From Sphagnum magellanicum (taxonomy: Eukaryota > Streptophyta > Sphagnopsida > Sphagnales > Sphagnaceae), in the NCBI GenBank assembly GCA_021904315.1, contig CM038918.1:15949349-16013348 (forward strand): a DNA stretch of 64,000 nucleotides, read 5' to 3'. Below are positions 1-64,000 of the stretch, piece by piece (position 1 is the stretch's first letter; each line of letters begins with the position of its first letter). The translations under genes were made by a program, and so were the position numbers. The notes below the pieces were generated by a model. That model was not told where the DNA came from. It worked only from the letters and a program-made list of their open reading frames with translations, and made no database searches.

Positions 1-100
1 AGATAACACCACATGATTGCAATTTAGTTGTGCATACTAAACAAGATTCAGATTTCAAGAATACTCATATAGCCTACACCGGAATGTGAAATAATATTTG

Positions 101-114
101 CTCTCTCTCTCTCT
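101..114. repeat. (CT)7 microsatellite
   Basis: Seven perfect CT units, seen directly. No gene is attached to it. Confidence 0.9.
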
Positions 115-3100
115 AAACACTCTCAAATCATTTTTATCGATTACTCCCTGTTTGTGATTGGCTAGATAGATTGATTGGTCCAGGTGGGTTGCTATTAGTA
201 GTCTCCCATTTATATGCAGTTCCAGTTTCAGTTTTATGGGTGGGTTTGGATAAAAGTAACTCAAACTTGGATGTGAGAAATATGTTTTCAGGGTCGCATT
301 CTGAGCACTCCCAGAGAATGCTCTGAGTAGCGTCTCCACCCACACCACGAAACTGGTTTGCACACTAAAATTTGGATAAAGTATAGAAATCTAATTGTGT
401 GAAACTATGTAAAGAATGCTCGAGCTAAAGTGCCTTCCAAAAAGGTCTGTAAAGGGAAATGACTCATTTTGTCTGTAATGATTGGTCCATGTGGTGACAT
501 TTAAATAGTTTATACCATTCCCGTGTTCATGTTTATTTGGGGGGGTTGTTTGTCGACCTGGTAAACACTAGTAGAGGCCCAAATAGGGGGTGTACAGTAT
601 GGGTGATGGGGGTCATGTTCTATACCTTACCTAGGGTTAGTTTCATCATTAAATTATCCTGCAAAAATTGAAATTGTGGGAGTATGAAGCTGAGGTACTG
701 AAAACTGCCATAAGAAATTATTTGAGGGATGTGATATAATGTGCTTTTCTTCTGCTTGAGCTCACGTGCAGGTAAAAGTGCTAAACTTTAAACAGAATTC
801 TATCCATTTTGCCAGAAAAAGTTTGAAGCAAAGTTGCTTGCAAGGGAGCTGGAATCTCACGAGAAACAGATGAGTAGCCTACTCAGTAGGAAATGTTTTG
901 CTCATTGCTGCCTAAGAAAAGTCTTACAATCCTTGAAAGGCGAGTGACAGATGGTGAGTTTCATCTGGAGCTCTGCAACATTTCTTAACAGGTCCAAGTT
1001 GTGCTGATGTATGGAAAAGGACCTGATGCACACTATTTTCAGGACCTCTGAGATTGGGTTGGTGAGTTGAGATGTGAACAAAAGATCCAATTGAGACTTA
1101 GTTGCAAAACAATTTTTTTCTGATTTAGGGTTCATGCAATAATCTTTTACAGCAAAGAGTGATAAGCAATGGGGTGATGAGCCTGCAAACTTCCAGCAGA
1201 AAATCAAATGCAATGCCAGAGATTCAAGAGATTCAAACCAAAAAAATTCAATGTTGTCCCTTGGTTGGGCTTGAAACATGTTGCAAATTGTAACTCGGAG
1301 AATGTCAAGCAAACCCACCCACAGACTTCAATCTCCTGACCTGGTGGCTTTCAGTATACAGCTGCTGGTTTTTCTTCTCTAATGCAATCATTGTCTTCAC
1401 GAATAGAGAATGCCAAAGCAAAAATTATATTTAGGAGCAAACCTCTGATCCAATTCATTAAAGCTTCATTTTGGTACAGATGAGAGGAAACATCTTAGCA
1501 AAACTGGGTTTGAACAGCCCAAAAAATCCTACAACCAATAATCCATGACTACCAAATCCTAATCGTATTCCTAACAAGAGCTTGCTACAGTTTCCATGTC
1601 CACTCAACGAGCTCTTATGAGCACATGAATGCTTGCAAAGGACTAGACACCAAGAAACCTAAAACGGTAATCTGATGTGTCAGGCCTTTAGACTAGGAAT
1701 CAAGGCAATCTCGGGGTCAAGAATGGGAAATTTGACCACTTTTGGCTCATTGTTTGGCCTCAAGATCTCGATGAAATAATGATTTCCTGAAGGTCAATTG
1801 GTTCATGTGTAAAGTCATTGAATCAGAGAGGTAGCAACCAAGGCTGCAACCATGCAGATGCTTTCAAATTTTCTCTCTTGTTATCATTCTTCTCCTCACC
1901 TTCCTTCCTTTTTAAAGCCAAACCCTAAAAGTTAGACCACCATCGATGAGGGAACATAGACACAACATTTTTGTAGTTCATATTTTTTCATGGCAATTCG
2001 ACATTTTATTACCATAGTTGTAGCAATGCAACAAGTTGCAAGTCAACAATATTATAGTGGAATAATGATGATAGTTACTCTCATTATGGAAGCAAACCAA
2101 GCATCGAGAAAGAGATGTGTATGGGTGTATGGTCAAGCAAGTGGCTTCATGAAAAGGCAACATTTGGGCAACTATTTGATGAAGATGTTTAAATAAACAA
2201 TGAGGTTAATTTCAACAACTTTTCATTACCACATATTTCAATTGGAACATAGGGAACCATTGCAATCTCTTGATTAGTTAGTGGGGTAGCCAAAACATAA
2301 CTTGAACATCCACTTTTGAAACATAGATGTCAATGATGGACTAGTTCTACAAATCCCTTATGTTATTCGTCACATTCACCATCAACCCATCTCTAGACAT
2401 TTTATTTACCAAACCTTAAATCTCCAATCCAACAAAAGTCAAAGATAAGAGCCAAACACCTTGAGCATTCATTTCACAAGTGTTTCCAGAAAAACCAACC
2501 AAAAATAATAATACACCACTACACCTCTTCTGGTAGACTAGAGCATTTAACATGTTTGATCAATGTGTCCCCCCTTTTCAACAAACATTCTTTCACTCCT
2601 TAAATTTAATATTCCACAAACTTTCCGTGCCACAATAGAATCCTCCACAGGATTATTAGGCTAGTTTTTACTAAATTGGGCAATGTTTCAAAAATCCAAA
2701 ATTGGTAATAATGAAAGGTTTTTTTCATACTATAATTTTTTTGATTTTTTTTCTTTTGGATGTGAATGGTGCTATTACATAACAATCCTCCTCTTGGGTG
2801 TCTTCAAAATTGGATACTTATGGGCAATAATTGATTTTTTATTTGATTTACTAAATTTGATGTGCAAGCCATTTTCTTGCTACCAATATAAATGTTTTCA
2901 ATAACCACCCAATTCATTTCATAATATCATACATTCACGGTCTTCCCTCCTTCCCCATTAAAAAAGGTTGTCATTAAATGGAGCAAAAGAAGTTTTAAAG
3001 TCATGGGTGTCTATTGTGACCAAACAATTTGATAGTTTTTCAATGGTGATCAACAATTTGAAAAATTTGGGCATCAAATCAAACTCTATATTGATATTTC

Positions 3101-3199
3101 TTCTTTCTAAATTTATTGCAAAGTTCTAGGCTATATGAATTCTTTATAACAATCAAAGCGATATCCAATGGGTTGTTATGAAAAATTAGTATGATGGTT

Positions 3200-3366
3200 A
3201 ACCAATGAATTAAGTTCCTCAATAACAATTGCAAAAACAAAACAAATGTTTGGTCCAAGGTTCATTTAAGTTATTAGTGCAAGTATATATAACCAATGAG
3301 TTGAATTTTTTAATAACAATTGCAAAATCAAAACATGTAAACATAGTTTAAGGCCCATTTAGGTTG
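3200..3366. repeat. Diverged tandem duplication, about 91-bp period
   Basis: The segment beginning AACCAATGAAT at 3200 recurs at 3291 as AACCAATGAGT. Both copies continue with AATAACAATTGCAAAA and end near a TTCATTTAAGTT / CCCATTTAGGTT pair. The copies differ at many sites, so the duplication is old. Confidence 0.7.
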
Positions 3367-5281
3367 CAGATTTGTTGTAATTTCAAAATTCGTCAATGAT
3401 TTTTCTTTACCATAAACAAACATGTTTGTTTATTGTAATACATGTTGACTTCAAAATAAAAACACATGACAATGGACCAAAAATGGTAATTGAAAATCCA
3501 TTCCAAAAATCCATAATAAGTGTATTTTGAACCTAATGAAGCCTAGTGAAATTACTTTTCAAATTAAAACATTCAAATTTGATGTTGAAATTAACATTTT
3601 TTGTGTATGTTTTTTCTTACACCAACCTATTATAAACCTTTCTAAACATTTTTAATGAAAATAAGTTTTGGAAAAGATTGTTTGTGTAGGTAAATTGACT
3701 TTGCAAAACATGGATATTCTAAATTCATTAAATGAATATAAAAAGATAAGATTCTTTTCTTGCTAGATTTTCTTACGTCAATTGTCATAGATTTTTGAAG
3801 TAGCACACCCCAAAATATTGAATAATTTCCATACAATGACTATAAGTAATAAATCCATTGAGGGGGTGAGGACCATGAACATATGTGAATTGTAAAGTAC
3901 ATCATTGATTGAATATTGATAGTTTTGGAGTAATTTTTTCAAAGTTGAAAAATTAATTCACATTTTCAATAGATTGAGTCCCTTGATTTTTTTTCATGTT
4001 TCATTTGGGGATCTCTGCAATGATACTTGTCAAACCCAAGAAATGGCCATTATAAGGACGTCCAAAAAAATCCATCACATAATGTGCTTTTACGTTTCAA
4101 AATTTCCAAACTATAATAAAATTATTATCACATTAAAAAGAAAACTACAACCAAGAACAATTGTAACAAATTTTCTATGCAAGCTCTAAATTTCAAACTA
4201 CAACCTTTAAAATAGGTTTTTTTAAATCAAATCACAATAGTGGAAGGGGATGCAATAAAATTTCATACCTAGATTTAATTAGAAATGTGGCTAGAAATAT
4301 GTGTTATGAAAGAAAAAAGATCCAACATTAAAACAATACAAACAACCTAAAAGCAACTACAAAAGGAATGTAATCAATGCATCGGTAATAAAAAATTCAA
4401 AGGAGATAAACCTTAAATCTTGAAAACATTTTTTCTCCATCCTACCCAACTTGTTACTAAAACAAATGCTAGAATAAAAAAATTGTGTTTAAATACCATC
4501 AAGCCTTCAACATGCCATAATTTTTTAAGATTGCAATAATTAAGAAAAAAAATCACAATTGATAGACCAAAGAAAGAAAGAAAATTGCACATGTATATCT
4601 TCCAATCGTTATGCATTGAATATATTGTGGTTAGCCTTGAAAGCTAATGCAAACCAATTGCTAAGCGATCATATATTGCAACTCTTCATTTACAAGGAAC
4701 TCAAATGTTTGTGAATCTTTTTGAAGATCTTCCATTGATGGAAATCAAAGCCACATGACAATCACAAGGGCGATTGTAAACTAAAATGAACCAAAATGGC
4801 ACAATAAAATTCCTTAAAAGTATTTTTTGCAATGTATTTTACAATGCTAGAAACATAGAATTGTCAAATGTTCATTTTCAAAGAAAAAAATCATTTTTCC
4901 CCAAAAGATCACTAAAGGCCACCATTTAATGCATCCCAATGTACAATGTTGATAAAAATAATTATAGGAATTCCATAAAGTTCATGTTGTAAAGGACCTT
5001 GTTGTTTTGTTGCTTTTAAAAGTCCCCCAAACTTCCATGCCATTTTAAAATGACCTTTGGAAACTCCAATTTTGAATTGCTAGTGGCATTCATTAATTTT
5101 GGAGATTGGTTAATGGACTCATTGTAACCTAAAAACAGTGTCATTTGTTTTTGGATGAAGGCTACTAAGATTGTAGCTGAACTGATGGCAGCATAGTGTT
5201 TCAATGACACTAAAAAAAGAAAAGAAAAGAAAATAATCTACTATGTTTTTGTTTTTTTGTGTGTTTTTGGTGGCTTGGCAG

Positions 5282-5513
5282 GTTATGACGAAAGAAGTAG
5301 GTGAGATAGTTTCTGAGATGGAAAAAATAATGAGCAGCCCAATGAGAACTCTTCAAGAGCTCTATGGATTAGATTTCTGTAATGTGATTGGCAAGGGGGA
5401 TTTGGGGAAGTAAGGAAATAAGGTGATGAAGAAGATATTTGAAGTAGGCTGAGGAAGGACTTGGGGGGATCAATTTGCGAAGGTTCTGGGGGGTAATGAA
5501 AGAGAAGCTAAGT
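5282..5513 (+). other. Exon-like reading frame cut by the 5514-8284 transposon
   Basis: After a plausible acceptor (TTGGCAG before 5282) one frame reads VMTKEVGEIVSEMEKIM, then MRTLQELYGLDF, and stays coherent to the transposon with only two stops (a TAA near 5413 and a TGA near 5450). Beyond the element the same frame resumes as AKLLDF and stops. The composition is protein-like, rich in E and K with an amphipathic helix, but I do not recognise the family. It may be a decayed gene or transposon fragment that the later element split. No donor site or partner exon was found. Confidence 0.25.
5506..5513. repeat. Target site duplication AGCTAAGT, left copy
   Basis: The 8-bp AGCTAAGT directly before the left terminal inverted repeat is matched exactly at 8285-8292 directly after the right terminus. 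Eight base pairs is the usual target duplication of hAT elements. Confidence 0.8.
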
Positions 5514-5558
5514 TAGGCCTCATAAAACCTAGCAAATGCCAACTTTGCCATAATTAAA
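5514..5558 (+). repeat. Left terminal inverted repeat
   Basis: Begins TAGGCCTCATAAAACCT and continues through AAATGCCAACTTTGC and CATAATTAA. Each block has an inverted counterpart at 8210-8284. The left copy lacks about a dozen bases that the right copy has after CATAAAACCT, and about twenty that it has after AACTTTGC. Confidence 0.8.
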
Positions 5559-5798
5559 TTAATCCTGGCACATTTGTCGCTTTAATATTGGCACATCTGG
5601 CATATGTTTTATTTTCCGTAACAAGCTTCCCCCTACTAGAAAATAAAATCAAAATGAACACCGTTACTACCATTCTTGTGGCCATTGCGAACGAAACAGA
5701 ACTAGGCAAAGAATATGTTGAATGGAATGGACATGGAGACAAACTCACACTGTTATTCAAGCAAAAGATTAGCGCTTGATCATTTTGATTTGCTCGAA

Positions 5799-7818
5799 CT
5801 ACTTCGCGTGCATAATGCTTGCAAAGGATAAACTCATCAGGCTGCTACGGGAGTCGTTTTTCTCCCATTTAACGATGGAAAAGTCATTTTCGACGGATGT
5901 CGTATTCAGGAACGCTGTCGCCAATCCACCGCATAAATGACGCAGCTGCATGAAGTGTCGTGCCCCTTCAAGCAGTTCCACGCCTCGTTAAAGAACGTCT
6001 TCTCGTCGTGCTTGTCGAGGGCAACCTTCACATCCGACTTGCGCACGTAGACATCGAGCAATTCAGGGTGTTCGCTCTCTGCCTTATCAATCAGGTCCGC
6101 ACTCCAATGTTTGGCTAAATGTCGGCGATATTGATCCACTATTTCGTTGATGAACACACCAGGACGCATCTTGACAAGATCCACTGGCATCACAAGGGGC
6201 GCTTCCAATTCCCTGGCATTGTTGTTGGAATCACGCTCCGCCTGGATCTGCAATCCGTCTGCCACAATGGAAAGTGAGAAGATGCTAATCTCCTGCAATG
6301 TTTTCTGTTTTTCAATGTTGGAAAGCTCGTTGTACAGATTGCATGCCCACGAGCCTTGATCGCGGATGTGCATGACGATGGCATTTTTGGTGACAATCCA
6401 GCCATCTCGCTGAATGATCGTGGAGGGATCGATCTCGTTGATCAATGTAACATCCACAGTAGAGCGAATGTCCAAACCGGTTGCAATGTCCGCCATCAGG
6501 TTCGACACCTCTTGGCGATGTTGAGAGATTACCAAGTTCGGGACTGGAGCGTGGCAAATGTGACGGCGATCCATTCAAACAAAGGTGCTAGCGCTCCCGT
6601 GATAACCCACCATTGCATGGATGGCGCTTGAACCAGTCGCTTGTCGGCCACATGAATCATCAATTGACGATGGTGTTCTAGAAGTCAGCATAGAATACTG
6701 CCACATGCGACCCACTGCGTCGTGTCCTTCAGGCACTTGGAACCCATTTCGGTGATGAGGATTTGCTGAACACAAAGATGCATAGAGAACGCGTGGGCAA
6801 CCTTGTAGAACGCCTCGTCCAACACCCCATGTGTGGCATTCTTAACAACGATATCGAGCTAATGAGGGATGCACCAAATGCAAAGCACATGATTCGAGCA
6901 CTCATTCTCCAGCAATGTGACAACACCAGCATGTCAACTAGTCATGGTGTTCTCTCCATCCAAGCTGATCGAAATGACTTTTTCGCGCCAAGATGGAGAC
7001 ACGGTGTTGAGCAAAATTTTGATGAGCTTCATGTAGTTCTGAGCGGTATGTCATTCGAAGAATGGAACGAGGACGAGGTGAAGGTTGTAGACCATGCCTT
7101 TCATGCACACGCGAATCCGCTGATCGAGGAGAGGAACACCCAAACGAGTGTTTGCATCAGCAGCTAGTGAAAACGTCCAAATCGCTGGATCCGTGAAAAC
7201 ATCAAAGATGATCTATAGGGAGACGGCAAGGAGAATGCGAACGAACTGACCGACCATGTGGTCGTTGAGGTCGTTGAGTTTGGCATTCTTGGTCGCCGAA
7301 CGATGTTGCTCAATCATCTTAGATGTTTGCCGAAATGATAACCCAACAGAAACGTGCCGAATTGCGAGGTCAAATCGCAGAGAGTTCTTGATCGTCACCA
7401 AGTATGATCCGTCCTCCTGCGGTTTGAACAACTTCATGGCGTTGGCCTTCATGATCGGTTCGGATGCATCGTCTTCTTCGTTTTCCTCTAGATGGAAAAA
7501 TTAATTTCCCACCACATCATCGACGATCGTAGGCCTCGAAATGACAAATTGCAGGCTATCCTTGTCCTTGTCCAAGAAACTATGAATGCCAAAGACCTCC
7601 TTTTTCTTGAAGAATGCATCCTTCTCTTGATGCAAAAACAATTGATAATTGGTCCAGTTTTCGTGATGTTGAAATTCGTGATGATTTTTGTAGGCCTCGG
7701 GTCAAAACAGGAACTGGAACAACTGTGTGTTCTTGGTGCGTTGGCGTTTTACACCGGGACCTTCATGCTTCTCACGCTCGATGTGGACACAGAAAAGGCA
7801 TTGCAGAGTCGTAATCAT
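5799..7818 (-). pseudogene. Zinc-finger/hAT-like transposase, decayed
   Basis: The minus strand reads from an ATG at 7818 in one frame down to about 7060, interrupted by four stops, and then continues through frameshifts to about 5799. In order: an N-terminal cysteine/histidine finger (LQCLFCVHIERE); a basic stretch (VKRQRTKNTQ); DLAIRHVSVGLSFRQTSKM; a catalytic-core-like part (WTFSLAADANTRLGVPLLDQ, then SLDG); and a C-terminal block with GGLATAFLNTTSVENDFSIV, typical of the hAT dimerisation region. The longest intact piece covers 6574-5906 (222 residues). From memory the closest family is a set of uncharacterised oomycete and plant transposase-like proteins; no search was possible. Three of the four in-frame stops fit single C-to-T or G-to-A changes. 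It cannot make a working protein. Confidence 0.75.
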
Positions 7819-8209
7819 GCCGCCTATCGATTGTTGCACCGGTTGAAGACTATATTCCACAGCGTGTTTGTCCTGAAACGGTGTCTATCGACTCATGATG
7901 ACATGCAAGGTGCGAACAAGGTGTGAACAAGATGTGCAGTATCAAGAAGAGTAGGATCAACAAGCCGATCGGCGAATGCGCGCGCACACACACACAACGA
8001 GATTGATAAAACTATAGTGAATGCGCATTTGACGACCCTCTTGAATATGATGATTTCAATTTAGTGACTTTGCGGTGGGAAACCACAAAAATGACTGCAC
8101 CCAAATCACTATTTCAGCCCTTAGAAGCTCAGACCGACTACCAAAAAATAGTGATAGTGACCGTTTTAGTGACTTGCAATGGGGATGCTCTTAATAACTA
8201 TATTACTTA

Positions 8210-8284
8210 ATTATGGCATTTTGGCGAAATTAATTCTAGCAAAGTTGGCATTTAAAAATAGAATGTCAGGTTTTATGAGGCCTG
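8210..8284 (-). repeat. Right terminal inverted repeat
   Basis: The reverse complement begins CAGGCCTCATAAAACCT and contains AAATGCCAACTTTGC and CATAATTAA, mirroring 5514-5558. Confidence 0.8.
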
Positions 8285-8292
8285 AGCTAAGT
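8285..8292. repeat. Target site duplication AGCTAAGT, right copy
   Basis: Exact repeat of 5506-5513. Confidence 0.8.
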
Positions 8293-11200
8293 TGTTAGAC
8301 TTTTAAGGAAGACAAAAAAAGTGTGGTTTGATTTTGATTTTGCAGTGTTGTAAATAGGTAGAAACAAAACTTGATCAAGAGGATTGAATGAGAAAAATCT
8401 TGACAAGAAGACTTCCATTGTGTTAAGAATGTAAAAAAAAGGTCTAGAGTTGTTGCATGTGTTTTTGTAAGGACCGACACAAAGGAGAGGATGAACGTCT
8501 CTAAGATTTTTGGAGTGGTTGTGTGGTAGTTCATGCATGATGTTTTTGGGGATTTTGAATTAGGTATGGAATGTGTTTTGTTTTAAGAAGAGTACCAGTT
8601 ATCTTGTGGGAGCTCCAAAGGTTTTTGGGACTAAAGGTATGTTGGGAAGTAGTGATGTTTGGACTGGTTGACTATGTCCCTGAATTTTTATCTAATCTCT
8701 AAGATTGAACCATGTTGAAAATAGTAGAGTTAATATTCTATGAGGATTCTATTGTTGGGTATGAGTTGTTAGCCACATAAAACAACATGTTGATTCCTAG
8801 AGAGGAAATCAAGATTAGTGCCTGATCCTTTGTGGTCCATGGAATTAAGGCCATAAAATTTAGATGTCTATAAGGATCTTGACGAAAAAGAATATTTGAA
8901 TCAGAATTGTCATACTTTAGTAAAAGTTTCAGAATCATACTTTAGTCTATGGATGTCCAGCAATGGGGATGTGCACATTGCAAAAAATATTCCCCTTGTT
9001 TTTGGGTGACATCATCATTACAAACTAAAATTATGGGTAGTCCATTTTGTAAATTGTTTATAATGTGTTGTTGGGAAATAGGTATGCAAATTCAAAAGCC
9101 CTCCATTTGGGGTAAATCATTAATTTTGAAACAATACCATGATTTTACTTAACTAAATTACATAATAATTATACACATGAATTTTTTTTCATGAAATTCC
9201 AAATCTATTTCCTTAATAACACATTATAATCCATAAGGGTGTTAAAAAAGAAAATGTGTTTTTTTATGGCATTTTAGCTTGCAAATATTGATAAATTTAA
9301 ATCCTAGATTTAATTGTTTTGAAAGAGGATCACATAAATTGAAATTCACAATGACATTCTAAGAAACATTATTCTTATGTCACCAAAAAAAAGGGGAGGG
9401 GTGATTTGATTCAAACACTCCTTGATAGAATTAAAGTTTGCCAACATAATGGTTACACAACAAATCAATTAATAAAGTAACATGCATACATGTCCAAGTT
9501 GCTAAACTCTTAATTCTGCTACTTCAAAATATAACACAAAGATAAAGGACTCCAAGGGATCAGATCATTCTTGATATCTTTTAAAAGCCAATTAGGCATG
9601 AGTGTGATAGCTCATTTGTAGCAACAACAATATGACTAATTGATTCCCCATTTCCATCAAATCCTTTTATTTGGAAGTTGAATAAAGAAAAATGTGAAAT
9701 TAGACATTGCAACATTTGTTCTCCATAACCCACAAATGCCTTTAGTTTCCCATTTTCACCAAAACTTCAATGACATCATTAATAATTTCATCCAAAATAG
9801 ACTGTTTGACATTTACCCATGAAATCCACAAGACCTTGCAACAAAATGAAGATTGCCATTATGTTCACTTATGAGATGTTTAGATTCTATTGTCATTTCC
9901 CTTAGACAGATCCTAGATTTTTAACACTAAACTTTTTGCACCCCACTTAAAGTTCATAACATAATGGAAAAATGTGCTCCAAGGAAGGTATTGAAATTCA
10001 ATAGAAGGGCATTCTTCCCCAACTATTCAACAACACAACACTAAAACACATCAAGACCAAAACAATGCAATTTCACCAATTTGGAAGTAGAACTTAGCTT
10101 TTTTTGACCATCCCTTCTCCCTTCTCCCCCTTTGCAACTTTCCTTTTATAGCTTCTCTTTGACACCATGCTTCCACCTTCTAAAAACGACAACACCAACC
10201 ATCACCAAAAGATGTTATTCACATTCCCCATAAATACCATCAACATTGTGATAAGGAACCCGTTCAATGATCGAAATCAACGCATTCCTACCATTCCATT
10301 GAAAAACAACCATCAAACACACTAAACTATAAATAAACAAACAACAACCAAATGTAGAAAGAATTGATCATGAAAATTTGCTCTGTATTTTGTCAGCATT
10401 TGCCACCCATCCAGACGTAGGGTTTGAATTTCCCATTCATGTTCATCCACAAATTTTTTTTGACATTGTTTCAAATTACACTAGTTCCATGCATATTCAT
10501 GTTTTGTTACCATTTCAAACTATTGTGATTATGTTGTAAACCAAAGCCACACAAATAAAGAAAACTTGATGAGATACTCACAAAAAGATGTTCATGAAAT
10601 ATTTCAAGCAACAAACAAAAGATGTAGCAATTGTTATGGTCATAAAAGTTCCAACACATCCCAACACCCAAATTAGACATTAGGTGAACCAAATTGTCAC
10701 ACTTGAAAAAATTGCCTCAAGAGTTACTTGCTTCCACAACTAAGAAAGTTGATGTAAAAGTCATTCCTAGAAGAAAGCTTGTGAGTTTTCCAACAAACAG
10801 AGGTATTGGCTCGAGGAAGAAAACAACAAAAAATTGGAAACCTTGGGAAAAAAAACCCATAATTAATGAAGACAACTAAGAGAAAAATTGGAATGTGCAT
10901 GACAAAGAAATAAGACAATTGCATTCCCAAGAAAGAAACCCAAGAAATGAGGCTTATTGTTAAAGAAGAAGCTTCATGAGCTTAAGAAACCAAATTGATA
11001 TTTAGAAAACACCACAATCACAATAGACAATTGCAACAACCACCATTGCTACAACACAAAGTTCAAATAACTTCACTTCATATCTAAAGAACCTCAACAT
11101 GCTTTTGAACTATAAAAACAACTTCCTTCTACCTTAAGAAAAAAGTAAGAATTAAATCTCACAACAACCTTGCGACAACTCAAGCAAATCTTTAAAGGCA

Positions 11201-11343
11201 TAGCTTTTCATTGCCAAGTGTCTTTCAAGCAAAAGAATTGAAAAAAATAGCTGCTTGTGAAAGCAACCCTAGTAAGAAGTTAAGAAGTAGCACATAAAAT
11301 GTAGTCCTTTCATTAGAGTTATCCGCAAAGTGATGCGATTAGG
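8293..11343. other. Intergenic AT-rich DNA
   Basis: Frames are short on both strands and no family is recognised. No terminal repeats, target duplications or clear tandem arrays stand out. I see nothing here beyond AT-rich sequence. Confidence 0.5.
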
Positions 11344-11710
11344 GGGCAAGAATGGCCAGTTTTGGCATAATAGCGCATCAAACGTGTAACTGGGAATGAA
11401 AATTTTACAAAACGAAATAACTGGGACCCAAACTAGTTTTTCCTCCAATTTTGGTCTTAAACTGAGTTTCATCCTGTCTTTCCTTTTTGCTTAGCGCCTC
11501 CACTGCTACTACATATATTCTCACTGCTCCTACGCACACAACTACTATAATTACTCTTGAACCTCGTGCATTAAATGCTGAGTTTCAGCATTTCATACTG
11601 AGATTTAGTAATACTGAGATTTCTTACCTTGCCGATACCACTGAGAGAGGGGATAGGGGGTGAAAGAGAGGGTAAAGACAGGGTGACTTTTCGGATAACT
11701 CTATTATATA
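11344..11710 (+). repeat. Dispersed repeat, copy 1 (pair with 14226-14600)
   Basis: About 370 bp align in direct orientation with 14226-14600. Well-conserved blocks include AACTGGGACCCAAACTAG, AAACTGAGTTTCATCCTG, TATATTCTCACTGCT, TTTCAGCATTTCATACTGAG and GATACCACTGA. The match starts at GGCAAGAATGGCC and ends at GGATAACTCTA. No protein homology, LTR termini or tRNA-like head was seen, so the class is unknown. Confidence 0.8.
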
Positions 11711-12323
11711 ATATTGGCCCAATGTTCTGTCCTCAAATCGCATGCAGGAAACACATGATGATTCTCCACATTGTGCAAAGTCTGACTATAGAGTTGGGTG
11801 GTGTTCACTGGCTCTGAACTCTCTTTAATAATGAGTTCTGGGACCATCTCCACTAGTCATGCACAGACAGTTTGTTATAGAAAGAATTAGCAAAGCACTG
11901 GAGCCCCACACACTAGGTGTCAGGCAGTAGTAGTTATTAGTGAAAAAGGTATTAATAAAGTCATTCCCACACTCAATCCATGCCTAATTGTACCCTTATA
12001 ACTTAGTTGCCACAAGAATCTCCCCTATCAAGTCACTGGTAACCCTAAAACATACCTCCCTCTCTCTCTCACTCATGTACCTATTCCAAAACTTGGAAAC
12101 TAAAGAGAAAAATTCTCAGCTTTACCCCTATCTTTCATCTTTGTATGCATTTGGAAGCCATGTAATACATTATAACTTGCACATTGACACATCAAACCAT
12201 TGGTCAATTTTTTTGACCCAAGTCCGAAACCATTGGTCAAGAAAAGAAAATACAACCCAGACCCAAAACCCACGAGTTTTACTTTGAAAATATTAATTAG
12301 ACTTAAAGCCAGAAGGCCTTCCT

Positions 12324-12466
12324 CTTTATAAAAAAAAACCCTAAACCTGGACCCCATGGCTCCAACAAAAACCAAGAGACCCAACCAACAAACCAATCTT
12401 GATCAATGTTGGCTTATCATCGAGGGTATCAACACTCATATCAAAGACCTAACCAACCTCATATGA
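12324..12466 (+). other. Promoter-like stretch with a 36-codon frame
   Basis: A TATA-like TTTATAAAAA at 12325-12334 is followed by a telo-box (AAACCCTAAAC) and then ATG at 12356 in a good context (CCATGGC). The frame starts MAPTKTKRPNQQTN and ends at TGA 12464-12466. The arrangement resembles promoters of some plant housekeeping genes. However, the frame is short, no downstream exon was found and the protein is not recognised. It could be chance. Confidence 0.2.
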
Positions 12467-13032
12467 TCTGAGGCTTTTGGGAGGCTTTTTGTTCATTTTC
12501 CCTTGGTTCCCAATATGTTCCCAAGTTCTCAATGAGTTCCTCAACATGTTCTCCATAGCACCTCACTTCTATCCCATATGCTTAAGCAAATGTTGTCCTC
12601 CTTTCACCTTTATAGGTGGGCCAAAGAGGAGGAACTCTCTATTTTGGGGAGCCTCCATAGTTTCATTTATTTGAGTGATTCCTGTTGGTTCTGGGTTCAA
12701 GGTAGGGTCAGTTTTAGATCCTTAAGTGAGACAGTTCTATGCTCAGGTTTGTAGGCAGATTTAGGGTTTTAAAGTTTTTCTTTAAAACATTGAAACTGCA
12801 AGTTTTTTTGAATTGTACTCTTGAAATGATTTTCTAAATTTTTGACATTAGAGAGTTAAGGGTAAATTTCCATGCTTTCCCACTAACTCATTATTTGTAT
12901 TATCCGCACTTAAATAGGCAATATGCTTATGTAACAAGTTGAAACACTAGCCTCACCATTCTTGGCAAAACAAAAAGGGGCCAAAGTCGTCACATTATAA
13001 GGTTTTGTTTTTTGGAACTCTCCATATGTAGA

Positions 13033-13069
13033 CAAAAGGTTTTAGCATGTGACATGCTAAAACCTTTTG
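13033..13069. repeat. Perfect 37-bp palindrome
   Basis: CAAAAGGTTTTAGCATGT (13033-13050) is followed by a single G and then its exact reverse complement (13052-13069). The arms are 18 bp with a one-base centre. Flanking bases no longer pair. No gene or element end is recognised on either side. Confidence 0.95.
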
Positions 13070-13239
13070 AGTAGATAGGTAGTAAAAAATGCCCCCTTAC
13101 CTATGTATAAACCATCTACTTACCTAGTAGATACCTATTTTCAAACATATTATCAAAATAATTAACAAGAATAGAATGAAATCAACAATAGCCCAATTCA
13201 AAGCATTCTTTTAATGGCAAATGGTAAATAAATCTAGAG

Positions 13240-13425
13240 GGGTTTCAATCAAGGTTTTTTCTTCCAATTTTGTGATCTAGCCACACTGGCTACCGTTGGG
13301 AAGAGGAATTAGCCAAATTTGGTTACAGGTTAGAGAGGAAGCTAGAATTTTAAGAAAACCCTGCTATATTTTGTTAGCATGCTTTGGCATTTTTTCCTTC
13401 ACAAAATCCTTTGTATGAGAGTCAC
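13240..13425 (+). repeat. Dispersed repeat module B, copy 1
   Basis: Shares, in order, TTCCAATTTTGTGAT, AGCCACACTGGC, GAATTAGCCAAA, TTGGYTAC, CCTGCTATATTTTG and AAATCCTTTGTATGA with 28035-28275, and a weaker version lies at 52720-52890. It is followed about 400 bp later by module A. Confidence 0.7.
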
Positions 13426-13814
13426 TCTCGATTTTTTGGGTTGCACAATGGCAAAGATTTGCCCCCAAAAAAGTGATGATTCCAAAAGCATATGGTAAGA
13501 CTTTTGTTCAAGGTAATTAATGTAAAAATAGAATAAAGTCCCAAAAGCAAATACGTTCAATATTTCGTTGCCATAATTCAAGTAAATTCATCATAACCAC
13601 ATGCATTGCAACATATGGAAATGCATAGATGTTACAGAATGATCTTGGAGTATACCTTTTTTTTCACCTGCTTCAAAAGAATTATGCTCCCCCAGGTAAT
13701 GATAAACCTCAAATATACACTATCCTCATAGAATAAAGACAAGGCAAGTCTGAAACAGTTATCAACTGGGTAAGGTAATTAAAAAGTTAAACAAATACCC
13801 TAGTACCTTGGCCA

Positions 13815-13985
13815 ATTCAACACTAATTATATTATTTTCAGAAATGTTGAAATTTTCAAAAATTATTTCTTCCAAATCAAAAAATATTTTGAAGGATAGT
13901 AGTGAATATTTAGGAATATTCCATTTGTTGAAATGAATTTTTCCAAATTAATTAATTATTTGACAGACATATGTAGAAATGGCCA
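13815..13985 (+). repeat. Dispersed repeat module A, copy 1
   Basis: Blocks AACACTAATTATATTATTTTC, GAAATGTTGAA, GGAATATTCCATTTGTTGAA, AAATTAATTAATTATTTGAC and AGACATATGT match the copies at 28950, 45800, 46760 and 53895. Confidence 0.7.
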
Positions 13986-14225
13986 ACATACTATGGTATA
14001 CCAATTGGTCAGGGTATGTATTTATCCTGTTGTATACCCAGAGATATATCAGGGTATAAGACTTACCCATCCAACACTGCTCAAGACTCGGAAAATTGCT
14101 TAAAACTTTCCAGCATATCCGAACTAAGTGCATGTTTAGAATTGTAAATAATGTACTCATCACACAATGTACCTTAAATTGATTATGACATTAACCTATA
14201 TATTAGGTGAAGTCCCGCCAATAGG

Positions 14226-14600
14226 TGGCGAGAACGGCCCAGTTTTGACATAATAGGGCATCATACAAGTAACCGGAAATGAAAGTTTTACAAAACGAAA
14301 TAACTGGGACCCAAACTAGTTTTTCCACCAACTTTGGTGGTAAACTGAGTTTCATCCTGTCTTTCCTTTATCCGGAGCGCCTTTGCTGCTGCTACCTATA
14401 TTCTCACTGCTTCAACTTATACAAGTACTATAATCACTCTCGAATCTTGTGCATTTAATGGCTGAGTTTCAGCATTTCATACTGAGATTTAATAAAATTT
14501 CATTACTTTGTGGATACCACTGAAAGAGGGGAAGGGGGTGAAAGCTGGCCCAAAGGCAGGGTGAAGATTTTGACTTTATGAATAACTCTACTGATTAATC
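14226..14600 (+). repeat. Dispersed repeat, copy 2 (pair with 11344-11710)
   Basis: Direct-orientation match to the copy at 11344. It differs by scattered substitutions and small indels, so the two are old copies of the same element. Position 14290-14320 carries the same AACTGGGACCCAAACTAG block. Confidence 0.8.
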
Positions 14601-16649
14601 AATTCATGAATGACCTTGTTGTACAATATCATGTTGATGCTCCCATTTACTGCTGTTCACAACCATTAACCAAATAAGACAGAAACCCTCACAAAAGTGC
14701 TACACATAAAGCCAAGCTAGCAAATTATATAACACTTGTAACAACTGTGATTTACTAATCTCTAGTTGGGGTGTTTGGCCCATTTCTGCAATATTGTACG
14801 ATGAATTTATAAGTTGAAAAAAATCCCTGTAAATAAAAAATCAAGGATAGGAATCCATCCATCAAAAGTACAAGGCAAATGAGAACAAAAGTAGACACAA
14901 CCCAAAAAAAACGATAACAAAGAAGACTTAAGATGAAGGAGCTGTCATTTCCACAAATAAGCTAGAGACAAAAGTGTATTAACTTTGATGTGTGGAAGAG
15001 ATGAGGAACCCCGACCAAGTATCTTAAGATTAATTATAGTACAATGGTGATGTGCTACAACTATACCATGGGAGCTTAACAATGGGCTCAATTGGCTCTT
15101 GATTGAGCTTGGATCTCCTTTGTTTCGGAGAAAATAAGTTACCATGATTCTTCATGATCTAAAAGTTCAGCTGATGCGCTTTTTTCTCCCCACTGATCTA
15201 CTTTTGGAAAATGTTGTTAACCAGTAGACAACACAACAGTTGAGAGTGGGGGGTTTTCAAAGCTCTTGGGAATTGGGACCTCCCCTAGCTTGGGACAACA
15301 GAGTATGGAGGAGGCAACTTCCAGTGGCCTTTTTCAGTTGTCTATATAACTACACAATTGTGCACAACTTTTTAAGTTCACAAAAGGCAAGAGACTTGTG
15401 GGGATTGATTGAGTCCTAATGTGAAGGATTTGTGTTCAAAATCTTCCTAAAATCTGGAGGAAATGGGGGGCCATTTCTTCAAAAAAATAAAAAGATCCAC
15501 ACAAAGCACTTCAACCTTCTCTCCATGTTTGGCTTCTTATAAAAGCTGGGGCTGCAGCTAGGGCTGCAGCTAGCTTCCAGTTCAAGGCAAATTGGGAGCT
15601 ATCTATCCCAGACAACCTTTACTTTTAAAACTACATGACGAAGTTTTACGTTAGGCATTGTCAAAATGTTTGGTCTGGACACCACCAGATCAGCCTTAAA
15701 GATTTAAAACACAATCACACAACATCATCAACCGACAAGAACAACCTGAAAGGTAATTATTACAAAATACTAAATTTTTTGTTTGTAATGAATTTTTTCA
15801 TTTGTGCCAAAAATATATAACTATTTATTTCATATCGATATTTGTTATTGGAATTGGTGTTTTCTTTTTCCATATGTTTGATAAAGCATCATTAACACTT
15901 CTTATTTAATGTTCATTGAAATGAGTGATCGTTAAATATTTTAAAAGATCAAAGTTTTTGTTATAGCACATGAACTTTCTATGACATGGGGGTTGTATCC
16001 TAATTTTAGGACTAAAAATAGGTGGAGACAAATATACTGAAGTTTAATTTTTATCTACGACTTGAATCAAAACCAAAGTTAGAAGATTGGAACCAAAACC
16101 CATTTTGTGGTTGGCATTGTGCAATAGCAATGAACAAGAGAGCTAGGAGTTTGCAACTCATGCAAAATATGAATATCAAATGCAGCTGCAAGATTAAACA
16201 ACACACATGAATGTGCCTCTCAAGGGGGTTGAACTTCAATCTAGTTTTTGGATTCTCCCAAATTAGAGTGAGAGGAGGGCCTACACAAAACAAGCAACAT
16301 TAGCACATACACCTAAAACAACTATGCTTGCTCTATCATCTACTTGTTGGTTCATCCCAATGTTGAAAGGTTTTTGTTTATAAGAAATTTTCCTTAGATA
16401 CTAGAAACCCAATCAACCATAGCCCACCAATATTTTGTGTGCCTACAAATGTTAAACCGATCCTATTAACCCCCATCCCATAATCAATTCCATGAACTTA
16501 CACTTAACATCAACAAAGAAAATAAGGCAACAAGGAATCCATCATTATTTTTTCTAAAAATAATTTGGAGGATTCATCTCCTCAAAGTTGTTGAAAAAAA
16601 ATTCAATATAAATGCCCAGACAAAGTAAATGTAGGAGGCACATAAAACT
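14601..16649. other. Intergenic AT-rich DNA
   Basis: Short frames only. A repeated GGGGCTGCAGCTA / GGGCTGCAGCTA doublet lies near 15547-15572. No gene or mobile element is recognised. Confidence 0.5.
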
Positions 16650-18450
16650 CTAGCCAACTAATGTTTTTCACCATACCAAATTTTTCCATTAGCCCATTCA
16701 TGGATTGTAGTGTAGAAAGGAAAATTTTGCATCATGTGCAATTGTTGTGCATACATGTAGATCATTAGGTTCAAATTTGTGGTCAACCAATTGGAAATTT
16801 ATATTTCATGAAGTGCATTGTAAAATATGTGCATTCTTCCTCAACATATCAAGAACCATCACAATTGCCATTCCCATTAGCTTCACATATTTAGAAAATC
16901 TAGAAGCAACAATGACATTAGAAGTCACCCATCCACACATCCTACTTGTAGGGTTTTCAAATTGTGATGGATGTAGTGCACCATAGTGATTGATCATTAT
17001 TGTAATCACAAAGAAAGAAGCATGATGATCAAGTAGTGATGGATCCAATAAGAGTCCAACCATAGTTCTAAATGGAGTATTGTTTTAAGGTGGCAAAATG
17101 TGCCTTTAGAAGTGTTAGATGACCATAAATGTTGTTTTTGCATTACATGTAATATAATACTGGGGATAAATGATCCTATAAGTATTCATGAGGTTTTGGG
17201 TAGGAAAGTGCCTTTCCAATTTTTTGATCAAACCTTCTATTGCACCCATGTTCTATAATTTTACAAATTGCACTTCATGTTCCCAATTAGCCCTATTCAC
17301 AAAAACACATATCTAGTTTCTCCATTTGTTTTATGTAGCATGTACATCCAACCATGAAACATGAATGCCAAATAATCAATTTGAGTCTATGATTCTAGCC
17401 ACCACACATTATGTAGAACATCACAAATATGGTCCACCAACCTGCATGGTGTTGAAAGTTTGAAATTGGGGGCCATCATATTTTTTGAAGGTTTACATAA
17501 ATGTTATACACATCAACCACGATGAGTTTGATTGTAGTCAAAAAATAAAATACAAAAGTCTCCTTGCTTTAAGTCATCTTTGACAAACTTTGCACTTGCT
17601 CCAACATGGGCAAAACACATGTTAGACCCAAAATAATGTCAAAATCACAAAATAACTTATAATTGGTTTTTGTAGGGGCATTCTTCATGCTATTTTCACT
17701 CATCTTCACAACAAGTGATTTATATTCGAACACAACATGCTTGGAAGGTGTAAACATAGAAACCCACCATGTTTTACCATTGCATAGAATTTTTAAACCT
17801 TTGGTTTCCATGATTTCTACCAATTTGGTATGTTCAAAGTGCATATTTGCAAATTGGGCAAAATACATGTACATTGAGGCGAATAAGCCTTCAATCTTCA
17901 CAAGTTGATGATAATGTTTGTATGGCCAAATTATAATGATGGGCCATGCAATGGATACCCATGATAAATGGTGCATGTTTTTGTGTCATTTGCACTATCA
18001 CGCCAATCTTTAAACCTTAGAAAATAATGACATCATTTACACCAAAACATAGTAGCTTTGATGTCAAATCCCCATTGACAATCCCCAAAAGTAGTTAAAA
18101 AATCTACTAACATAATGGTTAGCTCGTTAAACCCACCACCTTCAATGATCCTCTTGACTTTCAATAGTATTGGAACCTTCATTCAATTTTTAACCATCTA
18201 ACAATAAATAAACGTTCAACTTTAGTTGTTAAGGGTTGTTATTTCATTACAACTATTCAATGAAATAAAACAAGAGGTCTAAATAGCATAGCCAAGACCA
18301 CATTGTGCATGAAGTTTGCCATTTCCCACGCATTAATCATTCTAATGTTTTTTCAGTGTTTTGTTAACTTTGAAAACTCAAATAGTCCTTGCATGTTCTT
18401 AAAGTCAATCATTGGTTCTCATGTTTCAAAAGATGGGAAAAAAAAAAACT
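16650..18450 (-). pseudogene. hAT-family transposase, second type, decayed
   Basis: Read on the minus strand from 18450 to 16650, broken frames give in order: NAWEMANFMHNVVL; KLLCFGVNDVIIF; QKHAPFIMGIHCMAHHYNLA (histidine/cysteine core); KLVEIMETKGLKIL and WWVSMFTPSKHVVFEYKSLV (longest open piece, 17976-17569, 135 residues); GAIEGLIKKLERHFPTQNLM and IIYPQYY; KYVKLMGMAIVMVL; and TTNLNLMIYMYAQ with NFPFY near 16700. This order and the end blocks fit plant hAT-type (DUF4371-like) transposases that end in a dimerisation domain. The usual VEDERTFS segment is replaced by LRKNAHIL. Many stops and frameshifts make it non-functional. Terminal inverted repeats were not found. Confidence 0.7.
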
Positions 18451-21400
18451 CACATGTATTTTTTTTATCATGGCATGCCTTTACACTAGATGTTTGTTTT
18501 ATTGGGTTTAAGGTGTAAACTAATTTTTTTTTTCTTATGTAGTGTATTCTTCATTCATAAAGGTGTTAATGTTGTTTATTTGTTTGCAAATATTTATAAA
18601 ACTATTGGTTGGCTACATTTGCAGAATATTGGGTGTGGGTGTTTTTTGGGACTAACATTCTAATGTGTTGATTAACAATGGCTCCCTTAAATAACCCTAC
18701 AAACTTCAAGTACCATTTGTTTTTCATTAGTTCTAGTATCACAATTCTAGATTTGGCATTTAGGTCCCAACGACATGTTATATAACTACATTCTCTCATT
18801 TCTTTTGGTTCTTGCCCAACTTCAAGGATTACTATCCTTTTTGCTTCCAAAAATGTGGATGTAACTACCCCAAAAACTAATGACCCTATGGTTTTTAACC
18901 TTATGTAGGTTATAAATAATAAAAGGAAAAAAAAGTTAAATGGGAAATGGAAAGGCTTTTCTAGGATACATGGGGAAGCAAATTCCTATGGGTTGAACTT
19001 GTCTTAAGAGAAGACAACAAGTTCCACCAAGTGAGATGTAAGATTTGTATTATTATATAATGTTGGGAAAAACTACTAATGCCAAAATTGGATGGCTTCA
19101 ACAAGCACAATGGGAGAAGGAAATGTACACACCCTATTTTAGAATAAACAATTGGTGAGCTTTAAACAAGCTCCAACACCCAACATTTTAAACCCTAAAC
19201 ATTAAACATTACATGGAATGGTGTCAAACAATAATTGCAATAAATTCTTACACCCAATAAACTTTTACACACAACCTATTTGGCCAAAGATTAATAGGTG
19301 CAAACACCTATAATAAAATAAGCACCAATAATAAAAACTTGTAGTTAAGCAAATAGTTAACATCTTTGAAAAACTTGGGTTATAAAATACTATAGATTTG
19401 TGAGGTTTGGAACATAATCTCCACAAGATATATATGCCCCTATTGCCTATTCCACAAAAGAAATTGAAGCAACCCAAGTTTTAACATGTGCATGAATATG
19501 ATGTAACAAGTTTTTAACTTTTAGGGTTTGGATGTATACAAGAAGAAATTTTAGGGTTTTCGAGGAAGAATGGTTTTTCCTATTTTTGGTTGGTAGTGTT
19601 TGCACATGTCGGTAATGGAAACAAGGAAGAACACTAATAGAGATGCGGTGGTGTTTATGGCGTTGAAGTTTTTATGTTGTTTTCTTTTATTTGGGACGAG
19701 TATGTTGCTATGGATATTATTGGGCGATGGCTGAATGTGTGGCAAGGGAGTTGTTAACCAAGGAACGGCTAGTGGAAATCTCGTTATGGAGTGGAAGAAA
19801 GATGAACGAAAAAGCATATAAGTGGGAGAGAGGTTTGTTTTTTAGTAGGTAAAGGTTTTCAAATAAAAGAAGTTGGATTTCTGTCTCCAACAAAAGTACA
19901 GAGAAATCCATTGTGCAATGTATTTGAAGAGGTAGAAATTTAGTCTAGGAGTTGGTTTTTGATGGTTGATAAGGGGGATGATGAAAATCTTAGAAGTCTC
20001 AACAATGGCTAGAAATCGTTTTCAATATGTGTGTGTCAAGTTGATCTGTATGTGAGTGTTGTTGGCCTGCATTTCATGAGAGAGTACCTTGATTACTGGG
20101 AACTTAGAAAAACAACCATAGTTCGTTGAATTTACAGGGTGGATCATGTGAAAGGGGGTTGTTGTTCTTTGTAAGACTTGTGAAGCAGTCATGGGGAAGT
20201 TGAAGTGTGTTGTTTTCTTGTTCTTGTGTGTTGTCAATTTGAGGGATGGTGTCATGAGCACTAGTTTATGTAATCCATTTGGGCTCAGGGATCTATGTTA
20301 CCAAATGTAAACATGAACTTGGGTTTCTGTGGAAGTCTAATATGGTTTTAGGTTCATATGGTCTGAAGAAATTGAGAAGGAGAAGGAAGGCCAGTGGGTT
20401 CAAGAGAGAGAGATTAGAGTGATTTGACCCCTTAGAGTCTTCAAGCCTCTTTTTGTTGAAAAAGGCAGTAATTTAAGCGGTTTCAGGATTTGAGTCAGGT
20501 GACCACTGGCATGAGCCATTGGGTGAAAAAAAAAAAAAAAAATTGCCTTCGCATAAGGACGCCCATATAGGCAAACCCACCTTAATGATCCCATAAAAAC
20601 CCATCAAATAGAAATATCAAAAATAAAACCTGCCCTCCAAAACCATAGGTGATAATTTCGCATCATACGACTTTGTGAGTGTATTTACCATTTAATATAT
20701 GTGTGTTTCGTGTTTTGATTATCATGCGCCTTAGTTTTTTGTCACACTAGAGCTTTCAAGCACAAACCTTAAAAAGTTCCCTATGAAACAATGCAAGAAT
20801 GGAAAGCTTACAAGCACATTCATGCATAGTTGAGACATTTTGCAAGAGTTGACTCGTTGAAAGCATGTTCACACAAAACTTTTAACTTTCTAGAAATTGA
20901 AAGCTTAAAAGAACCATGCAAGAATAGAAAGGGTGTTTAAATCAAAATCTTGCAAGAATGTATGATTCTCCGACAACAAAACCTAAAAACGCCTTCACAC
21001 AAGTTCTAGAAGATTTCTTATCCCAAACCTTCACACAAAACCATGAGCAAGTAAATAATTGACTTAACAAGTAGGATTCAAAAGGTGATTTACTTATAAT
21101 ATATTTGATCATGAACTTGAAGTTTTTGATGATGGCACCGTTGGTTCTCCTCCACCTTGCCAAAAAAAAGCCCTAAATCATATTCAATGAACATCGTACA
21201 ACAAAATCTAGCTTTGTGATGTTCAAGAAAATAAAGTCAAATGCCTATAAATCTTTGAACAAACTTTGCACATAAAGGCTCAAATCTTGTTGTATTTGGA
21301 ACAATTTGTAGCAAATGCACAACATAAGGTTGCTTGCATTCAACTTGCTACCCACCCTTGAAAAATTAATGACATTCAATGTGTGGCGATGATTTGTAAG

Positions 21401-23416
21401 CGACAATACCTTTGCGGAATGGAGCTCCTGCACAAGTTGTGCAACAAAGGATTAGGGGAAATTGCAAATGCATGGTGATGACTAAACCATGACAGGAAGG
21501 AGACAATGCCTAAAGGGAAACGTAGGTGAGTGAAATGATCGTGAGCACCATCATTTTTGAAGTGTTGGATGCAAGGCATTATCATGATCCAAGAGTATCC
21601 AATGATCACTCACATCTGACCATCAGTTTGGGGCTGTGACAGATCTAGACCACCCAATACAATACTGACAATGCCACTTTCAAAACAGCTCATATTTGGT
21701 GAATTTTTTCTTCACAGCCTTTTGCAATCCTCTCTTGGATTTCACAATCATGTGAAATTTTGTACCCAAAAAAATACTGATTGGAACCTAGTTTAGTGCT
21801 GTAGCTCAATCTCATTTTCTGAATGTGGGAGTGAATAGAGTTTTATTCTTTTCATAATGGGGGGGAGTTTATCCACAAGGTGTGTTGCTCAAATCTGCTC
21901 TTTGATTGTTAAATTTTAAAGCCACCCACAATTGCAAGAATCCAAACCCAAAGTACAAAAAACACAGAAGAAAAGCATAAACTTTTTGCAGGACAAAGCT
22001 CCTTCACAAACTTACAATTGGGCTATTGAGAAATCGAGGTTTTGTCCACTGAACCTTTTAAACTTTTAAAATTCTCTTCCTTTGTCTTTTTGAGGAGGAA
22101 AAAGAAAAGAATCAAATAAATACAATTGGGGTTGTGGTACATACACATGATAGAAAATCAGATCTGCTGTTCCAAATGCTTCTCCTGGACCTCTTTTGCA
22201 TAGTGCAGACTAGAGTTTTTTTTCTTTTTTTGTTTTCTTTTGTTTTCCAATTTTGTGATGTAACCACATTAGCAACTCTTTAAGAAGCAACTCTTTAAGG
22301 CCAATCTCAAGTATCATAAAGAAATGGACTTTGTCTTTGTTTAGGGTATAGGGTTTATGTGGTTTGTATTGTGTATGCAAATATACTATTGTGGAGGGAC
22401 AACAAATTTATTCAGGCATCACCAGCAGACTCAACATCACTTTGAAGGATACAAATGAGCAAACTTTGTGCATTTGGTCTTGTGGGTTTTTTGGTTGTAG
22501 TACTTGGCCCAAGAAACTGGTTTGAACAGTTGGGTTTTGGTTACTTGACAATGCAGCTAGTTCTTGATCTGGAATGACATCTAGTTCTAAGTTTGCTGGA
22601 TCAAAAATTGTTGGACACATGAGAATGGAACCATATTATGCTGGTTGGAGAAGTTTCCAGTCCTTCATTTTTGCAACTGTGAATCAGAAATATTTTTTGA
22701 TTCTGAAATGTTATAAAAACTGGAACTGGCAGTTATTGTCAAAATCAAATGCCTTTCTAAACTGGTTTAGACTGAATGTCATTTCGGCAGTTTATAGCAC
22801 ATTGTGCACAGAGTGCCAAGGACTCAGACCCACAGCTGTGATGACACATAGATTCAAAGCTTTTCTTAAATGACATTGCACAACAATGTCCATGGTGTTT
22901 GTTATCAAATCCCGATTGTCAGCATTTTGACAACCCTGACACTCTAGCACAATTCAAAGCTTAAAATTTTTCTTTGACCCATTATTCCACAACCCTCTGT
23001 ATTGGGTTGCTGAAAACTTGGGCATTCATCTTGATCACTCTTTACCATCAATATATTGAGAAGGAATGAAGTTGTGGGTGGGAGCTCTTTTTGTAGTAAT
23101 TCAAAAGTCATCTTTATCAGCAAAGAAATCAACTTGTAACAAGGCATGATGAATAAGGAACAACAATTACATAGTTCACATACATAATCTGTCAAGAGTC
23201 ATTCTTTGTCAAGAATTTAATGTCCACAAGGAGAGCTCAGCTCGGAAGAATACAATGACAATTGGAACACCCATCCATGACCAAGCTCAAGTTACAGCTT
23301 TTTTGCAGTTATCCTTTTTCCTTCAAAGCCTTGCCAGATTTGAAACAATCACACAGAAGCAAATCACAAAAAGCAATCAAGGTTTCAAATGGTAATTTGA
23401 GGTTTCGGTGTATGTA
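18451..23416. other. Intergenic DNA without a recognised gene
   Basis: No gene could be supported. A minus-strand frame at 22620-22408 (MCPTIFDPANLELDVIPDQE) looks protein-like but has no recognised family, no splice partners and stops on both sides. A poly-A run lies at 20526-20542, and a fragment resembling repeat module B lies near 22235-22290. Confidence 0.45.
20526..20542. repeat. Poly(A) run
   Basis: Seventeen consecutive A on the plus strand. No retroposon body was identified on either side. Confidence 0.9.
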
Positions 23417-23630
23417 TACTTGATTGCAATTGTCTTGAAGGAATCATGGTGTACAGATGATGCATACTTACTTGATTGCAACTGTCTTGAAGAAATCATG
23501 GTGTAGATGATGATGCCATACTTGATAGCAATTTGTCTTTGAAGAATCATGGTGTAGATTATGTGATATGTGATTGCATGAATTGTGTTGAAGAATTGTG
23601 GTGTAAATGATGATGCACACGTGATGGTAA
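23417..23630. repeat. Degenerate tandem repeat, about 53-bp unit, four copies
   Basis: The theme TACTTGATTGCAAxTGTCTTGAAGxAATCATGGTGTAxATGATG recurs about four times with growing divergence and small indels. It creates similar histidine-rich frames on the minus strand, which are not genes. Confidence 0.75.
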
Positions 23631-23937
23631 TTCCCACCCCCAATGTTCAAGACATAGGTCACAAACTTGTGCACTCAGATTACTGAATGGATTGAGCCTT
23701 GCTTTGCAAATCTGACCCATGTTTGCATGAAGCTTCCCACACCTGGAATTACAAGATGTGCCTGAACCAGAAGGAATGTCAGATCTGCAAAACCGTGTCA
23801 TGAGAAAAACCTGGAAGGAACCTCAAGATCTGCAAGTTGTCATGGATCTTAGTCATTCTCTCATATCCTGGAAGTTACTGTAGACCATTGGTTGGTTTTC
23901 AAGAGATGAAGGAACCTTCACGCACATTCAGAAACAC

Positions 23938-23990
23938 ATGAGAACAGATGATACAAAATGAGAACAGACGATACAAAATGAGAACAGACA
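23938..23990. repeat. 20-bp tandem repeat, 2.6 copies
   Basis: ATGAGAACAGATGATACAAA at 23938 is repeated at 23958 with one change and begins again at 23978. Confidence 0.9.
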
Positions 23991-24061
23991 CGAGCAGCCT
24001 GTCAATTGTGTTGTAAAATCCTTGTCAGCATGTGTTTTTCTTCTTCAAATGGCGTTGTGAA

Positions 24062-24243
24062 GATCCTATACAATGCAGGCACATGGTGGGTGCTTGAGGA
24101 ATTTCAGGTGCAGATGGAAGAGGTGACGAAGAAGATGTGCAAGGAAGAAATGCAAGATCCAGTTCAATGCAGGCACATGATGGGTGCTTGAGGAAGTTCA
24201 AGTGCAGATGGAAGAGTAAGTGATGAAGAAGGTCTTGAATGGA
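24062..24243. repeat. 94-bp tandem duplication upstream of the SARAF-like gene
   Basis: GATCCTATACAATGCAGG at 24062 returns as GATCCAGTTCAATGCAGG at 24156. Both continue with CACATGxTGGGTGCTTGAGG and GTGCAGATGGAAGAG. It lies about 400 bp before the start codon, in the promoter or 5' leader region. Confidence 0.85.
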
Positions 24244-24622
24244 TCATTGCCAGATAGATGCATCCGTGAAGACTTGACGCAGCAAATGGTAAAGGAAGGA
24301 TTTGAAGCAGCATTGGTGAAGGAAGGGTTTGAAGAAGCAATGGGTCAAGGATTTTAACGGTCGCACCTCATCACTCTGTTCCTCTTCCAATGGGTCGAAT
24401 TCCAAACTCGAGAGCTTATTCTGGGCGAAATCATGGCGCAAACAAAATCTGCTGCAAAACTTGGATCATCATCACATGTGTTCTGAGAAACACAGAAACA
24501 AGAGAACAAGAGAACTAGTTCAAACACGAAATCATAGAGATGTTCAGCAGCAGAAGAAGAAGGACTATGGAGTATGAGCAGCAGCAGCAGGAGGAGGAGG
24601 AAAAGGAGGAGGTAGCTGGATC

Positions 24623-25004
24623 ATGTCAGCGCCATATTCTTCCATGAGGAAGGACACGAATGCACAAGTATGGTTATGGAGGAGGACAAGGAGCTTGGGC
24701 CTGCTGTTACAGTGTATCATCTACGGCATGCTGCTGGTGATGGTGAGGGCAGATCATCATCGTGATGCAGAAGAGTTGCATACTCTCCAACTACGACCGA
24801 TGGCAATGGCAGACATGTACACCATCGTGTTTTACAAAGGACTGAAAACCACCAGCAGGAGAACAGCATCCATTCTCCAGCTGCGGTGTCTCAAGGGTTG
24901 TGAATATGTCCCAGGTATGTATGTATGTCTCGTATGTTCAACAGAGACTTGATCCATCCCCATTCTCAACCTTTCCATGGTTTAGGGCTGGCTAGCTTGC
25001 TGTT

Positions 25005-25050
<46 letters not shown>

Positions 25051-26807
25051 CATCATGCTTGATGATGAAGGTTTACTGTTGCATTCTCTCTTTTTTCTGC
25101 AGATATGGTTCGTTGCACACAAGTGAGACTTGGTGAACATGGAGTTTGGAAGTGCCGAGGAGACTTACCCAAACATCTTCGATTCCAGGACACCAGAATC
25201 TGTTGCGAGGTAGGAGAAATCTTGAGGAGTGAGATCAACTCTTTTCCTTTCTTTCTTTCCTTCAGCTACCCAATTCGTAGTTTGGAAATTGGCAGATCGG
25301 TACTTCTCACATAAACATAAGCTAATGGGTGATCATGTCCATGGGTGGGTGGGTGATGCATTGATTGCAGGGATTTGAGTCTGATGATGATGATGAGAAC
25401 ATTCTTGAAGGCAGCTGTGGTCTTGAATTTAGCATTGTTCTTTCAACTGGTATGAGCTTCTTCTTCTTCTCTCTCTGCTCTGCTCTGCTGCTCATCACGT
25501 GGTATGAACACTATACAGCAAGCAGCAGCAAGAACCTGGCTGCAGCAGATTATTGGCAACTGAATCCCTAATGTATCATACCTCTTGCAGGAGGGTGGCC
25601 AAACAGTGAGCATCTTCATCCTGGAGACAAGCACAAGCATTGGAAAGATGCTGAGGAATCTGAGGTACAACCAACACACAAATGGGCTGTTACAACTCTT
25701 TCTTGTGTCAAAAACCCCAACACTACTTCTAGATCCACCCACACACCCCCTCCCAAAAAAAAAACAACTCAGAAAAAATATTTTGATCTGAGAATTTCTC
25801 CGAATGCTGTTTGTCCCTTTGTTTCACAGGATCATGTCTTTTTCATTGTTGTTACTGCCAGTTTGTGTGCAGATCCGACTTGTATTAGATCTGTACTTAG
25901 CTCTTCCTGGACCTGAATGATGTTTCTTTCTCTGGGCTTTAGTACCTTTGAAAGTCTTGTGAATTGTTGGTGTTTCATCTGAAGTCCTTTTTTGTCTGTT
26001 CAGTCCTTAATCCTTTTCTTGCTCTGACTGTATGATCCTTTACATTCAATATAATTGTTTAAGAAATAGGCAGTGGTGGTGGTGGTCTTATGTGCAGGTG
26101 AGAGGATGGACTGCAAGCTGGTTGATAGTATTGGGAGTTATAGCATACTTGCTTTATGACAACTACCAAAACTGGCGTCTTGGTAGGAAGGGAGAATCCA
26201 TAGGTGCACACCCAAAACCCACCTCACAAATGAATTTTATTAGTTATTCAGGGACATGCTAGATTGTTGGTTTTAGAGTATCAACATGTTATGACTCAGA
26301 GATTCAGCTTTCTCTTTAAACTTCCCGGCAGCTCAGGCAATGAGGTTTAAAAGCTTCCCAAATTCTCACAAAAGCTAAATTTCAAAGAGAAGCACAAAAC
26401 CCTGAAATAAACATCATAAGAATTTCCACATTTCGTTCATGAGGTAATGCTGCAATTTTTTATTTTATACAAATTTTCTTCGCTTTTTGTTGTGACATGC
26501 TTGAGACTGTGGATTATTGACTACCATACCATCTGACCCTCACATCCATTGCCAAGAGCTGTATGTATGTCTTAACCTCCTGACAAAATGACAAATTTGT
26601 TAAGACTTGGGAACAAATTTACTCCAGTATTAGTTACATGTTGAGGTCTTGATGCTTGTTGTTTGGTAATATGCAGAATTAAGACATCATGCTCAGGTGT
26701 TGATAGATCTGATCTCCAACGCCAGACGCCTAAGCTGGACAGGAGGAGGACAGTCCCTTTCAAATTCAACCTCTAGTGGCAGCAGCCCTTGTAATTCACA
26801 GAAGTGA
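24623..26807 (+). CDS. SARAF: SARAF/TMEM66-like membrane protein (store-operated Ca2+ entry regulator family)
   Basis: Six exons join in phase: 24623-24914, 25103-25209, 25371-25449, 25591-25664, 26098-26182 and 26677-26807 (255 residues). All introns are GT-AG. Residues 25-43 form a signal peptide. The lumenal part has IVFYKGLKTTSRRTA, then QLRCLKGCEYV, WKCRGDLP, TRICCEGFESDDDDENIL and GSCGLEFSI. These match in order the animal SARAF pattern (tyrosine-lysine, TTARRTA, QLQC, WECKTDL, VSCEGYES, GSCGLEY). A hydrophilic linker follows, then one membrane span (about 188-204) and a Ser-rich tail. Animal SARAF sits in the ER membrane and turns down store-operated calcium entry; the plant role is not known to me. 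The ATG has A at -3; Met8 is an alternative start. An alternative exon 5 donor after 26203 would add 7 residues. Confidence 0.85.
25005..25050. repeat. Compound (TG)n(GA)n microsatellite in SARAF intron 1
   Basis: Nine TG units run directly into about fourteen GA units, ending about 50 bp before the exon 2 acceptor at 25101-25102. On the sense RNA this makes a UG run followed by a GA run just upstream of the splice site. Confidence 0.95.
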
Positions 26808-27074
26808 ACAATGCACGGTATATGCCTCTATGCCATACATGCGCCTTTTCTTTTGAGAAGAGTCGTGGGGTGGGTAATACTGTGGCTTATTTCAACACTA
26901 CATGAAATTGCACTAGTACCCAATGCAGTTTCTCAATCAGTTCTTGTACTTTCAGACACTCACTAGCTGTTTCACACAAGTGTTTTTGTATGGACTCAGC
27001 ATTGTTGTCACCGACTCACTCTTTTTCTTCAGAAAGTTTCAACTACTGGTTGGATCTCCATTTGTGAAATTACC

Positions 27075-27087
27075 TGGTATCAGAGTC
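27075..27087 (+). other. Retrotransposon primer-binding-site-like motif
   Basis: TGGTATCAGAGTC matches the usual initiator-methionine tRNA primer site (TGGTATCAGAGC) of plant LTR elements except for the last base. No LTR end in CA directly precedes it and no gag frame follows, so it may be a relic or chance. Confidence 0.35.
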
Positions 27088-27104
27088 GGGGGGGGGGGGG
27101 GGGG
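27088..27104. repeat. Poly(G) run, 17 bases
   Basis: Seventeen consecutive G directly after the TGGTATCAGAGTC motif. Such a run is rare in this AT-rich window and prone to length error in sequencing. Confidence 0.9.
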
Positions 27105-27574
27105 TAGTGTGAATTTGCTTGCTTTGGGTTGCCATATCAGGTAGTGAAACAAAGTGCATATACAATTCCTTTACAAATGAATTGGATGTTTTCTGAATGT
27201 ATTCCAAAGATATCCGAAACTGGATTTCTCTCTCTTCATATGATGAATCATCTGATATAATTTCATTCATTTTCTGGCACACTCTGACGTGCAGTGATTT
27301 GTTTTTGGGGGGGGAAATTTCAGCACGTCAGTGACAAAGAAAAGGAGCTGTGAATCCTTCAAAGGTATTTTTTGGAGGGAAAATGGCACAAAGTCGCAAT
27401 ATTTCGAGGAGAAAAAAAACACTGAATTTGCCAGATTTCAACCATAGCTAGTAGGATGTTGCTAGAATAGAGCGGGTCTCCAAAACAATTCTACTTTGGT
27501 GTCTGGCATGTGTAGCCAAACTTGGCTAAGTCTTCTTCTGGAGGATTGCTAGTCCACTTCACAAATTTGAAAAC

Positions 27575-27595
27575 AAACCCTAAACCCTAAACCCC
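27575..27595. repeat. Telomere-type AAACCCT motif, three units
   Basis: AAACCCT AAACCCT AAACCCC, the plant telomere repeat in two exact units and one altered unit. A second cluster (AAACCCTAACCCTAAACCCT) is at 56305-56324. Confidence 0.85.
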
Positions 27596-28034
27596 GACTC
27601 TTCAGAGCTCTAGAATAAGAATCTCAATTGAAAAATTACCACCACAAGGAAGGCTTCAAGATCTTACTCCCATTGTTTAGGAGGGAGAGGGATCTTACAC
27701 CTACTCATAGGTAAGGTGTCAAGTCCCTTATGCCTATTATACTCTCACCCCTAAATAATGGGCGTAAGGGTCCCTCCTCATTTCTAGGAGGGATATTCAC
27801 GAATATAAGGTGACCTCCAAACGCACTAGGAAAATTTTCCCAAGTGCCTTTCCATAATGAGATCAAGAACTCCATTGATATAGTGAAAATTGTTCCAATA
27901 TTCACCCGACAATTTAATTGTTGCTCCTTTAAATTAGGAAAAAAATTCTGTTATTTCCTACAACAACCATTTGAATTATGTTAGAAACCAATTGAAAGAG
28001 GGTATAGGCTATATAGCCAAGGGAATTTTATTAA

Positions 28035-28275
28035 TTAAAAAAAAATTCAATTTTGTGATGTTGCCACTAGCCACACTGGCAATAATCCACAAAAAGAATT
28101 AGCCAAAATTGGCTACATCTCAGAGAAAAAACACAGGACAATTCAAGAATCCTGCTATATTTTGGCAACCTGCTGGAACTTGTTGTCTAAATATGGAAAT
28201 TTCATAAAAGCTTTCCTGCAAATCTGGCAACTTGGCACATTTATTTTCAAAAAAAAAAATCCTTTGTATGATTTT
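28035..28275 (+). repeat. Dispersed repeat module B, copy 2
   Basis: Matches 13240-13425: TTCAATTTTGTGATGT, TAGCCACACTGGCAA, GAATTAGCCAAAATTGGCTA, CCTGCTATATTTTGGCAA and AAATCCTTTGTATGA. It is followed by module A at 28950. Confidence 0.7.
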
Positions 28276-28949
28276 TAATTTGTAATTTATTATTATTATT
28301 TTTTGTGGTATGATTGGCACTGAATTTTTTTTTCCCCACCAAGTGATAAAAACTTACCAAACAAAAAAAAAAACACTGGTTATAGCCTCTTCTGTTATGA
28401 ATCAATTAGGGTTTATCTTGCTTGTGATATTTACAACTATCATAATACCATAGCAAGTTCAACATTATAGTGTTGAATAATTATTTGTTTTGAAAATTTC
28501 ATTTTTGAAAACTAAGATATTCTAAAAATTCTCTATTTTCCTTTACAAAATTTTGATGTTTGAAAAAATGGTTTAAGAAAATCAATGTAATATGTGTCAC
28601 GTGTTATAGAAGCTATTATTCATTGTTAAGTTTAATTTATGTTGTGATGTTATAATAATTATAAAGTTAATCACATTCATTCACAATAGTACTCAATAGA
28701 GTGTGCTAAATTAGCACAGTGGAAAATGTCTTGATCACCAAAGAATCCTTGCTGTTATGTGTTTATAATAATAAATTTTTTGGTATGATTTTATTTGAAA
28801 GGATTTTAAAAGAGCATGTTTGTATTAGATATTAGTGGTAATTTTGTCTCAACTCTTTTTGGCTTGGAAAATCTTTCTAGGAATCTTGAGAAAATACAAG
28901 TGTTAAAATTAAGTCTCATAGCATTTGTGACTATACTATAGTACCTTGC

Positions 28950-29165
28950 CATTTTCAACGCCAATTATTATTATTTGTGGAAATGTTGAAAAAAAAATAA
29001 AAAAAAAATGAATAAATAAATAAATAAATGAATAAATAAATAAATTCCAAAGAAAAACGTTTTGTGAAGGAAAATAGAATATATTTGGGAATATTTGGAT
29101 ATATTATAATTTGTAACATGGAAATTTCAAAATTAATTAATTATTCAATAGACATGTGTTGAATC
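28950..29165 (+). repeat. Dispersed repeat module A, copy 2, with AAAT-type microsatellite
   Basis: Carries GAAATGTTGAA, GAAGGAAAATAGAATAT, AAATTTCAAAATTAATTAAT and AGACATGTGTTGAA of the module. It has been expanded internally by an imperfect AATA/AATG repeat at about 29009-29044. Confidence 0.7.
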
Positions 29166-30141
29166 TATACCATGTATTACATGAGTCAAATATAAGTGTG
29201 TATACGCATTTTGGGTTTTTGGGCATTTCTATGTGGGGGGAGAAACATTGATACACATGTGTCAAACATGGACTTCTTGGATAGATTTTTTTTCACTTTT
29301 TTTCCTTGTAGCATGTTGAAACTTGGAACTAGTTGTTACTAGATTTAACAAGACACAATTAAAACATTTGCTTGGTTTTGATTTTCAAATTACTTTTGGA
29401 GGGAAAGGCTTTAAAATTTAGTTCTTGATAAAGATTAAGGTTGAGAGTTATTGTTTACACACAAGGACAAACTTAGTGAGTTGATAGAGAACAAAATAAA
29501 AACACAATGTGTAGTTTTAGAGTTCTATTGAATCATAGATTTTTATGTTTTTATTTTTGATTTCTGCATTTTAATACTACAGATGTTGGATATCTTAAAT
29601 TTTGAATAAAGAAAAAAGTAGCATATTGTTAAGGAAACAATGAGTAAACTTTGAAACTATTGTGTTTTCTACTTGTAATAATTAAAACTTGATCACAGAT
29701 TTTGATTATCAAGAATATTAATCTAGAATTTGGAAAATATGGAATAGGTACAATAATGAGATGAATGTGTGAATATAGTTTGAAAACTAATTTGAATGTT
29801 TTGGAACAATAGATTGTATGTGATTTAAGTGCTATTGTATGCATAATTTGTAGTGTTGTTAATAGGCATAGAGTAAATCAAAGTAAAATTTGCACCTACG
29901 ATTTGGCAACCATTTTGGAGACAAATGTTTTTTTGAAGAAAAAAAACACTAAAAATATTGAGAGTTGTTTGGTTTTATTTGAAAGCATTTCTTTTTGTAG
30001 ATGTCAAAATTCAAAAAAGAAAATATTGTCTTTAAATATCTTGATCTCTAAGTTTCTTGGAAGCAAAAGACAAAGGTCTAAATGGTGAAGTTGTAAAGAA
30101 TAAAGTTGGAAGCATACGAAAAGTTGAAGGAAATTGAAGAT
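29166..30141. other. Intergenic AT-rich DNA
   Basis: Frames are short and unrecognised. No repeats or element ends were seen. Confidence 0.45.
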
Positions 30142-30480
30142 TGATAGAACAATATGAATAAGATGGTGACTTGAAGTTGCAAAGGCATATGGATCAAAAA
30201 GCTTCGAGGGATGAAGCATCAAGGGATCTCATTTCAGAGTGGGTAGATACAAATTACCCAAGAACATAAGTGTATGATGATGCATAGGTGAATGTTATGG
30301 ATGAAGCATTACCATTTCAATTGGATCATAGGAGCAAAGGAATTAGAAAAGAAAGAAGGAATTTAGAACATAGAAGTTAAGATTTTGTGGATTCAACAAG
30401 GTTGGTTCAAATTCTTTCTAGAATCTATGATTTTTGTAGAGCTATATGACATGGGATCACAAAATGTCCATAGATTGACA
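30142..30480 (+). pseudogene. Decayed coding-like sequence of unknown family
   Basis: One frame stays protein-like for over 100 codons with only a few stops: QRHMDQKASRDEASRDLI, SEWVDTNYPRT, NVMDEALPFQLDHRSKGI, RKERRNLEHRS and DFVDSTRLVQILSRIYDFCR. The charged, helical composition and absence of frameshifts suggest a real but dead gene or a gag-like region of a mobile element. A further coherent piece in another frame at about 30617-30740 reads IIHNFPIVIKAKPFF. I do not recognise the family. Confidence 0.4.
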
Positions 30481-30889
30481 GTGAAGTGAGGGATGGATTT
30501 GTTAAACATGTGGGGCAACATATGTTGGATAGAAGTTTTGTAAAACAACCACATCCAAAATAGTCTAAAAGAAAGGATGCATGAAATTATTTTGGGTGAA
30601 GGATAATTTGTACAAAGTAGACCAATTATTCATAATTTTCCTATTGTGATTAAAGCAAAACCATTTTTTGTAAGTTTAGATTTTATACTAGAGAAAGTTA
30701 AACAAATGTTGTACAATTTAGAACTAGGCTATCTAGAAAATTAACACCATTATCAATAATGCCTAGAACAATGAGTGGGATACCTTAAATGCCAATCATT
30801 GTTTAAGAAAGACAACATAATATATTTGTGATGCTAGAGATAGTTGTATTGGCTTGTGAGTTTAGACAAAAGTTTGAACCATTGAGAAG

Positions 30890-30896
30890 AAAAAAA
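30890..30896 (-). terminator. Possible RNA polymerase III terminator (T7)
   Basis: On the minus strand a run of seven T lies about 45 nt after the tRNA-like sequence, where a pol III transcript started from it would stop. Confidence 0.35.
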
Positions 30897-30940
30897 CAAT
30901 TTTAGAGTGGTGTATATAGGAAACCTAATTGTGAAATGTA

Positions 30941-31011
30941 GGTTGCAAGTATGAGGACTTCAACCTTTCACCTCCTTGAAGAAGGTTCAAGTATTTAACC
31001 ATTGCACAACC
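30941..31011 (-). repeat. tRNA-like sequence, SINE head or tRNA pseudogene
   Basis: On the minus strand 71 nt have tRNA-like layout. The ends pair as GGTTG/CAACC. A box A-like GTGCAATGGTTAA lies near the 5' end, a possible D stem is CAA/TTG, and an anticodon-like stem ACCTT/GAGGT carries a 7-nt loop CTTCAAG. A box B-like GGTTGAAGTCC follows. The T stem is poorly paired and no CCA or amino-acid identity is convincing, so it is unlikely to be a working tRNA. Confidence 0.5.
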
Positions 31012-31079
31012 ATTCAATAAAAGTGAAAAACATTGATATCCTTTGGTTATGAATATTTTTTTTGTTAATTTATTGAAAT

Positions 31080-33420
31080 TGTTTAACATAAATATATGCA
31101 ATCTACTTAGCAACCTACTTAACCTAGTTATGCTACCTACCTAATCTAGCCTAACCTACCTACTTAAATACATTTTCACATGTAAAGTTACTTGAATACA
31201 AAAATTACATATTATTGAAATAAATAAAATATCAATTAATTTCAAAGTTAAAAAATTCAATTAAATGATTATTTTAAAAATAAATAAATAATCCAAGTAA
31301 TTATATAAATGAAAATTTTAAAATAGTTATTAAAACAAAAAAGTTGGTCTATAACATATTGAAATATTTTATGTTTTAAAAAAATGAAATTATTATTTCA
31401 AATATGTAAAATTCAATCTGAAGTGATTATGATTACAAATAAAGATTAAAAATAAATTATATATTATAATTTATAAATTATATAATATCTGATGTTATGA
31501 ATAAATAGATATATTGATTAATAAATAAAATTTAAAAAGTAAGTCTATTTTAATTAAATGATTATTTTAAACATGTAAAATTTAATTTGACATAATTTAT
31601 GATTAGAGATAATAAGGATGACAAATAATTTAAAACTTAATTACTACATGTTTTAGATTACATTTTAAATAATGATTTCATTGTGATGTTTAAAACTTGA
31701 TGGTTCTAGAACATGAAATGTCAATTGTTAAAAAATATTTTGAATAGGAATATTGGAAATATTAATATATTAAAAAAATAATACATTAAAAATTTAAATT
31801 AAATAAAAAATTTAAATCAAATCATGAAATTAAGCTATATTAAATGATCATAGGTAATTCAAAAATAGACATGTAATAATGCTAATATGTGAATGGATGT
31901 GATTAAGATAGGTAAATAGTTAGTTAAATAGTTACTTAAATGTCGGTACGTAATATTTATACCTACTTTACCTACATAACTTTGCTATTTTTTTATAACC
32001 TAATTATTATTTTAAATTACATATTTAGTTCAAAATTTAGTTACCTAGACCAACTTACATACATATACCTTTTTTTTAAAGCAATAAATCTTAGAAATTA
32101 TTTAAATTATAAACCTAGTTTTCTTATAATGGAAAAAGGTGTTAAAAAATTTAGAGCACTAATTTTTTTATATTTGATAATGTACATATTCATTACATAC
32201 ATAGATAATATTTTAAATTCATAATGAAGATGACTATAATGGCTAGTTGTAATCACATGCATACTAAAATTCATGACTATAGTGGTTGATTATAAACAAG
32301 TAGTAATAACATAAATGACTATAGTCAGTAACCTTAGTAATGTAGTCATATTTTTGGTTAGAAAAGTCTAATAGTCATAAAAGACATGTCTTATATGATT
32401 CCATGACTAGGGTGAGGACATAATGGCAAAATGTTCTAGTCATGGATTCCACATTTTGGCATAATGTTCAATTATTGGCAATTGGGTTTAGATTAATTAT
32501 GACTCATTATGAAGAAACCTATGTGATTATGTTTTAGTAAAATTACACCTTTAATAATGGATTTTTGAAATAAAAAAAATGCATTAATCAACTGATTGGA
32601 TTGGTAAAAAATTGAAAGGTTCATATTAAATTTCATTCCAAATTAATTATAGTGATTCAATATGTGGTATAATATAAAAAATAGGCTTTTCTATGCAAAG
32701 TTTCCCACAAAAAGAAGAAAAATTCTAATGACAAACTTTTGAATGGCTAAATTTGAAATTTATCTTCATATCCTTAACATTGTTCTTTTTTTTTCAAATT
32801 TCAATTTGTTTTTGGATGTGCATTTATTTGAAATCATTACTTGGGCTCTTATAAATATAGATATTATTATTTTTTGATATATGGGCTTTATTAACATTTA
32901 ATTAGAATGATATCATAAAAATGTAAAAGTTTAACAATGTAGAATGGAATTGTGTGGACTTTTTGTTTATCAAAAATTGAGCCACCATATAGTGCATTCA
33001 CCTACTCATTTGGAAATTCATAATTAAATAAAATATACTCAATTAATTGATTAATAAAAAATGAAATGAAGCACCATTTATCATACCTTTCAAAATTACA
33101 TTTAAAATGAAACCTTAAACATGTTTCAAGCTTGTGCTCTTGACCAAAAATTTCACTTGGAAAGTAGACGTTATTACATTCCTATTTTTTTAAAAATAAA
33201 ATGATTAAAAATATCAAAGTACAAAATATTTTTGATCATTGCATTTAAGAATATCATGAAATTTTGATTTCCTTTCAAAGTCTATACAACTTGGTTAATG
33301 ATTCATTAAATACTTATAATGAAAAGCCTTATTTGTATTGAAAACAATTCCTATATATTTCAAAAGTTTGACATAGGTTTAATAAAATGAAGATGCATGA
33401 TGTTCTTAATGAGTCCACCC
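31080..33420. other. Extremely AT-rich stretch
   Basis: Long runs of A/T with repeated AAATAAAT, TTAATTAA and TTATAATTTATAAATTATA themes. G and C are scarce except for short CCTACC / CCTACT clusters at about 31105-31165 and 31925-32070. No gene is seen; the longest frame (31940-32224) is low-complexity. It could be matrix-attachment-like or simply decayed repeat. Confidence 0.6.
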
Positions 33421-33647
33421 AATGATGCTTATGCTTGTTTTGGTGCTTCCCTTGCTTTTGTTTTATTCCCAACATGCTTCTCTTTTGTCTTGTGCCAATC
33501 TTGGTTTCATGACCAAGGCTAGGGTTGGGACAAAATATTCAAATAATTTAAACATTTGCCAAATGTTACCAAGTGGAAAACTACAGTTAATGATGAATAC
33601 AATTCTTTTTTCAAAAAAAAAAAAAGTTCAATATTAAAATATCAATG

Positions 33648-33947
33648 TTATTTTGTCACAAGAGGTTTCTCACAAGAACTAGGATTAGATTATCATGAAA
33701 CATTTAGTTTAACATGATAAAGAGACCTTTAAGTTAAGAGTTTTTTTTTTTCTTTTGCGACCTTTTTAAAATTTGAAGTCCATCAAACGAATGTTTGCAC
33801 AACTTTTCTTCATGGTCATTTGCTTGAAGGAATATTTATCAACCAACCTCAAAGCTATAATCAAAAGGGTTTTAAACATAAAATGTGTCAATTTAAGAAA
33901 AATATTTATGGATTAAAACAATCCCCTTGTGTATGGAACAAGTAGAT
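33648..33947 (+). pseudogene. Ty1/copia reverse transcriptase fragment
   Basis: Two blocks of copia reverse transcriptase are readable: VTRGFSQELGLDYHETFS, then, after a frameshifted gap, FLHGHLLEGIFINQP and KKNIYGLKQSPCVWNK. These correspond to the standard A(K/R)GF-QE-G-DY-ETFSP and LKKSLYGLKQAPRAW motifs. The YVDD part, LTRs and other pol domains are absent nearby, so it is an isolated relic separate from the element at 34995. Confidence 0.75.
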
Positions 33948-34004
33948 GGGCCATTGGGCTCTTATCTTTTTAAAGACATGTTTTGTTATAAGTCAAGCTA
34001 GAGA

Positions 34005-34180
34005 GGCAAAGAGAAAGAGAGACTAAGAAAAATAGAGAGAAACAAAGGCAAAGAGAAAGACCGAGAGGTAGCAAGAGAGAGAGAGAGTCAAAGAGTTAGA
34101 AAGAGATAGAGATAGAGACTAAGAAAAATAGAGATAGACAAAAAGGCAAAGATAGAGACAAAGAGGCAAAGAGAGAAAAT
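34005..34180. repeat. Purine-rich imperfect tandem repeat
   Basis: GAGAAAGAGAGACTAAGAAAAATAGAGA-type units, with AAAGAGGCAAAGA variants, recur over about 175 bp and leave the plus strand almost free of pyrimidines. Confidence 0.8.
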
Positions 34181-34989
34181 TCACCAAGTTGCAAAATGTT
34201 GCCACACAAAAAAAAACGCAAATATTTATGTACAATGAGTTGGTACAACATTTATTTTCTTGGGCCTTTATGTGGGCAACAATCTTTGTTGGTAATCAAC
34301 CCACATTATTGCAACCCAAAGGTTACTTAAAGTTTTTTTGATAATTTTTGAATCTAAACAATGTATGCCATTTTTCAATCTTGTGATTTATCATCATAGA
34401 TGTTCACCTAAGAAAGGTTTAACATTAATTGGCGAAAATATTTTAAAAATTGTTCAACTAGTAGAAAAGTGGTGGAAAAGTACCCAAAAACAAATATATG
34501 GTCAAATTATGGTGAATGTTTTCTTTAAAATAGATAGATTAAAATTTTGATGATTATTTTCTTTGAAACCAAGATATTTGTGGTAGAATATTCTTGGATT
34601 ACTTTTATTTTATGGTCAAGTGGAAAACATTTGCCACATGAAAAAAAATGTTGGTCATGATGTGAATTATGTTATGGTAGTAATCATGGGCATTTTGGTT
34701 CAAAAGCCTACCAAAACTAAAATGATTCGAAATATAATCTAAAATCAAACATTCCTTGGTAAACAATTGTGTAAATTTGGTACATTTCGTAAGTTGCAAT
34801 GTAATAAATTGGAATGGACACACATTGTGTAATTAAATAATGGTGATTTCAAATCTACTTCACACAAATTTCTTTAAGTTAAAGTGTAGTCAATACAAAT
34901 CATGGGAACTATTCATATATGAAAAATCATTTATGAAAAGTGATGAGGGAGGAAACATGAAACTAATCGACTACATAATGTATTGCCAC

Positions 34990-34994
34990 ATTCA
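34990..34994. repeat. Target site duplication ATTCA, left copy
   Basis: ATTCA directly before the 5' LTR (TGTTGAAAT) equals 40236-40240 directly after the 3' LTR. Five base pairs is standard for LTR retrotransposons. Confidence 0.85.
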
Positions 34995-35213
34995 TGTTGA
35001 AATAGAAGTAAGTATAAGTTTAGTTAATTTGAAGAGACATGTAAAGACATTTAGTAAAGGAACACACTGGTTCCCAAGAGTTGATTCTTGAACAATTTAA
35101 AGAATAAGGTGGGTGAAACTCTAGAAGAATGCTTTGGGTTTTTCGGTTGGTAGGCATTTGTCAATAAAAACTTTATTTTCTATTTTCTTTCTTGAGTATC
35201 ATTTTTTTCTACA
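34995..35213 (+). repeat. 5' LTR of the copia element
   Basis: Begins TGTTGAAAT and ends CTACA. Conserved blocks with the 3' LTR include AAGTTTAGTTAAT, TGGTTCCCAA, TCTTGAACAATTTAAAGAA and GTCAATAAAAACTTTATTT. Confidence 0.9.
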
Positions 35214-35225
35214 TGGTATCAAAGC
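35214..35225 (+). other. Primer-binding site
   Basis: TGGTATCAAAGC directly after the LTR. The usual plant motif is TGGTATCAGAGC. Confidence 0.85.
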
Positions 35226-36773
35226 TTGGTAGGTTTTAGGAAACTATAAAGCTTTCCTAGTATCATCAACCATGGCCAATAATGGGCTTGAACATTTAAT
35301 TGAAAGATTTGATGGTAGTAGTTACCAAACATGGTCCGTTCACATGGAGATGTTTTTCCATCAAGAAGAACAATGGGACCATGTCAATGGTTCTATTATT
35401 AGATGAATGGATCTTGCAAATCAAACTATTTGGGACATTAAGGATGCAAAAGCAAGAGCTAATATTCTTTTGTGTATGAAAAATATTCAATTGGTCCACG
35501 TTAAATTGTTAAAAACATCAAAAGAAATTTGGGATCAAATTAAAACTAATTTTTAGACAACCAATGTTGTTAATAAAAATTATCTAACAAGAAAATTTTA
35601 TACATTAAAGTTGGATGAGAGAGATATTGTTTGAGGCCATTTTGATAAATAAATTACTATTTGTTAGATGAGTTGATTATAGGAGGAGGGAAAATAGTTG
35701 ATGCTAATGTTACTGTAGCACTTTGGGTTCAATGCCCAAATCATATATGAATGTGGTTATGGTCCAAATGGCTTGGGTGGGTACTTTCCATGAAGCATTA
35801 AATCTCTTATTGGAAGAAGAAACTAAAAATGTGGAACTATATAAAGGGGAAAATTTTACATTGTATAATAAGAATAATGGAGTAAATTTTTATAGGCCAA
35901 AAAGACCCAATTTCTTCCATTTTGAAAACCCAAATTGAAAATCAAATAGAAAAAATAAAAATAATGGACCAAAAAAACCTTTGGGAAATTGTATATAGTG
36001 CAAGCTACAGGGCATCAAATTAAAAATTGTCAAAAAAAATTACAAATGAGAAAAGTCACAATGCGGTTGAAATTTCTTTTCAAATGAAACAAAAATACCC
36101 ATGCCTCCAACAAGGTAAGGTTATTTATAGCCTCTTTGTTAACATCTGATTTAAACAATAATAAATTAAGTTGGGTTGTAGATTTCAATGCCACTTCCCA
36201 TATGATGAACAATACAAATTGGTTTACAAAATATAATCCTCATCCAATTGAGGCCTATGTGTACCTTGGTGATGATGTACACCATAAAATACATGGTAGT
36301 GGGAAAATTACAATTAAATTAACAAATGGAGAAACAAAACACATTCTTGAAATCTTACATGTACCAAGTTTGACCAAAATTTTGATTTTTGTCCCATAAG
36401 CTACAAATGCCAAGTATTTCTTTACCTTTACCCTTAACAATTATAACATTCAAGATAAATGCAATTAGATTATTACAATTTGTGAAAGAGAAGGCAATTT
36501 ATACAAATTAAGCACTTTGGTCCTTTATTCTATTGATGCTTCACCTTGCATTGATACAACAATTCAAAACAATCCAAATATAAGAAATCATGATTTATGG
36601 CACCAAAGACTAGGCCACATTGATGTACAAAAGATGAAACTAATGCATGCAAACAACTTGTTAATAATTTAAAATTTGCATCTTTTCTTGAAATTTCATT
36701 TTGTCCAAGTTGTGTATATGGTAAACAAACAACATCACAAAGTTACAAGCTTCATGGGTTTGTTCCAAATTCA

Positions 36774-37011
36774 TGCAAAATTTATTGTTTCATAGGTTTG
36801 TATAATTTAAACACAAATGTCATGCATTATTTAAATGATTTTCATATGTAAACAACACAAATAAACATACGATATCCATCTTGAAACAATATGAATAGGC
36901 ATATGACATTCATGTCTAAACAATGCACATGACATCGATGTTCAGATGATATAAAGAGATGAAAGATGTTCATATCCATTTCATACAAACCTATGAATAG
37001 TAAATTTTGCA
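36774..37011. mobile_element. Foldback (MITE-like) insertion within copia integrase region
   Basis: The left end TGCAAAATTTATTGTTTCAT pairs with the reverse complement of the right end (TGCAAAATTTACTATTCAT). Both continue with AGGTTTGTAT. The 238-bp insert sits between copia-like frames (YGKQTTSQSYKLHGF before and DEKAKFQHPEDKG after). No convincing target duplication was found. Confidence 0.65.
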
Positions 37012-37895
37012 CAACTATTATTGCCAAATCACATTTTATGAAGTTTGTGATGAAAAGGCAAAATTTCAACATCCGGAGGACAAAGGGCTAATTTCATGCT
37101 AGACCTTGTGCATTCAAATGTTTATGGACCAATATAAACAAAATCATAGATTGTGGGTTCAAGAATTTCTTATATTGATGACAAATCAAGAAATTAATGT
37201 ATATTCTATGAAATATAAATATTAAATTTTTGAATATTTCAAAATGTACAAAGTTGAAGAAGAAACCTTTTTAGGAAAGAAAATTAAAATAATTTGAAAT
37301 GATGGCAGGGGTGAACATTTTTTAATCAATTTATGAAATTTTGTAAAGAAAACAAAATTATCAAGCAAATGACAACAATTTATATTCTAGAACAAAATGG
37401 AGTAGTTGAACACAAAAAAAAACCTTTGTTTGAGAATGTGAGAAGTATGACAAACTTTGCTAAACTTCTGAATTCCTTTTTGGTAAAAGTTGTGTCTACA
37501 ACCAATTATATTCAAAATAGGGTACCTATTTTTGATTTGGTTGGATTAATCACTTTAAAAGATCAATGAATGGATAGAAACAAAACCTTCCTTGCCTCAT
37601 TTAAGAACCTTTGGATGTGATGCATATGTGCACATACCCAAAGAGAAAAGACATAAAATGGATGTGAAAAATCAAAAATTCATTCTAGTGGGGTATAATG
37701 ATAATGCTAAGCTCATAGATTATACAATCCCTCTTCCAGGACTTCAATTATTAGTAGGGATGTCATATTCGATGAGGAATTTCAATTACAAAACATAATG
37801 GGAAATGGGTCCACTAATAAGGCCAACCTATTTCAATGATGAATGAAAATAAACAACAAACAAAGTGAATATATTTGGCATTTAATTGAAAACTT

Positions 37896-38131
37896 GGGGA
37901 GGTCATTCATATATTTTAGGAAACACATGAAGCAAAAGGATATTTTTTAATATGCTATGAAATAATTGCATATTTTTAGCATATTATAGTTATATTCTAA
38001 GTATTTTTTCAAAATATCCTCAAAATGAATTATTGACACCTTATTTACATTTAAATGAATTATAATTTTTATTTTTTTCAATAAGTTGCAAGCACCTTGT
38101 ATGTTTCTAAAAAAATGGAAATGACCTCCCC
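37896..38131. mobile_element. Second foldback insertion in the copia element
   Basis: The left end GGGGAGGTCATTCATATATT pairs with the reverse complement of the right end (GGGGAGGTCATTTCCAT). Both then show TTTTAGGAAACA / TTTTAGAAACA and weaker pairing further in. Length is 236 bp, close to the first foldback but with unrelated ends. Confidence 0.6.
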
Positions 38132-40010
38132 ATGATTGAGAATTACTAAGAACCTTTAGTAATACCACCTACCTATGTACCTCACACTATAAACCCTATA
38201 GTAATCCCACAATCTCAACCTTAAAATGAAGTAATTTTTCAAGAATTGCCTTGGACACCTCTTCAAACATACTAAATTTAAGAGTTAATGTTTTTCAAAA
38301 TCACCACGAGGAAGACCCTTTTGACCATATGGATGATGCAAATATCTTTGACCATGGTGATACAACATCAACAATAGGAGTTTGATGGTAATCTAAACTT
38401 GGAAACCATCTCAATGGTTCCAAGATTCAATAAATTATGAATAGCTACTCCAGTATCTATTGAAATAAACTAGGTAAAATTAGAAACCTTAAGTGAAGCT
38501 TTGGAATGAAAAGATGTTAAAGGATGGCATGATGTTGTACAAGATGAATATAATTCATTAATTAAAAATAAAATTTGGACATTCACCAAATTACCTCCTA
38601 GTAGACATGCCATTGGTTGTAAATAGGTTTTCCATATAAAATTTAAAAAAGATGGTCAAGTTGACAAATACATGGCCCGAGTAGTAGTAAAATTAATTTC
38701 TATAAGAAATTTTATGGCCCTTGTAGCTAAATATGATTATGAAGTCCATCAAATGGATGTGAAAAATTGCCTTCTTAAATGGTGAACTCAAGAGAAAGAG
38801 ATATATATGAGACAACTTGAAGGCTTTTATGAACTGATAAGCATAATCTTGTTTGTAAACTAAATAAAAGCTTATATGGACTTAAACAAAGTCCGTGAGC
38901 TCGGTATGCCCATGTAAACACCTACTTATTACAAAATGGTTTTGAGTAAAATATGGTAGACACAAATGTGTATGTCAAAAGAGCGGGAACATTGTTTGTG
39001 GCCATAGCCTTATATGGAGATGATTATATAATTGTCACCAATGATCATAAAGAATTATTACCACAAACAAAAGCTTTATTGTGTGTAGAATTTGATATGT
39101 CTGACATGGGAGAAATAAAATACTATATTGGTTTTCAAGTTAAAAGGAATCATGAACTTTGTATTGTGGAATTTAACCAATTTAAATACATAGTGATGCA
39201 TTAAAAATATTTGACATGGAAAATTGTAAACTAGTTTCCACACCACTAGAATTAGGTTCAAAATTAATTAAAGACCAATCTCTTAATTTAGAATTTTCAC
39301 AAAAAGAAAAAATGGTTGAAATTCCCTATAAATCAATAATGGGGAGCCTAATGTATGCAATCATCTATACATGACTAGACATTGCATTTGCTATGGGAGT
39401 AATATCACAACATTTGGCTAACCTTGGAAATGCCCATTGGTCTATAGTAAAAAGGATCATATGATACCTTATAGCAACTTCCAATTAGGGGTTGCTCTTT
39501 AAATGAAAATCACCTCTACCTCCTTTACCCAAACCTAATGAAATGTGTTATGGGTACTCTGATGTAGATTGGGTAAGTGACATTGACACCATAAAAATCC
39601 ACATTTGAATATGTGTTTATTATATGCTCAGCAACTATAAGCTGGACTAGCAAAAGGCAAAGAATGATTGCTCTATCTTCCACTGAGGTAGACTACATGG
39701 CCTATACCTTGACATCAAAAGAAGCAATGTGGTTTCATCAACTCATATGTGACCCAGGTGAAGAACAACTTGAGTCTATTATCATTCATGGATAATCAAA
39801 GTGCCATTACATTGGTTGAGAATCCCAAGTTCCATTCACGTTCTAGCACATTGAGCTCCAATTTCATTTTATATAAGCCAAATTTTTTTCTAGTGAAATC
39901 TAGCTTCAATATTGCTCTATTGGAAAACACAAATTTTGTACTATGAAAATTAGAATAGTGTTTTTTCCACATATTAACAATGAATCAAACTTATCCCAAC
40001 TTAATAGGAG

Positions 40011-40235
40011 TGTCGAAATATAAGTTGGTATAAGTTTAGTTAATGTGAAGAGACATTTAGAAACACTTAGTAAATGAACACATTGGTTCCCAAAAGTTGT
40101 GACTCTTGAACAATTTAAAGAACAAGGTAGGTGAAACACCTCACCAGGAATGTTCTAGGTTTCTTGGTTGAAAGGAAGTTGTCAATAAAAACTTTATTTC
40201 CTATTTTCTTTGTTGTGCATCTATTTTTTTCTTCA
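40011..40235 (+). repeat. 3' LTR of the copia element
   Basis: Begins TGTCGAAAT and ends CTTCA. It is preceded by a weak purine tract (AATAGGAG) and followed by the ATTCA target duplication at 40236-40240. Confidence 0.9.
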
Positions 40236-40240
40236 ATTCA
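40236..40240. repeat. Target site duplication ATTCA, right copy
   Basis: Exact match to 34990-34994. Confidence 0.85.
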
Positions 40241-40939
40241 TGCTCAATGTATGTTACCTGATCCCTTCAAAATCTAATTGATAATTTTCCCAAAGTTATA
40301 GATTCTATCTTTCTAAATTAGACTTGTAAGACCCAGTTTTAATCATCTCCCAAGTAGTAAGGTAGTTGGTATATTCCATCTATGAAGGAAGGTAGTTTGT
40401 TTTGTATTGTAGTTATGAGATCCACTAAACCAAGATGCTTCAGATTGTGTTCTTGGTGTCTTTGGAAAGCTCTCAATGAGGAGGGTTGCATGGGTTTGGT
40501 TTCCTGATGTTTCAACTTGTGGTGCAAAAGTTCTTGATTATTGAATGATTTTTTCACTGAAAATTAATTAAATCGTGGCTGAAAATTTAGGAGGGATTGG
40601 AATGTGCGATTAGTGTTGTTGGAAAGATCTTGATGAGGAGGATTTAATGGAATTTATTTGGTAAGATTTGGATTCAGAATGTGGGAGATATTGATTTTAA
40701 AGTGATTTTTGCCACTAAAAACTCAAATAAATTCCTAAAAACCAGGTTTTGGAAGGAAATATCAGTTAAGAACGTGGTAACACTTGAAGGCTTACCATTC
40801 AATTCAAGCATGATTTCCTTTCATATTTGGCTGTTCAAAAAATCGATACATACATTGCAAAACAATGTTCACATGTTGAGTTTCCCTATTTTGTAATGGG
40901 TTCACACTTGGGCCAAACTAGTGAAAATGGTATTCCAAT

Positions 40940-41490
40940 CTGGCCAGGGTCATCAAATGGTTTTCCTATCTGATGGTTACTAGAGTGGTTTTCTTTTTTG
41001 TTATCATCTGGTTTTCCTATCTGAGGGCTATCAAAAGCTTTTCCAATTTGTTCATCACTAGATGGTTTCTCTGTTCAATAGTCATCAAAGGGGTTTTCTA
41101 TTTGATAGTTCAATAGTCATCAAATGGGTTTTATATTTGATGGTCACCATATGGTTTTCATATCTGATAGTCATGAAATGGGTTTTCTATATGGGTATTT
41201 TTATCCAATGGTCACCAAATGGGGTTTCTAAATGGGGTTTCTATCTGATAGACACTAGATGGTTTTCACATGTGGATTTTTTTAATATGGGTTGTCTATC
41301 TGATCGTCATCAGATGGTTTTCATAACTAACAATCATCAAATGGGTTTTTCTATATAAGTTTTCTATCTGATGGATGATCACCAGGTGGTTTTTCATATC
41401 TGAGAATCACTAAATGGTTTTTCCTAAACTGTTTTTCTATCTTCTATCTTGATGGTCACCAAATGGTTTTTCATATCTAATGCTCACCAG
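40940..41490. repeat. Degenerate minisatellite downstream of the WRKY gene
   Basis: The theme ATCTGATGGTCACCAAATGGTTTTCxTAT is repeated about 14 times in units of roughly 30-40 bp with many substitutions and variable length. It ends about 80 bp from the WRKY stop codon, so it probably lies in or just past the 3' untranslated region. Confidence 0.85.
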
Positions 41491-41573
41491 TGTAGTATGC
41501 TTTGTTTAAGCCCAAGACAATAAATTATGAATTTGTGTACAATAGCATTAGATCTGCAGCTCATCATCAAAAA

Positions 41574-44400
41574 TCAAGATTGTAATTCAATTGTCAAAAG
41601 ATTAGAAATTTGTGCTGTCAAGTTCTCACTAGACTGCATCAGGTCTGTCCACAAGGACTCGGACGAGTCTGACAAATGCTTATTGTCGTTGAGACTGTCG
41701 TCGTTTTGGAGATAACCAGAGATCAGGTCATATACTGATCCATCCGCACTGCTTCCGTTGAGGTAGCTGTCGATGTCGTCGGTCTGGTCTCCACCATCCT
41801 CATCTCTTGCTGCTGCTGCCGCCTCTAAGGTGCGAGCCCAGTCGTCGTCGTCGTCGCTGCCCGCCGTGCAGCTGGTACTAGTACTGTCCGTGGACCCTCG
41901 ACCTTCAATGCTGGTCTCTAGTTCTTCTTCTACATCAGAGCTGCCACCTTGGGTAATGGTGGTGGCGGTGACGGCGGTGGTAAACACTTGTTGTTGTTGT
42001 GAGCTGCATCCTGTAGTTGGGATGATCTGCCATTGGTCACGGGACCAACTGGTTTCGGCAGCTGCTGTTGTTCCGGCATTTGTAGTTGTGGGTGTAGCAG
42101 TGGTACTAGTATTCACGGCGCTGGACAAGACGCGGGAGTCATGATTCTCAGTCGCAACAACAGCGCCGGCGGCGGTGGTCACAGCCTTAATCTTCATTCT
42201 CTGTAGTCGCTTCCTATGATGAACTGCAGAACCGGCGTTGCTGGAGCTGCTGCACGTGTGCTCGCCTACATACGTAACTTCAAAGAGTGAAGGATCCTCG
42301 TCTGTGGGTTGCACCGTCTTCTTCGCATTGCACTCCTTGACACTGCACTTGTAATATCCTCTGTTGCACAAACCACCAATAAATTGTTCACAGTTGGTCA
42401 CATGATCAGCAAGAACCCAATTCTCCCCGTACCTCTGAAATCGATAAAAAAGGACACTAGATTCAAGTTCAGGAAAAGTTTGAGATGACTTCAAAATCAG
42501 CAGTTGAGCTAATGCAGCAGCAGCTATGAGATCCATGAAGTGTGTAATAGACCAGTGAGAACTGATCTTGAGGACTTGGGGAAAATTTTCAAGCTCATCA
42601 GCCATGGCGTACCTGCAGAAGTTTGCGTTTTGAATAGCCTTATTGCCATACTTCTTCCAACCCCGATGACCATCATCTGGAATACCCTTCTTCTCCTCGT
42701 CTCCTAGACGCTGGTATTGAACTTCTGAGTACTTGTGCTCTACTTCCGCACTCGCCTGCTGATCTCTGCAGCACAAGTCCATCATCTAAGTTCTCAGGGA
42801 CCATTCGTGAGCCAGCCAGCTGCTTGAAGTATCATGCCTAGCTAGAAACACTAGATCAACATCTCTACTTCCAGAATCCAAAGCTGGTCTTGTGAACTAC
42901 CACAATTCTTCAGAAATGCTTTTCATCCAGCTTTGAGATCAAATGTCTTAGACCCAATTCAGTTCTTGTGAACCACACAATTCACAAATGCTTTCTCCTT
43001 TGACACTGCTGATCAGTAGAGCTCACACATGCGGGTATGCAGGCAAATACCTCTCGCGCTTTGCAGGACGGATTGGGTTTCCAGTCTTCAAGGAAGCACG
43101 CTTAATGTAAGAAGCTGCTGAGGCCTCGGGAACGGTTTGTTCCGAGTTTTCAGTTTTTCCGCATGTCGCCGCGAGCTTAAATGCTTCAGCGCCGGCAGCA
43201 GCAGCGCCGGAAAGCTGATCATAGCTCCTTATGGGTGCATCATGAGGTGCCGCGTCCAGTGATCTGCACGTCGTCGATGAAGGCATGCGGCTTTGTCCAG
43301 ATTGAAGATGATGCTCTTGTGTGAGTACCGGATCCGCAAAATTGCCGGACAGAAACAACTCTTCTGATGCATGAACAGCGGGCCATGGGTCTGTTGAATC
43401 CATGAGCAGCTGCTGAGGCATTGGCACCACGTCCCCTGAATGCAAGTTCAGGGACTCTGATGTCAAGACTGATTGATCACCTGCAGCACAAAACCAACAG
43501 ATCATGTTAGCACAAATTGTACATGACCAGCTGCTTCTTGCAGAATTGATGGGAATCTCTTTCTCCGGTGCCAAGTTTTCTGCATAATTAGGTCCAGGAA
43601 TCTAAGGTACCTGCTGCTGTTGCAGTTGGAGCTGCAGCCGAATTTGGAATATTCATATGATCAATGCCTGCAAACAGGTAGCTGCTCAAGGGACTTTCTG
43701 CAACTGTACTGGGTCCGGATCTACCTGCACTGAAGCAAGAGAAGGGCTGCTGGCCTGCAGTGAAAGGGTGAGGCGAGGACGAGAGATTTTCCTGTATGAG
43801 AGGTACGTGGAGGGGACTCAGAGGCGTGTGTAGTTTCAGCTTTGATGAGGAAGAGCTGATGCCAGGTGCTGGCGCCTGCTTCACAACACTACTAGTCTGG
43901 GTCATCCGCGACTCCGGCTTGATCGGTAAATTTTCATACTTGCCGCGGAACCTCATGGCAAGCTGCCTGACCCCCGTCGCTGATGAATCTGTCACTAGCG
44001 TTGCAGCTGGAGCAGTCATTGCTGGATCCACACACGACGGTGCAGACGTAGTTTGCGACAAAATCTCCTTGAGACGACAGAGAGCAAGGTGGCTCCAATC
44101 CATGGAATTCTCCAGCTTCGCCTTCAAAGTTCTGAAAACTATGGGTGGGATGATACAGACCTGATCACAGTTGACATTTTCACCACTAACACCTGGTAAT
44201 TGATCTCGCATCTGCATCACTGTCGAAGACGATAGACCCAACTGACGATCCTGATCAGATGAATGCAGCATTAGCATCCCCCACAAATCTTCCTGGTGTA
44301 TTATAGCTCTCCTCAGCATCTCCTCCACCTTCTCCACGCACTGCTCTTGACTCCAATTTCCGGCTCCTAATCTCATCATCCCCTCCCTAAAATGATCCAT
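41574..44400 (-). CDS. WRKY: WRKY transcription factor, group III-like, with WKKYGNK variant
   Basis: Four exons on the minus strand: 44400-43611, 43480-43051, 42765-42613 and 42360-41574. Phases 1, 2 and 2 match and total 2160 nt (719 residues). The last intron splits the arginine codon before YYKC, the conserved WRKY-domain intron position. The domain (about 437-494) reads DGHRGWKKYGNK, then NANFCR, GYYKCSVKEC and FEVTYVGEHTC. Zinc ligands are C-X4-C-X23-H-X-C; the HXC end is the group III mark. WRKY factors bind W-boxes (TTGAC) in the nucleus in defence, stress and senescence. A basic patch (RPAKRER, about 401-407) could be a nuclear signal. The C-terminal third is acidic with Asp and Ser runs, like an activation domain. 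At 719 residues it is much longer than most group III members. An in-frame ATG at 44541 would add 47 residues; MDHF at 44400 is preferred for its G at +4. Confidence 0.93.
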
Positions 44401-44570
44401 TTGTCTATTTGCACCACAAAGTTCAGGTTTTCTCGTAAATTGTTGATACTCCTGGACTAATAATTCCCGCCCAAGTAAGCTTTTTGTTTTTTGGGTTGTT
44501 TTTATGCAGATGCAGATCAAGGTCCTTTGAGTCTTGGGCATGCGGTTCTGAGCTCTAGTCTCTGTCTCTC

Positions 44571-44595
44571 TTCTTCTTCTTCTTCTTCTTCTTCT
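44571..44595. repeat. (TTC)n microsatellite in the WRKY 5' leader
   Basis: About eight TTC units, i.e. GAA on the coding strand, 170-195 bp before the preferred start codon. GA-rich 5' leaders are common in plant genes. Confidence 0.85.
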
Positions 44596-44937
44596 ATCAA
44601 TCTATAGACTTGATGTCTGAGACCATGACGAGCGTGGAAGAATTGTGAGCATCATGCCATGCTGCATCCGCCACAGCGTTCCTTCAATTGTGCTTGAGGA
44701 ATGAATACCAGCTGAAGCAGCGATTGTTGTTGCAGCATGAAGAAGAAAGGATTTGTAGGCAGGTGCTTGCAAAGAGAATGCGGAGGCGGGCGGGCGTGCG
44801 GGAATCGGGAAGAAGCGTGGAAGCTTGTGTGGATTAGAGCACCGAAACTTTTCTAGGGCAAAGTCCGGTGGTCCGTGACAGGAAGGAGAGGGAAAAATAG
44901 CACGCACCAGGACTTTTCCTAGTTTAGTGTGCATGGA

Positions 44938-44944
44938 TTTTGAC
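44938..44944 (-). promoter_or_regulatory. W-box-like TTTGACC near the WRKY promoter
   Basis: TTTGACC on the plus strand contains the TTGAC core. A second core (GGTCAA, i.e. TTGACC on the minus strand) is at 45142-45147. Both lie about 540-750 bp upstream of the start codon. They would allow WRKY binding, but two copies in this length can occur by chance. Confidence 0.35.
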
Positions 44945-45147
44945 CCCAGAGCAAAAGTTAAGTGGGGTTTGTATGTACATGGACGTGAAGGCCGTGTTGT
45001 CAGACGCGCATCTGCTCCGCTGAACCAGCACCTCCACCAAACCAAGGTGGACCATGGTTTTTCTTGTAGGTACCTACTACCTACCTTCTTCACCCAGGAC
45101 AAGTTGGACTAGGGTTTTCCTACTTACGTCTCTCTCTTCTTGGTCAA

Positions 45148-45799
45148 TGTGCAAGCATGCTAAAGTAACCCATCATAGATTCTTTGTTTTTTTTTTAAAA
45201 ATTGAAAATAATCATAAAATAAGTCTTCATGTGTTTTTGGAATTTTTAAAAGTTTAATGATCAATATATGTTAGGATTTTTTTAATGATTTTAGTATAAT
45301 AATATTGTGTTTTTAAAAAAAAATTGTATTTATATAAATTTTAGAAAATGCAAGTACGTCAAAGGTAAGTGTTTTGAATTGGTTTCAAGTTGATGACACT
45401 TTTAAAACATATTAACTATTTTCAAATTTTCAATAATAAAGATCATGTTTTTCAAATTTCTACTTTTAAAATTTCAAAACTTTGATGAAATTAGGTACAG
45501 CCCAAGAGAGTTTGATCCCAATTGAAGAAAATTACAGTGGGGAATTTTTGTGTAGGGTAGCAACGACTTAGGGCTGGGGCATTAGCTGGTGTAAGACTTG
45601 ACTCATTATTTAATACTAAAAGTTTAAACACCCTGATACCCAATGGGTACCAACCAGTTGGGTATCACATTCAAAATTTAAAATAAAATAAAATAAAAAT
45701 GTGGGCATCTCGGAAAGCAAAATGCCCATCTCTACAAGCAGCAGCAGCAGCTTATGTATTACAAAAAAAAAATGTGTGCACATGTGGGGAATGGGGTAG
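45148..45799. other. Upstream flank of the WRKY gene, no gene seen
   Basis: AT-rich sequence without a supported frame. A short AGCAGCAGCAGCAGC run is near 45739. Confidence 0.5.
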
Positions 45800-45985
45800 T
45801 TTGGCAGCTTTGACAATTTAATTAATTATCACATTTCTCAAAAAAATTATTTTTTGAAAGAGAGTACAATTCTGTGAAGGAAAGTAAAGAATCTTCCAAA
45901 ATATCTTATTTTAGACTCAAAAAATTCATGATAAATAAATAAATAAATAATTGGCCAGGCATGTGTTGAAGCTGCCCCCACTGGG
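45800..45985 (+). repeat. Dispersed repeat module A, copy 3
   Basis: Contains GTGAAGGAAAGTAAAGAATC, an AAAT run and CAGGCATGTGTTGAAGCTGCC, aligning with the copies at 46760, 28950 and 13815. Confidence 0.6.
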
Positions 45986-46759
45986 GTACTACAGTAGGCA
46001 TCCATGTGCATGGACTTCTGCAACACTGTCATGTATGGAAATCAGCTCATTTATACAGGCCATTTGCAGAACTGACCAAGGCTCCAGCATACTGCATTGT
46101 GCTAGTAAAAATGTACCTGTTATGGTCTTTCCTTCACTCACACATCCCGCTATTGCAGTACCACTTATCACACATTCCTCAGGGGTTTGATGATGCATTC
46201 TTAAAGCTCTAGAAGCTGAGTCCAGTATATTTGTGTGTGCACCACCAGTGTTGTCGGGTTCCAGGTTTTGAAGAGAAGCTGTGAAGAAGCTCTGGTCTTT
46301 CATAGTTTTGATTGATTGGTTTTGGTATTGACAAAACCTCTTCTCCAGTTCCAGCTAGTTTCAAACAATCTTTAATAGAATGCACATTGCGTTAGGTTGT
46401 TGAGTCCAATGTTTTCCACGGTCCTAAACTTGTAGTTGTTCCACTCTTTAAAAAAAAGAAAAAGATTCCAAACCAAATTCTTCTCTACCAAGCTACACCA
46501 GCCTTTTCTTTGACTCACAAAATTTCAACAAAGTATGAAATCAAAAATCAAATAATAAACAATGAAGTGTTTTTGAAGGTTTCCAATCCTAACAAGGGAG
46601 GACAGAATCATACACACATCAGTGCAATCAAAGTCTGTTCTGGTTCAATAGATGCTCTACTGGTCCGTGTCAAATCATATAATCTAGTTAATTGTCTCGT
46701 GTTGAAAATTATAGGCAGACTTGATAATAGGTATAGTAGGTGAACTGTTAAGAAGATAA

Positions 46760-46985
46760 CACTTCAACACTAATTACATTATTTTCAAAAAATGTTGACA
46801 CTTTTTGGAAATTATTATTTACAAAAGGACAAGATATTGTTGAAGGAAAATATTGAATCTTCAAGAGCACTCTATTTGTCAACATGAAAATTTCAAAATT
46901 ATTATTTCTTTGACAGACATGTGTTGAAGTTGCCAAGGTACTTGGGTATTGTACAGACTTAGCATCCCAACTTCTTGAAGAAGGC
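46760..46985 (+). repeat. Dispersed repeat module A, copy 4
   Basis: The most complete copy: AACACTAATTACATTATTTTC, AATGTTGA, GAAGGAAAATATTGAATCTT, CATGAAAATTTCAAAATTA, TTTGACAGACATGTGTTGAA and GCATCCCAACTTCTTGAAG. Confidence 0.7.
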
Positions 46986-47605
46986 ATTACCCAAGCCAAT
47001 GCTACTGAAAGAAGTTTTAAATCGATGGTTGTAGTGATTTTTTCTGTTTTCAGTTTTTGTCATGTAGCATCATGAGCAATCATCACCAGAAATATTTAGC
47101 ATTTTGAAAAATGTTCCAATTACATATAGTAAAGAATGTCAGGATGTGAAGCATCATTTCATCCATCTGTCCCATCATCCATCCGTCCTGTCATGGTCTG
47201 TTTACTCTGACTGAAAATTGCTGACTCTGCCTGGAGGGCCTGTCATGTGTAGCATTTCCAGCATTTGCCTATCCTGTTCTTCCTTTCTCCTCTCAATCAG
47301 GAAAAGTTTATGAAAAAAAACAGGAAAAAAAAAAACATGTTTATGATGGAAAAATAGAAAAAATACATATTACTTTTTTTAAAAAAAAACCTTATAGCCT
47401 ACCCTACCTAGACAATATAACTGGTGGTTTGCACGGGTGAGTATTTGAAAACTGACCTTTATGCATAATTTATTATTTAAAAAAAAACCCAAGTAAATTG
47501 ATAACCAGGGGTATTATTTTGACAATGAAATTGTTAACTCATGAGTCTAAATTTTTCAAAAAGATTGATACCTTATGTGATCCAAATTTTTAAGTAGTAT
47601 TATTA

Positions 47606-48029
47606 TTTACTATTTTCCCCCTCAAAATCACTTCTTTTTCAAATTTTCAATTTTTAATTTCACTTTTTTGCGAAATTTTCCCAATAAATAAAAAGGCTGG
47701 GGATAACCATTCAAGATCACCTGGTGTTTAATTGAGAGCCAATTTGCACTTGCTGCTGATTTTGTCATTCTGCAACTACATCCCTACTCTTAATGTCAAG
47801 AAAGGGGTCCTCTATGGCCGGCCTACAAATTTCTTATGGGGCTTGACTCCTTACTTTTAATGCTAAGGATTAGGTCCTCTGTGTCAGATTCTGCCACTTA
47901 AGCCCTTGATGCCATTATTTTTACCAGAGAAATTTCCCTGAAAAGTGAAATGAAAAATTCAAAAATTCAAAAATGAAGTGATTTCTGGAGGGTTTCAAAA
48001 GCCAAAAGTGAGGTGAAAAAATAGTAAAA
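47606..48029. repeat. Foldback repeat, about 85-bp arms
   Basis: The left arm (47606-47690, TTTACTATTTTCCCCCTCAA, then AATCACTTC) is the imperfect inverse of the right arm (47937-48029: GAAGTGATTT, GAGGTGAAAAAATAGTAAAA). A similar AAAATGAAGTGATTTTGAAGG segment recurs near 53630-53680. The centre holds an old 67-bp duplication. This has the build of a MITE, but no target duplication was established. Confidence 0.6.
47775..47905. repeat. 67-bp diverged tandem duplication
   Basis: TCCCTACTCTTAATGTCAAG at 47781 recurs as TCCTTACTTTTAATGCTAAG at 47848. Both are followed by GGTCCTCTxTG. Confidence 0.7.
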
Positions 48030-50089
48030 GATTGCCAGATTTCTACATTGGATTTTCAGTGTGTCACCATGAGTATAGACAGAGTTGTTTAAAAATGTTC
48101 CAATATACCTAGTAAAGGACCTAGGACAAAGCAATTGATAAGTTCTGCCTCACAATTTGAGGGTGTCCCCACACATGGGCTTTACTCATTGTAAAGGACA
48201 ATGCCAACAATATCATAAACTCAAACATATGGCATAGGAGGGTAAGGTTATTAGTTATTACACCTACACCTTAAAAGAAGGACAGATCTTACATCCTCTC
48301 ACTCTTAAGGAGTAAGCAACAATGTTCTTTCAGGAGTTTTCTTTTCTTTTCTTTTTTTTGATCTGTTACTAGTGGATTTATGGTAGATGACAGCTCTTTC
48401 AATTTAGGTCTTCTTTGTTATTGTTGATTGTCATTTTGTAGCTATGGATCCTCTATGTATAGGTTTTGACATGATTCTTGTTGATTGTTTGCTTTTGTTT
48501 TTTCTTTGGGTTGTATTTACTTGTGTTCTCATTTGCCTTGTACTTTTGTTGGGGTTCTCATCCTTGACTTTTATTTATAGGGTTTTTCTTTTTTTTATGT
48601 ACTCAAAAGTGATGATCTTCCGTTGGAAGATGTGAAAAATGTGACAGTCATCTTTAAGAACATTTAACCATATCTAGTTATAAACCATATATGAATAATA
48701 AATTTTGGATTATCCTTTTGCATTTTGGACTACATATTGAAACCTAAATATAAAATTATGGCAATTTTTAATATTTTTCTTACTTTTAGTGTGATTGAAA
48801 CCAGTGTTGTGTAGGTTTAGGTTTCTGGCTAGGTTTGAGTCTAGATCTAGATCCAGGTTTAAGCATTGGACTCCATGGGTCTACATGGACACAGACCCAA
48901 CCAAGAATCATATCCAATGATCCTACATGAACTTGGACATGGTTCTAGAATCAGACTTGACAGGTCTACATGGACCTAAACCCAAACCTGCCATAGAAAC
49001 TAGACCTAATGGATCTCAAGGGTTTTCTATAGGGCCCAAGTCATAAGGTTATGTGGGCCAAGGTTTAGAAAGAGTTTGAGGTTTATAGGTTATAAGGTCG
49101 AACCTATCTAAGTTCCATCTAGTGTTCTATGTTTTAGGGTCATATGTTCTTGCCCTATGTTTTAATATATAAGGGCATCTCCAATATCTGCACTAAAATG
49201 GTATTTACACAAATACTTTGGATGTAGTACAACGTTTCAAGGGTCAAAATCAATTTGGACATTTGGACATTATAAACACATCAATAACCAAAGCTGAAAT
49301 AAATGAGGTAGTTACAAATGAGGGCAATGACTTGGGTATCAAAGTCTAAATCATGCTTGAGTGGGATCCCAAGGGCAAACAGGGGGGCCTACGACACCCA
49401 TTTCTCATATGGTCACCATCCACATTCCCATGATGGAAGAGGAGGAATTTAAATGTAATTTCAATGGTTTTTTTAAAAATCTAAAACTTAGAACCCACCT
49501 TGAACTTGAAATCAACATGTCTCATAAAGCCTTGAATTCTCAACTTGGGAGTTGAAAATCTAAACAATTGAACCTTACACCAAAATTGATAGATTTTAAT
49601 TTTTTGAGAATCTTCCCCAAACCAAAGGGTCTTCCATATTACAAATTCTTCTAAACCAAACCAGACGGTTATTCTAAAAAACCAAGAATTAACCAACCCT
49701 AATTGAAATGCCTAGTATGTACTTTATTTTTTAATTGACTATTTTAAAGTTCCTTTTCAGCAAAATTTCATTAGTAGTTAAAGAAGGCTAGTAGGCATCA
49801 AATCCCACCTCTTTTCTAAGGTATATGAAATATTCATGAATATGGGGTGCCTTCCAAATTTCTTCAAGTCTTTACAAATACGCTTAGTATGAGGTCATGA
49901 ATTGTAAATTATCACTATGTATATGGCCATGTAAATAGTTTTTCTTTTTTACTCAATAATCTTCCCTCCCTTTCCACTTTCTTTTGCTTTATTGCCATTC
50001 CATGACAACTAGTCTGGCCAATGTCATTGGCCCAAATGTGAACTAATTACCTAAGTAATTTCTCCTTTCAGAACCAATTTTTGTAATCA
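48030..50089. other. Intergenic DNA
   Basis: No gene is recognised. A stretch at 48800-49020 is rich in AGACCCAA, CCTAAACCCAAACC and TCTAGATCTAGA-like motifs. AAGGGCATCTCCAATATCTGC at 49170-49190 looks like the terminus common in plant hAT-type MITEs, but no partner end was found. Confidence 0.4.
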
Positions 50090-50500
50090 ATTTGAATTTT
50101 CAATGACAAAGATTACTCAAAATTCAATATATCAGACACCTTAGGCCTAAAAATTAGAGAATCCCCTCCATAAAACCCCCACCCATTCAAGAGTTTTGAA
50201 TAGTATCAAGAGCATGCCCAAATTTCCTTAAAGTTTTTTAGTTTTGATTTTAGTGAATTTTCAATGACAAAATTGTTCAATATTCAACAACTCTTGCAAC
50301 ATAAAGTTTTGAATTAATGATAAAACAACCCATTTTATCAACTAGTGCTACTTTATTTATTTTTATAATGACTCCAATAATTATATTTATGTTAAGTTTG
50401 ATTACTTTGGCTATTATATCATCTACACATTACAAAACCTCTCAATACATTCCTACTCATGAAGAGCTTTTCAATGGTACCAAGAAAGCAATGCGGGGAC
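50090..50500. repeat. Locally repeated block, copy 1
   Basis: Shares with 51660-52185 the series GAATTTTCAATGACAAA, GTTCAATATTCAA, CATTACAAAA and CTCATGAAGAGCTTTTCAATGGTACCAAGA (in those copies, CATGAGGGACTGTCCAATAG). Divergence is high. Confidence 0.55.
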
Positions 50501-50516
50501 AGAGATCTAGCCGTGA

Positions 50517-50680
50517 CAAAGAAAGAAAACAAAAAAACTACCTTCCTTACTAGATAGATATTTTGGGAGCGTTTATTTAGCTGCATGTCACTCAAGAGCA
50601 AAGAAAGAAAACAAAAAACTACCTTCCTTACTAGATAGACATTTTGGGAGCTTTTATTTAGCTGCATGTCACTCAAAGAG
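50517..50680. repeat. 82-bp tandem duplication
   Basis: Two nearly identical units starting CAAAGAAAGAAAACAAAA at 50517 and 50599, differing at a few positions. The high identity makes this a recent event. Confidence 0.95.
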
Positions 50681-51649
50681 CTTCGTACTATATTTGGCAT
50701 TATCATCACGTTTATGGTGTTTGAATCTAGCCTTCGGAGGTTGCAATAGAGTTTGCTCCTGGTTCACTTGTATCATGTGTGTGTATGTTTTTCATGTGTG
50801 TTTTTCCTATTTTTATGTTTTTCATGTGTGTTTTTCCTATTTTACATTTAGAGGTTTGACACTTTATAACTCCTCCATTGCATAACATATCCATGCAAGG
50901 GAATTAGACTTACAAGTACACCAGTGTAAGTATGTGTGAATGAAATATCCCTCCTTAGTAACAGACGTACACAACCATGATTGCATTGTACATGGTTGAC
51001 ATTGTTGAAGTCCAATTCAGGTACATAGATACAACTTGTACAAATCTTAATTTTCACACTATACAAGCACAACCCAAATATTTTAAAGCCCAGTACATGT
51101 CCAAAACTTCATATTAATCCTTAGTTCAAGGGGAATCTTTGAACACATAAGTTTATTATATTTTGAGATGCAAGTGAATCAAAAAATGGCACTGGTAGTT
51201 AACCACTTGTTCTGGTCCAGGTAGTTAGTAATTATCCGGATCTATACAGGCTCTAGAACATAAATCTATACATATTTTGAGGAACTGAACCATTTCCATG
51301 TTGAACCTCAACTGAGATGGTTCTAATCTATTTTTTAAAACCAGAACAAGAGGTTATTCATTTTAAAGAACCGCCCAATTCTTGTCAGAACAGCATGTGG
51401 ACCTTGAAGGTGCCATGCCATGTCTTGGCAATTTTAAGCTAAGTATTTGGTCCAATGTTAAATGATTAAATAAATTTCCAAGCCTAAGTTTGCACAAACT
51501 TTTTCATCTCTAAAAAGGACACTGAAAAGGGGATGCCTACATTTAAGCCTATGTAAACTAACCTAATGAAATTCACTCACAAACGGGTTCCTTCATTAAT
51601 AAATAGACTAATGTGGTTTGTGCTATTGGTCAAAGTGTGACGGTGGTTA

Positions 51650-52190
51650 TGTAATTGCTTCAAGTGTGAATAGAACCTTGATAATAGAGCACACTCCAAT
51701 TTACATTTTAAAAATTCTTGAATTTTGTTGAATTTTCTTTGTCAAAAGTGTTCAATGTTCAATAACTAGTAGATCTAAACATTACAAAAGTACGCTGGTG
51801 CACTCATATTCATGAGGGACTGTCCAATAGTACCAAGACCACAAGGGGGGCATGTGGCACCATGATTTGGGAGATCTCAATGTGATAAACAAACCTAATT
51901 GACTAACTAACTAACTCAATGGATAGAATAATGTAACTCATGTTATGAAATCCAAGTGTGAACATGACCCTAATGATAGAGCACACCCTAATCTTCGTAA
52001 AATAATAATATTGATAATAATATTGATTTTATTGAATTTTTTTTTGACAAAAGTGTTAAATATTCAATAAGTCTGAAACATTAAGAAACCATAAGAGTGC
52101 ATCAGTACTGAGCAAGGGCTTTCCAACAGAACTAAGAGCATGGTTGGAGTGCCATGATTTTGGGGATCTCAATGGGACAAACAATACAAA
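51650..52190. repeat. About 280-bp tandem pair (copies 2 and 3 of the local block)
   Basis: 51650-51900 and 51940-52190 both read GTGTGAAxAxxACCxTxATxATAGAGCACAC, then TTGAATTTT, GACAAAAGTGTT, ATTCAATAA, and end CCATGATTT with GGATCTCAATG. They are substantially diverged. Confidence 0.65.
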
Positions 52191-52219
52191 CAAAGATTAC
52201 TAAGAATAAACAAACAATA

Positions 52220-52564
52220 GAATACAAACTGGATTACTAAGAAATTGCGACCGAGGTTTCCAAATTTTGTACTCATCACCAATGATGAATTTGATCGAAT
52301 ATTGTCCACAACCATTTTAAAGAACTCCAAAATAGAATACAAACTAGACTACTAAGAAATTGTCACTGAGGTTTCCAAATTTTGTACTCATCATCAATGA
52401 TGAATTTGATTGAATATTGTCCACAACCATTTTAAAGAACTCCAAAATAGAATACAAACTAGATTACTAAGAAATTGTCACTGAGGTTTCCAAATTTTGT
52501 ACTCATCATCAATGATGAATTTGATTGAACATTGTGCACAACCATTTTGAAGAACTCCAAAATT
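52220..52564. repeat. 115-bp tandem repeat, three copies
   Basis: Units begin GAATACAAACTxGATTACTA at 52220, 52335 and 52450, exactly 115 bp apart, with only a few differences between them. The last unit ends in GAACTCCAAAAT near 52562. Confidence 0.95.
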
Positions 52565-52719
52565 GGGCATAGAATTGAACCGTAACCCTGCCAAGCACTC
52601 ACAATCTGGAAACTGACTTTAGAAGGGTTTTTGGATTCTTGTGGGTGCCTCATTTTTCATATGTTCTCTGTCTTCTGTTTGTGATGGTACACTACAGTGT
52701 TTCTTTTAAAAGATTTCGT

Positions 52720-52890
52720 GGATAGTCAAAGTGGCAATCAGTCAAGAAAATAATTTAGCTAAACTTGGTTACATGCTAGATACGAAAGTAGGGGAAAAAA
52801 AAAGAATCCTTGTATATTCTTGGCTACCTACTGAAACATTATCATAAAAATCTGACGATTTAGAAAAAAAAATTCCTTTGAAATCTGACA
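52720..52890 (+). repeat. Dispersed repeat module B, copy 3 (diverged)
   Basis: AATTTAGCTAAACTTGGTTACAT, AAAGAATCCTTGTATATTCTTGG and AAATTCCTTTGAAATCTG correspond to module B blocks. Module A follows about 1 kb later. Confidence 0.45.
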
Positions 52891-53894
52891 AATTTGATCA
52901 ATTTAGGCCAATTTCTTTCCAGGAAGAAAATCAGTATTAGTTTTATTTAACATGTTTTTTTATCAAACGAATCGAGCATTGTGACAGAACCTGGTGGCTC
53001 TACATACGGCTAAGCACCATCCACCTCTTTTTGCTCTAAACAAAGCTTGTTAGGGGTGTTTAGTGTAATTATAAGCCTCCCACACCAGTTAAAAAGATGA
53101 GAAATGAGAGAGATAAATGTCTTTGATGAAGAGATATTTATCTCTGGAGGTTAAACATCAATTGCATGAGCATGATTTTGCACAAGGTACAATAATTTAG
53201 AATATATGGTTATTTTGTACTTAACCCCTAAAATGTCAGGATGGATAAATTTTGCAAACTTTTCAGTTATGTTTGACATTTTGTGAGATTTAAGGGTAAC
53301 GCAAGACAATTGTTGATTGTGAAAAACATGAATAGCACATTGCACATTGCCGCAATGAGGCTCCTCCATAAATAGGCTCTAGACAAAGCTCAAAATAAGA
53401 TATTTAATGTCTCCCCCTTTTCAAGTTAGGAGACTCATCCTGCCATTGTCAGCAATATGTATATATGGATTATATATATAATTTGGATTGTAGGGTTCAA
53501 TCCTTAAGGGAGAGACTACTACAATGTAGTTTGCATTTGATCCTGGCACATTTTTCAAAATGTTCATCAGCAGCCTTTTAATGTTTATTTGCTAAATTTT
53601 GTTTGAAAGTCAATTAAAATTTGAAAAATTGAAAATGAAGTGATTTTGAAGGTTTTGAATTGTCAAAAGTGAGGAACCAAATAAAAATCATCAAACTGGC
53701 ACGTCACATGAAACTTGTGCATTAAAGAAGAGCTTTAGAAGGAAAGTCAGAACCCAAGCTCATAATTGCCGAGTTGCTAACATATACCCACATGTTTGTT
53801 AAGTACTCACAACGTAGGATAAGGAGAACACTGCGAGTGCTGCAGCAGCAGTGACATATTTCATAGTACCTGGGCCAGTTCCAGACTCTTATAT

Positions 53895-54020
53895 TATATT
53901 ATATTATTTTGACAAAAACATTCTCCGGGAAAATGAAGAATCTGATGGAATATTTCGAAACATATCATTTGTTGAAATGAAATCGTCAAAACTTTATTAA
54001 CTTTTTAACACACGTACTGT
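53895..54020 (+). repeat. Dispersed repeat module A, copy 5
   Basis: GAAAATGAAGAATCTGATGGA, then ATTTGTTGAAATGAAATCGTCAAAA and TTTTTAACACACGTACTG, align with the module. Confidence 0.55.
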
Positions 54021-54263
54021 TACTTGGACACTATGGGTGATCTTTTCTCTGTGTCAGGAACAAGAATGACAAGAGGGAAAAAGCTTTCAGGCTTTTGTAT
54101 TATGCCAAATGCTCATGTGCAGGTCAATTTGGCATGGCCTCTTGCGCGTACTAACTGGGCCTCTTGCGCGTACAAAGCCAGGGAAATTTTGTTTCATACT
54201 TTGCTATTGTATGTAATTTCAGAGTGTGTGAAGCATTGTTTTAATAGATTTTTGTAGTCTAGT

Positions 54264-54631
54264 TAGGGCCCCAGTATACACTAAGAGTGAGGGCCCAAAA
54301 AACTTGGCACCAACTTTGAGCATTTTTGGCTTGCTGTTTTGCCCCGGAGTTACTAATAAATGCTGGAATATTGATAAATGCTGAAACATTGGCCACAAGG
54401 GTTGCAAATTGGCTTCCCCGATTCCATCGTATCCTTTTTCAAGCGTTGGGGTCAATACAAGGCAATAAAGTTCGACATTTATTAGTAACCTTGGGCAGAT
54501 TGGAAAGATTAATATAGTTCAGCCTTGACACCTAGTGTAAAGACCTTGGGGCTGATTTCAACTTTTGCACCAATAGGAATGCTTATATGGTTTGAACATT
54601 GGCCCTTACTCCTAGTGTGAAGTGGGCCTTA
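54264..54631. mobile_element. MITE-like element with TAGGGCC ends
   Basis: The left end TAGGGCCCCAGTATACACTA and the reverse complement of the right end (TAAGGCCCACTTCACACTAG) match over about 33 bp, continuing AGAGTGAGGGCC / GAGTAAGGGCC. A second subterminal copy of the theme (ACACCTAGTGTAAAG) lies near 54530. Length is 368 bp and no coding capacity is seen. A clear 8-bp target duplication is not visible, so the borders may have decayed. Confidence 0.6.
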
Positions 54632-56935
54632 TAGAGTGTCTTCTTTGCACTGAATTTTTCCTTCACAAAGGACAGGCATTGCAAAATATTGTAATGCTCA
54701 GTCAAGCAGTAATTTGTTTTTTAAGAAATGCTCACTTTCTTTTTTTCTGCGATACCCAGTAGTCATTGTGTGAACGTAGAAATATAAAAATTTGCTTGGA
54801 GCTTTACGGTGAATAAAGCCTGCGGTCTTGGGCTTTCCCCATCATTTTGTTGTGATATGCTCTGGCACTAGGGCATCCCTGAGTGTAGGATCCACCGTTA
54901 ATTCCTAGGGTATAACGACCCTACACATTGATTTGGATAGTAGGAGTGCCAAAGGAGAGCAGTTGTGCAATGTGGAGGTGTGTTATATTTTCAAATTGGG
55001 AGCATCCCAAGAGGGATTTAGCATCAAATGGTGACAGATTTCTAGAAGCTGTCCAAAAAGTGCCTCCAAACTAAAACCCAAGTCAAAATGTGGTGACTTT
55101 TTCTTTTTTCAATTGAAGTTTTGTTTTTGAAGTTTGGGAATACGCAACCAAAAACATATTTTCAATATTTTCCCAAAAATATATTTGCCAGAAAAAATTT
55201 GAAAAAAATTTGGTGCAAAGAAATTATTTTCACATTTGTACAAAAAATTTCACAAAAAGAGGTTCTTGTGAAGGACTCATGTGGGCTCTTATTTCGGTAA
55301 ACACCACAACCTTTGGCTTTACCCAACACATATTATTCTTATCCAGACCATTACATCTACATCTGTAGGGTGTTTAAATGGAACCTCGACTAAACGTACG
55401 CTTGAAAAGGTTTTCACAACCTTGTTTTTGAATTCCATGTTCTTTTGTAAATGTAAAGTTTAATCACTTTAGAAAAAAAAAATGGTAATAAGTTCATAGG
55501 GGATGGAGGTTGTGATTTTCACGAATGCACACACCCAACTAGTTTTCATACAATTTCTGATCTATCATGCTTATAGATCAATGTTAAATACATCATGCAT
55601 AAAACAAGAATGAAAAACTAAATTGTGCATATAATACTTGTGGGGGAAAGATAAAAACGAGAGCCCAAAACAATGCCCCAAGGCACCTTGATTTAAAACT
55701 TTCAAAGGCCTTGGAACAAAGAAACAAAATTTTGAAAATAAAATTAATGCTCTAGTTGAATAAAAAAAAAATTCTTCTTATTAAAAAAATAAGTATGTTG
55801 TGTTTTCCATTGCAATGAAAAGATTTGAATGGTTAATCTTCAAACTTCATGATAGAAACATGTATGTGTAAGCTAATGGAGCACTTCACCCATCATGTGA
55901 AGCCATAGGGGGTTGCCAAATTGTTGGCGCAAGACTAAATTGCCCCAATTTTGGTTTGCAGATGTTAGTAATTCAATGGATTGATTTCCAGCATTTGGTC
56001 CAAACCCCATTAGTTCCAAACACATTTGTTTTTTTTAACCAATATCAACATATGTTGTGTTGTAATTGCTTGCAAAATGATAGATGAATGTTAAGCTGAA
56101 AGCCAAAATCTTATCTAATTCCTTGGAGAATTAAGAGGGGATTGCAAGACAGACCAAACCATGGTCTGTGGCCACTTACATTTGGAGTTTAATAGATAAT
56201 GATTTTCCAAAATTTACTGTTTTTACTTGTAGTTTCATTTGTTGAGGCAAGAAGATGACAGCTTATTTGACCAATGCAAATTGTACAAAACAATATCCAT
56301 TTTTAAACCCTAACCCTAAACCCTCAAAACAGCAAATGACTCCTTCATTAGTGGTTTCTGCCCAATGATATTCTTGTTGTTTTATGCATTTGCGAAAAAA
56401 CCTCCACCTAGAAATACAGTGTATGTGGATTCATGCCTATCTAGCATAATGTGGCATCCATCATGTGCAGGCATTTCAAAAAATGAAATGCATGGAGAGA
56501 TGAGCGTTTTGATTTTGAAAGGCTTTCGGTTTTGAATGGTTTTGTTATTGTTTGTGTTTAGTTTATGGTAGGAGAATGGTGAGGCTTGCATAGCCAATAA
56601 AAGGGTGAGAAAATAATTTTGCAACCAAGAACATAGATTTCATAACTATGTAGTAATCATACATAGTTTCGGTCCTAAACCCATTCGTGTTGTACATCTT
56701 TTTGGTTCCGTAACCAAGACCCGAGTCTATGTTAATTGTGTTGTGAAATTGTGTTATTGAATTGTGTTGTGCAATTTAATTATATTGTGGAATTGTGTTC
56801 TTGAATTATGTTGATAAACTTAATTGTGTTGTTGAAAATTTGGTGGGAAGAAGGAAAGAAAAAAAAAGAAAAAAAAAGACTGTTAATTTTGTTTTACAAC
56901 GAGGAATGTAAGGCGATTTTTTTATCCTTGAATCA
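54632..56935. other. Intergenic DNA before the gypsy element
   Basis: No gene is supported. A second telomere-type cluster (AAACCCTAACCCTAAACCCT) lies at 56305-56324, and a degenerate TTGTGTTGTGAAATTGTG repeat at about 56730-56835. The 5' LTR of the following gypsy element should lie here but could not be delimited. Confidence 0.4.
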
Positions 56936-58900
56936 TGGATGGAAGTGGCCACATGGGTGGAGGATATTCAACTTTTGGTAATGGAGATTACGAAAGGCAA
57001 GCCATGCCAAGTTGGGTGCACGATTCAATGCGTGAAGTAACATCATGAAGACCATAAACACGAGTCATTTTGTTTAACCCCAAGTTTGCTTTTGGATATT
57101 ACTTATAATCCTAAGCATGAACTAAAGTTGGATTTGTGGGAATATGAGAAGATTCACAAAGAAAAATTATAGGCAAGAAAAGGAAAGAAGATGGCATGTG
57201 TTAAGCCATATGAAAAAATGTCAATAGAAGTTTATAAAGGACAGTGAGTGTTCTTGAGTAAATTCATGTTCGTTAGACCTTATTCAAACCTTTAGACTTT
57301 TTTATATAAAAAATGTTTTAGGTTGTTGAAAGAAATAAAAAGAATATATGTTTTATTTTTAGGATTAATGTTTTAGTGAAAACATTAATGTCAATGTTAG
57401 GAAAGGCTTCTGACTCCCCTAGTACACAGTTTCCCAAAGATAGGCAACAGACCCCATCATTGACTTTAGGAATTGCTAGGCCAAGATCACCTGTTGAAAG
57501 ACCTTTGGGAGAGCCTGGGATTATAAGTGAACCAAGTGTGCTAGTATCACAGTTACGTAGACGACAGGAGGAATCAAGACCTCAACCCGATTCAAAATCT
57601 ACAAGGCAACACTAAAGGACAATCACACAAGAACAACATTTATTCATCTGGCTTAGGAAGAAGGATGCAACTCTAGATTATGCCAGAACCAATAACCTGC
57701 ATGTCATGTGGAGTGGAAATGTCATTGATACTCGTGATGGCCATGATCTTGTAAATGTTGTCTTTCAATCCAAGCATTTAAATAGGATAATGACAGGATT
57801 GGAAATGTCGAGTCCTTTTAGAGATTTACACCAAGAAAATAGGGAGGATTTTGTTATGAGTGCAATTCAGGCCATTGGGAATTTCCTTATTCATGAGGAA
57901 AGGTTGTAAAAACTAATTGATAGTTGGTTAAAATAATTAATTTGTTTGGTGTGTTTTTTAGAGACAAAATAAGAATCAATATGGTTATTCCAATTTTTAG
58001 GGTAAGTAAGGGTGAAGACCCTGAAGTGTTTTTAAGGGAATATAAACGGGATTTTATTAGTACGGGGCTTAAAACAACTACGAAATGGCTTAATTTTCTT
58101 CCTGAATTCTTAAAAGGTACGGCATCACTTTGGTTTGAACGACAAATGGAAAAGTTGAAAGGATCATGGATTGACATAACTAAGGCTCTAGTGAAGGAGT
58201 TTTCTATGAAGAATGTATCCCAAAACTTTATATTTGAACTAAGTCAACTAAAGCAGGGGGCTTTAGAGTCAGTAAGCGAGGTTAAGGAGAGGATAATGAC
58301 ATTGTAAAATAAATTCCAAGGGTGTTTTAGGGCATAAGGTCATGAAGGAACTTATCCAATTTTTGCGGGAGTCAATGCATTAATACTAAAACATTTCACC
58401 ATTGGTTTGTTATTAGAATTACGACAACAAATGAGATAGGAACAAGCGACAACATTTGATGAAGCAACGGACGTGGCCGAAAAGAAGGAGGTGAGCATGG
58501 AGGAAGTTCCACAACTAACTATGCAATCCATGGTGAAAATAATTCAATTCTCGACTGAACCAGAGTTGTGGAAGCATCCAGAAATGAGCTTCCGCATGGA
58601 GTCGGCTATGGAACAAATGATCAATCAAATGAACCAGCTAAACCTCCATCTACTATAGCCAAGGACTAGTAAAAATAGAAACGTGGAAAGGGACCTATCA
58701 ACAATTCAATGTTACAAGTGTCGGGAAATGGAACATTATTTAAAAGAATGTCCAAACTCGCCACCTTGGTTACCAGAGAGAATGTGAGTTCTTCTACTCG
58801 AAGGTTTTCCAGCAAAGGAAAAGGGCAAAGTTCAAATGCATTTAATTGAGTCGATAAGTGAAGGACGGGAAAAAGTTTTGATGGGTTTGAAGAAGAGCCT
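56936..58900 (+). pseudogene. gypsy gag region
   Basis: A possible start at 56936 reads MDGSGHMGGGYSTFGNGDYE. After decay, open pieces resume at 57376-57909 (Pro/Ser-rich, then NLHVMWSGNVIDTRDGHD) and 57924-58307, which has the retrotransposon-gag fold signature PEVFLREYKRDF, WLNFLPEFLKGTASLWF and ELSQLKQGALESVSEV. A CCHC knuckle, C-X2-C-X4-H-X4-C (CYKCREMEHYLKEC), is at 58710-58751. Stops separate the pieces. Confidence 0.75.
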
Positions 58901-58919
58901 CTAATTCCCTAAGGATGCG

Positions 58920-60093
58920 ATGGATGTCATGGCCCAAACTAAACGATCAGTGGAAGACACTATTCATCTTGATGCAAACATCAAAAGGTTCAAGGAGATG
59001 GCGAGAACCCTAAAAGAAAAGAAAAAAAATCGAAGGCGAAGATTTGACTTCCAAGACTTTCCAATTTTTAGAGATTCTGGTCCTTATTTAGGTGAAGGAT
59101 GTGGGATCGCAAAAAGTAAACATCACCATCGGATAATTAGTGGCAATGGTGTGTCAGCTCGAAGGGAGTTGAGAAAAGGGTTGTCAACACCTAAAGTCCC
59201 AAAAGTACTCACGCCTTTTAATGCCATAGCAGCCGAGCGCAAATGTGATTCGATCATTGATGTGCAATGTAATGGATTAATGTTGCGTGGAGTGTTAGTG
59301 GATGGAGGGGCAGGAGTCAATGTGATGACAATTCCTATAGTGAGATACTTAGGCTTGAAAATTGATAGGCCAGCCTCAGTAACCTTAAAGATGGCTAACA
59401 AACAAGTTGTTAGGCCAAAAGGAGTCATTAACAATGTGGTGATCACTGTAATGAGGGTTTCTACCATTGTGGATTTCCATGTGGTATTAAAGGAAGATGG
59501 GGCTTATCCAATGATATTAAGTAGGCCTTGGTTAACAAAGTCGCATGTAAGGAACTATTAAGGCGAATGATACATGACCATTGGAGTTCATCCTAATCGA
59601 CAGAAAGTTCCATTTGTTAGTTTTGTGAAAAGCTCTAGAAGGACGAGTGAATATGAGGATGAATCAGAAATAGACCAAAGCTCTAGCTCTGAAGGGATTT
59701 ACACGTATGATTTTAGTGAAGAGGAAGTAGGGTTATATGCTTTGGAGACAATTTTTAAGGTTGGAGTTTTGTCGAATCAAAAAGTTCAAGGGGATGATAA
59801 CTAATCAACTCCATGCGTGTTAACATAAAGAGAAGTTGTGGAACGACTAAGCAAGATTCAACTGGGACCAGATTTTCAACTGGAGGAAAAAAAAAACAAT
59901 ATGAGGATTTACTTCATAAGTATATCCATCTTTTTACTTTCAGCTACAAGGACCTAAGGGAAGTCACCATGGAATAAAAAAAAATTGAACTATTACCAAA
60001 TGCCAAATCGATCAATGACATGCCCCCAAGTTCTTTATTAGACCCCAAAAGGGTCCAACTATGTCAAAGAGCGGAAGTAGTTGGAACTCAGTG
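58920..60093 (+). pseudogene. gypsy protease and linker
   Basis: A 213-residue open piece (58920-59561) holds an aspartic protease core: LRGVLVDGGAGVNVM near 59280-59325 (Asp at 59301), followed by MTIPIVRYLGL and, near the end, VLKEDGAYPMILSRPWL. The DGG form replaces the common DSG/DTG; similar forms occur in some plant gypsy lineages. A second piece (59574-59804) is an acidic, serine-rich linker (EIDQSSSSEGIYTYDFSEEE). Sequence then degrades up to the interruption near 60100. Confidence 0.7.
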
Positions 60094-60109
60094 CCGCTCC
60101 TAGCTTCCA

Positions 60110-60837
60110 ACACTAAAAGGGGTAAGAGGGGCATGCTAAAAACTCCGAGATTAGATTAGGAAGAAGGACAAACCATTTAGTTGGTCCTGCATCTAAAACC
60201 AACCAATAAGTTGGTTAGTTCACATTAAAAACATTTTCGGTGTTGGAATAAGGCACATGCAACCCTGGATTCACTTGACTCACCATGGTTTGGACTTGAG
60301 GGAAGGCACCACCTTCCCCCATATAGTATTTTCTATGCCTTTCCGCCACACTTGCATCCGAATGGCATTTTTTCCCAAGACTCCCAAAGTGGAGTCCTGA
60401 AACTATCTCAGTTTGGACTCCCGAGACTTTGGGCATTCGTAACTTCTCGCTCCAATCCTTGATAGGGACGAGGTCTAAAGCAAACTTGTAACTCTCCTTG
60501 AAATTTTTCCAATGGTGTGTTGCACTCCACTTGCACACCCCGGAATTGGGTCGATTCCCGATTTTTAGTGGTCGAGAGTCAAATTGCCAATTTGACTTCC
60601 GACCTTTCTTTCAACTATAACTTGTGCTGCAGATGTCAAAATGGCTCATGGGAGGCCATTTTGTACATCTACACTTCAAGACCTTTCCAATGGTATGAAG
60701 AACACCTCAATGCGAGGTGTTTTGACCCTTGCAATTGAGTTCTGAATTTTTGGGAGTCCCGGAGGACTCCCAAGTCCCATATTCGGAAGTGTGAATGGCG
60801 ACCTCACACTTCCTTCAAAGTGGGGTTGCGACACTCA
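60110..60837. mobile_element. Unexplained insertion between gypsy protease and reverse transcriptase
   Basis: Between the linker and the first reverse transcriptase motif the polyprotein frame is lost for about 700 bp, and the base composition shifts to higher G+C with GGAGTC / GACTCC motifs on both strands. Phrases such as TAACTTCTCGCTCCAATCC and GACCTTTCCAATGGTATGAA resemble LTR sequence of other plant gypsy elements. TGTTGG at 60241 and ACACTCA at 60837 could be termini, but no target duplication matches. A solo LTR is one explanation. Confidence 0.4.
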
Positions 60838-63422
60838 GGGCCAAGCAAGGGAGGTGGAACCCAAGATACACGGCCATGGTGAAGGAAGTGCTTGACAAGT
60901 TGTTGGAGGCAGGGTTCATTAGGCATGTGGAGACAATTGAGTGGGTTTCTCCTGTGGTATTAGCATTAAAGAAGAATGGCAAGCTAAGGGTATGTGTCAA
61001 TTACAAAGCTTTAAACAAAGTAATTAAGAAAAACTAATACCCTTTGCCATTTTGTGAAGAAATTTTGGAAAAAGTAGTAGGGCATGAGATGTACACATTT
61101 GAAGATGAGTACATGGGCTACCACCAGGTGAAAATTACTTTAGAAGATCAATTAAAGACCACATTCACCACACCTTGGGGGACATTTTGTTACACAATAA
61201 TGCCCTTTGGTTTGTGCAATGCTACAAGGACATTTTAATGTTTAATGAACAAGGTCTTTGATCCATTCTTGGGCCTTTTTCTACGGGTTTTCATTGACGA
61301 CTCTGGAGTTTATAGTGATAAAGCTTCTCACCTTGCCAAACTTGATTTAGTTTTTCAACGTTTGGATAGTTCAGGAGTGACTTTGAACCCTGAAAAAACC
61401 ACAATTGGTTTTTCAGAAGGGAAGATGGTTGGATACATTGTGTCAAAGGATGGGTAGCCATAGATCTCAAGAAGCTTTATAAGATTTCAAAGTTTCCCTT
61501 TCCCACCATGAAGAAAGCCCTTCGAGGTTTTTTAAGGATGGTGGGATATTATCGTAGTTCATACACATGTTTACAACAAAATCACATCCTTTAATACGAT
61601 TCTTGCGTGAAGATGCACCTGCACCAATGAAGGACGAGGTGTCAAAACGGGCATTCGAACAACTGAAGTCAGCTCTTCAAATTGCGCCAATCCTTTGAAC
61701 TCCAGATTAGAACAAACCATTTTTAGTATATTATGATGCATCTGGAGAAGCAATGAAGAACACACTATCACAATTGGATGAAAATGGCATGACCATCCCA
61801 TTCATTTTGCTAGCAGACAATGAACTTCAACAGAGAAGAATTATATTATGATCGAACAAGAAGGTCTTGTAATTATTTTCTTTCTTAAGAAGTTTCGCCA
61901 TCACTTGTTGGGGTACAAGGCCAAAATTGTGACAGATCACAAGGCCTTAACCTACTTGGTCAACAAGCCCAATCCAAGTGGTCGACTTGCTCGATGGTTA
62001 CTCTTGATGGAGGAATTTGACATTGACATTGTCCATCGTCTAGGGAGGCGGCATGGCAATGTTGATGGCCTTATAAGAGCATACGAAGGAATGGGTGATG
62101 TTTCAGAGGATGACGACTTTCCAGATGTTACAATCATGTCCATTAATGCAAAAGAAGCACCTAAAGAATATCGGGAAATCATTCAATACTTAGATGGCAT
62201 GAGGTTTCTAGATGGAGCCACAAAGGCAATACGAACAAGAATTGTGCACAAGAGTCGAAATTATTCGATGATAGGCAATCAGCTCCACTTCCAAAGAAGG
62301 GATGGTGTTTTACGACAAACCATTGGAAAACGTGACACCTCATGTCTTTTGTATGAGTCTCATGATGGGTTTTGTGGAGGCCACTTTGCGGGAAGAATCA
62401 CTGCAGAAAAGATTTTGCAAGTAGGTTACTATTGGCCCACCCTCTTCAAGGATGCCCATGATTATTGTAGGAATTATGATGTGGGTCAAGCCTATGCACA
62501 AAGGTCTACTATAAGTGGCCTTTTACATCCCATACCCCCTTTAGGACCTTTTGAAAAATGGGGAATTGATTTAATGGGCCCATTGCTAATGATTAGGAGA
62601 GGGCATCGATTCATTGAAGTTGCCATGGACTACCTCACAAAGTTTGCAAAAGTACGTGCCTTGAAGTCTTCAGTGAAACAAAAAGTAACACAATTTCTGT
62701 ATGAATGAATTTTTACTCGATTTGGGACACCACTTGAAATTGTTTCTTATAATGGTCCCCAGTTTCTGAGTGAGGTTGTGGAAAACTTGTTAGCACGCCT
62801 TGCAATGAAACATAGGTTTACCACTATGTATAAGCTTAGCATTAATGGCCTAGTAGAAAGGACCAATAGGACATTGTGTTCCATGTTGGCAAAAAAGGCC
62901 AAAGTTCATGCGAACATTTGTGATTGGGATCTCAAAATCCACCATGTTGTGTGGGTTTACAACACCACATACAAAACTGCCACATGGTATTCACCTTTTC
63001 GTTTAACCTATGGGATGGAAGCGTTTTTACCCATTGAACTAGAAGTAATGACTTTACGCACTGCCACAACAATGAGACTTCCTTTGGATGAATCCCAACG
63101 CCATCGATTATTATAACTTAACAAGTTGGACAAATTGCAGTTGGAAGCCTACCAATCCATTGAAGTTGCACATGCTCAACAAAAGAAGGCTTTCGACAAG
63201 AAGGTGAAGAAAAAGGAGTTCAAAGAAGGTGACCTTGTCATGATGTTTGACGCTCGACATCATCATAGGGCTTTCAAGAAATTGTTACCCAAGTGGTTTG
63301 GACCTTTAGTTATCAAAAAGATGTTTGTTGATAATGGGTCTTATGAACTTGAAAATGTCGATGGCTCACCATATCTAGACCGCATTAATCATGACAAATT
63401 GAAGAAGGTTTTGGATAAGTGA
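60838..63422 (+). pseudogene. gypsy reverse transcriptase, RNase H and integrase
   Basis: Reverse transcriptase: RWNPRYTAMVKEVLDKLLEA, EWVSPVVLALKKNGKLRVCV, TTPWGTFCYTIMPFGLCNA, and the catalytic FIDD at 61290-61301 (followed by SGVYS where ILVYS is usual). RNase H: VTDHKALTYLVNKP and RLARWLLLMEEFDIDIVHRL. Integrase: HDGFCGGHFAGRITAEKI and YYWPTL with the zinc ligand pair damaged (CRNYDVG); GIDLMGP keeps the first catalytic Asp (62568-62570); VSYNGPQF has Tyr where the second Asp belongs; NGLVERTNRT keeps the Glu. The GPY/F module (WFGPLVIKKMFVDNGSYELE) ends at a stop at 63420-63422. Several stops (61035, 61236, 61455, 62706, 63114) break it. Confidence 0.85.
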
Positions 63423-63455
63423 TTCCGAGGACGGAATCCATAATGAGTTTGGGAG

Positions 63456-63572
63456 TGATGTAACTTGATGTGTAATTTGTTATAATTATACAATTACTTA
63501 GGTAATTGTTTAAAGGGGTAAGTTGGGTGGTAGGATTCCATAATTTAGTCATGATGCATTGACGTATGTCAT
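63456..63572 (+). repeat. Putative start of the gypsy 3' LTR
   Basis: After a stretch ending GAGTTTGGGAG (a possible polypurine tract) the sequence starts TGATGTAACTTGATG. LTRs begin with TG, but without a visible 5' partner this border is provisional. Confidence 0.35.
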
Positions 63573-64000
63573 GTGCACCATCTGATATTATTTCCTTGTG
63601 ATTAATTATGGAATCACATGTGCACCATGTGATATTGTTTCATTGTGATTAATTATGGAATCACATGTGCACCATGTGATATTGTTTCATTGTGATTAAT
63701 TGTGGAATCACATGTGCACCATGTGATATTGTTTCCTTGTGATTAATTGTGGAATCACATGTGCACCATGTGATATTGTTTCTTTGTGATTAATTGTGGA
63801 ATCACATGTGCACCATGTGATATTGTTTCCTTGTGATTAATTGTGGAATCACATGTGCACCATGTGATATTGTTTCCTTGTGATTAATTGTGGAATCACA
63901 TGTGCACCATGTGATATTGTTTCCTTGTGATTAATTGTGGAATCACATGTGCACCATGTGATATTGTTTCCTTGTGATTAATTGTGGAATCACATGTGCA
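63573..64000. repeat. 47-bp tandem array, nine full units and continuing
   Basis: The word GTGCACCA recurs at 63573, 63620, 63667 and every 47 bp up to 63949, with a truncated tenth unit at 63996. Later units are almost identical, while the first two or three carry more changes. Each unit holds an imperfect palindrome (TCACATGTGCACCATGTGA). The array runs off the window. Confidence 0.97.

Follow-up and report, generated by a model that had tools for sequence, protein, structure and literature searches.

The unusual WRKY motif encoded in this 64,000-nucleotide stretch of Sphagnum magellanicum DNA (contig CM038918.1; hereafter the window) is standard for one moss branch of the WRKY family, not a one-off factor. 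At least 14 genes of this type are present in the genome, and the agreement of all 14 paralogues in the length of the insertion, the frame of the motif and the splice phase is more than chance. The initial annotation had described a single rebuilt protein. This view was overstated, as the form is regular throughout the clade (14/14 genes) and its WKKYGNK heptapeptide has been published for Physcomitrella patens. Known moss proteins of the group III-like type account for most of what is unusual about the window gene, and its product, to judge from the sequence, is probably a functional DNA-binding factor whose specificity residue has changed.

The predicted gene occupies positions 44400-41574 on the minus strand and consists of four exons that encode 719 residues before the stop (Table 1). 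The splice model recovers the gene placement, protein length and intact reading frame of the earlier account. All three introns (130, 285 and 252 nt) have GT..AG ends. At the third, the PR intron, the end of exon 3 (..TTC TGC AG) is joined to the start of exon 4 (A GGA TAT TAC) to yield ..NFCRGYYKC... in the protein. The 719-residue model contains only one WRKY domain. Its spliced form, IPDDGHRGWKKYGNKAIQNANFCRGYYKCSVKECNAKKTVQPTDEDPSLFEVTYVGEHTC, matches positions 1-58 of 59 in the Pfam WRKY model (PF03106) with E=1.3e-21.

Table 1. Features of the predicted WRKY gene, in window coordinates
Feature	Positions	Strand	Description
Exon 1	43611..44400	-	263 codons, N-terminal region; splice model
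Exon 2	43051..43480	-	Basic PAKRER stretch at its end; splice model
Exon 3	42613..42765	-	First half of WRKY domain; domain portion from 42683
Extra residue, Gly codon directly before Trp	42660..42662	-	HMMER gap placement; extra residue in 14/14 paralogues
Heptapeptide WKKYGNK, at WRKYGQK position	42639..42659	-	Read from sequence
PR intron (intron 3), 252 nt, phase 2	42361..42612	-	Position and phase common to 14/14 paralogues
Exon 4	41574..42360	-	Zinc-finger half C-X4-C-X23-H-X-C (to 42252), basic stretch, Ser-rich and acidic tail, stop

The domain of the window gene reads DGHRG-WKKYGNK-AIQNANFCR, and the exact WRKYGQK heptapeptide is absent. Both reported substitutions, WKKYGNK for WRKYGQK and FCR for FPR, are confirmed in the sequence. 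The extra glycine before the tryptophan is also real. Compared to solved WRKY chains, one additional residue falls directly before the Trp in all five of the HMMER alignments listed (13 chains matched), and the anchors further upstream, IP and DG[H/Y], are displaced by that one residue too. Neither profile nor domain searches found a second WRKY-motif exon within the window. Because the motif also lies within one exon, splicing that restores WRKYGQK is hardly applicable as an explanation.

Some further observations concern intron 3 and the surroundings of the gene. The length of this intron is divisible by three and its through frame has no stops (2 to 23 in the 13 paralogues), a situation seen in about 1% of shuffles. 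If it were retained, the product would have 803 residues, 84 of them inserted in the WRKY domain. A structure prediction made on the unspliced segment 42785-42240, in which intron 3 is translated, returned a mean pLDDT of 35.4 and a pTM of 0.25 and is uninformative on the fold. An AG at 42435 on the minus strand, 74 nt upstream of the conserved acceptor, is more pyrimidine-rich than the latter; its use would cut the protein short at 469 residues and leave out the zinc finger. The 2 kb preceding the ATG contain six TTGAC sites, counting both strands, where the window averages 5.1 per 2 kb, and three TTGAC(C/T) sites where it averages 2.1, giving no hint of self-regulation by this count. Elsewhere in the window, positions 58905-63116 on the plus strand hold open frames with retroelement domains, matching RNase H (1.4e-16) and integrase zinc binding (4.5e-06); a match to aspartyl protease is weak and below the cut-off.

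The genome searched comprises 438,994,042 bases in 31 contigs. The same 14 clade genes emerge whether the query is the Pfam model, the spliced domain or a composite built from the first-half exon. The composite search returned 14 places at E up to 1, and the count is a lower bound (at least 14). Every member of the clade has the extra residue, a PR intron of phase 2 at the Arg codon and a C2HC finger ending in H-X-C, and in each the DGH Asp is five positions ahead of the Trp, where four is usual. The residue directly before the Trp is Gly in eight genes, Arg in four, Trp in one and Ser in one. The heptapeptides are WKKYGNK (3), WRKYGNK (3), WKKYGSK (5) and WKKYGKK (3). Exact WKKYGNK is found in the window gene, L054 and L055, and the other 11 genes carry variants of W[KR]KYG[NSK]K. 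Motif position 6 is thus Asn in six genes, Ser in five, Lys in three and Gln in none. FCR takes the place of FPR in 11 of 14 genes. The initial reading of this tripeptide was correct, and it is no oddity of the window gene but typical of the clade.

The other WRKY domains of the genome have a different form. In the tree alignment, the remaining 30 WRKY rows have WRKYGQK with Asp four places before Trp and no extra residue. Three rows were dropped from the tree, namely the half domain DGYRWRKYGQK of L068 and two false hits in L071. The row pattern required Tyr-Gly, and so missed L067 and the stronger variants L070 and L071; L072 gave no row. The extra residue is absent from L067, L070 and L071. 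L067 (C1:5041309-5044470, plus strand) encodes an intronless WRKY-like domain, DGYNWRKYNEI, in which WRKYNEI replaces WRKYGQK. L071 (C2:3531691-3536346, plus strand) and L070 (C18:6224217-6227351, minus strand) each have an H-X-C finger exon following an exon that reads DTWTW-NMYYSK and DIWNW-EICHKK, respectively. Their predicted joins match Pfam WRKY at 3.9e-12 and 7.2e-12, and the WRKYGxK motif is gone. A search of viral contigs yielded no relative: 105 stretches matched the peptide patterns, and none of them encodes one.

The closest published counterparts of the window gene are from another moss. WKKYGNK is given as the conserved signature of the Physcomitrella group III proteins PpWRKY35-38 in the legend of Fig. 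4C of a 2015 study (PMC4350883). These proteins resemble the product of the window gene in being from a moss, in carrying WKKYGNK and in being labelled group III or group III-like. Section 9 of the same paper swaps the moss motif with the fungal one (WKNNGNT), in conflict with both its section 6 and the figure legend; the motifs found in Sphagnum side with the legend. No mention of an extra residue before the Trp was found in the available text of PMC4350883, within a narrow literature coverage. WKKYGNK was found in two papers, and WKKYGSK in none of the 17 papers that contain at least one of four motif variants. More broadly, the portions available of other published work accept motif variants within the WRKY family, and those of a survey of 43 plant species also list W-K-K-Y variants.

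Fungal WKNNGNT proteins, compared here by their description in PMC4350883, share a single domain, Lys2 and Asn6 with the window gene. However, their finger is C-X6-C-H-X3-C and they do not have the Tyr-Gly-Asn-Lys frame. Moss group III lies nearest to fungal WRKY-like proteins in the tree of that study, as far as its text is available. AtWRKY50-type proteins with WRKYGKK, AtWRKY50 itself being of group IIc, are also changed at position 6; Lys is likewise present there in three of the 14 moss paralogues (WKKYGKK), and Asn in the window gene. No insertion is described for the WRKYGKK-type variants listed in the accessible parts of the literature.

Among solved structures, the best match is the vascular group III protein OsWRKY45 (PDB 6ir8; E=1.3e-14). 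The two share the HTC finger end and a similar stretch after the motif (EIQNS in OsWRKY45, AIQNA in the window gene), but OsWRKY45 has WRKYGQK, C-X7-C spacing and no extra residue. Group III features present in the window gene are the single domain, the H-X-C finger and the PR intron. The published group III finger, as given in the text available, is C-X7-C-X23-H-X-C. In the clade, X23 and H-X-C are present, with C-X4-C in 11 and C-X5-C in three of the 14 genes in place of C-X7-C, and the genes are therefore termed group III-like and not strict group III. In a tree of 61 columns with long branches, which carries a warning of false joining, the 14 clade genes join OsWRKY45 (98/95), while RRS1, also of group III, falls elsewhere. 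The clade rows make up one side of a branch (94/86). Because vascular group III is split, the tree is not taken as proof of a group III origin.

The consequences of the altered motif for DNA contact can be gauged from proteins with known contacts. Strand beta-2 of GhWRKY17, in its structure with DNA, spans W249-K255, from the motif Trp to the last Lys. The extra residue of the window gene lies just outside this strand, before its start. Only two of the seven residues within the motif differ, and one of these changes, Arg2 to Lys, is conservative. Since the insertion only precedes beta-2, the contact strand is not rebuilt as was originally proposed. When the GhWRKY17 numbering is mapped onto the window gene, it retains six of the eight residues described as key in the available account of that protein, and R250 and Q254 are replaced by Lys and Asn. 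Trp1, Lys3, Tyr4, Gly5, Lys7, the beta-3 Arg/Tyr/Tyr and the four zinc ligands are invariant in all 14 genes. The place of GhWRKY17 R278 is occupied by Lys or Arg throughout the clade and by Lys in the window gene. In AtWRKY1-N, K3, Y4, G5 and K7 account for the majority of the base contacts named in the accessible portion of that report.

Mutant data of similar coverage bear on motif position 6 and on the place of GhWRKY17 P256. Q254A abolished DNA binding by GhWRKY17, and Q121A of AtWRKY1-N gave no visible shift, so a domain without Gln6 could bind much more weakly. With P256A, GhWRKY17 binding was almost lost; this place is Ala in the window gene and is variable among the WRKYs of this genome. 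According to the available part of a review, exchanging Gln and Lys at motif position 6 swaps the DNA preferences of AtWRKY11 and AtWRKY50, which makes a changed site preference plausible here. Given the contact residues that are kept, these mutant phenotypes and the AtWRKY11/AtWRKY50 exchange, an altered preference or affinity may fairly be inferred, and loss of DNA binding less so. The finger, C-X4-C versus C-X7-C in vascular group III, differs in a way that might count against usual binding.

The likely reading, on this basis, is that the window gene encodes an intact group III-like WRKY factor, one of 14 paralogues, and a putative reader of W-box-like sites whose residue 6 alters affinity or preference. 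The domain would fold as the usual WRKY sheet, and the extra residue would be accommodated as a one-residue bulge or a longer turn before beta-2, after which the Trp would re-anchor the strand. Lys2, Lys3, Tyr4, Gly5 and Lys7 could then still reach into the major groove at a W-box-like site, and residue 6 (Asn in the window gene, Ser or Lys in paralogues) may adjust affinity or preference around the TGAC core.

The original suggestion that the protein binds another site survives in part. A changed preference is plausible in light of the reported position-6 exchange, but the DNA-contact residues are mostly kept. In its strongest form, the clade would read a site other than the W box: the insertion, Lys2 and residue 6 would re-aim the strand, and different sites would follow from the presence of Asn, Ser or Lys at position 6. 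Three residues do take the place of the Gln6 missing from all 14 genes, all 14 share one insertion length, and a Gln/Lys exchange at this position is reported to change the preferences of AtWRKY11 and AtWRKY50. Such a re-aimed strand is nevertheless unlikely, as Lys3, Tyr4, Gly5, Lys7 and the beta-3 contacts are invariant across the clade. Considerably less probable is a domain that has given up specific DNA binding and works by contacting proteins, such as other WRKYs for which it might be a decoy or partner. Loss of a Gln that is essential in two tested WRKY domains would fit this role, but the DNA-facing residues except 2 and 6 are conserved like zinc ligands across the 14 genes, which a protein-contact role alone would not require. 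A pseudogene, assembly error or wrong gene model can be dismissed almost entirely: the pyrimidine-rich upstream acceptor in intron 3, with its 469-residue product lacking the zinc finger, could point to a wrong model, but join, phase and motif are the same in 14 of 14 genes, pN is below pS, and exon 1 is conserved near 12 of 13 paralogues.

The preferred reading of an intact factor is accompanied by purifying selection on the domain of the clade. When all 14 clade domains are compared, pN is lower than pS in 90 of 91 pairs, with one dS undefined (L055). The open frame, the conserved splice sites and this ratio uphold the initial judgment that the changes are not simple decay. Of the 12 exon 1 matches near paralogues, one is weak (L065, E=0.021); L053 is without a match. 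The closest paralogue is L054 on contig C6, with 65% identity in exon 1 and, in the domain, dN of 0.097 and dS of 0.314.

The spread of paralogues among contigs hints at their history. Values of dS from the window gene are 0.31 to the C6 copy and 0.55 to two C9 copies. Published duplication peaks lie at Ks 0.406 and 0.643, and contigs C6, C9 and C12, provided that contig numbers equal chromosome numbers, would belong to one ancestral chromosome D (PMC9946827, as far as its text is available). The domain is short, and the rough agreement of 0.31 and 0.55 with the order of these peaks is therefore only suggestive. On a smaller scale, L045, L046 and L047 form a nearly identical trio with WRKYGNK and C-X5-C. 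Two of them are 22 kb apart on C9 and one is on C14; this near identity and spacing look like the result of recent duplication.

It is possible, though doubtful, that the moss branch lost Gln6 and gained a residue ahead of the contact strand, and that Sphagnum then acquired Asn, Ser or Lys at position 6 with the other contacts fixed, partly via genome duplication, to give a natural series of site preferences. What had appeared to be a single odd factor is instead the replacement of the usual contact motif throughout a moss clade. Should residue 6 govern site choice here in the way it does in AtWRKY11 and AtWRKY50, these 14 genes would constitute a natural test set for the evolution of WRKY specificity.
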